This document shows positions 1-34,564 of a stretch of DNA of 34,564 nt, piece after piece; the first letter of the stretch is position 1, and each line of letters starts with the position of its first letter. The notes under the pieces are model-generated. The model made no database searches. It saw only the letters and a program-made list of their open reading frames with translations, and was not told the origin of the DNA. The stretch comes from a virus. The stretch spans positions 1 to 34,564 of IMG/VR virus record IMGVR_UViG_3300044940_000069. One strand, written 5' to 3'. Made by a program: the position numbers and the translations under genes.

Positions 1-304
1 GATGCTTGCGGTCCGCTTGGAGTTTGCGTGATGTACTACCGCCGTCTACGTACTTTGCGTGCGCGCGAAGTGCGCGGCTGCACGTGTGACTTCGACGCAT
101 CGCGTGCGTCGTCGCTATACGACGCGGTAAACGGCGGCTCTCCGGTCGCACCGGATGGGCAAGTCGCGCGATGGGAGAGCGCCGCGCCAGGCGCGCATCA
201 TGCGACGCAGGCGACCGCCTCGCTGAGGCCGCTATATCGCCGCCGCGGACTCCACGGCTTTCCGTGCCTCGAATCCACTGGCTCGTCAACATGCCACTTG
301 CAAA
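1..304. repeat. Terminal direct repeat, left copy
   Basis: Bases 1-304 match 34261-34564 in perfect register, with 11 substitutions and no indels. The differences are at 105, 123, 131, 138, 143, 144, 147, 157, 159, 161 and 177; the flanks (1-104 and 178-304) are identical. The repeat spans the end of one tail gene and the start of the next, so the sequence closes into a unit of about 34,260 bp. The usual explanation is an assembly overlap of a circular or concatemeric phage genome. The substitutions suggest two strain variants were joined. Confidence 0.95.
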
Positions 305-804
305 CGGCCAGCTATTACCCTAGTGCTGGGAGCGCAGCTTTCACCGCTATCACAGTAGCGGAGCCGGATGTCAGCATATCATACAGCGTGGCGTGGGAAT
401 ACGGTCACAATGGGCCTGCACGGCGCGTTACGTTTGCGCCGCGCTATACACAAGGCTCTAGCGCGATTGACGTATACGGCGCATTCATCGGTCGCTCGAC
501 AACGACCGAAGATCGCACACCATCGGTCTGCGCAGTGCGGTTTCCATCACCTGCTAGGCCGATTGACTCCATTACGCGCTGGTATGGCAAGCAAGCTACC
601 TACAATCATGAGCTAAATAGCGGTGTAACGCTCAATATCGGCACCGGCATCCCGCTCCGACTGATGTCGGAACACGCAGGGATATGGCGCGTCAAGTATT
701 TAGCTCAGGTGGCATTCTTCGACCGCGAGTTATCACTTCCGGCGATTATGAGGCTGGAGCAAGCCGCGATGAGGAAGTGGCGTATCGCTAGCGCAAGAAG
801 CTAA
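31..804 (+). CDS. LamG/concanavalin-like tail protein
   Basis: This 257-residue protein resembles the lectin-like (LamG/concanavalin A-type) structural proteins found at the end of phage tail operons. Such proteins are thought to bind surface glycans, but that role is inferred here. Two signatures support the call: the early segment HATQATASLRPLYR (residues 57-70) followed by a GLHGFP-type strand, and the C-terminal FFDRELS...LEQAAMRKW segment typical of these jelly-roll domains. ATG 31 was chosen because GGAG at 19-22 is well placed and the start overlaps the preceding stop as TGATG; an in-frame GTG at 28 is the alternative. A second, variant copy of its 5' end occurs at 34291-34564, with four amino-acid differences. 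Confidence 0.75.
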   Translation: MYYRRLRTLRAREVRGCTCDFDASRASSLYDAVNGGSPVAPDGQVARWESAAPGAHHATQATASLRPLYRRRGLHGFPCLESTGSSTCHLQTASYYPSAGSAAFTAITVAEPDVSISYSVAWEYGHNGPARRVTFAPRYTQGSSAIDVYGAFIGRSTTTEDRTPSVCAVRFPSPARPIDSITRWYGKQATYNHELNSGVTLNIGTGIPLRLMSEHAGIWRVKYLAQVAFFDRELSLPAIMRLEQAAMRKWRIASARS

Positions 805-819
805 TCACAGGAGCCGACG

Positions 820-1728
820 ATGGCTACAGCATGGATTTCGTGGCGAAACTGGGTGGCGGAAACTGGGACGGATTTTGTCGGCGAGCATCTGCTTGCTTCC
901 GCGCCGGCGTCTAATATCGCCGATCCCCGGCCGGATGTGCGCGCTGTGTGGTCGCCCTCGTACAACGATTCGGGTATTGAGTTTCGCGTTGGCCTATGGA
1001 GCGGCGATATGGCCCAAGAAGGCGTGCCAGTCGAGGTAGTGGCTATTATCGGGACGAACTTCGCGTCTGTTACGCCGGGCTTTGCGGTGGTTGAATGGCG
1101 GTTCTGGAATACTGCTGGCAATTATACTGACATTGTCCTGCCGCCGCGCGAGTATTACGGCGAAAAGGACCTTCTCCAGACGATCGTTCACAGAATCGAG
1201 CCGGCGAATCCAACTCAAGCCGCTATTTTGGCCAATGTCGCTCGCATTAGGCTGCGGGTATATAGCATGGCCCCGTTTGGCTGGGGGTATCGAGACCCGT
1301 TTCGCGGCTTTTCGGCGTGGAGTGCAAATAACGCTGACGTGCTACCGAATATCGGTACTGTGTGGGCTGGGCCCATCTGGCGGCCGTCGAGTGGCGTCGG
1401 GGTCAAGGGCTACAGCGAGACAATCGTTGATCCGTCCGACGTCCAGCGGACGCTGTCGGGCTCGATGCGGGCGCAGGTGCGGAAGAAGCTGCGCGTGCAG
1501 TCGGGGACCATCATGGCCGTGTCGCACGACGAGTACTCAGGCGTACCACGCGGGCTGAGAGAGATGATCGCGCATGCCGGCGTGTCGAGGCCTGTTCTCC
1601 TCCAGCCCGGTGACGGCTTTGCCCCGATTTACGGTTTGTTTCAATCGCCGCCGGTCTGGGAGGCGGTGGACAAGTCGGATCGCGGGGTGATCGGCTCGGC
1701 TGCCTACACAGTGCGCGAGATCCGGTGA
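820..1728 (+). CDS. Putative tail protein, last gene of the structural operon
   Basis: This 302-residue protein has no family I can name with confidence. The first 190 residues are rich in aromatic and beta-forming residues. The C-terminal third (RPVLLQPGDGFAPIYGLF and a closing YTVREI) resembles the end domain of phage tail-tip or fibre-associated proteins. It starts at ATG 820 after AGGAG at 809-813 and lies 15 bp downstream of the lectin-like gene. A hairpin follows directly after the stop and then the early operon begins, so this is probably the last gene of the late transcript. No enzymatic motif, signal peptide or membrane segment is visible. Confidence 0.6.
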   Translation: MATAWISWRNWVAETGTDFVGEHLLASAPASNIADPRPDVRAVWSPSYNDSGIEFRVGLWSGDMAQEGVPVEVVAIIGTNFASVTPGFAVVEWRFWNTAGNYTDIVLPPREYYGEKDLLQTIVHRIEPANPTQAAILANVARIRLRVYSMAPFGWGYRDPFRGFSAWSANNADVLPNIGTVWAGPIWRPSSGVGVKGYSETIVDPSDVQRTLSGSMRAQVRKKLRVQSGTIMAVSHDEYSGVPRGLREMIAHAGVSRPVLLQPGDGFAPIYGLFQSPPVWEAVDKSDRGVIGSAAYTVREIR

Positions 1729-1729
1729 T

Positions 1730-1746
1730 CGGCTAGGCAGTAGCCG
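1730..1746 (+). terminator. Hairpin ending the late operon
   Basis: CGGCTA (1730-1735) and TAGCCG (1741-1746) form a perfect 6-bp stem around a 5-base loop, two bases after the stop of the last tail gene. The tail TTACACATATTT is only partly T-rich, so it is a weak intrinsic terminator at best. Its position between late and early operons supports the call. Confidence 0.45.
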
Positions 1747-1780
1747 TTACACATATTTACGACAGCTCACCCAACGCCGG

Positions 1781-1789
1781 TGCTATGGT
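1781..1789 (+). promoter_or_regulatory. Extended -10 promoter for the early operon
   Basis: TGCTATGGT is an extended -10 element (TGn plus TATGGT at 1784-1789), 30 bases before the first early gene. No good -35 is present at normal spacing; TTTACG at 1756-1761 is too far. The context CGGTGCTAT recurs before the secreted-protein gene near 15947. The core -10 match is moderate. Confidence 0.4.
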
Positions 1790-1818
1790 AGGCGTGCATC
1801 CAAACGGAGCACGCGCTG

Positions 1819-2109
1819 GTGATAGTCACAAAATCATGTGATCCGGTTGTCGTTGATCTCATAGAGTGGCGGCGCAAGTACGAGGCCGCCCTCGAAGCCG
1901 AGGCTGGCCGGCCGCGCCAGCCTGCACCTACCCCACGGCCCGTGGCGCACATGCGCCGCGCGGCCGTCGCGTCTGCCGTCCGTCACTACGCGCGGGCGGC
2001 TGGCATCGATCCCACCCAGTATGTCCATCACGCCATGGCCGCGATGGACCTCGGCGCGAGCGCGGCAGAGGCCATTCGGCTCGCGCGGGAGGCCATGCGT
2101 GGGCGCTGA
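1819..2109 (+). CDS. Small early protein of unknown function
   Basis: This 96-residue basic, alanine-rich, helical protein opens the early operon. It begins with GTG 1819 after GGAG at 1806-1809. The middle is proline-rich (residues ~30-43), followed by helices ending in LAREAMRGR. I do not recognise the family. The next gene starts at GTG 2099 inside its 3' end, which suggests translational coupling. It lies upstream of the exonuclease and annealing genes, so a role in early takeover or recombination is possible, but nothing in the sequence shows it. Confidence 0.6.
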   Translation: MIVTKSCDPVVVDLIEWRRKYEAALEAEAGRPRQPAPTPRPVAHMRRAAVASAVRHYARAAGIDPTQYVHHAMAAMDLGASAAEAIRLAREAMRGR

Positions 2110-2485
2110 CGTCCTAGCCCGCTACCGCCGGCTCTTGGCGGCGGTGATCATGCAGGCGATCAAAGATGCCTGCGAGCCGCCTATCTGCCGACGGCGCGCG
2201 AATCAACCCCACGAGATGACGCTCCAAGACGTGATCAAGCGCTATCAGCAGCGGCAGCGCGAGAGGCGCGCGATGGACGCCGTGCGCTGGTTGATGGACC
2301 CAGCGTCAGTGTGCTCCCTGTACGCGGGTCTGATCGGCCTGGACGTCGACGCGCTGCGCGAGCGCTTGCGGGCCGCGGCGCGATCCAAGCGGCGCTATCT
2401 AGCCGACGACGGCACGCCGCTGGACATGCGCCACTTCCAGCGGCGGCTCAAGGCTTTGCAACACCAAGGAGACACAGATGTATAG
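2099..2485 (+). CDS. Conserved-looking early phage protein, unknown function
   Basis: This 128-residue protein starts at GTG 2099, chosen because GGGAGG at 2087-2092 sits six bases upstream. An internal ATG at 2150 is the alternative. A helical N-terminus (AVIMQAIKDA) is followed by a basic coiled stretch and then AVRWLM and a cysteine-containing segment ending in GLDVDALRERLR. That order resembles small phage early proteins with an A-x-R-W-L...C...GLD-x-D...R pattern, none with an assigned role that I know. It overlaps the exonuclease gene by eight bases. Confidence 0.6.
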   Translation: MGADVLARYRRLLAAVIMQAIKDACEPPICRRRANQPHEMTLQDVIKRYQQRQRERRAMDAVRWLMDPASVCSLYAGLIGLDVDALRERLRAAARSKRRYLADDGTPLDMRHFQRRLKALQHQGDTDV

Positions 2486-3419
2486 CACTATCACGTGTGC
2501 TACTCGCGATGAGTGGCTTGAGGCGCGTCGATCGGGTATCGGCGGGAGTGAGGCCGCAGCGGTGCTCGGGCTATCGCGGTGGTCCAGCCCTCTGGACGTC
2601 TACATGTCCAAGATCGGCGAGGGCGGCGAGGTGCAGGACAGCCCAGCGATGGAGTGGGGGCGGCGTCTGGAGCCTGTCGTACTGGCGGCCTACTGCGAGC
2701 GCACCGGCGTCGAGGTGCAGGCGGTACCCCACCGCATCCTGCGGTCGATCGCGCGTCCATGGCAGATCTACAGCCCTGACGGCATGGCGGCCGATCGGTT
2801 GGTCGAGATCAAGACCGCGCGCACGTCCGAGGGGTGGGGCGAGCCCGGCACGGACGAGGTGCCGGATGCCTACGCGATCCAAGTGCAGCACGGGATGGCC
2901 GTCACTGGCCTACCCAGGTGCGACATCGCCGTGCTGATCGGCGGCAGCGACTTTCGCATCTACACCGTGCCGCGCGACGATGCGCTGATCGAGGACCTGA
3001 CCGCCGCCGAGGCTGCCTTCTGGCTGCGTGTCGAGCGTCGCGATCCGCCGCCGCCTCGGACGTACACCGAGGCGCAGCGCTTGTGGGGCCGCGCCAAGCC
3101 AGCCGGCCAGCAGGTCTACGCGACCGCCGAGGCCGAGGCCGCCTATCGCGAGCTACTGCAGATCCGCGAGCAGATGGCAGCGCTGGAGCAGCGCGAGGAG
3201 GCGCTGCGGGCCGTCCTATGCGCCCAGATGGCGGACCGCGGCGATACGCTGATCGGAGCGAGCGGAGAGCCGATCGCTACTTGGACGGTGGTCAAGCCGC
3301 GCGAGACCTTCGACGCCCGGACATTCGCCAAGGACCACCCAGACCTTTACGCCGCTTACCTGCGCGTCGGGCAGCCGACGCGACGTTTCAACATCAAGAC
3401 TGCAAAGGAGACATCATGA
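2478..3419 (+). CDS. YqaJ-family phage exonuclease (lambda Exo fold)
   Basis: This 313-residue protein is a YqaJ-type viral recombinase nuclease of the PD-(D/E)XK superfamily. It would resect double-stranded ends to give single strands for an annealing protein. Visible motifs are GIGGSEAAAVLG (21-32), a conserved glutamate in RRLEP (E65), SPDGM with D101, LVEIKTA with E110 and K112, and QVQHGMAVTG (135-144) containing the glutamine motif. The C-terminal 100 residues hold a charged helix (IREQMAALEQREEALR) usual in phage versions. AAGGAG lies six bases before ATG 2478. The next gene overlaps by ATGA, so nuclease and annealing protein form one recombination module. Confidence 0.9.
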   Translation: MYSTITCATRDEWLEARRSGIGGSEAAAVLGLSRWSSPLDVYMSKIGEGGEVQDSPAMEWGRRLEPVVLAAYCERTGVEVQAVPHRILRSIARPWQIYSPDGMAADRLVEIKTARTSEGWGEPGTDEVPDAYAIQVQHGMAVTGLPRCDIAVLIGGSDFRIYTVPRDDALIEDLTAAEAAFWLRVERRDPPPPRTYTEAQRLWGRAKPAGQQVYATAEAEAAYRELLQIREQMAALEQREEALRAVLCAQMADRGDTLIGASGEPIATWTVVKPRETFDARTFAKDHPDLYAAYLRVGQPTRRFNIKTAKETS

Positions 3420-4282
3420 ACGACATCATCCCTGCTGACCGCCCGCTCAACCCCTTTGCCAACGAGCGCAAGCCATCCACCGCGCTGGCTGCGACCGACC
3501 AGCAGCGAGCCATCACCGAAGTGCAGGCCGCGATGGTGGTCGCGAGGGCGAATCCACGCGATCCGATCGCAGCCATGGATCGCATCCTCAACGCCTGCAC
3601 GCGGCCTAGCCTCGCGTCGAGCGCGCTCTACAGCTACGCGCGCGGTGGCACTGACATCACCGGCCCGTCGATCAGGCTCGCCGAAGCGATCGCACAGTGC
3701 TGGGGCAATATCCAGTTCGGAATCAGGGAGTTAGAGCAGAAGGATGGCGTGTCTACGGTCCAAGCCTACGCGTGGGACGTGGAATACAACGTCCGCCGCG
3801 AGGTGACGTTCCAGGTGCGATTGGAGCGGCACACGAAGCGCGGTTCCTACAGGCTCGAAGACCCGCGCGACGTCTACGAGATGGTCGCGAATCAGGGCGC
3901 ACGCCGGCTGCGTGCGTGCATCCTCGCGGTCATCCCGGGCGATGTGGTCGAGGCTGCCGTCGCGCAGTGCGAGCAGACGCTGCACGCGCAGGCGGACACG
4001 TCGCCGCAGGCTGTCTCGCGTCTTGTCGAGGCTTTCGCGGCCTGCGGCGTCACGCGCGAGCAGATCGAGCGCCGCATCCAGCGGCGGCTTGAGGCGATCC
4101 AGCCGGCGCAGGTCGTCGCGTTGCGCAAGATCTACACCAGCTTGCGCGACGGCATGTCGGCTCCCGGCGACTGGTTTGAGCCTGCCGAGCCGCCGGCCGA
4201 AGTCAAGCCGTCGCTGCGTGACAAGGTGCGTCGCGCGGCGGGTGGCGACGTGGCCGCCGAAGGCAATGGGGAGTCCGCATGA
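3416..4282 (+). CDS. Putative single-strand annealing protein of the phage recombination module
   Basis: This 288-residue protein belongs to a common phage family that follows a YqaJ nuclease and is usually called RecT-like or hypothetical. It probably coats and anneals the single strands the nuclease makes. Recognisable segments are AITEVQAAM, YSYARGGTDITGPSIRLAE (about 76-94), a conserved CWGNIQFGIREL, and NQGARRLRACILAVIPGDV. The C-terminus carries a charged helical region and YTSLRDGM. ATG 3416 is preceded by AAGGAG at 3405-3410 and overlaps the nuclease stop as ATGA. Function is inferred from family resemblance and the neighbour. Confidence 0.65.
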   Translation: MNDIIPADRPLNPFANERKPSTALAATDQQRAITEVQAAMVVARANPRDPIAAMDRILNACTRPSLASSALYSYARGGTDITGPSIRLAEAIAQCWGNIQFGIRELEQKDGVSTVQAYAWDVEYNVRREVTFQVRLERHTKRGSYRLEDPRDVYEMVANQGARRLRACILAVIPGDVVEAAVAQCEQTLHAQADTSPQAVSRLVEAFAACGVTREQIERRIQRRLEAIQPAQVVALRKIYTSLRDGMSAPGDWFEPAEPPAEVKPSLRDKVRRAAGGDVAAEGNGESA

Positions 4283-4812
4283 CTGCGCTCTACACAACGA
4301 TGCAGCGAATCGCCGAGCACGGCGGCTGCGCGGATCAGCTCGAGCGGCTGCGCGACGTGCTGCGCTCGATCTACCCCGGCATCAGGGCCCGCGAGCACGT
4401 GACCTACGCCGAGATCGCGGATTTGCTCGGTCTGGACGATGCGCTGTGGTTGGTGCGCGTCGAGCATCGCTACTGGCGATCGTGGCGGCGGCTGGCGATT
4501 GCTTTTGCCGGGCATGTAGCACCGCTGGCGAAGGATGAGCGCATTGCGCGCGCGATGGCGACAGCGCAGATGTTTGCCTACGGCTACGTGTCGATGACCG
4601 AGCTGCGCGCGGCGCGGATCATGGCGCACGAGGTGGCGTCTGATGGCCACGTCGAGCCTCGCGCGTCGGTCGGGGCTGCGGTCCTAGCCGGGCTGTCTGC
4701 ATCGCCGCGCGTGGCTGCTGAGCACGCTCGGCGGGCGGCCAGATACCTGCGCCGCGAGGATGATGAGCGGTGCTGGCAGCGCCAGGCGTTTCTCGGGATC
4801 GTGGGGGCGTAG
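4279..4812 (+). CDS. Early protein of unknown function with Trp-rich C-terminus
   Basis: This 177-residue, mostly helical protein starts at ATG 4279, overlapping the upstream stop as ATGA, with GGGGAG just before. The N-terminal half contains VTYAEIADLLGL, which could be a helix-turn-helix-like segment. The C-terminal half is alanine- and arginine-rich and ends in ERCWQRQAFLGIVG, resembling the ER-x-WQ...L..I ending of several phage early proteins of unknown role. It is the last gene before the first GGCNN repeat array. Confidence 0.55.
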   Translation: MTALYTTMQRIAEHGGCADQLERLRDVLRSIYPGIRAREHVTYAEIADLLGLDDALWLVRVEHRYWRSWRRLAIAFAGHVAPLAKDERIARAMATAQMFAYGYVSMTELRAARIMAHEVASDGHVEPRASVGAAVLAGLSASPRVAAEHARRAARYLRREDDERCWQRQAFLGIVGA

Positions 4813-4827
4813 GGATGTGCAATGAGC

Positions 4828-5272
4828 GGGCCCAGGCGCGGCGAGGCCGGGCCGGGCGCGGCAGGGCTTGGCTCGGCAAGGCTGGAGCAGGGCGAGGATC
4901 GCCGCTCGGCGCGGCGTGGCATGCCTGGGCGGGGCCAGGCACGGCTGGGCGGGGCCAGGCAAGGCGAGGAGCGCGGCCGGGCGGGGCGCGGCTCGGCAAG
5001 GCTCGGCATGGCATGAGCAAGGCGAGGATCGCGGCTGGGCTAGGCTCGGCTGGGCGAGGCTTGGCCGGGCGAGGCTCGAGCAGGGCATGGATCGCGGCAT
5101 GGCCCGGCCAGGCAGGGCTTGGCGCGGCGTGGCGCGGCTCGGCCGGGCTAGGCGCGGCGTGGCACGGCCAGAGCAAGGCGAGGTGCGAGGCGAGGCTCGG
5201 CACGGCGGGGCTGGGCGGGGCGCGGCTCGGCACGGCTCGGCAGGGCCGGGCGAGGCATGGATCATGGACCGG
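4828..5272 (+). repeat. Large GGCNN degenerate pentanucleotide array
   Basis: About 445 bp is made almost entirely of five-base units beginning GGC, such as GGCTC, GGCAC, GGCAA, GGCGA and GGCCG, with G strongly enriched on the + strand. A higher-order element of the form GAGCARGGCGAGGATCG is embedded at about 4885, 5015, 5078 and, more degenerate, 5171. All frames stay open simply because stop codons are nearly impossible in this composition, so no gene is called here. Pairs of G spaced by three bases could form two-tier G-quadruplexes. A related array lies at 6058-6228, on the other side of one gene. Confidence 0.9.
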
Positions 5273-5316
5273 CGCGCATGGTGCGCGTGCGGTAACGTAG
5301 CAAAGGAGTAACAGTG

Positions 5317-6051
5317 ATGAACGATACCACTACTACCCACATCGATGACATCGAGATCGAGGATCGCTGCTCGACTGCTCGGCACTACTCGGTCCGGCTC
5401 ACCGGCGAGACGCCGCTGCTCATGCACGCGGACGATGTGAGCTGGGCGGCGCAGATGGATGCGTGGCAGGCCGACCCGGAGAACCGCAAGATCTCGCGCG
5501 CGGGCGATGACCGCACGCCAGCCTATCGCTGGCTCGGGTACTGCTACCACGACCGCAAGCACCTTGGCATCCCGGCGGACAACCTGATGACCATGCTGAG
5601 GGAGGGAGGCGCCAAGGTCCCGACCGGCAATCGCGCCGGCAAGGGCGACCAAAGCTTCAAGAAGCTGTCACAGTCCGGCATTCTTGTAAACGAAATCCAG
5701 TGGGACATCGAGACCCCGAAGGGAAAGGTGCCGTGGGCGAAGCTGCACGCGCTGATCAACGAGCCGGACTTCGCCAGGCACGAGCAAGTCGCGCAGGAGC
5801 TGGGCTTTTCGCTGTTCACCAAGCGCGCCCGCGTCGGCCAGACGAAGCACACCCGCGTGAGGCCGCGCTTCGATCAGTGGGCGGCGTCAGGCACGGTCAC
5901 GGTGCTCGAGGACATGATCACGACCGAAGTGCTGACGTCGATCCTCGAGATCGCGGGCCGTCTGTGTGGCTTGGGCGACTGGCGTCCGTCTTCGCCAAAG
6001 TCGCCAGGTGGCTTTGGGCGATTCTCGGTGCAGGTCGAGCAGATCGGGTGA
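5317..6051 (+). CDS. Conserved phage protein with GETPLLMH and RVGQ..RVRPRF signatures
   Basis: This 244-residue protein belongs to a family I have seen in early regions of many proteobacterial phages, without an established function. Its marks are LTGETPLLMH near the N-terminus, a middle segment with KKLSQSGILV, then KRARVGQTKHTRVRPRFDQW, and a closing LGDWRPSSPK...GGFGRFSV. There is no signal peptide or membrane segment. ATG 5317 was chosen with AAAGGAG at 5302-5308; an adjacent GTG at 5314 is possible. The gene sits between the two GGCNN arrays. Association with the recombination genes upstream suggests a DNA-processing role, but this is a guess. Confidence 0.75.
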   Translation: MNDTTTTHIDDIEIEDRCSTARHYSVRLTGETPLLMHADDVSWAAQMDAWQADPENRKISRAGDDRTPAYRWLGYCYHDRKHLGIPADNLMTMLREGGAKVPTGNRAGKGDQSFKKLSQSGILVNEIQWDIETPKGKVPWAKLHALINEPDFARHEQVAQELGFSLFTKRARVGQTKHTRVRPRFDQWAASGTVTVLEDMITTEVLTSILEIAGRLCGLGDWRPSSPKSPGGFGRFSVQVEQIG

Positions 6052-6057
6052 CCAGGG

Positions 6058-6228
6058 ACGGGGCTCGGCGGGGTCTGGCTCGGCAAGGCTAGGCGCGGCC
6101 CGGCGCGGCGCGGCTCGGCACGGCTCGGCACGAGCATGGCGAGGAGCCAGGCGCGGCCGGGCGGGGCGCGGCTCGGCACGGCGGGGCTGGGCGGGGCTCG
6201 GCGGGGCACGGCTAGGCATGGACAAGGG
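6058..6228 (+). repeat. Second GGCNN pentanucleotide array
   Basis: About 170 bp of the same GGCNN units as the array at 4828-5272, immediately after the stop at 6051. Long words are shared with the first array, for example GGCGGGGCGCGGCTCGGCA near 6158, near 4981 and near 5215, and a GAGCATGGCGAGGAG variant of the higher-order element at about 6132. The shared strand and words show that the arrays have a common origin. Confidence 0.88.
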
Positions 6229-6272
6229 CGCGGATGCGCACTCACACGTCAGACTCAATAGGAGTAGTAACC

Positions 6273-6737
6273 ATGGAGACCACAAAGGTAGTAAAAGGTA
6301 TCCCGACTGACCCGGATGTGCGCCTGCTGCTGGCGCGCTATGGGGTGCCAGCCGAGGGCTGGCTGATCGCGCATAGGGAGCTCGAGGAAGTGCTCGGCGT
6401 CGATCGGCGGTCGCACCGGTACGGCACCGTGATCGCCGCGTGGCGCAAGAGGCTGCAAGACGAGCACAACGTGGTGCTGATCGCTGTCCCGGGCGTCGGC
6501 TACAAGGTCGGTACGCCAGACGATCGAGTGGAGCACGGCTCGCGCCGCATCCGCACTGGCCAGCGCATCACCCGCCGCGCGTATCGAGTGATCGGGACCA
6601 CGGACCTGGCGCGCGCGTCAGAGCCTAACCGCAAGCAGGCCGAGCGCGATCTCGCGGTCGCGCGGGCGATCATCGCGGCCGCGCAGGCCGAGGCCAAGCG
6701 CTTCCGGGCCGTGCTGCCTGGGCCTGATGAGGAGTAA
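6273..6737 (+). CDS. Small phage protein with winged-helix-like N-terminus
   Basis: This 154-residue basic protein starts at ATG 6273 after GGAG at 6261-6264. The first 75 residues (LLARYGVPAEGWLIAHREL, then HRYGTVIAAWRKRL and VLIAVPGVGYKV) have the helix-helix-hairpin order of a small winged-helix domain common in phage early proteins. The rest is basic and helical (QRITRRAYRVI; AVARAIIAAAQAEAKR). A DNA-binding role is plausible but not shown. It is the first gene after the second GGCNN array, and its stop overlaps a short leader ORF as TAATG. Confidence 0.6.
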   Translation: METTKVVKGIPTDPDVRLLLARYGVPAEGWLIAHRELEEVLGVDRRSHRYGTVIAAWRKRLQDEHNVVLIAVPGVGYKVGTPDDRVEHGSRRIRTGQRITRRAYRVIGTTDLARASEPNRKQAERDLAVARAIIAAAQAEAKRFRAVLPGPDEE

Positions 6738-6835
6738 TGTTTACACACATTTACACACAAGCCGACGGGATGGGGGTAATATCTTCTCGCAGCCGGGGAT
6801 TGGCCCCGGCTCGAGAAGAAGGAGACAACACATGA
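6737..6835 (+). CDS. Possible 32-residue leader peptide
   Basis: ATG 6737 overlaps the preceding stop (TAATG), has GAGGAG just upstream, and runs 32 codons to a TGA at 6833-6835 that overlaps the next gene's start as ATGA. The ORF covers a long perfect hairpin at 6782-6819, so translating it would disrupt that hairpin. This is the arrangement of a coupled or attenuating leader. The peptide (MFTHIYTQADGMGV...) matches nothing I know. It may be fortuitous. Confidence 0.35.
   Translation: MFTHIYTQADGMGVISSRSRGLAPAREEGDNT
6740..6759 (+). repeat. Tandem 10-bp repeat TTTACACACA
   Basis: TTTACACACA occurs twice in direct tandem (6740-6749 and 6750-6759) in the gap before the HEAT-like gene. A related TTACACATATTTAC occurs at 1747-1760, also at an operon junction. 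TTTACA resembles a -35 hexamer, but the only -10-like match (TAATAT, 6777-6782) is 21 bases from the nearer copy. An operator is as likely as a promoter. Confidence 0.4.
6782..6819 (+). promoter_or_regulatory. 16-bp hairpin abutting the ribosome-binding site of the HEAT-like gene
   Basis: TCTTCTCG (6782-6789) pairs with CGAGAAGA (6812-6819), and AGCCGGGG (6791-6798) pairs with CCCCGGCT (6804-6811). This gives a 16-bp stem with one bulged C (6790) and the loop ATTGG. The 3' foot touches the AAGGAG at 6819-6824 used by ATG 6832. There is no T-run, so it is unlikely to be a simple terminator. Translational control, RNA protection or a protein site are the likely roles. Confidence 0.7.
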
Positions 6836-7971
6836 AAGCCAATACGGTCGCTACGGCGCTCGCGTCCGCGAGCCTAGAGGCGCGTGTCGATGCCGTCCGG
6901 CGGCTCGACCCCGCCGCGCACGCCGCCGTGCTCGCCACGGCGGCGGTTGAGGACCCGTCGCCGTGGGTGCGACGGCTCGCCGTAGAGCGGCTGGACCAGG
7001 CCGCCTATGGCGACCTCCTCGCCCAGGTAGCAAGATCGGACCAGGACTGGCTGGTCCGCTTGGCGGCCGTCTGCCGCCTCGACGCCGCCGCCAACGCCAC
7101 CCTCCTCGCCAGGGTGGCGGAGGAGGACGCAGCCCCGTGCGTCCGCCAGGCCGCCGTCGAGAGACTCGACGGCGCCGCCCATGGCGGCCTCCTAGCCCAG
7201 GTGGCAGTGCAGGACGCGGACCCGGACGTCCGCGAGGTAGCCGTCAGGCGCCTGGACCCCGCCTCGCAGGGCGCGGTCCTCGCCCGAGCGGCGACTGAGG
7301 ACGCTTCCTGGGAGGTCCGCGAGGCCGCCGTCCTGCGCCTCGATCCGGAGGCGCACGGCGACCTCATCGCCCGTGTGGCGAGCGAGGACGCTTCCTGGGA
7401 GGTCCGGGCCGCCGCAGTACGGCGCCTCGATCCCGTCGCCAACGCCACCCTGCTCGCCAGGGTGGCCACGGAGGACCAGGACCTGTGCGTCCGCGAGACC
7501 GCCGCCAGGCGGCTCGACCCCGTCGAGCACTCTGACGTGCTCGCCAGGGTTGCCGCCTTGGACCCATCCCATTGGGTCCGAGCGGCAATAGTCGAGCTGC
7601 TAGACCCAGACTTGTATGTCTGGGTCCTAGCCCGGGCGGCGACCCGGGACCCGGACTGGCGGGTCCGCGAGGCCGCAGTCCTGCGCCTCGATCCGGAGGC
7701 GCATGGCTGGGTCCTCGCCAGGGCGGCCCTCTGGGACGATGCCGAGGAGGTCCGGGCCGCCGCCGTCGAGCGGCTGGACCCCGCCGCGCACGCCGCCGTG
7801 CTCGCCACGGCGGCTCTGGAAGACGCGGACCCTGGCATCCGCGAGGCCGCCGTCCTGCGCCTCAACCCCCTCACCCATGGCGAGGTCCTCGCCAGGGTGG
7901 CGGAGGAGGACCGTGTTCCTTGGGTTCGGGGCGCTGCGCAGCGGCGCCTCGAGGGCAGAGCCGGGCAATGA
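6832..7971 (+). CDS. HEAT/LRV-like repeat protein (twelve 29-residue repeats)
   Basis: This 379-residue protein is almost entirely 29-residue repeats with the consensus VREAAVxRLDPEAHGDVLARVAxED (shown in part). There are twelve full units and one partial C-terminal unit. The spacing and the VR..AV..LD and VLA.VA positions match HEAT-like or leucine-rich-variant solenoids, which form protein-binding (rarely nucleic-acid-binding) arcs. There is no signal peptide or enzyme domain. DNA of some units is nearly identical: units 3 and 7 and units 6 and 10 are related at exactly 348 bp (four units), and units 1 and 11 at 870 bp. This suggests recent block duplication or gene conversion. ATG 6832 follows AAGGAG and a long hairpin. 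The target is unknown; a host-protein adaptor or antidefence role is speculative. Confidence 0.85.
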   Translation: MKANTVATALASASLEARVDAVRRLDPAAHAAVLATAAVEDPSPWVRRLAVERLDQAAYGDLLAQVARSDQDWLVRLAAVCRLDAAANATLLARVAEEDAAPCVRQAAVERLDGAAHGGLLAQVAVQDADPDVREVAVRRLDPASQGAVLARAATEDASWEVREAAVLRLDPEAHGDLIARVASEDASWEVRAAAVRRLDPVANATLLARVATEDQDLCVRETAARRLDPVEHSDVLARVAALDPSHWVRAAIVELLDPDLYVWVLARAATRDPDWRVREAAVLRLDPEAHGWVLARAALWDDAEEVRAAAVERLDPAAHAAVLATAALEDADPGIREAAVLRLNPLTHGEVLARVAEEDRVPWVRGAAQRRLEGRAGQ

Positions 7972-8174
7972 CTCGCGCCGAGCCCATCTGCGATACATGG
8001 GCTGGACGGCGCAGATACGCCGTCGAGATCGTCGGACAGACGCGGACCCGATACCGGGTCCGCGTGCTTGAACCACCCGGGGTCATGCTCCCAGGCCGCA
8101 GATACGTCGCGTGTGGCGACGTGGTGCTGGTGCCGCAGTACGCGGTCCGTCTACCGCATGAAGGCTGGCGATGA
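7968..8174 (+). CDS. Small protein of unknown function
   Basis: This 68-residue protein is coupled by ATGA to the repeat-protein gene and by ATGA to the broken VRR-NUC start that follows. The sequence is beta-rich (YAVEIVGQTRTRYRVRVL; GDVVLVPQYAVRL), suggesting a small barrel. No cysteine cluster or membrane segment is present. Its tight placement in the operon supports it being real, although the product is unrecognised. Confidence 0.5.
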   Translation: MTRAEPICDTWAGRRRYAVEIVGQTRTRYRVRVLEPPGVMLPGRRYVACGDVVLVPQYAVRLPHEGWR

Positions 8175-8293
8175 CGGCTGCCCCGACGCGCCGGCGTAGC
8201 GGCGCGCCCGTCAGACGGCCTCTGCGCACCGAGCACGCCGAGGCCGTGGCGCCTCAGTTAGGAGTGCCATCATGGCCGCCGAAAAAGTCGTAA
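8171..8293 (+). pseudogene. Broken 5' end of a VRR-NUC nuclease gene
   Basis: ATG 8171 overlaps the preceding stop as ATGA and opens a 40-residue frame beginning MTAAPTRRR and containing TEHAEAVA. The intact VRR-NUC gene at 8961 begins MTARALHT and also has TEHAEAVA. The DNA is identical over 25 bp (8228-8252 and 9021-9045), after which similarity stops abruptly. This looks like the 5' remnant of a nuclease gene interrupted by the following cassette; the matching 3' remnant is at 9939-9992. The frame may still be translated. Confidence 0.7.
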
Positions 8294-8964
8294 TAGGAAA
8301 CGCCGAGCTGTGGCACGGCGACTGCCGCGAGGTGCTGCCGCTGCTGCCGCGCGTGGACCTGATTCTGACCGACCCGCCATACGGAATAGGCATTGACGGG
8401 CAGAAGGAAAGCGTGAGCCGCAACCCAAAGCACAACCGCAAGGCGCACGTCTTCATGGGCTGGGACAACGAGACGCCCGAGCGCCTGGTGTTCGAGCTGC
8501 TGCGTTACAAGAGCGCAGGCCAGATTGTGTGGGGTGGCAACTACTTTACCGACAAACTTCCGTACCCAACGAGGGGCTGGCTGTTTTGGGACAAGGGCCA
8601 GCGCGGCTTGACGATGAGCGACGGCGAACTGGCGTGGACCAGCTTTGACTTCCCGACGCGCGCCTACACGCTGAACCGCGTGGCGCTGCAAGAGCACGGC
8701 GGCACAGAACACCCGACACAGAAGCCGGTGCGCCTGATGACGTGGTGCCTGGGGCTAGTGCCAGATGCGCAGACCGTGTGCGACCCGTTCATGGGCAGTG
8801 GAACAACCGGCGTTGCATGCGCACAGATGGGCCGCGCCTTCTACGGAATCGAGCGCGAGCGCAAGTACTTCGACATCGCTTGCGAGCGCATAGCCCGCGC
8901 GCAAGCGCAGGGCGTCTTGCCGCTGCAAGACGATCGACCGCCTAAGCAGGACAGGCTGCTATGA
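8272..8964 (+). CDS. DPPY-type DNA methyltransferase (N6-adenine or N4-cytosine)
   Basis: This 230-residue protein is an amino-methyltransferase that would methylate adenine N6 or cytosine N4 in DNA using S-adenosylmethionine. The catalytic DPPY motif is at residues 34-37 and the SAM-binding DPFMGSGTT at 171-179, the order of a beta-class enzyme. EHPTQKPVRLM before the SAM motif is characteristic. The length is typical for phage orphan methyltransferases, and no restriction partner is adjacent. AGGAG at 8260-8264 sets ATG 8272. The likely role is protection from host restriction. It lies inside remnants of a VRR-NUC gene, suggesting arrival by recombination. Confidence 0.9.
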   Translation: MAAEKVVIGNAELWHGDCREVLPLLPRVDLILTDPPYGIGIDGQKESVSRNPKHNRKAHVFMGWDNETPERLVFELLRYKSAGQIVWGGNYFTDKLPYPTRGWLFWDKGQRGLTMSDGELAWTSFDFPTRAYTLNRVALQEHGGTEHPTQKPVRLMTWCLGLVPDAQTVCDPFMGSGTTGVACAQMGRAFYGIERERKYFDIACERIARAQAQGVLPLQDDRPPKQDRLL

Positions 8965-9377
8965 CGGCGCGGGCTCTACATACGCCTAGAGCAGCGACTA
9001 GGCGGCGCAAGGCGCGCCAAACCGAGCACGCCGAGGCCGTGGCGCTGATGCGGTGCGTCAGGCTGCACGAGTCCCGATGGCCCGAGCTCCGGTGGCTGTA
9101 CGCCGTGCCCAACGGCGGCGACCGTCATCCGGCAGTCGCAGCCAAGCTGCGGGCTGAGGGAGTGCGGGCCGGCGTGCCTGACTACTGCCTACCAGTCCCG
9201 CGTGGGCCATACCACGGCCTGTACGTCGAGCTGAAGACCATGGGTGGCTATCCATCGCGCGAGCAGCGCGAGTGGATCGCAGCCCTGCGCGCGCAGGGCT
9301 ACCGCGCCGAGGTCTGCCGCGGGTGGGCAGCGGCGTGGGATGTGATCAGAGAGTATTTGCAAGGAGAAACGCCATGA
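8961..9377 (+). CDS. VRR-NUC domain nuclease
   Basis: This 138-residue protein is a stand-alone VRR-NUC nuclease of the PD-(D/E)XK superfamily, the small phage form often found in replication and recombination modules and predicted to cut branched DNA. Visible features are the conserved PNGG (50-53), the GVPD with D74, and the VELKT core with E90 and K92, followed by the SREQREWI helix and QGYRAEVCRG. It is coupled by ATGA overlap to the methyltransferases on both sides. Copies of its first and last codons exist as fragments at 8171 and 9939. Confidence 0.9.
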   Translation: MTARALHTPRAATRRRKARQTEHAEAVALMRCVRLHESRWPELRWLYAVPNGGDRHPAVAAKLRAEGVRAGVPDYCLPVPRGPYHGLYVELKTMGGYPSREQREWIAALRAQGYRAEVCRGWAAAWDVIREYLQGETP

Positions 9378-9916
9378 GGGAGCTGAAGCGCCTCCAGCCA
9401 TCGCCACCGCAGCAGGCGCGCGAGGCGTTGCCCAGCGTGTTGGACCCGTGCTGTGGCAGCCGTATGATGTGGTTTGACCGTGGGAACCCGGACGCGGTGT
9501 TCGGCGACCTGCGCAACGAGACGCTGACGGTGACTGATCGCAGCCACGGCAAGCAGGACGGCACCCGCACGTTGACGGTTTGCCCGGACATGCTGATGGA
9601 CTTCCGTGCATTGCCGTTTCGCGACGGCGTGTTTCGGCTGGTGGCGTTCGACCCGCCGCACTTGGTGCGTGCTGGCCCGCGATCTTGGCTTGCCGCGAAG
9701 TACGGCAAGCTGGGCAAGGACTGGCGCGACGACCTGCGCGCTGGCTTTGCGGAGTGCTTCCGCGTGCTCCAACCCGGTGGCGTGCTGGTCTTCAAGTGGT
9801 CCGAGACACAGGTGCCACTTGCGGAGGTGCTGGCGCTGACGCCACACGCGCCGCTGTTTGGCCACACCTCGGGCAAGAAAGCCAGCACGCACTGGCTGGT
9901 GTTCATGAAGCCCTAA
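9374..9916 (+). CDS. Class I SAM-dependent methyltransferase, phage DPCCGSRMMWF family
   Basis: This 180-residue protein has the class I methyltransferase fold. The SAM-binding loop is replaced by the phage-typical DPCCGSRMMWFD (residues 24-35). FDPPH near residue 93 is at the catalytic position, and GGVLVFKWSETQ and FGHTSGKKASTHWLVFMK complete the family pattern. The substrate is unknown; DNA or nucleotide methylation is a reasonable guess from the DPPH motif. AAGGAG precedes ATG 9374, which overlaps the VRR-NUC stop. A copied VRR-NUC 3' end lies just downstream. Confidence 0.85.
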   Translation: MRELKRLQPSPPQQAREALPSVLDPCCGSRMMWFDRGNPDAVFGDLRNETLTVTDRSHGKQDGTRTLTVCPDMLMDFRALPFRDGVFRLVAFDPPHLVRAGPRSWLAAKYGKLGKDWRDDLRAGFAECFRVLQPGGVLVFKWSETQVPLAEVLALTPHAPLFGHTSGKKASTHWLVFMKP

Positions 9917-9938
9917 TATTAATAGTCGGAGTCGCGCC

Positions 9939-9992
9939 GTGCTGGCGGCGTGGGATGTGATCAGAGAGTATCTAGAAGGATGTAAGGCATGA
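9939..9992 (+). pseudogene. Broken 3' end of a VRR-NUC nuclease gene
   Basis: In frame, this segment reads VLAAWDVIREYLEG and stops at 9990-9992, matching the C-terminus AAWDVIREYLQG of the intact nuclease. The DNA is identical over 27 bp (9945-9971 and 9330-9356). The stop overlaps the next gene's ATG as ATGA, as a functional operon gene would. With the 5' remnant at 8171 it brackets the three-gene cassette. The short AT-rich gap 9917-9938 before it has no other visible feature. Confidence 0.75.
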
Positions 9993-10264
9993 ACAAGCGT
10001 AATCTAATAGACCGCCTACGCGACCCCGAGTCGTCCGCCCACGATATCGGGATCAGTGGCGTCGTGTGGTCATTAGACGATTGGGATGTGCTTGATGACG
10101 CAGCAAACGAGATTTCGCGTCTAAACAGCGCTTTACACGAGGCAATGTTTGTGCTTGATGAAATCGTGATGGCATACGAGCTGCCATGCGGCGAAACGGA
10201 ACTTGCGCAGGCCGTTAAAGCAGCCAAGGAGCTGATGCGCAAGTATAGGACGGATGGCAAATGA
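9989..10264 (+). CDS. Small acidic early protein, unknown function
   Basis: This 91-residue protein begins NLIDRLRDP and contains LDDAANEISRLNSAL, a pattern common in small phage early proteins. It appears to be a distant paralogue of the next gene, which has DLVSRLRA and CDEAADEIEWLRKAL at the same positions. It is coupled by ATGA to the nuclease remnant upstream and to the next gene. Mostly helical, with no membrane segment; function unknown. Confidence 0.6.
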   Translation: MNKRNLIDRLRDPESSAHDIGISGVVWSLDDWDVLDDAANEISRLNSALHEAMFVLDEIVMAYELPCGETELAQAVKAAKELMRKYRTDGK

Positions 10265-10569
10265 ACGACAAAGACCTAGTTTCGCGCCTGCGCGCGATGG
10301 CGAACGACAAGAACACGGGCAAATATTCCAGCGGAGACTATTGGAATATTTGCGACGAGGCCGCCGATGAGATTGAGTGGCTTCGCAAGGCGCTCGGCAG
10401 CCGCGAAATGCGCGCGTCGCTCGAAGAGCTAAAGCAGATGCGCGCAGCGCTGCGCCGCGCAAAGGATCTATACGAGGTCATGAGCGAGCCTAATGCTGAG
10501 ACCTTCGCGAACGCACACAATGAGGCCGTGCGGGTGCTGAAAGAGGTGGCGCAATCTGTGCTGCGCTGA
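10261..10569 (+). CDS. Small early coiled-coil protein, paralogue of the upstream gene
   Basis: This 102-residue protein starts at ATG 10261, overlapping the upstream stop as ATGA. It shares the (N)LI/V-x-RLR opening and the DEAADEIE-x-LRKAL helix with the 91-residue protein before it, suggesting tandem duplication followed by divergence. The C-terminal half is a charged helix likely to form a coiled coil. Function unknown. It is the last gene of the early operon; a promoter-like element follows. Confidence 0.6.
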   Translation: MNDKDLVSRLRAMANDKNTGKYSSGDYWNICDEAADEIEWLRKALGSREMRASLEELKQMRAALRRAKDLYEVMSEPNAETFANAHNEAVRVLKEVAQSVLR

Positions 10570-10582
10570 GACCCGCTCGAGG

Positions 10583-10591
10583 TGGTATGAT
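10583..10591 (+). promoter_or_regulatory. Extended -10 promoter for the lysis cassette
   Basis: TGGTATGAT (TATGAT at 10586-10591) is an extended -10 element 21 bases before ATG 10612, in the only gap between the early and lysis genes. No -35 hexamer is visible. It resembles the elements near 1784 and 15947. Confidence 0.4.
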
Positions 10592-10611
10592 CCGCGCGCA
10601 GGAGGTACACC

Positions 10612-10971
10612 ATGCGCGCACCCCAGTTCGTTGTCCGCTGGCAGGAGCTGATGGGCTGGCTGCCGGCTACCGTTGCCGCCGTGCTGGCGGCGTGGCTGAT
10701 CCTTGGGGCGCTGCTGCCCTGGGGCTCAGAGACGGCTATCGAGGGCCTGATCGACCTGGCGCTCCGGATGGCCTACGCGCTAGCGGCTGCTGGCGTCGCG
10801 CGGCTACTGTGGCGGCGATGGCGGCTGCCGCTGACTGAGGCAGAGCGGGCCGCGTACTGGGCGGCACTGATGCGCGGTGAGCGCGGTGCGATCGTGGCCT
10901 ACTGTGCTCACACCATCGTGTATCTAGCCGTGATCGCGCTATGTCTGGCGTTCTTCTGGGTGGCGCGGTGA
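10612..10971 (+). CDS. Three-segment membrane protein, putative holin
   Basis: This 119-residue protein has three likely membrane helices: about residues 13-37, 43-64 and 95-117. The last two flank a charged loop (TEAERAAYWAALMRGERG). The small size, the strong AGGAGG site before ATG 10612 and the position just upstream of the muramidase suggest a holin that would permeabilise the inner membrane at lysis. I do not recognise a specific holin family, so the role is inferred from topology and context. It overlaps the next gene as GTGA. Confidence 0.6.
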   Translation: MRAPQFVVRWQELMGWLPATVAAVLAAWLILGALLPWGSETAIEGLIDLALRMAYALAAAGVARLLWRRWRLPLTEAERAAYWAALMRGERGAIVAYCAHTIVYLAVIALCLAFFWVAR

Positions 10972-11711
10972 GGCCGATCATCCTTGGTGGCGCACTACTA
11001 GCCGCCTCGACGAGCGCGCAGCCGAGCGGCGTGGCTGGCCTCTCCGAGGCCGTCGCGGCGGTACGCGATGCGGTGCAGTCGGTCGCTCCAGTGCGGCCGA
11101 CGGCGCCTGTGCACGTGCATCCGGCTGCGGTCGATCTGATCATACGGTGGGAGGTCACCAGCCGCCAGCGGTACGAGCGCGCGCTGTCGCGGCCGATCTG
11201 GCCTGGTGGGGCGTCCGGGATCACATGGGGGGTCGGCTACGATGCTGGGCACCAGACACAGCACCGCATCCGCGCGGACTGGTCGGCGCACTCGCAGGTC
11301 GAGCGGCTGGCGAGTGCGGCAGGTCTGACCGGCCAGCGCGCGGCCGATGCGCTGCCGCAGTACCGCGACATCGTAGTGCCGTGGGACATGGCTGTCGAGG
11401 TCTTCCGCGACCGATCGCTGCCGGCGTACTATCACCTTGCGGCGCGCGCCTTTGGGCCAGCTTTCGAGGCCGCGCCAGCCGGCGTCCAGGGCGCGCTGGT
11501 GAGCCTCGTTTACAATCGCGGGCCCTCGATGACGGGCCCATCGAGGCGCGAGATGCGCGAGATCCGTGACGTCTGCCTACCTGCGCGCGACACCGCGTGT
11601 GTAGCAGCCCGGATCGCGGCCATGTGCAGGCTTTGGCGCGGTACTGAGCACGAGCGGGGACTATGCGGACGTCGAGAGGACGAGGCACGGCTAGCAATGG
11701 GGGGCGCATGA
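10968..11711 (+). CDS. Exported muramidase endolysin
   Basis: This 247-residue protein is a phage lysozyme-type endolysin that would cleave the glycan of peptidoglycan. The catalytic core begins LIIRWEVTS, with the presumed catalytic glutamate at E62. It continues with RPIWPGGASGITWGVGYDAGH and a later VSLVYNRG. The N-terminus RPIILGGALLAASTSAQ looks like a short Sec signal or a signal-arrest segment, so the enzyme may be exported without relying fully on the holin. The start chosen is GTG 10968, which overlaps the upstream stop. ATG 10941 in the same frame would add nine residues and a longer overlap. Confidence 0.85.
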   Translation: MRPIILGGALLAASTSAQPSGVAGLSEAVAAVRDAVQSVAPVRPTAPVHVHPAAVDLIIRWEVTSRQRYERALSRPIWPGGASGITWGVGYDAGHQTQHRIRADWSAHSQVERLASAAGLTGQRAADALPQYRDIVVPWDMAVEVFRDRSLPAYYHLAARAFGPAFEAAPAGVQGALVSLVYNRGPSMTGPSRREMREIRDVCLPARDTACVAARIAAMCRLWRGTEHERGLCGRREDEARLAMGGA

Positions 11712-12070
11712 TGCAGTCGCTACCCGCGAGGGTGGAGCGTCTCGAGGCGTCGGTCGAGCGCTTGCACGCGGATTATCGTGAGATCCGTGAGACGCTTAGA
11801 GGCATGTCGGACCAGCTCTCCGAGCTAGTGCGGCTGAGCGAGCGCCAGTCGTCGCAGCGTGATGGCCTGGATCGTGTGCATGGCGATGTGCAGGCCCTGT
11901 GCTCGCGCGTAGTCGCGATCGACGCGCGCGTAGCCGCCGTCGAGGCGCAGAGCCGCGTGGTAGGCGCGGCTGGATCGTCGCTGCTCGGCGTGGTAGCGCG
12001 CGTGATCGCCACCGGCATCGTGGCGGCGATCGCTGCGCTGGTGGCGGTCTATGCGCGGGGTGTGTCGTGA
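11708..12070 (+). CDS. Coiled-coil protein with C-terminal membrane helix (XhlA-like)
   Basis: This 120-residue protein has a long heptad-type coiled coil (about 5-80) and one C-terminal membrane helix (about 92-115), the layout of XhlA-type proteins found in lysis cassettes. It could assist holin function. Two adjacent ATG codons (11708 and 11711) are possible; 11708 overlaps the endolysin stop as ATGA. The next gene overlaps as GTGA. The family is not certain from sequence alone. Confidence 0.6.
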   Translation: MMQSLPARVERLEASVERLHADYREIRETLRGMSDQLSELVRLSERQSSQRDGLDRVHGDVQALCSRVVAIDARVAAVEAQSRVVGAAGSSLLGVVARVIATGIVAAIAALVAVYARGVS

Positions 12071-12462
12071 TCGTCCGCGCTCTCGCGATCGCTGCTGCCG
12101 TTGGGTGGGTCGGCGCTGGTGCGCTTGGTCTCGCGTGGCGGGCTACTGCTGCGCGGGCGGATGCTGAGGCTGCCACTGCGCGCGCAGAGATCGAAGCGCT
12201 ACGTGCTGCGCGCGATGCGGCTGCCCATTCGGCAGCGTCGTGGGAGCAGGTGACCGCTCGCGTGCGCGAGTCGCTGGCCGCCTGCTACGCCGAGCGGCAG
12301 GCTGATCGCGAGCGCGATCGGCTGGCTGTCGAGCAGGCGCAGGCCGCGCGCCGCGAGGCTGACCGCACGCTTCGGGCGTGGCTAGAGCGTTATGCTGCGG
12401 CTACTCGCTCTGCGGAGTGCGAGGCAGTAGAGCGGATGAGGATCTGCGAGGTGACACCATGA
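12067..12462 (+). CDS. Inner-membrane spanin (Rz-like)
   Basis: This 131-residue protein has an N-terminal membrane anchor (about 5-24, ALAIAAAVGWVGAGALGLAW) followed by a long charged coiled coil, the design of an i-spanin. It would span the periplasm and join the o-spanin lipoprotein encoded at 12665 to fuse the membranes during lysis of a Gram-negative host. GTG 12067 overlaps the preceding stop as GTGA. Two cysteines near the C-terminus could form disulfides. The call rests on topology and on its pairing with a lipobox protein. Confidence 0.7.
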   Translation: MIVRALAIAAAVGWVGAGALGLAWRATAARADAEAATARAEIEALRAARDAAAHSAASWEQVTARVRESLAACYAERQADRERDRLAVEQAQAARREADRTLRAWLERYAAATRSAECEAVERMRICEVTP

Positions 12463-12665
12463 GCCGGATCACACGAGTCGAAAATACCCGCCGCCGCTTC
12501 GGCGAGGCGGATCACTACCTGCACTTTCGGGTGGGCGGCGAGGACTATCTCGCACTGCCGTCCGAGTTGGAGCGCCCGCGAGCCCGGGCTATGGCGCAGC
12601 CAGAGGACATCCCGCCGCGCGAGCCGTGGTGGCGGCGGGTGTGGTACGCGCTGTGGTACGGCTGA
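12459..12665 (+). CDS. Small lysis-cassette protein of unknown function
   Basis: This 68-residue protein has the segment TRRRFGEADHYLHF and a tail with PEDIPPREPWWRRVWYALW. I have seen the same order in small proteins encoded within phage lysis cassettes. The tryptophan-rich end may sit at a membrane surface. It is coupled by ATGA to the i-spanin and by TGATG to the o-spanin, which separates the two spanin genes. Function unknown. Confidence 0.6.
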   Translation: MSRITRVENTRRRFGEADHYLHFRVGGEDYLALPSELERPRARAMAQPEDIPPREPWWRRVWYALWYG

Positions 12666-12937
12666 TGCGCGCGGCGCTCGTCTGCGTCATCGCGGCTGCG
12701 CTGGCCGGCTGCCGTGGCACAGCGCCTATCTGCCCGCGCGAGCCCGTGATTGTCGAGGTACCTGTCCCGGTCCGCGAGCCGATTCCAGCCGAGCTGACCG
12801 AGCCGCTCGACGACAGCGCATGCGAGCGCGAGGGCCCGACGGTGGGTGACGTGCGGCGACAGCGCGCGGCGGCTTGTGCGGAGATCCGGGCGGGCAACGC
12901 GCGGCTCGAGGCGCTCCGCGAGCTACGGCCCCGATGA
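12665..12937 (+). CDS. Outer-membrane spanin lipoprotein (Rz1-like)
   Basis: This 90-residue protein starts with a lipoprotein signal (MRAALVCVIAAALAGC) with the lipobox LAGC at 13-16. A proline- and valine-rich stretch (PREPVIVEVPVPVREP) follows, typical of o-spanins. It would be anchored in the outer membrane and bind the i-spanin. It begins at ATG 12665 overlapping the preceding stop as TGATG. Its presence indicates a host with an outer membrane. Confidence 0.75.
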   Translation: MRAALVCVIAAALAGCRGTAPICPREPVIVEVPVPVREPIPAELTEPLDDSACEREGPTVGDVRRQRAAACAEIRAGNARLEALRELRPR

Positions 12938-13233
12938 GGCGACGATCTGACAAGCCCAACCGCCAGCACGGGCGCGGCCTGCACACTGGCAGTCCGACGT
13001 GGCGCGCGATCCGTCGCGAGATCTTGCTGCGCGACGCCTACACCTGCCAGCACTGCGGCAGGTACGGCGACGAGGTAGACCATATCTCCGGAGACTCGCA
13101 CGACCACCGTCCGGAGAATCTCCAGGTGCTGTGCACAGCCTGCCACTGCCGCAAGACGAGGCAGCAGGCGCACGAGCGCGACCAGCGACGGCCGCGCATT
13201 ACGATTGACGGCAGCCCGGAAGGGTGGAAATGA
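12934..13233 (+). CDS. HNH endonuclease
   Basis: This 99-residue protein is a compact HNH nuclease. It shows a zinc pair CQHC (38-41), the catalytic DH (49-50), the asparagine in ENLQVLC (N62) and a second pair CTACH (67-71). Phage HNH proteins of this size often sit beside the small terminase and help cut DNA at packaging. Here TerS begins 3.2 kb away, separated by the replication module. ATG 12934 overlaps the o-spanin stop as ATGA. Confidence 0.88.
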   Translation: MRRRSDKPNRQHGRGLHTGSPTWRAIRREILLRDAYTCQHCGRYGDEVDHISGDSHDHRPENLQVLCTACHCRKTRQQAHERDQRRPRITIDGSPEGWK

Positions 13234-13481
13234 CGAACGATCAGGCGTCAAAAGACAGAGACGAAATCATCAGCATGTTCTGTGAGGATTTTCGCACCGA
13301 TTGCGAGTTCATGCTGGCGGCTTTCGCGTCGGCAATGCGCTATGCCTACGGGCGGGGGCTTGAGGCTGGCCGCAAGCAGGCTCTTGCCGAGGCCGAGCTG
13401 GCTCGGAAGACAGAGGCCAAGGGCTACGAGTCTCACGCAGTCGGTCTCACGGATAGCGACGACCCGTGCGCGCTGAGTTGA
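13230..13481 (+). CDS. Small acidic protein of unknown function
   Basis: This 83-residue protein follows the HNH gene with an ATGA overlap. It has an acidic N-terminus (DRDEIISMFCEDFRTDCEFML), a helix with AYGRGLEAGRKQALAEAE, and an acidic end. The GR-GLEAG-RK segment recurs in small phage early proteins, but no function is known to me. Its 3' end overlaps the convergent minus-strand gene by 35 bases. Confidence 0.55.
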   Translation: MTNDQASKDRDEIISMFCEDFRTDCEFMLAAFASAMRYAYGRGLEAGRKQALAEAELARKTEAKGYESHAVGLTDSDDPCALS

Positions 13482-13668
13482 GCTGATCGGCGACGGCGTA
13501 TCGTCGGTAGACGCCGCGCAGATACTCCCGCACGCATTCGCGGATGGCTGGCGGCGTGGAGTCGATTCGCGCACCCCACTGATCCGGCTTGTAGCGGCGC
13601 TGGATCGCGAGCGCCGCGCGCGAGCACTCCGAGCACACCAGGGGCGCGCAAGCAAACGCGCCAGTCAC
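13447..13668 (-). CDS. Minus-strand small cysteine-containing protein
   Basis: This 73-residue minus-strand protein starts at GTG 13668, overlapping the stop of the neighbouring minus-strand gene as GTGA, so the two would be co-translated. Cysteines near the start (CAPLVCSEC) suggest a small metal site. The middle (RRYKPDQWGARIDSTPPAIRE) looks like a structured domain and not an antisense artefact. Its 3' end overlaps the convergent + gene. Function unknown. Confidence 0.5.
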   Translation of the reverse strand: MTGAFACAPLVCSECSRAALAIQRRYKPDQWGARIDSTPPAIRECVREYLRGVYRRYAVADQLNSARTGRRYP

Positions 13669-13835
13669 TGGCGCGCTCGCTCGGCAGCCGCCTTGGCTTC
13701 GCGGTATCGGTGGAGCGCAGCGCGCAGCGCGGCCTCAGTGCGATCGGACGGCGCGCGCGTGTAGGCGTCCCAGCGCCGCAGCAGTCTAGCGAGGGCGGAC
13801 CAGGCGGCCCAATAGGCCCGGATTCGTGGGTGCAT
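13665..13835 (-). CDS. Minus-strand small basic helical protein
   Basis: This 56-residue protein is rich in arginine, alanine and tryptophan (RIRAYWAAWSALARLLRRW). ATG 13835 on the minus strand has GGGAG six bases upstream, a good ribosome-binding site. It precedes the GTG-coupled gene at 13668. Together they are the only minus-strand genes and are divergent from the H-NS-like gene, which fits a regulatory or lysogeny-related role, but this is only inferred. Confidence 0.5.
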   Translation of the reverse strand: MHPRIRAYWAAWSALARLLRRWDAYTRAPSDRTEAALRAALHRYREAKAAAERARQ

Positions 13836-13888
13836 GACATTCTCCCGTTGCGTAACAGCATTGTGGCACGGCATTACATTCCGGGGGC

Positions 13889-13916
13889 TTTACATCGCGC
13901 CAATGTGTGCTATTAT
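13889..13916 (+). promoter_or_regulatory. Promoter of the H-NS-like gene (-35 and extended -10)
   Basis: TTTACA (13889-13894) and TATTAT (13911-13916) are separated by 16 bases, with TGC directly before the -10. It is the best sigma70-type promoter in the window and lies in an unusually AT-rich patch 33 bases before ATG 13949. On the minus strand the same patch reads TATAAT (13917-13912), so a divergent promoter for the two minus-strand genes may overlap it, although no minus -35 is clear. Confidence 0.65.
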
Positions 13917-13948
13917 ACATGCGCCCTAATACGTCGGAGCGTAGTTCG

Positions 13949-14260
13949 ATGAACATCGAATCAATGACTTTGGCCGAACTTGAGGCGCTGGCATCTACTG
14001 TCCGCGCTCGGATCGAGGCGTTGCGCCGCGAGCAGGCCGCCGAGCTGCGGCGCGTCTTGGAGCAGAAGGCCAAGGAGGCCGGCCTCGACCTCCGCGTGCT
14101 GTTCGGCAAGCGCCGGGGGGCACGCGCTCAGACGTCGCTCCCAGCGCGCTATCGCGACCCGGCCGACCCGACGCGCACTTGGTGTGGCGTCGGCAAGCGG
14201 CCCCGATGGTATCGGGAGGCCATCGCCGCCGGCATTACGCCGGAGCAGATGGCCGTGTAA
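13949..14260 (+). CDS. H-NS-family nucleoid-associated protein
   Basis: This 103-residue protein has the two-domain form of H-NS proteins: an N-terminal oligomerisation helix (MTLAELEALAS...LRREQAAELRRVLEQ) and a C-terminal DNA-binding domain with RYRDPADPTRTWCGVGKRPRWY (about 67-88, quoted in part). The usual DNA-contacting loop is TW-x-G-(Q/R)-G-R-x-P; here it is TWCGVGKRP, with valine in place of the first basic or polar residue. It could silence host or phage DNA or form mixed complexes with host H-NS. ATG 13949 follows GGAG; ATG 13964 is an internal alternative. Family is clear, regulatory targets are not. Confidence 0.85.
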   Translation: MNIESMTLAELEALASTVRARIEALRREQAAELRRVLEQKAKEAGLDLRVLFGKRRGARAQTSLPARYRDPADPTRTWCGVGKRPRWYREAIAAGITPEQMAV

Positions 14261-14268
14261 GGTTCCGA

Positions 14269-14327
14269 TGGCCGACACGGGGTGCGCACCCCGGCGCGGT
14301 GCCGTCTCCCGCCGCGCACGTCGGCCA
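14269..14327 (+). ncRNA. Predicted three-way-junction RNA upstream of the replication initiator
   Basis: TGGCCGAC (14269-14276) pairs with GTCGGCCA (14320-14327), an 8-bp outer stem. Inside it lie two hairpins: CGGGGT-GCGC-ACCCCG (14278-14293) and GCGCGG/CCGCGC (14294-14299 with 14312-14317) around a 12-base loop. The helices are nearly contiguous, as in a compact folded RNA. The element sits in the 98-base gap between the H-NS-like gene and the initiator, ending about 20 bases before its ribosome-binding site. It could be a cis-regulatory RNA, or the inverted repeats could be DNA sites. It matches no known class that I recognise. Confidence 0.55.
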
Positions 14328-14358
14328 CCCTCTCCCAGGAGACGTAGGAGGCATCGCT

Positions 14359-15141
14359 ATGAGTTTCCAGGCAATGACTTGGGCCGTGGAGCAGGATCTC
14401 CCGGCCCGAGATAAGCTCGTCCTGCTGCTGCTCGCCAACTACGCCTCGTGCGAGGACGGCAGCTGCTATCCATCCCTTGACACACTCGCCCGCCAGTGCG
14501 GGATGGCGCGCTCCACCGTTAAGGAAGCGCTGGCATCCCTCGCCGAGGGTGGCCTAATCGAGATCCACCGCAGGGATGTTGGAGGTGTGTGCATGCCAAA
14601 CACATACCGCCTGCGCATGGATGTCGTCCCGGCTGATCATGTGGCCAGCCGCCAGCCGGCCGGGGGGGCCGCCAGCCGGCCTGGTAGGCCGCCAGCCGGC
14701 CGGGGGGTAGGCCGCCAGCCGGCCGGGGGTAGGCCGCCAGCCGGCCGGGGGGTAGGCCGCCAGCCGGCCCCTAACCAGTCAGTAGAACCTGTTACTGAAC
14801 CTGTCAATAAGAACCAGACAGGGGAATATATACCCGCGCGCATGCGCGCGCGCGCGGAGATTGCGCCGCCAGCTTGGCTGGATACCGAGACATGGCGCGC
14901 GTACCTGGAGTACCGACGTCAGGCACGCAAGCCGATGACCGAGCACGCGCAGCGACTCGCGCTCAAGCGGCTAGACGAGCTACGGGCGCAGGGCCACGAT
15001 CCGCGAGCGGTGATCGAGCAGAGCATCCTCAACGGCTGGCAGGGCCTGTTCCCCTTGCGTCAGGACAGGGGCGCGGCTGTAGACACCGCCGAGGCAGTGC
15101 GACGCGCAGCCGAGGCATTCGCTCGCGATGGGGGTGCGTGA
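14359..15141 (+). CDS. Replication initiator with winged-helix domain and internal origin
   Basis: This 260-residue protein resembles lambda O-like initiators. The N-terminus (MSFQAMTWAVEQDLPARDKL...) is a winged-helix (HTH_36-type) domain with CYPSLDTLARQCGMARSTV as the recognition segment. A low-complexity linker (about 99-140) is encoded by DNA iterons. The C-terminal segment (ETWRAYLEYRRQ; VIEQSILNGWQGLF) matches the end of phage replication proteins. ATG 14359 was chosen because GGAGG at 14347-14351 lies seven bases upstream; the frame is open further 5' but would run through the folded element. It should bind the iterons and open the nearby AT-rich stretch. It is coupled by TGATG to the next gene. 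Confidence 0.8.
   Translation: MSFQAMTWAVEQDLPARDKLVLLLLANYASCEDGSCYPSLDTLARQCGMARSTVKEALASLAEGGLIEIHRRDVGGVCMPNTYRLRMDVVPADHVASRQPAGGAASRPGRPPAGRGVGRQPAGGRPPAGRGVGRQPAPNQSVEPVTEPVNKNQTGEYIPARMRARAEIAPPAWLDTETWRAYLEYRRQARKPMTEHAQRLALKRLDELRAQGHDPRAVIEQSILNGWQGLFPLRQDRGAAVDTAEAVRRAAEAFARDGGA
14649..14769 (+). repeat. Six iterons, likely origin of replication
   Basis: The 13-mer CCGCCAGCCGGCC occurs six times: 14649, 14669, 14689, 14712, 14734 and 14757 (starts), all exact. Spacings are 20, 20, 23, 22 and 23 bp, about two helical turns, so all lie on roughly one face. The connecting bases are mainly GGGGGTAGG. The array is inside the initiator gene, as the lambda origin is inside O. Frame is kept through the array despite unequal spacers. 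Confidence 0.75.
14770..14831 (+). other. AT-rich stretch, likely DNA-unwinding element
   Basis: Immediately after the last iteron the sequence becomes AT-rich for about 60 bp, in contrast to the GC-rich surroundings. It contains the direct repeat GAACCTGT (two copies, near 14787 and 14799) and ends in GGGAATATATACCC. This position relative to the iterons is that of an origin unwinding element. The function is inferred. Confidence 0.5.
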
Positions 15142-15920
15142 TGATCGACGACGCCGATACCCGCAAGACCTTCGCCGCGATGCTCTCCGCCGTGATGGTC
15201 GGCATCTACGGACGGCCACCGCTAGACGTCGCAGCCACTCGCATGTGGTTTTTGGCGCTCCAGCGCTACGAGTTAGGGGCAATCCGCGACGCGCTCTCAC
15301 GTCACGTCGCAGACCCGGCATCCGGCCAGTACCCACCCAGACCCGCCGACATCGTGCGGCAGATCGATGGGGCACCAGACACTGCCGCCTCGCTCGCGTG
15401 GAGCGATGTCTGCCGGGCGATGCGCCTGGTAGGTGCCTACGCATCCGTCGTCTTCGCGGACGCGGCCATCCATGCCGCGATCACGGACCTGGGCGGATGG
15501 CCAGCGCTCTGCCACACGCCGGATGACGAGCTGCCGTTCGTCCAGCGCCGGTTTATGGCCGCCTATCAGGCTCACCGGACCAGCGGCGTGGGTGAGTATC
15601 CAGCCGTCCTAGCCGGCATCCACGCGCAGCAGCAGCGCGCACTCGGCTACTCCGAACACGTTCAGCCACCGCGGCTGGTCGGCGATGAGGCTGCGTGCCG
15701 GCGGGTGCTTGCAGGCGGGACGGATGGACTGCAGCTCGGCACGCGCCAGCTAGGCCAAGAGACCCTCGCGACTGCCGTAGAGGGCGTACAAGCGATTCTG
15801 GGCGCATCGGGTGGGGGGTCGCTACTACCCTACAGGCCCGATGCTTCCGCGCGCTCCACGGCCCGCGCAGGCGGCGTGGAGGGCATTTCGCACGTCGATC
15901 CCAGATCGGACCATGCGTGA
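15141..15920 (+). CDS. DUF6475-like replication-module protein
   Basis: This 259-residue protein follows the initiator with a TGATG overlap. It resembles the phage family DUF6475. Visible segments are FAAMLSAVMVGIYGRPPLDVA, the conserved YPPRPADIVRQIDG, and VGAYASVVFADAAIHAAITDLGGWPAL, followed by a VGEYPAVLAGI and LVGDEA pattern. Its position after an O-like initiator is where helicase loaders or G39P-like adaptors are encoded, so a helicase-recruiting role is plausible. No P-loop is visible, unlike DnaC-type loaders. The last 60 residues are low complexity. Confidence 0.65.
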   Translation: MIDDADTRKTFAAMLSAVMVGIYGRPPLDVAATRMWFLALQRYELGAIRDALSRHVADPASGQYPPRPADIVRQIDGAPDTAASLAWSDVCRAMRLVGAYASVVFADAAIHAAITDLGGWPALCHTPDDELPFVQRRFMAAYQAHRTSGVGEYPAVLAGIHAQQQRALGYSEHVQPPRLVGDEAACRRVLAGGTDGLQLGTRQLGQETLATAVEGVQAILGASGGGSLLPYRPDASARSTARAGGVEGISHVDPRSDHA

Positions 15921-15943
15921 GCAGGCGGCGATCCATAGAGCGG

Positions 15944-15952
15944 TGCTATACT
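15944..15952 (+). promoter_or_regulatory. Extended -10 promoter of the secreted-protein gene
   Basis: TGCTATACT (TATACT at 15947-15952) is a strong extended -10 element 24 bases before ATG 15977, in the 56-base gap after the replication genes. No -35 is apparent, as expected for some extended -10 promoters. The context CGGTGCTAT repeats that near 1784. Confidence 0.55.
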
Positions 15953-15976
15953 GGCCTCACCAAGCAGGAGGCCAGC

Positions 15977-16393
15977 ATGATCCGTACCATCATCGCCACC
16001 ATCGCAGCCGCCGCGCTATCCACCGGCGCGGCGGCCCAGACCATCGACCGCGTCAAGCCCGAGCGAGCTCCAGCCAGCCTCGCTGGAGCCTACGCCGACC
16101 CGCTTCAGCCCTCGCGCTTCTGCGTCGCTGAGAGCGGGATCTGGGGCGTCTTCCAGCAGACTCTGGTGGTATGCTCACCAGGCGGCCCAGTGCTCGGGCT
16201 AGCCTTCATCGCGCCAGCGCCGGCAGAGGGCCAGCACTACATGCTGTACCGGCCACAGGCAGCAGCAGGTCAAGCGGCGTGGGTGGTCGAGACAGCAGTC
16301 ACGATCACGAGCATCCAGCCCACCGAAATCCGCGTGCGATTCGGCACGCCAGGCGCGCAAACGCCGGAGTATCGGCTCGTGAGGGTAAACTGA
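15977..16393 (+). CDS. Secreted or periplasmic protein, possible moron
   Basis: This 138-residue protein has a clear Sec signal peptide (MIRTIIATIAAAALSTGAAAQ, shown in part; likely cut after AAA). The mature part is about 118 residues, beta-rich, with two cysteines and an aromatic core (WGVFQQTLVVCSPGG; HYMLYRPQA). I do not recognise the family. It has its own promoter, a GGAGG site and a downstream terminator, the usual signs of a moron expressed independently. A role at the envelope such as superinfection exclusion or host modification is only a guess. Confidence 0.7.
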   Translation: MIRTIIATIAAAALSTGAAAQTIDRVKPERAPASLAGAYADPLQPSRFCVAESGIWGVFQQTLVVCSPGGPVLGLAFIAPAPAEGQHYMLYRPQAAAGQAAWVVETAVTITSIQPTEIRVRFGTPGAQTPEYRLVRVN

Positions 16394-16415
16394 CGGGGAG
16401 GGGGTGGTCGAAAGT

Positions 16416-16456
16416 CGCGGCGTTACGATGTGTTACTTCGGCCCGCGCCTTTTTTT
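16416..16456 (+). terminator. Probable intrinsic terminator after the secreted-protein gene
   Basis: CGCGG (16416-16420) pairs with CCGCG (16443-16447), extended inward by two pairs across a bulge, and is followed by a run of seven T (16450-16456). The stem is short with a long loop, but the T-run is the longest in the window and the position after 16393 fits. It would separate the secreted-protein gene from the packaging operon. Confidence 0.5.
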
Positions 16457-16486
16457 CGCCAAAATTGGCCCTTTCTGGGAGGTAGC

Positions 16487-16891
16487 ATGGCAGACGCCCA
16501 CACGTCGGCAATCATCACGCTAGGTGGCGACTACGTACCTGAGCCGCCGAGCGACTGGCCTGAAGGCCGCAAGGCTCGCTACAGGGCTATCGTCGCCAGC
16601 CACCCGGCTGGATGGTGGACCGAGGCGAGCGAGCCGTTGCTGCAGGAGTACGTCCAGGCGCTCGAGATGGCGAGGCAGCTTCAGCGCCAGCTAGATCAGC
16701 TCAACGCGGATGAGGCGGACTGGGCCGCGATGCGTGAGATCCTGACGGCTCGCGATCGCGAGGTGAAGCGCGCGATCCAGCTTGCGAGGGCCATGCGTTT
16801 GGCGCAGCAGACGGTAGCTCCGACTGCCGCTGCCGCCGTGCTGCAGCGCGGCGAGATGCGCGACGCGCCGTGGGATCAGTGGGATGCGTGA
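16487..16891 (+). CDS. Small terminase subunit (TerS)
   Basis: This 134-residue protein begins just after a terminator and ends as TGATG into the large terminase. The N-terminal half (PPSDWPEGRKARYRAIVASHPAGW) and the following helices (LLQEYVQALEMARQLQRQLDQL) have the length and helical content of HK97-group small terminases, which recognise packaging sites and feed DNA to TerL. ATG 16487 follows GGAGG. No sequence motif proves the function, so the call leans on the neighbour and size. A packaging site could lie in the 16394-16486 gap. Confidence 0.7.
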   Translation: MADAHTSAIITLGGDYVPEPPSDWPEGRKARYRAIVASHPAGWWTEASEPLLQEYVQALEMARQLQRQLDQLNADEADWAAMREILTARDREVKRAIQLARAMRLAQQTVAPTAAAAVLQRGEMRDAPWDQWDA

Positions 16892-18432
16892 TGACCCGCT
16901 CCGAGCGCAACGCGGCGTGGATCGAGCGACACTGCGTAGTGCCGGATGGTCGGTACGGCGGGCAGCTTGTCCGCTTGACACCGCATCAGCGCGAGTGGCT
17001 GCGGATGATCTACGATTCGCCGACGCGGCGGTTCATTCTGTCGATGGCTCGCAAGAATGCCAAGACCGCTTTTTCGGCGTTCTTGCTGTTGCTGCACCTC
17101 GTTGGGCCCGAATCGAAGCGAAACAGTGAGCTATATTCCGTTGCGATGAGCCGCGCGCAGGCGGCGATCATATTCCGCTATGCCTGCAAGATCATTCGCG
17201 GATCGCCGACGCTCAGGAAGTACATTCGCATTCGGGAAACGGCAAAGGAACTGTATTGCGAGGCGCGTGGGACGCTATATCGGGCATTATCGTCCGAAAG
17301 CAAGACCGCCTATGGCCTCAATCCGGCCCTGGTCATTCACGACGAACTCGGGCAGGTGCGTGGCCCGCGCCATGAGCTGTACGAGGCGATGGAGACCGCC
17401 TGTCAGGCGCAAGAAAATCCGCTGTCCATAATCATCTCGACGCAGGCTCGCACGGATGGCGACCTACTGTCTCTGCTGATTGACTCCGCTCTACGCGGTG
17501 ATGATCCCAGAACAAAGGTGGCGCTTTACGCTGCGCCGGAGGATGCGGACCCGTTCTCCGACGAGGCGATTGCGGCGGCAAACCCGCATATGCGGGTTTT
17601 CATGAATGTCGAGGAACTTCGCGCAATGGCAGAGGATGCAAAAAGAATGCCATCGCGCGAGAACGAGTATCGAAATCTGGTGCTGAATCAGCGCGTCAAC
17701 TTCCATTCACCGCTGGTTTCGCGCGCCGTGTGGAATGCCTGCTCCGATCCGCCAGACGAGGACGTTTTTGCTCGCGCCCCGGTATATCTCGGGGTGGACC
17801 TTTCGTCGCGCCTGGACCTGACCGCGCTGGCTATGGCAGCTCGAGATGGCGACGGCGTGTGGCACGTGCGCACGGAGTATTGGACGCCCGCCGCCACAAT
17901 TGAGGAGCGCGCGCGACGCGACAAGGCTCCGTATGACCTCTGGGTCAGCCAGGGCTACATCACGGCGACGCCAGGCAGCTCTGTCGAGTATGCTATGGTC
18001 GCCGAGCGCATCGCCGAGCTGTGCGATCAGTACGACGTCCGCATCATCGCGTGTGACCGATGGCGGATGGACGAGCTTCAGGCGCTGGGGAATACTCTTG
18101 GGTTTGCCGGAGTGATGAAGCCATTCGGGCAGGGTTATCGGGACATGACGCCGGCGCTTGAGTACGTCGAGGCGTGCCTGCTCGAGCACAAGGTAAGACA
18201 TGGCGGGCATCCGGTATTGCGCATGTGCGCCGCAAACGCTACCGTGGTGACGAATGTCACTGGTCAACGCAAGCTGGACAAACTCAAGGCGTCTGGCCGC
18301 ATTGATGGTATGCTCGCGCTGGTGATGGCGATGCAGGTCGGCGTGACCGACATGGGTCGAGAGGTATTCCGGGCCGATGACTACATCGACATCGACGTTC
18401 CTGCGCGCGACGGAGGGCGGACGTGGCACTAG
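16891..18432 (+). CDS. Large terminase subunit (TerL), HK97-type
   Basis: This 513-residue ATPase and nuclease packages the genome. The N-terminal ATPase has a Walker A of the form MARKNAKT (52-59; an alanine variant of the usual RKNGKT) and Walker B LVIHDE (147-152). The RNase H-like nuclease shows acidic residues in GVDLS (D303), CDRW (D389) and the IDGM segment (D472). The family matches the Terminase_1 group seen in HK97, which cuts at cohesive ends, so cos packaging is expected. It starts at ATG 16891 overlapping TerS and overlaps the portal gene by ten bases. Confidence 0.95.
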   Translation: MTRSERNAAWIERHCVVPDGRYGGQLVRLTPHQREWLRMIYDSPTRRFILSMARKNAKTAFSAFLLLLHLVGPESKRNSELYSVAMSRAQAAIIFRYACKIIRGSPTLRKYIRIRETAKELYCEARGTLYRALSSESKTAYGLNPALVIHDELGQVRGPRHELYEAMETACQAQENPLSIIISTQARTDGDLLSLLIDSALRGDDPRTKVALYAAPEDADPFSDEAIAAANPHMRVFMNVEELRAMAEDAKRMPSRENEYRNLVLNQRVNFHSPLVSRAVWNACSDPPDEDVFARAPVYLGVDLSSRLDLTALAMAARDGDGVWHVRTEYWTPAATIEERARRDKAPYDLWVSQGYITATPGSSVEYAMVAERIAELCDQYDVRIIACDRWRMDELQALGNTLGFAGVMKPFGQGYRDMTPALEYVEACLLEHKVRHGGHPVLRMCAANATVVTNVTGQRKLDKLKASGRIDGMLALVMAMQVGVTDMGREVFRADDYIDIDVPARDGGRTWH

Positions 18433-19631
18433 ACTTGTGGCACAGGCTGGGGCGGTGGTTTGGCGGCGGCGGCCCGCGCGTGGTGCAAGGGCCGCAGCGC
18501 GGCGAGCCTGCCGGCCTAGTCGCTCCGCTGGCCCAGGCCGTAACCTGGGATACCGCGATGCAGGTATCCGCGTGGTGGGCGTGCGTGCGGCTGCTTACGG
18601 AGACCTGCGCCACCTTGCCGCTGAGGCTGCTGGATCTGCGCGGCGGGTATCCGCGCAGGGACGACGACGATCCGGCGATTCGGTTGCTGCGCAATAAGCC
18701 AAACGCTATTCACGACCGAATCCAATTCTTCGAGATTCTGTTTCTGAACCTCGTAACCAACGGGAATGCTTACGCTCGCGTATATCGACGCGAGGACGGA
18801 AGCGTATATTCTTTGGTGCCGATGCTTGCTGCGCAAACCGAGCCTGAACTGGTCGGGAATACCTTGCGATACCGGTGGAGCGATGGCGTCAATGTCGCAT
18901 ATCTGGCGCAAGAATCTGTTATGCACGTAAAGCTGTTTGGCAACGGTATTGTAGGGCTTTCGCCGCTGGCTTATGCTGCGCATGCGCTTGGTATTGCGCA
19001 GGCCGAAGCGCGGCAAGTATCCAACGTTTACCGAAAAGGTATGCGCCCAGCTGGCGTGCTAATGGTCGATGCGAAGCTCGACAAAGAGCAGCGAAAGCAA
19101 ATCCGTGAATCGTTTCGTGACCTAGTCGAGGAAAATGACGGAAACGAGCTTGTGGTGCTCGATCGGTTCATGAAATACGAGGCCACTTCGCTTTCGCCAG
19201 CCGACGCCGAACTGCTGCAATCGCGGCGCTTTTCAGTGCAGGATATTGCGAGGTTTCACGGGATCAACTCGATTTTCATCAATGACGGCTCGCAATCTAC
19301 TACGTGGGGAAGCGGTATTGAGCAGCTAATGGACGGGGCATATAAGCTCACGTTCCGGCCGTTATTGGAGCGCATGGAGCTGGCGCTGAAACTCGCAATG
19401 TTTCCGCCGGAAAGGTGGGACGAGGTGGAGTTCCGGTTTGACTTCGACGAGATCACGCGCATGAATCCCATGCAGCGCGCCCAGACCGCGCGCGAGCAGA
19501 TCCACTCGGGGCAGCGCACCCCGAATGAAGTGCGAGCGCTTGACGGCTTTCCCCCGTTGCCGGGTGGTGATACACTCATGATCCAGAGCGCCACACGGCC
19601 TATTACCGAGGCGCAGGAGGCTACGATATGA
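18423..19631 (+). CDS. HK97-type portal protein
   Basis: This 402-residue portal would form the dodecameric DNA channel at the capsid vertex. The segments SAWWACVRLLTETCATLPL, NLVTNGNAYARVYR and VYRKGMRPAGVLMVD, with the late FDFDEITRMNPMQRAQTAREQIHSG, are typical of the HK97 portal family. GTG 18423 follows a GGAGG site. It overlaps TerL upstream and the protease downstream (ATGA). Confidence 0.95.
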   Translation: MALDLWHRLGRWFGGGGPRVVQGPQRGEPAGLVAPLAQAVTWDTAMQVSAWWACVRLLTETCATLPLRLLDLRGGYPRRDDDDPAIRLLRNKPNAIHDRIQFFEILFLNLVTNGNAYARVYRREDGSVYSLVPMLAAQTEPELVGNTLRYRWSDGVNVAYLAQESVMHVKLFGNGIVGLSPLAYAAHALGIAQAEARQVSNVYRKGMRPAGVLMVDAKLDKEQRKQIRESFRDLVEENDGNELVVLDRFMKYEATSLSPADAELLQSRRFSVQDIARFHGINSIFINDGSQSTTWGSGIEQLMDGAYKLTFRPLLERMELALKLAMFPPERWDEVEFRFDFDEITRMNPMQRAQTAREQIHSGQRTPNEVRALDGFPPLPGGDTLMIQSATRPITEAQEATI

Positions 19632-20299
19632 AGCGATATACGTCGGCACCTATTGCGCGCGACGACGCAAAGTTCAAGTTCGTCATGGCGGAAAACACGG
19701 TCCGAATCAGCGGCTACGCCAGCGTGTTCGGCGTGTTAGACGCGCACGGCGATATTGTGGACCGTGGCGCTTTCGCTGGGTGGCTGGCGACCGGCCAGAA
19801 AATCCCGCTGCGTTACGAGCACCAGCTACCCAATATAGGGCTGGTGACGTATGCGGAGGAGGACGACTACGGTTTGCGCTTCGAGGCCGAGCTGACGCCG
19901 GGGCATTCTGTGGCGGCGGATGTCGCTGCCGAGCTGCGGCATGGCACGGTAACTGGCGTGAGCTTTGGGGCGTTCTGGGATCGCAAGTCAGTGCGCGAGG
20001 CTCCGGATGGGCGCCACTTGACCGCCATCGAGCCGTTCGAGATCAGTCTGACGTCGACGCCTGCCAATAAAGCGGCGCGAATCGCGGACGTGAAGTCCGC
20101 GCTGGAAGAGGCCGAGAGCCTCGCAGAGATTGAGGCGGTGCTGCGTGATGCTGGCACCTTTTCGCGAGCGGAGGCCACGGCGCTGGTCTCCAAGATCCGT
20201 ACCATCGTTCGCGGCGAGCGCGTCACGAAGGCGGAAACGCAGGAAATCATCGCGGCGATCAATGCCGCATTCGATAGATATCTGAGGAGTTCGCCATGA
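19628..20299 (+). CDS. HK97-type prohead protease
   Basis: This 223-residue serine protease (U35 family) would cut capsid and scaffold during head maturation. The conserved pair is H65 in LRYEHQ and S112 in TGVSFGAF, followed by FEISLTSTPAN. The length suits the family. The last 70 residues are charged helices that may target the prohead. It overlaps portal and capsid genes as ATGA. Confidence 0.92.
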   Translation: MKRYTSAPIARDDAKFKFVMAENTVRISGYASVFGVLDAHGDIVDRGAFAGWLATGQKIPLRYEHQLPNIGLVTYAEEDDYGLRFEAELTPGHSVAADVAAELRHGTVTGVSFGAFWDRKSVREAPDGRHLTAIEPFEISLTSTPANKAARIADVKSALEEAESLAEIEAVLRDAGTFSRAEATALVSKIRTIVRGERVTKAETQEIIAAINAAFDRYLRSSP

Positions 20300-21480
20300 G
20301 CGAGGAAATCACGAAGACCATCGCCGATGGTCTTGAGCGCATCAGTGCGCAGTTCAAGTCGGCTATTGAAAAGCTCGAGGGGCAAGTGCAGGAAAATGGC
20401 ACAGCCTCGAAGGAAATCCGCGCTGAGGTCCATGCGCTGGCCGAGCAGTACAAATCGCTGCGCGCCCAGATGACGGAGATCGAAAAGCGCGGCGCGCATT
20501 ATGCAGCCGGCGCGGATATGCCGATGTCCTGGGGGCAGCAGTTTGTCGGTTCCGAGCAGTACAAGGCCGCTGCGAGCGATCCGAACTTTCGCGGCCGCGT
20601 CGCGGTCGGTGTGCGCGGGTCGGCGCTTTTCAAGGCCACCGTGACGAGCACCGGCAATACGGTATTGCCTGATCAGAGGCAAGGCGTTATTCCCGGATCG
20701 GTGTATCCGAAGACCGTACGCGAGCTGATTCCGGTCGTGCCGGTGTCGTCAAATAGTATCGAGACCATTCGGGAATCGAGCTGGACGAACAACGCGGCAG
20801 AGCAGAACGAGGCCCTCACTGGCGGACTGCCTGGCGCGAAACCTGAGAGCACGATCAGCTTCGAGTCCGTGGCTGTGACGATCCGCACCGTGGCTCACCA
20901 TATCGCTGTGTCGAGCCAGCTGATCAGCGACTCGGCAGCCATCGCAGCCTACATCGACATGCGGCTGCGGGACGGCTTGGCTGACAGAATCGAGCAGCAG
21001 ATTATTGCCGGCAACGGCACCGCGCCAAATCTCGCTGGCCTGGAAACTCAAGCGGGCGTTGCGTTGACCGACGTTAACGACTCGATTATCGACACGGCCA
21101 ATCTGGCCATCTGGACGCTGTGGCAGAACGGGTTCGCGGCAGATGCGATCATCGTCAATCCGCTGGACTGGTCGGCTGTCGAAAGACTGCGTGAAGGCGC
21201 GAACACCGGCATGTACTTGTTTGGCCCGCCTGGTACCGTCGCAGGTCCGCAGCTCTTTAGGGTGCCGGTTATCCCCTCGCGGTGGGTCACGCAGGGCGAG
21301 ATGGGCGTCTGCGCGCTCCGGCAGGCGGTTGTGTTGTTTGACAGGCAAGCGGCCAGCGTCGAGATGGGCTACGTCAATGACGACTTTGTGCGCAATCGCA
21401 TCACGATCCGCGCAGAGGAGCGTCTGGCGCTGTCTGTCGACCGGCCGCAGGGCATTGCCTGGGGCACCTGGAACACCTAA
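20296..21480 (+). CDS. Major capsid protein, HK97 fold
   Basis: This 394-residue protein has an N-terminal coiled-coil delta domain of about 100 residues acting as internal scaffold, presumably removed by the protease. The HK97-fold core follows: TLPD-like VLPDQRQGVIP, then ISFESVAVTIRTVAHHIAVSSQLISDSAAIAAYI (quoted in parts) and IVNPLDWSAVERLRE. The C-terminal FVRNRITIRAEERLALSVDRPQ is the typical end. It starts at ATG 20296 overlapping the protease. There is no separate scaffold gene, as expected when the delta domain serves that role. Confidence 0.95.
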   Translation: MSEEITKTIADGLERISAQFKSAIEKLEGQVQENGTASKEIRAEVHALAEQYKSLRAQMTEIEKRGAHYAAGADMPMSWGQQFVGSEQYKAAASDPNFRGRVAVGVRGSALFKATVTSTGNTVLPDQRQGVIPGSVYPKTVRELIPVVPVSSNSIETIRESSWTNNAAEQNEALTGGLPGAKPESTISFESVAVTIRTVAHHIAVSSQLISDSAAIAAYIDMRLRDGLADRIEQQIIAGNGTAPNLAGLETQAGVALTDVNDSIIDTANLAIWTLWQNGFAADAIIVNPLDWSAVERLREGANTGMYLFGPPGTVAGPQLFRVPVIPSRWVTQGEMGVCALRQAVVLFDRQAASVEMGYVNDDFVRNRITIRAEERLALSVDRPQGIAWGTWNT

Positions 21481-21494
21481 CGGGTGATCCGGTG

Positions 21495-22094
21495 ATGTGG
21501 GCTGGTGCCACTGTCGTCTGCATCGCCAGCGGGCCATCGCTGTCGATGGATGACGTAGCGCTTGTCTACACGTGGCGGCGCGCTCGGTCTCACGGGCGCG
21601 CCGTCATCGTGTGCAACAGCACCTACATGGCCGCGCCGTGGGCTGACGTAATGGTTGCGCAGGATCTAGGCTGGTGGCAGGTGCTAGGTGAGGACGTGGT
21701 GCGGCGGTTTGCCGGCGAAAAGCTGTCTGGGTGTGAGCCGCCGCGAGCAGTGGCCCATGCCGTCCGGCGCGCCGATGTGTCGGTGCGCAGCGCATCGTCG
21801 CTCACTGGCGGCATGGCGATCGCGCTGGCTGCGGAGCGCGGAGCGTCGCGCGTGTTGCTGCTCGGGTACGATTGTGCTGTGAAGTACATCGATGGCGTCC
21901 GGCAGGCGCACTGGCATGGGGCGCATCCGCGACCGCTCGGCGATGCGGGCAGCGTGGAGCGGTTTGACGCGCGGCTGCTCAAGCTGGCGCGCGAGCTGGC
22001 GGCATCGCGGCCAAACTGCAAGATCATCAATGTTTCACGTGAAACACAATGCACGGCTTTTGAGCGTGGCGTGCTGGAGGAGGCTCTCGCATGA
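21495..22094 (+). CDS. MptE/DUF115-like phage protein carrying a parS site
   Basis: This 199-residue protein resembles a phage family related to MptE/DUF115 proteins (nucleotide-sugar or pterin-type transferases). Segments include VVCIASGPSLS, CNSTYMAAPWADVMVAQDLGWW, the GGMAIALAAERGASRVLLLGYD core and an INVSRET end followed by AFERGVLEEAL. The substrate is unknown; a sugar-related step feeding the adjacent glycosyltransferase is plausible. It starts at ATG 21495 (GTG 21492 is the alternative) and overlaps the glycosyltransferase as ATGA. The codons for NVSRET form a perfect parS palindrome. Confidence 0.65.
   Translation: MWAGATVVCIASGPSLSMDDVALVYTWRRARSHGRAVIVCNSTYMAAPWADVMVAQDLGWWQVLGEDVVRRFAGEKLSGCEPPRAVAHAVRRADVSVRSASSLTGGMAIALAAERGASRVLLLGYDCAVKYIDGVRQAHWHGAHPRPLGDAGSVERFDARLLKLARELAASRPNCKIINVSRETQCTAFERGVLEEALA
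22031..22046. promoter_or_regulatory. Perfect parS-like site (ParB binding sequence)
   Basis: TGTTTCACGTGAAACA is a perfect 16-bp palindrome and equals the classic chromosomal parS sequence bound by ParB CTPases in most bacteria. It falls in the codons GTT TCA CGT GAA ACA of the MptE-like gene. Several of these codons are AT-ending choices unlike the gene's usual GC-ending ones. No second full copy and no parA or parB gene was found in the window. Confidence 0.8.
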
Positions 22095-22873
22095 TCATCG
22101 TCACGCCTACCGGTGGCAGGCCAGAGGCTTTTGCCTTGTGCGTCGGGCACATGATCAGGCAGACCTACGTCGGCGAGGTCGACTGGGTCATCACACATGA
22201 CGTGGACATGCCCGAGCTGTCCGCGACCGACGTGCTGCCGAGTCACTGGCGCGTGCATCCCGTGCGCGCGCCGTGGACGTGGGTCGCTGGGATGAGCACG
22301 CAGGCGGCGCTGCTGGCGCTCGGGCTGAGGCGCGCGATGGAGCACGGAGCAGGCGCGCGTCCCGTGCTGGTCATCGAGGACGACGACTACTACCCACCGC
22401 AGTATCTGGTGAGCATGGCGGACGGGCTGCGCAAGGTGTGGCCCGAGTGCGCAGCAGTCGGTTACATGCGCGCGACCTATTATCACGTTCGCGCGCGGTG
22501 CTGGAAGGCGATGCACAACATCACGCATGCGAGCCTGTGCGAGACAGCAGTGATCGGCCGTGCTGTGCATGAGCTGCTGCGGATCTGCGACGAGCGCGCG
22601 CGGAATCCGCTCCGCAAGGGCTTCATCGACATTGACCTGTGGAATCGCATGCACGATATACGCCGCAAGGGCATCGCCTACCTGATGGATCGGGTACCTG
22701 GTGCCCGGCCGATCGGCATCAAGGGCATGCCTGGGCGGCCTGGCATCGGCAGCGGGCATCGACCGTCAGGCCGGTGGACGCCTGACCATGATCTATCCTG
22801 GCTGCGCCAGCATATCGGTGCGGAGGACGCCGAGGCATATCGGAGGTTCGGCACGGAGGCTCCATGTATCTGA
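22091..22873 (+). CDS. GT-A glycosyltransferase-like protein
   Basis: This 260-residue protein looks like a GT-A (family 2-type) glycosyltransferase. It opens with the nucleotide-binding strand MIIVTPTGGRPEAFALC, and the metal-binding acidic cluster EDDDYYPPQYL is at 96-106. The C-terminal part is basic with many aromatic residues. It would transfer a sugar, perhaps to virion or host surface components; the acceptor is unknown. It is coupled to the MptE-like gene by ATGA and overlaps the connector gene by ten bases. Confidence 0.75.
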   Translation: MIIVTPTGGRPEAFALCVGHMIRQTYVGEVDWVITHDVDMPELSATDVLPSHWRVHPVRAPWTWVAGMSTQAALLALGLRRAMEHGAGARPVLVIEDDDYYPPQYLVSMADGLRKVWPECAAVGYMRATYYHVRARCWKAMHNITHASLCETAVIGRAVHELLRICDERARNPLRKGFIDIDLWNRMHDIRRKGIAYLMDRVPGARPIGIKGMPGRPGIGSGHRPSGRWTPDHDLSWLRQHIGAEDAEAYRRFGTEAPCI

Positions 22874-23175
22874 CTTTGCAGGCGGTCAAGGAGTACCTGC
22901 GCGTCACGCACGATGCCGACGACGCGCTGTTGACTGCGCTGCTAGCCGGCGCGGAGGAGCAGGCGATGCGCTTCCTTGGCACCGACACGCTCGAGGTGCG
23001 GTCCTCGCTCGGCTCGTCATCGAGCACGGAGTACGCGGTTCCACCCGACGTCGTGACGGCCGTGCTGCTGATGGTGCGCGCTGACTACGAGGCCGACCGG
23101 CCTGAGCACGCGGCTGCGTGGCGCGACGTAGCCTATGAGCGGCTCTACGCCTACCGCGAGGGGCTAGGGGTATGA
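22864..23175 (+). CDS. Head-tail connector, HK97 gp6-like
   Basis: This 103-residue protein matches gp6-like connectors (head-tail connector I): LQAVKEYLRVTHDADDALLTALL, a middle loop, and the PPDVVTAVLLMVRADYEADR helix. It would form the ring below the portal. It starts at ATG 22864 within the glycosyltransferase 3' end and overlaps the next gene as ATGA. Confidence 0.88.
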   Translation: MYLTLQAVKEYLRVTHDADDALLTALLAGAEEQAMRFLGTDTLEVRSSLGSSSSTEYAVPPDVVTAVLLMVRADYEADRPEHAAAWRDVAYERLYAYREGLGV

Positions 23176-23510
23176 CGCTGGCTGCACGCCTACGCCATCG
23201 CGTCACGATCGAGCGGCGCGTCGACTCCGTCGACAGCGAGACCGGCGCGACGGTCTACACGTGGCAGTCCGTGCTTGAGGCCGTCCCGGCCGAGGTGCTG
23301 ACGGGCCCTGGGCGCGAGCTGCGGGCAGCAGGCGGGCGGCAGGCCGAGGCTGATCTGCGCGTGACGCTGCGCGCCGGCGAGCCGATCTATGCGACCGACC
23401 GCATCGTATGGCGTGGGGTAGCCTATGGGATCGTCAGCATTGAGCAGGACCGCACTGCGACGCGCGAGCTAAGGATCGTGTGCAAGGCGGGACTGACGGA
23501 TGGGGTATGA
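23172..23510 (+). CDS. Head-tail joining protein, gp16/SPP1-like
   Basis: This 112-residue beta-rich protein is of the Phage_H_T_join family: LRHRVTIERRVDSVDSETG, TYTWQSV-like strand, ELRAAGGRQAEADLRVTLR, and IVWRGVAYGIVSIEQDRT. It completes the connector and receives the tail. It is coupled by ATGA to the gp6-like gene and to a methyltransferase gene. Confidence 0.88.
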   Translation: MTLAARLRHRVTIERRVDSVDSETGATVYTWQSVLEAVPAEVLTGPGRELRAAGGRQAEADLRVTLRAGEPIYATDRIVWRGVAYGIVSIEQDRTATRELRIVCKAGLTDGV

Positions 23511-24115
23511 TGGATAGACCGTACCTATCGCGGCGTACCGTGCGCGGGCGCATCAGGCGATGGATCGAGCGCTGCGCACCGCACTTCGGCGACTATGTGC
23601 TCGAGGTTGGGACTCGCAGGCACCATCCTGACGCATGGTGGCTGGCCAATCGCGATCTGGTGATAGGCGACCACGTCGGGATCGACATCCAGCAGGGTGA
23701 TGGCGTGGACGTCGTGGCCGACGTCGAGCGCCTGCCGCGCGAGTGGACTGCGCGCTACTCAGGCATCATCTGTTCGGAGGTGCTCGAGCACGTGCGGCGA
23801 CCGCAGCGCGCGATTCGAGAGATGGCTCGATGCCTGCGGCCCGGCGGTGCGCTGTGCGTCACGACGCTCTTTGCGTTCCCGGAGCACGGATACCCGGATG
23901 ACTACTGGCGCTTCAGCCGATCGGCGCTGGCGATGATGCTCGAGGATGCCGGGCTGGAGCGGATCGAGACCGCCTACGATGGCGAGATTGTGACCAATCT
24001 CAACGACCACGGCGAGAAGCGCGACACGATCGCGCGCATCCCGATGCACGTGTTCGCGCTGGCGTTCAGGCCGCGCGAGGAGAGCGACCATGGCGCGAGT
24101 ATCGGTCGAGATTGA
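23507..24115 (+). CDS. Class I SAM methyltransferase (Methyltransf_11-type)
   Basis: This 202-residue protein has the SAM motif VLEVGTR (31-37), an acidic residue in VGIDIQQGDG, a post-core SEVLEHVRRP (about 88-97) and LRPGGALCVTTLF. It is the small-molecule type of methyltransferase, common next to glycosyltransferases, and not a DNA enzyme by motif. PEHGYPDDYWRFS is typical of sugar- or lipid-modifying versions. It may methylate a glycan built by the upstream enzymes. It starts at ATG 23507 (23510 possible) and overlaps the gp10-like gene by 26 bases. Confidence 0.8.
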   Translation: MMDRPYLSRRTVRGRIRRWIERCAPHFGDYVLEVGTRRHHPDAWWLANRDLVIGDHVGIDIQQGDGVDVVADVERLPREWTARYSGIICSEVLEHVRRPQRAIREMARCLRPGGALCVTTLFAFPEHGYPDDYWRFSRSALAMMLEDAGLERIETAYDGEIVTNLNDHGEKRDTIARIPMHVFALAFRPREESDHGASIGRD

Positions 24116-24596
24116 CGGCCTCGCCGAGGTACGGCGCGCGCTAGAGGCACTACCGGATGAGCTACAGCGTGCCGGTGGCACCGCTGTCCGCGCTGGCATG
24201 CGCGCGGCGGGCCAGGTAGTGCTGGCTGCGATGGCCGCCAACATCGACGCTATCGTAGCTGCACCGAACAAGGACGGGCGCATGGTGAGCACTGGCCTGC
24301 TGCGCCAGTCGCTGCGCGTCAGACGGCGTCCAATGCTGGCCGGCAAGAAGGGCGAGACATACCTAGTCGGTCCGGTCAACGCTCGCTATCCGAATGGGGA
24401 GCGCGTGCAGGCAGTAGCCTCGATGCTCGAGTACGGCACGGGCAAGCGTCCTCCGATGCCGTGGGCAGAGCCGGCATATCAGGCGACGCGAGCGCAGGCC
24501 ATGCAGATGATGGTCGAGACCGTGCGCGCGCGGCTGGCGCGGATCATCGCGCGCTACGAGCGCCAGCGTGCGCGAGGAGGCGGCGGTGCTGGTTAA
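24090..24596 (+). CDS. HK97 gp10-like tail component
   Basis: This 168-residue protein matches the gp10-like family: VEIDGLAEVRRALEALPDEL, a helix with AAGQVVLAAM, GLLRQSLRVRR and the conserved ASMLEYGTGKRPPMPW. These proteins act at the head-tail interface or tail completion. ATG 24090 lies in the methyltransferase 3' end, and the next gene starts at GTG 24586 inside its own 3' end. The tail is glycine- and arginine-rich. Confidence 0.88.
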   Translation: MARVSVEIDGLAEVRRALEALPDELQRAGGTAVRAGMRAAGQVVLAAMAANIDAIVAAPNKDGRMVSTGLLRQSLRVRRRPMLAGKKGETYLVGPVNARYPNGERVQAVASMLEYGTGKRPPMPWAEPAYQATRAQAMQMMVETVRARLARIIARYERQRARGGGGAG

Positions 24597-24978
24597 GCTG
24601 CGCGACTGGCTGGCCGAGTCACCCGCCGTGACTGCCATCATCGGCAGCGGGGCTTCGATGCGGGCATATCCGCATGGCGACGTCCCTCAGCAGCCGAGTC
24701 CGCCCGGGGCATACGTCACGTGGGCGGTGGTATACTCGGCACCCGAGAACCACCTGAGCGGTGTGCCTCGCGCCGAGAGGCAAACTGTGCAGGTGGATTG
24801 CTGGTCGGCTGCGTCCGGCCAGGGTGCAAGACAGGCGTTGGACCTCGCGATGGCGGTGCGCGATGCACTCGAAACGCGAGGCCATATGACTGGGATAATT
24901 GCGAACCAGCGCGATCCCGACACGATGCGATATCGCATAGGGATGCGGTTCGATTTCTGGCTTGGGAGGCCAGAATGA
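24586..24978 (+). CDS. Tail terminator/completion protein (DUF3168)
   Basis: This 130-residue protein matches DUF3168 tail completion proteins: LRDWLAESPAVTAIIG at the start, the PPGAYVTWAVV strand, a QTVQVDCWSAAS segment and an acidic-aromatic end (YRIGMRFDFWLG). It would cap the tail tube. GTG 24586 was chosen with GAGGAGG at 24573-24579; an upstream GTG (24568) is possible. Confidence 0.85.
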   Translation: MLVKLRDWLAESPAVTAIIGSGASMRAYPHGDVPQQPSPPGAYVTWAVVYSAPENHLSGVPRAERQTVQVDCWSAASGQGARQALDLAMAVRDALETRGHMTGIIANQRDPDTMRYRIGMRFDFWLGRPE

Positions 24979-25005
24979 AAACTCATCTTGTGAGGTATCG
25001 TCATC

Positions 25006-25491
25006 ATGACCACGGGAGTAATCAAGTCCCAAGGGACTAAACTTTATTTCAACGGCCCAAACAGTACTTCTGAAATCCTTGCCGTTGCGTGCCCGCAATC
25101 CATTGAGGGTTTGGGCGGCTCGGCTAACCAGATTGACAAAACTTGCCTCGATTCCATCGAGATGGAATACGAGCGCGGTATGCAGAATCCTGGGCAAGTT
25201 ACAGTTCCGATCAACTTCATTCCGCGCTCGGCATCGCACCAAGCGTTGCTAGACCTCCGCAGGACTGGCGACACGGTGGGCTGGATGATTGTCGCGCCTG
25301 GTAGCCCAGCCCCGAATGGAATCGGTGTGGACGGGTACTTGACAGCGCCGGGCCCGTCGAATATCTCGTTTCTGGGGTTTGTTGCTGACATGACCGTGAA
25401 TATCGCCACGAACGATATTTGGCGCGCAACCGTAACGATTCAGCGCAGCGGTGAGCTGAGGTATCAGCTGCCGGCGGCTAATCTGCCGTAA
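25006..25491 (+). CDS. Major tail tube protein
   Basis: This 161-residue protein fits the phage tail tube family: KSQGTKLYFNG near the start, GLGGSANQIDKTCLDS, VTVPINFIPRSASHQALLDL and a closing IWRATVTIQRSGE. It would polymerise around the tape measure. ATG 25006 has only a modest GAGGT site upstream. A strong terminator follows, so high expression of this gene could be separated from that of the following genes. Codon use here and in the next genes is less GC-ended than in the connector genes. Confidence 0.85.
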   Translation: MTTGVIKSQGTKLYFNGPNSTSEILAVACPQSIEGLGGSANQIDKTCLDSIEMEYERGMQNPGQVTVPINFIPRSASHQALLDLRRTGDTVGWMIVAPGSPAPNGIGVDGYLTAPGPSNISFLGFVADMTVNIATNDIWRATVTIQRSGELRYQLPAANLP

Positions 25492-25511
25492 TCACTTGGG
25501 TGGTGGTGTTT

Positions 25512-25550
25512 GCCGGGGTATGTATTAGCCGCTCATATCCCGGCCTTTTT
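25512..25550 (+). terminator. Strong intrinsic terminator after the tail tube gene
   Basis: GCCGGGGTATG (25512-25522) pairs with CATATCCCGGC (25534-25544), an 11-bp stem with one G-U pair and an 11-base loop, followed by five T (25546-25550). It lies between the tail tube and chaperone genes, so it probably acts as a leaky attenuator reducing expression of the later tail genes. Confidence 0.85.
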
Positions 25551-25561
25551 CGGAGCACAGC

Positions 25562-25885
25562 ATGATCACGAAGCATTATCGGTACAAGGGCGAGGAACGG
25601 GTTGCGTACTTTCGCGAGCTGACTGTCGCGGACTCGCAAAAGCTGCTGAAGGGGCAGGTAGTCGGCATTGGCGAGGATGGAAAGCCGACGCTGCAAATGG
25701 ACCTAGCGAAGGAGTACGAGCGCTCGCTAATGCTCGTCCAGATGACTCTGGTCGAGGAGGACGGCGTAACGCCGGTCTATGGCAGCCAAAAGCCGATCAC
25801 AAAAGAGCCGGCTTCGCTCGTTGGGATTTTGATCAAGCTGGCGAAAGAGGCCGAGGCTGAGTATGGCGACGCGGCGGGAAACTGA
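25562..25885 (+). CDS. Tail assembly chaperone, gpG-like
   Basis: This 107-residue protein is the G-type tail chaperone, translated alone or as a frameshifted fusion with the downstream T segment. Its sequence (VAYFRELTVADSQKLLKG; SLMLVQMTLVEEDG) and position before the tape measure are typical. ATG 25562 follows GGAG. Near its end is the slippery heptamer GGGAAAC, directly before the TGA stop. Confidence 0.82.
   Translation: MITKHYRYKGEERVAYFRELTVADSQKLLKGQVVGIGEDGKPTLQMDLAKEYERSLMLVQMTLVEEDGVTPVYGSQKPITKEPASLVGILIKLAKEAEAEYGDAAGN
25876..25882 (+). promoter_or_regulatory. GGGAAAC slippery heptamer for -1 frameshift
   Basis: In the G frame the codons are G-GGA-AAC followed immediately by TGA, a perfect X-XXY-YYZ slippery site. 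A -1 shift gives CTG AAG GAT... and continues open into the T segment at 25900-26199 without a stop. The stop codon next to the heptamer can promote pausing. This is the conserved mechanism for lambda-type G/GT chaperones. Confidence 0.88.
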
Positions 25886-26199
25886 AGGATAATCCATTCA
25901 TGCAGTTTGTCTACCGGCTTGCATTGTTGCTTGGCAAAACGGTTAGCGAGATCGGCAAAATGCCTATTAGCGAGCTGCGTGGATGGATGCAGTTTCTAGC
26001 CGTGGAATTGCCGCCAGGAACGGCTATTGAGCTTGCGATCGCGCGTTTGCATCACAGTTTCTTGCGAGCCAACAGCGCGCGCGGGGCTTCGATCCCGAAG
26101 GTATCGCAGCTGATGCAGCCGCGGGACCCGTGGAGTGAGCAAGCTGAGGAAGAGGACGGTGAAAAGGTCTTTTCATCGTTCCTGCAGAATATGGGGTGA
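25882..26199 (+). CDS. T segment of the gpGT frameshift product
   Basis: This 105-codon segment is in the -1 frame to gpG and is read from 25882 after frameshifting to give a fusion of about 212 residues. An ATG at 25900 lies inside, but the family is expressed as a fusion. The sequence FVYRLALLLGKTVSEIGKMPISELRGWMQF is typical of the T domain, which contacts the tape measure. The end is acidic. It stops three bases before the tape measure gene. Confidence 0.8.
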   Translation: MKDNPFMQFVYRLALLLGKTVSEIGKMPISELRGWMQFLAVELPPGTAIELAIARLHHSFLRANSARGASIPKVSQLMQPRDPWSEQAEEEDGEKVFSSFLQNMG

Positions 26200-26202
26200 T
26201 AT

Positions 26203-29200
26203 ATGCGTATTAGCGTCCTACTGGAAATGCTTACCGGCCAGTTCGAGACGGACGCTAAGCGCGCGTCGAAAACCATGGAGCGCGAAATGCGCGCCATGCA
26301 GCAGGCTGTTTCCAAAGCAGGTAAGGTAATTGGCGCGGAGATAGCTGCGGCTGGTGCTAGCCTGATGACGTTGGTAAAGTCGGCAATCAACGCAGCGGAC
26401 CAGACGCGCAAAATGGCGCAGAGCGTTGGCGTTTCCACGGAGACTATGTCGACGCTGGCGTTTGCGGCTAAGCAATCAGGTGTTTCGATCGAGACGCTGA
26501 AAAGCTCGCTCTCGCGGCTATCGGTCGAGGCTACAAAAGCAGCGCAAGGCGGCGGGGCGGCCCAAGAGGCATTCCGGTCGCTCGGGGTATCAGTGACCAA
26601 CGCTGACGGGTCTCTGCGCTCGTCGCGCGAGATTCTGGGCGACTTGGCCGCGCGTTTCGCCACGATGCCGGACGGCGTGCAGAAAACGGCGCTAGCGGTC
26701 AAGATATTCGGGCGTGCCGGGGCAGAGATGGTACCGTTGCTTAATCAAGGCGCGGATGGGCTGACGGCGCTCGAGAATAACGCGCGTGCGTTTGGCCGCG
26801 AAATTTCGGACCGCACGGCAGCTCAGGCCGAAAGGTTTAACGACTCACTTGACGAGCTACGCGCACTCGCCGAAGGCGTCGGGCTTGACATCGCCGATAA
26901 GCTGTTGCCATCGCTCAACGCTTATACGCAGCAGCTCGTCAATGCGGGCGTTGAGACGCGGAACACCAGTAACAACATTAATGTATTCGCCGCCGCGATC
27001 ACGAATCTAATTGCGCTGCTAGAAACTGCGCGGCGCGCCGTTGAGGCGCTGGTTAATATCCTAGCTGCTGGGGCAGATATTTTCGTCGCTACGGGCAAAG
27101 CCGCCAAAGAGTTTGCAATATCGCTAACGCCAGTATCCTATCTGGCGAAACTCGCTGGCCGCGAGGTCAAGACGGCGCAGGAGATTATGGCCGAGTTCGC
27201 CGCAGAAACAAGCGCTGCGGTGTCAGCCGCAAAAACCGGCGTCGGCGATGCAATCCGTAATCTGTCGGATACCTTCACGGCTCTGTTCAATCCAGCTGTT
27301 GAGGAGGCGACGGAAAAAGCGAACGAGGTCAAGGGCGCGATCGCTGGCATGAGCAGCGGTGCCGATGAGGCGGCCGGCGCGATCCGTGTGGCTGGCGACG
27401 CATCGCGCGAGATGGCTCGGGAGCTAGAGCAGTCTAGGCGTGATACCGAGCGCTATCGCGAGGAGATGATACGGCTGGAGGAGCAGGCGCTAGAGCTTGC
27501 CAATGGCTTGCTCGCCGCTGGCGAGGACGCGCGCGCGTGGCTTTCGGGGCCAGCCGAGGAGGCGGCATTACGCTATCGGCGTCGGCTCGAGGAAATCGAC
27601 GAAACGCTGCGGCGAATCGCCGAGCAGGGCGTTCTGACCGCAGACGTGATCGCGGCGGCCGACGCGGTCAAAGAGCGCGCGGCAGAGGAATACCGGCAAG
27701 AGCTTGAGCGAATCAGCGAGGAGCAGCGCCGGGCGGCCGAAGAGGCCCAAGAGGCCGCGCGGCGGGCTGAAACGGGGTGGGTCGGCGCGCTGAATGCGAT
27801 GCGGCAGGCGCTTGAGGCGTGGCGTTCTGGCGGGATCAGATCGTTCGCGGACTTCGTGGAGACGGTCAAGCGCCTATTCTCGGGGCTTGGTAAGGCGATC
27901 AAGAACGCGCTGGCCGACAATATCGGCGATGCAATCGCGGGGGCGCTGGAGTTTGCTGCGAACGTACGGGATCAGCGGCGCGGCGGGCGTGATACGGCTG
28001 GCTCAATCGCTGCGACAATCTCGCAGGCGATGGCGCGCTCGGGGATTCCGATCGCGCAGCAGATCGGCCGGGCGCTGAACGCGATCGATTCGATATTCGG
28101 TGGCCGGCTTTTCGGGACGGGCTGGCAGCCGGCTTCTGCTGGCCTCAATATCGCGTTCGGCGAGGGTGGCGTGAGCGGCTCGCAATACGAGCGTCAAGTA
28201 CGGCAGCGGTCATTTTTCAGGGGGCGGCAATGGCGAACGCAGACGAGCGCGCTGGATCAGTCCGCATTGGATCAGCTACGGCGCGCGTTCGAGGAGATTT
28301 CGCGCGTCGTATCAGATGCCGCTCGCGCTCTCCGCGTCGAGGCTCCCGCTATGATCGAGGGCGCATTTTCGGAGGTCCGCGACGCCCAAGGGCGTGTTGT
28401 GTCGCAGACGTCTACGGTGCTTGGGAGGACTTTCACAGAGAGCTTTGAGCAGTTTACTCGGCGCGTGACGGCTGAAAACCTTTTGGCCGTGATTGACCGA
28501 GCGCTCGGCAACTCGATCAACGCGGCTGCCGAGCAAATCGGCGATGACCTGGGCGATGCGATCGGAGACGCTATTGCACCGCTTGGGCGCGATTTTGGCG
28601 CACTGACAAAGTCGCTAGAGGCTGCGGGGGTGAGCGCGTCGCAGATTGCCGAGCGGTGGCGAGGCAATGCGGATCAGCTGCTCGACGGCGCTCAGATGAT
28701 GCTCGCAGCGGTGATCGACATGCGCGACGGCGTGCGGGTACTCGGCGGGCCGGAGACTCTCGGCGCGCTGGTCGATCTCGTCGAGGAGATGCGGATGGTG
28801 GGCGAGTCGCTGGTCGAGGCGTACTCGCGGATCGCTGCATCGACCAGGCTGCTCGACGAGGCGCTTCAGCTGTCGGGCGTGTCGCTCGACATGACGCGCG
28901 AGCAGTTCGTGCGCTTCGCCACCGAGATCGCCGACGCGGCCGGCGGGATCGAGCGCGCGACGCGGCTGTGGGGCGACTACTTTGATATGTTCTACTCGGC
29001 CGAGGAGAGGGCAGCCGCTGCACTCGCAAGGGCTCAGGCGGCCGCCGGTCGCGAGCTTGGCGACATCGGCCTCGAGCTTGGCGACTTTTCTGGCGCCGAG
29101 GGCATGCGGGCGTTCCGTCAGATGTTCGAGGCGTTGCTTCCGACACTCACTCCAGAGCAGGTCGCGCAGTGGCTCGAGGCGGCGCAGGCGCTCGGAACGC

Positions 29201-31008
29201 TCCACCGGATGCTGGCCGAGATGGCGGGAGGTGGTGACGATGCGGCCGAGGCGCTGCGCGCGCTGCTGGACGAGGTGCTCGGGCGCAGCCAAGAGGTGAT
29301 GAGCATCGCCGAGCAGATCGCAGCGCTCGACGAGCTGTTTAGCGACTACATCGCGCGTGCCACCGAGCTGGGCGCGACCGAGGAGCAGCTCGCGCTGATC
29401 CGGGCGCAGCACGCGCGGGAGCTTGCAGAGCTGCTGCGCGCCGAGGAAGAAGCAGCTGCGGCGCGGGAGCGCGCGGCGGCGTCGCTACGCGACTATCTGG
29501 CCGTGCTCGAGGCCGAGGCGTCGGGCGGCGTGACTGCGCTCACGTCGCGGATGCGGCAGCTGCAAAGCCAGTATCAGGCTCACATCGAGCGCATCGAGGA
29601 GCTGGCGCGCGCGTCGGGGCGGGCAGGCGCGTCGACGGCTGAGCTGGCGATGGCGCATCGGTGGTACGCCGTGCAGGTGCAGCGCGTGGTAGCGGAGATG
29701 CTGGCGCAGGCCCAGAGCATCATCGCGCGGCTGTACGGTAGCAGTAGTGCTGCTGGGGCCGGTGGTGGCGCGGGCGGAGGTGAGGTCGGCGCGATCGGCG
29801 CCGTCCAGTCTGCTATGGAGGACCGCTACCAGCGCGAGATGCAGCTACTGGATCGCATCCGCGAGTTCCTTGAGTCGCTCGACACGTCGCAGTTATCACC
29901 GTTGACGCCCGCCGAGCGTCTTTCCGCCGCGCGGCGGGCCTATGAGGAGGCGCTGGCGGCCGCGCAGGCCGGCGACCTGGACGCGCTGGAGCGGCTGCCG
30001 CGGCTGGCGCAGGAGTACCTTTCGGAGGCGCGCTCGTACACGGGCGGCGTCGGTGGGTACCGGCAGCTTTTCGAGCAGGTGCAGGCGGCGCTTCGATCGT
30101 TGGCCAGTCGCGGCGCGCTGGGCGAGCCTGGCGGCCAGACGGGCGGCGTCGGTGGCGGTGGTGGCGGCGGCGTGGTGGTCGAGGCTGGCTCGAGCTTCCG
30201 TGAGCTGTCGGAGCTTGAGCGTTTCAGCTTGGCGACCGAGCTGACGACGCTCTTGCGCGACCTGCTGCCGGCACTCGGGCTGGATCTCGCGAGCTTCGCC
30301 GAGCAGTTCGGGCTTGACCTCGCCCAGTACCTCGCGGACCTCGGCGTCACGCTCGACGACATGAGCGTCGAGACCGCGATGAGGCTGGCCGACCTCGCGC
30401 GCGCACTCGGCATCGAGCTGACAGACCTGGCTAATGCGGTGGGCGTGAGCCTGGGCGAGCTCGGCGATAGGCAATCGCTGCTCAACGACGCGCTGGAGAG
30501 GGTCATTGCGCAGCTACCGGAGGAGTACCGAGCCGAGATCGAGGGCTATCTGCGGGCAATCGAGGATGCGACCACGGAGACCGACGCGCGAGCTGCGATC
30601 GCGCGCGCCGAGGCCGCGATCCGCGAGATGCCACCTTTCATCCGCGACCTGCTCGCCCCGTTCTTTGACGGGATCTCGTCGCCGACGGATATGCTCCTTG
30701 CAGAGACCATGCGGCAGACGGACATCCTGACCGAGATCCGCGACCTACTGGCCGAGCAGGCCGAGCAGCGTGAGGCGCCGGGCGGCGACTACAGCAAGGC
30801 TGTCGCGCTGCCGACGATGGGCGCGGTGGCGGATATCGACGGCGGCTTTGGCTCCCTAGTCGCAGAAGTGATCGAGCTGCGCTCCGAGCTGCGGGCGCTA
30901 CGAGCGGAGCAGCGCGAGCAGGCTGATAGGCAGGACCGCATCCTCGCCGAGCAGCTCTCCGAGACGCGGCGGGCTGCGCTGGTAGCTAGCCGCAGGAGTG
31001 CAGCATGA
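26203..31008 (+). CDS. Tape measure protein
   Basis: This 1601-residue protein sets tail length; at roughly 1.5 angstrom per residue it would give a tail of about 240 nm (family rule, not measured). The N-terminal part has the usual coiled-coil pattern (NAADQTRKMAQSVGVSTETMSTL, in part; FGRAGAEMVPLL). Hydrophobic stretches at about 262-330 may insert in the host membrane. Around residues 1350-1430 there are repeated units with the pattern G-[VIL]-x-L-x-x-[LFM], such as ALGLDLASFAEQ and ALGIELTDLANA. A glycine-rich linker lies near 1187. The C-terminus is a coiled coil. Base composition becomes more GC-ended after about 28640, suggesting mosaicism. Confidence 0.93.
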   Translation: MRISVLLEMLTGQFETDAKRASKTMEREMRAMQQAVSKAGKVIGAEIAAAGASLMTLVKSAINAADQTRKMAQSVGVSTETMSTLAFAAKQSGVSIETLKSSLSRLSVEATKAAQGGGAAQEAFRSLGVSVTNADGSLRSSREILGDLAARFATMPDGVQKTALAVKIFGRAGAEMVPLLNQGADGLTALENNARAFGREISDRTAAQAERFNDSLDELRALAEGVGLDIADKLLPSLNAYTQQLVNAGVETRNTSNNINVFAAAITNLIALLETARRAVEALVNILAAGADIFVATGKAAKEFAISLTPVSYLAKLAGREVKTAQEIMAEFAAETSAAVSAAKTGVGDAIRNLSDTFTALFNPAVEEATEKANEVKGAIAGMSSGADEAAGAIRVAGDASREMARELEQSRRDTERYREEMIRLEEQALELANGLLAAGEDARAWLSGPAEEAALRYRRRLEEIDETLRRIAEQGVLTADVIAAADAVKERAAEEYRQELERISEEQRRAAEEAQEAARRAETGWVGALNAMRQALEAWRSGGIRSFADFVETVKRLFSGLGKAIKNALADNIGDAIAGALEFAANVRDQRRGGRDTAGSIAATISQAMARSGIPIAQQIGRALNAIDSIFGGRLFGTGWQPASAGLNIAFGEGGVSGSQYERQVRQRSFFRGRQWRTQTSALDQSALDQLRRAFEEISRVVSDAARALRVEAPAMIEGAFSEVRDAQGRVVSQTSTVLGRTFTESFEQFTRRVTAENLLAVIDRALGNSINAAAEQIGDDLGDAIGDAIAPLGRDFGALTKSLEAAGVSASQIAERWRGNADQLLDGAQMMLAAVIDMRDGVRVLGGPETLGALVDLVEEMRMVGESLVEAYSRIAASTRLLDEALQLSGVSLDMTREQFVRFATEIADAAGGIERATRLWGDYFDMFYSAEERAAAALARAQAAAGRELGDIGLELGDFSGAEGMRAFRQMFEALLPTLTPEQVAQWLEAAQALGTLHRMLAEMAGGGDDAAEALRALLDEVLGRSQEVMSIAEQIAALDELFSDYIARATELGATEEQLALIRAQHARELAELLRAEEEAAAARERAAASLRDYLAVLEAEASGGVTALTSRMRQLQSQYQAHIERIEELARASGRAGASTAELAMAHRWYAVQVQRVVAEMLAQAQSIIARLYGSSSAAGAGGGAGGGEVGAIGAVQSAMEDRYQREMQLLDRIREFLESLDTSQLSPLTPAERLSAARRAYEEALAAAQAGDLDALERLPRLAQEYLSEARSYTGGVGGYRQLFEQVQAALRSLASRGALGEPGGQTGGVGGGGGGGVVVEAGSSFRELSELERFSLATELTTLLRDLLPALGLDLASFAEQFGLDLAQYLADLGVTLDDMSVETAMRLADLARALGIELTDLANAVGVSLGELGDRQSLLNDALERVIAQLPEEYRAEIEGYLRAIEDATTETDARAAIARAEAAIREMPPFIRDLLAPFFDGISSPTDMLLAETMRQTDILTEIRDLLAEQAEQREAPGGDYSKAVALPTMGAVADIDGGFGSLVAEVIELRSELRALRAEQREQADRQDRILAEQLSETRRAALVASRRSAA

Positions 31009-33458
31009 CGGCGATCCTTACCGCGCGCATCATGCTCGATGGAGGGCTACGGCCGCTGCACGTGGCGACCGAGGACTACTACTCGCTCGCGTCTGACTCC
31101 ATCGGAGCGCAGCACTTTACGGCGCGCATCATCCGCACGCCTGTTGTCGAGGTGGCGATCGGTTGCGCGGTATGGGGGCGGCGCTCGTCGACGTCGGTCG
31201 GGCAGCTCGTGCTCGCCGATCAGGACCAGACGCTAGACGCCATCGGCATGCTCGGTGGCCAGCGCGATGCGCGCGTGGAGATGCGTCTGGTCCGTGCAGG
31301 CGAGTCCTACGACGCCGGCGTAATCGTGTGTCTGGCGCTCATTGATGCGATCAGCCGAGACGAGGGCAACGTGATCCTCAAGCTGCGCGGCACGGATGCG
31401 TGGCTCGAGCGCCCGGTCTGCAACTCGATCTTCACGGCGTTGAGCGCTGGCACGTCATCGACGTCCACGAGCGAGGGGCTGGATCCTTCCGAGCCGACGC
31501 ACAACCTGTGCGAGGTGCAAGAGCTCGGCGGCGATCCGGTGCCAGTGGTACTCGGTCGCTGCTGGCAGGTCGAGGCTCCTCTAGTCGGGGCCACTGACCC
31601 GCTGGCGCATCAGATCACCGATGCGCGCGTCGCTGCGCTGGAGGCGGTGCTATCGGGTGGCGCAGTAGCCACGCCTGGCACCGAGTACGTGCCGGCTTTT
31701 CGACGCGCGGGCTGGGAGTGGCTGGTCACTCCGGCTGCGCGCGTCCTGTGCAACGTCGACGGCTTTGGCGCGCTCGATGATCCGGTTGCGTTTGGGGCGT
31801 TCGCCTATGACGCGCCGAGCACGGATGGCTACTCGGGATGGCGGTACGGCACGGGACCGGAGCCTGTGCATCGGCCCGGCGTGGGGCTGGAATGGACCGA
31901 CGGCGGCGAGATCATCGCCGACTGCGATGTGTCAGATGGCGATGGCCAGATGCGCTATGCGGCGGTGCTGGTCGATGTGGCCTATCTAGGCATTGGCGCA
32001 TCGGTCGATGCCATAGGCGACTATCCCGTGACGATCACGCGGCCTGGGCGATGGGCGCGAGTGCTGGCGGTATCGGGCACGGTCACGCTGCGCATGACGG
32101 GCCGAGTAGTGCTGCGCTCGGCGGGCGTCTACATGGTCACTGCCGCATCGTCTGGCACGCTCACGGAGATGGTCCGCCACCTGTCGATCGCGCGCGGGGG
32201 GGTCCATACTGGTGAGAGCCAGACCGAGGTCGTGATCGACTCGGACTTCGCGACGCAAAGTGACTTTGCGGCGTGGGTCTCGGAGACATTCGGGGCGCCG
32301 CTTGACGCGAGCGTGACGTGGGACACGAGCGACGAGGCGGCCGTCCTGTACGTCCAGGCTGGTGCGGCCGAGGGTGGGGCGTCCATGACGTGGCCTAACG
32401 TGCTACCTGCTGGCCAGTACACGCTCAACGTCGATGCGCTGCTGGAGATCGGCCAGATGGACACGCGCGTCTACAGCGCGCGCGTCGAGGCGGTGCCGGC
32501 TGATGGTGGCGCGCCGATCGGTTTGCTAGACCTACCGATCGGATCGGCTACCCGCACGGTCTATGTGTCTGTGCCTGTCGCGTGGCAGCTGCGCGTGCGC
32601 GTCCTCGCGCAGAAGAACACCGTGACGCTCGCGCTCTCGTCCATCGCGCTGACGCGCCGGATCATCGTGCCGTCGTCGGATGAGGTGGACCTGTACTCGG
32701 CATCACGGATCGACTCTGGGGCGACGCTCGGGGCCGTGTTCCGCGGCCGAGAGACTGTGGCGCAGGCGCTGGACTGCGTACTCGCATCGGTGTGCGGCTA
32801 CTACGTCACGACGCCGTCTGGGTCGATTAGCTTCGGCAGGCTGGAGGATGCAGACGGCGTACCGCCACGCATCGACATCACGTCCGGGCGGCTGATGTCG
32901 TGGCCGACTGTGCTACCTGATGCAGCCGAGCGGCTGAGCGATCGATGGGCTGCGGGGCGTAACTGGCGGCCCTACGACGACGCGGACCTAGCCGGCATCA
33001 CGTACCCCAACCGGCCGCCGCTGACGGCTCAGCATCGGCATGTAGTGACCGGCGCTTCGGCGGCGAGGTACGCTAGCACGTACACTCACGCGATCGGCGC
33101 GCCGCCGGTCGAGACGCCGATTCACTCTGCCGAGGCGGCGCAGGCCGAGGCGGATCGTGTGTCGGCGCTGTACACACGCGAGCGCGTGTTCGTCAGTTGC
33201 GATTATCTGGCCGAGGACGAGGTCGAGGCGGCCACTCTGCGGCCCGGCATGTACGCGCGGCTGAGCGCGGATGAGTTCCCCGACTCTGTGCGCGATCAGG
33301 TCGGGCTGATCGTATCGACGTCGCATGAGCTGCGCACGCTGACCGTGCGTGTGACGTGCTGGGTGGCTGTGCGGTGGCGCGATGGTGCCGTGCTACGCGA
33401 TGACGACGACGTCGCACTAGTGGACGATGATGGGGCACTACTGGAGGATGACGCATGA
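31005..33458 (+). CDS. Tail tip/baseplate-like protein
   Basis: This 817-residue protein follows the tape measure, overlapping it as ATGA, so a distal tail or hub role is expected. The first 200 residues contain VLADQDQTLDAIGML and PVVLGRCWQVEAPLVG, a pattern I associate with tail-tip proteins of proteobacterial siphoviruses. The middle is beta-rich with lectin-like repeats, and the C-terminus ends in a short acidic tandem pattern (DDDDVALVDDDGALLEDDA). No enzyme motif is visible. Host specificity may lie here or in the next genes. Confidence 0.7.
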   Translation: MTAILTARIMLDGGLRPLHVATEDYYSLASDSIGAQHFTARIIRTPVVEVAIGCAVWGRRSSTSVGQLVLADQDQTLDAIGMLGGQRDARVEMRLVRAGESYDAGVIVCLALIDAISRDEGNVILKLRGTDAWLERPVCNSIFTALSAGTSSTSTSEGLDPSEPTHNLCEVQELGGDPVPVVLGRCWQVEAPLVGATDPLAHQITDARVAALEAVLSGGAVATPGTEYVPAFRRAGWEWLVTPAARVLCNVDGFGALDDPVAFGAFAYDAPSTDGYSGWRYGTGPEPVHRPGVGLEWTDGGEIIADCDVSDGDGQMRYAAVLVDVAYLGIGASVDAIGDYPVTITRPGRWARVLAVSGTVTLRMTGRVVLRSAGVYMVTAASSGTLTEMVRHLSIARGGVHTGESQTEVVIDSDFATQSDFAAWVSETFGAPLDASVTWDTSDEAAVLYVQAGAAEGGASMTWPNVLPAGQYTLNVDALLEIGQMDTRVYSARVEAVPADGGAPIGLLDLPIGSATRTVYVSVPVAWQLRVRVLAQKNTVTLALSSIALTRRIIVPSSDEVDLYSASRIDSGATLGAVFRGRETVAQALDCVLASVCGYYVTTPSGSISFGRLEDADGVPPRIDITSGRLMSWPTVLPDAAERLSDRWAAGRNWRPYDDADLAGITYPNRPPLTAQHRHVVTGASAARYASTYTHAIGAPPVETPIHSAEAAQAEADRVSALYTRERVFVSCDYLAEDEVEAATLRPGMYARLSADEFPDSVRDQVGLIVSTSHELRTLTVRVTCWVAVRWRDGAVLRDDDDVALVDDDGALLEDDA

Positions 33459-34291
33459 CACGTAGGCTATCTGGGATAGGCGGCCCGGCGGCCAACATCG
33501 ACCGGCTCAACATCGCAGCACGGACGGTAGCTGGCTCTGCGCCAGCGCCCGGCCGCGCCGCGATCGAGGTCGTCCAGGGGCGGCTGACGACGCGCACCGG
33601 CAGCGATCCGGCGCGCGCGTATGCGTGGCGAGGCGAGGCGCAGCCGATCGCGCGGTGGTCATACGCGACTACGGCGGCGCGAGATGCGGCGTCCTACACG
33701 GTGGACGACGTCGGCTACGTCGCGCGCGTCGAGTCGCCGCTCGGGTTCTGGCGGCTCGCGAGCGTCGGGCCGCTCGCGTGGGAGCTGATCGGCGGCGGCG
33801 GTGGATCGTCTGGGCCGCAGCCGGTCACGCTGCCGGCTGGCGCGTGGATCATGCGCGCGACCGCTGGCGCAGGCGTGGATGGCTTCGAGGCGGCCACGCA
33901 CCGACAGTCCATGGACGAGGTGACCTTTGCGCATGACGCGACCGAGTACGCGCAAGCGACGATCATCTGGCCGGACGGCGCGTCCACCTGCACGGCGCGT
34001 GTGTACTGGCGCGCGGCGGAGGGGAGCGGCGATGTGCGCTGGCGCGTGCGCGCTCGATGCTACGCGGATGACCAGGCGATCGACCAGGCGTGGGGGACTG
34101 CGCAGTCTGTGACCGACACGGTGACCGCGACCGGGCGGGTTCTGATATCACCCGCGACCGCTCCGATCACGCCTGCTGGCACGGTCAGCGGAGGCAGCCT
34201 GTGCCAGATCGAGCTTGACCGCGATCACACGGTCGCGAGCAATCTCAATGCACTGGCGCGGATGCTTGCGGTCCGCTTGGAGTTTGCGTGA
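33455..34291 (+). CDS. Putative tail fibre/tip protein
   Basis: This 278-residue protein is coupled by ATGA to the tail-tip gene and by TGATG to the lectin-like gene. A short N-terminal segment, then ARDAASYTVDDVGYVARVESP...GFWRLASVGPLAWELIGGGGG, resembles proteins that link fibre parts to the tail tip. The C-terminal half is beta-rich. Its last ten codons are also present at the start of the window because of the terminal repeat. Confidence 0.6.
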   Translation: MTRRLSGIGGPAANIDRLNIAARTVAGSAPAPGRAAIEVVQGRLTTRTGSDPARAYAWRGEAQPIARWSYATTAARDAASYTVDDVGYVARVESPLGFWRLASVGPLAWELIGGGGGSSGPQPVTLPAGAWIMRATAGAGVDGFEAATHRQSMDEVTFAHDATEYAQATIIWPDGASTCTARVYWRAAEGSGDVRWRVRARCYADDQAIDQAWGTAQSVTDTVTATGRVLISPATAPITPAGTVSGGSLCQIELDRDHTVASNLNALARMLAVRLEFA

Positions 34292-34564
34292 TGTACTACC
34301 GCCGTCTACGTACTTTGCGTGCGCGCGAAGTGCGCGGCTGCACGTGTGACTTCGACGCATCGCGCGCGTCGTCGCTATACGATGCGGTAAGCGGCGGTTC
34401 TCACGTTGCACCGGATAGCCCAGTCGCGCGATGGGAAAGCGCCGCGCCAGGCGCGCATCATGCGACGCAGGCGACCGCCTCGCTGAGGCCGCTATATCGC
34501 CGCCGCGGACTCCACGGCTTTCCGTGCCTCGAATCCACTGGCTCGTCAACATGCCACTTGCAAA
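34261..34564. repeat. Terminal direct repeat, right copy
   Basis: Right-hand copy of the 304-bp repeat at 1-304. It differs at 11 positions, all between 34365 and 34437, and runs to the end of the window. Confidence 0.95.
34291..34564 (+). CDS. 5' fragment of the lectin-like tail gene (variant allele, cut by window end)
   Basis: This partial frame is the second copy of the gene at 31-804, truncated by the window end. Relative to the first copy it carries N34S, P38H, G43S and Q44P and several silent changes, in the segment before HATQATASLRP. If the genome is circular it is the same gene seen in another population variant. Confidence 0.85.
   Translation, partial: MYYRRLRTLRAREVRGCTCDFDASRASSLYDAVSGGSHVAPDSPVARWESAAPGAHHATQATASLRPLYRRRGLHGFPCLESTGSSTCHLQ

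Follow-up and report, generated by a model that had tools for sequence, protein, structure and literature searches.

Use of a bacterial chromosome segregation protein by a phage has a precedent in phi29, which relies on the host Spo0J (ParB) protein for entrapment of its genome in spores (Meijer et al. 2005, EMBO J 24:3647, as cited in PMC9437464). The phi29 genome (L419, NC_011048) has four copies of the parS variant TGTTTCACGTGGAACA, at positions 10445, 15903, 17243 and 18760; genes 10 and 15 each contain one of these copies. In its relatives B103 and Goe1, gene 15 carries the perfect palindrome at the corresponding position. A sequence-only reading of the DNA analyzed here knew of no described phage system built on a host-type parS alone, and in this it was mistaken, as phi29 and host Spo0J are such a case in the account cited by PMC9437464. 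A second related system is SGI1, which carries mimics of the parS of the IncC plasmid ParABS that stabilise SGI1 and expel the helper (PMC10954446).

The window, by which we mean the whole stretch of DNA analyzed, consists of one virus record, 34,564 bases long (IMGVR_UViG_3300044940_000069). Just as the sequence-only reading had noted, it contains the exact chromosomal parS, TGTTTCACGTGAAACA, in a gene of the structural region, the ORF next after the major capsid gene within a module ordered terminase-portal-protease-capsid-connector (Table 1). The window resembles phi29 in having a host-type parS together with no ParA/ParB reported (phi29, which relies on the host ParB) or found (window). 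However, it has one site, a perfect palindrome, rather than four TGTTTCACGTGGAACA sites, and it belongs to another lineage, with a D3/HK97-like head module, a lambda-O-like replication gene and no link to sporulation. The window parS would work like the phi29 sites, and its membership of the phi29 type is putative. As with SGI1, the window would represent a mobile element without partition genes of its own that has parS and depends on the ParB of another replicon, the latter being predicted for the window. Unlike the window, which is known from sequence, SGI1 is an integrative element with two direct-repeat copies that uses a plasmid ParB, as shown experimentally. Phage P1 and the cluster A mycobacteriophages also have parS on phage DNA, but there the parS belongs to a ParA/ParB system that the phage itself encodes (PMC7157519).

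Table 1. Positions of the parS site and of the surrounding head module genes in the window.
Feature	Position	Strand	Remarks
Portal protein	18423..19631	+	PF04860; head module around parS
Prohead protease	19628..20299	+	PF04586; head module around parS
Major capsid protein	20296..21480	+	PF05065, E 3e-33; phrog_10; directly upstream of the 200-aa ORF
200-aa protein carrying parS	21492..22094	+	PHROG 4603; homologue of Pseudomonas phage D3 orf7 and P1 PmgO
parS, perfect 16-bp palindrome TGTTTCACGTGAAACA	22031..22046		Exact match to bacterial chromosomal parS; putative host-ParB loading site
260-aa ORF	22091..22873	+	Directly downstream of the 200-aa ORF; without family match

The virus record, which is possibly incomplete, gave no match to ParB (PF02195), and about 27 of its ORFs, when scanned against Pfam, revealed neither ParA nor ParB, in agreement with the sequence-only reading. 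A complete parABS of the phage's own was ruled out, as the neighbors of parS are head genes and no ParA/ParB was found. A first genome scan returned no relatives, and a profile scan returned homologues at no more than 46% identity, mostly from Beta- and Gammaproteobacteria, which are too distant to name the host. The record has no tRNAs. A 414-aa HEAT-repeat protein is encoded in the early region (window 6727-7971).

The number of TGTTTCACGTGAAACA sites expected in the window is 8e-6 under a uniform model, 5.7e-7 under a first-order Markov model and 4.2e-7 under a second-order one, for a chance expectation of about 1e-6 to 1e-5. A mismatch scan found no second parS-like site at up to four mismatches anywhere else in the window. 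The site is read in frame as codons 180-185 of the 200-aa ORF (AAT GTT TCA CGT GAA ACA, NVSRET). Under the phage's own codon usage, the probability of these codons given the peptide is 2.3e-6, and GC3 in the ORF is 0.78 over codons 1-179 versus 0.18 over codons 180-190. These codons are very unusual for their own gene and run against its codon bias, a contrary choice that had been noticed in the sequence-only reading and that these figures now quantify. The family to which the protein belongs, PHROG 4603, is labeled either "alpha-2,3-sialyltransferase" or head morphogenesis.

The site could be a coincidence of coding, in which the six codons that happen to spell a conserved N-[CAV]-[ST]-R-E-T motif also make up parS, perhaps as part of a stretch acquired from lower-GC DNA. 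The position does fall in a motif, N-[C56/A47/V6]-[S/T]-R-x-T, that is conserved C-terminally across 109 homologues, and the NVSRET peptide thus appears to be protein-driven rather than arbitrary. This makes a parS-like string locally likelier, because the peptide belongs to a conserved family motif. In other phages the usual setting of a coding parS is an inserted disordered peptide; that setting was rejected here, the peptide being a family motif. The low GC3 also extends past parS to codon 190, and the region around the gene is highly mosaic in comparisons of the window with its relatives. The best single argument for coincidence is a near miss in an unrelated homologue at 42% identity (L288), which has the same NVSRET peptide and TGTTTCCCGTGAAACA, with one mismatch that breaks the CACGTG core; this may be either a coincidence or a decayed site. 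Even so, the conserved motif is not enough to explain the exact parS easily. Valine at position 181 is rare (6 of 109 homologues), with the GTT codon there in three of the 109, and only the window and one close relative, L122, have the exact parS spelling. The low probability of the codons given the peptide likewise counts against coincidence, which we consider rather unlikely overall.

Close homologues of the 200-aa gene were found in five other IMG/VR contigs (L122-L126), ParB being absent from all five and no further site with up to four mismatches being present in these fragments. L122 has the exact parS of the window and is 100% identical to it over about 20.1-22.3 kb, which includes the capsid gene and parS, versus 84-98% elsewhere. 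The block at ~20100-22300 therefore looks to be a recent exchange, given full identity there against 2-16% difference outside. In L123 a single base change in parS yields TGTTTCACGTGGAACA, with an E-to-G amino acid change, so that both site and peptide (NVSRGT) are identical to those in phi29 gene 15. L124 and L125 have a two-mismatch form, TGCTTCACGTGAAACG, and L126 has CGCGACGCGCACGACG at this position and no site. The comparison of the NVSRET codons in relatives that had been proposed earlier thus gave a divided answer, with an exact match in the window and L122 and a phage-type variant in L123, but two mismatches in L124/L125 and none of the site in L126. Among these few relatives, the parS-competent state is found in the window, L122 and L123, is degraded in L124/L125 and is absent in L126; the site is therefore not kept across close relatives, and the degraded and missing copies favor coincidence. 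Within the 16 bp, L123 and L124 do not clearly exceed the 83-85% background identity of the gene. On the other side, the sole change in L123 gives the second common phage parS variant, which argues against coincidence. L123 would appear to have moved to that other common form, and L124/L125 to have left the set, because the former occurs in 147 isolated-phage records and the latter in none.

These numbers come from the INPHARED collection of isolated phages, in which exact 16-mers were counted by blastn with a 30-letter query padded with N, an E-value of 8 serving as a counting device only. Some records in the collection are duplicates and others form clumps (Listeria alone accounts for 87), and the counts are to be read with this in mind: TGTTTCACGTGAAACA was found in 286 records at 824 strand-places, or 412 sites, versus one record for a composition-matched scrambled palindrome, TTGTCATCGATGACAA. 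The TGTTTCACGTGGAACA variant of L123 and phi29 was present in 147 records at 213 sites; Pseudomonas phages account for 36 of these records and Stenotrophomonas phages for 7. The L288 form, TGTTTCCCGTGAAACA, occurred in four records, and TGCTTCACGTGAAACG, the form of L124/L125, had zero matches. In Pseudomonas aeruginosa, ParB binds perfect palindromes best, those with one mismatch slightly less and those with two weakly, an intact CACGTG core being important (PMC4368675), and the phage counts of the parS variants agree with this binding order.

The exact site in Listeria phages is spread over the 87 records, many of them P100-like, and in P100 it lies at the start of gp159 (L421 1001-1016). 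Among the parS matches listed from INPHARED there were no Escherichia, Salmonella or Klebsiella phages, 28 records standing under unlisted names. These three hosts are not known to have a chromosomal ParABS. For that reason, enterobacterial phages could serve as a natural control.

The isolated-phage sites were often intergenic, or in or near genes of DNA-binding proteins. This would suit an explanation in which the palindrome is the target of another protein, such as a phage or host regulator that recognizes the CACGTG core, and is only parS-like. However, the enrichment is confined to the 16-bp string and its known parS variant, across phages whose hosts differ widely, and the two-mismatch form falls to zero. 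In the window itself, the site lies inside the head operon, 45 bp before the start codon of the 260-aa ORF (22091), with no evident promoter role. We consider such a target very improbable.

A comparable excess of parS was observed in IMG/VR, where the exact site was found in at least 120 stretches versus 34 and 7 for two scrambled palindromes in complete control scans. When G/C (S-S) flanks were required, a complete scan found 59 stretches versus 2 and 0 for the flanked controls. Perhaps about 2,400 stretches in IMG/VR have parS, an estimate with a wide error that is based on 3 of the 59 flanked stretches being among the first 120 matches listed. A PF02195 match at E <= 0.001 was present in 9 of 100 parS-bearing records, leaving 91 without. 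No open frame of 60 codons covered 27% of the parS loci versus 0% of control loci, and the coding sites read mostly as VSRET, often within variable or disordered stretches. None of 176 IMG/VR parS loci lay in a PHROG 4603-type gene, which counts against a ParB site in the window. These 176 loci formed 99 clusters, the largest (48 loci) being a clade related to the isolates DSL-LC04, HTVC027P and 023Pt_psg01. Pelagibacter phage HTVC027P (L225) has a near-perfect parS, CGTTTCACGTGAAACA, between two genes (6413-6428).

Conservation of parS was apparent in terL relatives, of which 80 were fetched by protein, blind to parS; 36 of these were at least 74% identical and had DNA upstream of the gene. 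In 11 of the 36 close relatives, the 150 bp preceding terL contained the exact parS, with strongly diverged flanks, and one more had it with a single mismatch, whereas 40 scrambled palindromes had no match in any of the 80. The terL clade, a different phage clade from that of the window, gives the clearest sign of selection on parS. Across an aquatic phage clade (L336-L413), the exact site lies 34-158 bp ahead of terL in many members, the flanks being diverged, and two (L349 and L350) additionally have TGTTCCACGTGGAACA adjoining parS. Contamination with host chromosomes was considered as a source of the IMG/VR excess and is not sufficient, since isolated phages are equally enriched and the terL clade keeps the site.

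The window was noticed for its parS, and the question is therefore what fraction of parS-bearing viral contigs have the site by chance. Among GC-rich contigs whose only site lies in a long coding frame, the complete scan gave 19 with flanked parS versus 4 and 1 with the unflanked controls in complete scans; 10 were among the first 120 parS matches listed. By this measure, chance sites would make up a small minority of parS-bearing viral contigs. That parS is many-fold commoner in viral contigs than matched palindromes, GC-rich coding DNA included, leaves few chance sites and argues further against a coincidence of coding in the window.

We estimate a probability of roughly two in three that the parS of the window is a functional loading site for the ParB of the host, the binding being predicted. 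This value, and the lower standing of coincidence, result from discounting the base rate for clumping within clades, the protein motif and the degraded relatives. In the larger set, the presence of parS without its reader protein in hundreds of unrelated phages is probably a borrowing of the host segregation protein and not a coincidence. The recruitment of host ParB that the sequence-only reading had proposed is thus the best explanation, based on the excess and conservation of parS in ParB-less phages, and is putative for this phage.

Under host-ParB loading, the host's own ParB would load at the phage parS as a CTP clamp, slide onto the DNA beside it and bring host-coupled partners to the phage DNA, namely ParA-driven movement and SMC loading. 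Chromosomal ParB spreads about 10 kb in B. subtilis and about 2 kb in Caulobacter around a single parS, also at ectopic sites (PMC5815017), and a phage bearing a single parS would therefore be expected to collect ParB in a cell that has ParABS. The benefit, if phi29 is a guide, would most likely be positioning or partition of phage DNA when infection is slow or non-lytic; titration of ParB ranks second. A related possibility, which is a sub-case of ParB binding and overlaps with the loading-site explanation, is that replicated phage DNA is a decoy that titrates host ParB or is segregated instead of the chromosome, disabling host segregation. Plasmid-borne parS can divert segregation and cost viability, with reductions in Caulobacter of up to about 1000-fold that track ParB affinity (PMC5815017); the SGI1 mimics, in their effects on SGI1 and its helper plasmid, and phages with up to six parS are also in keeping with a decoy. 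However, the window has one site only, a lytic phage would have little to gain from blocking segregation in a cell that is to be lysed, and none of this support is specific to the window phage, so that we regard a decoy role as distinctly unlikely here.

With somewhat less confidence than for the window site itself, we also think it likely that piracy of the host centromere is a general phage strategy. In this, orphan host-type parS sites in tailed, ssDNA and filamentous phages of many bacterial phyla, often encoded as VSRET in structural genes, would load host ParB and SMC, and the window phage would be one member, with parS embedded in a conserved protein motif. If so, bacterial chromosome segregation would be a common phage host factor well beyond phi29 spore entrapment, and it would become testable whether ParB/SMC position, compact, partition or expose foreign DNA. 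Islands of contrary codons in phage genes would be explained, and phages that use host ParB could be recognized simply by the presence of parS in their sequence. The literature searched contained no description of widespread orphan parS in phages; the breadth of its occurrence looks new, while use of a host-type parS as such was already known from phi29.

Several of the parS-bearing phages have additional features. The filamentous bajarodino virus 6 (Inoviridae; L417, PQ006149) has six perfect parS in 5,910 bases, several just past gene ends, and many Microviridae records have one parS. The site or the phi29 variant lies inside the terminal repeats of Vibrio phage phi 3 (left repeat) and of Pseudomonas phages phiPsa374, phiPsa300 and phiPsa267. 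Isolated phages that have parS and workable hosts include Bacillus phages B103, Goe1 and Chedec 11 and Ruegeria phage DSS3P8.
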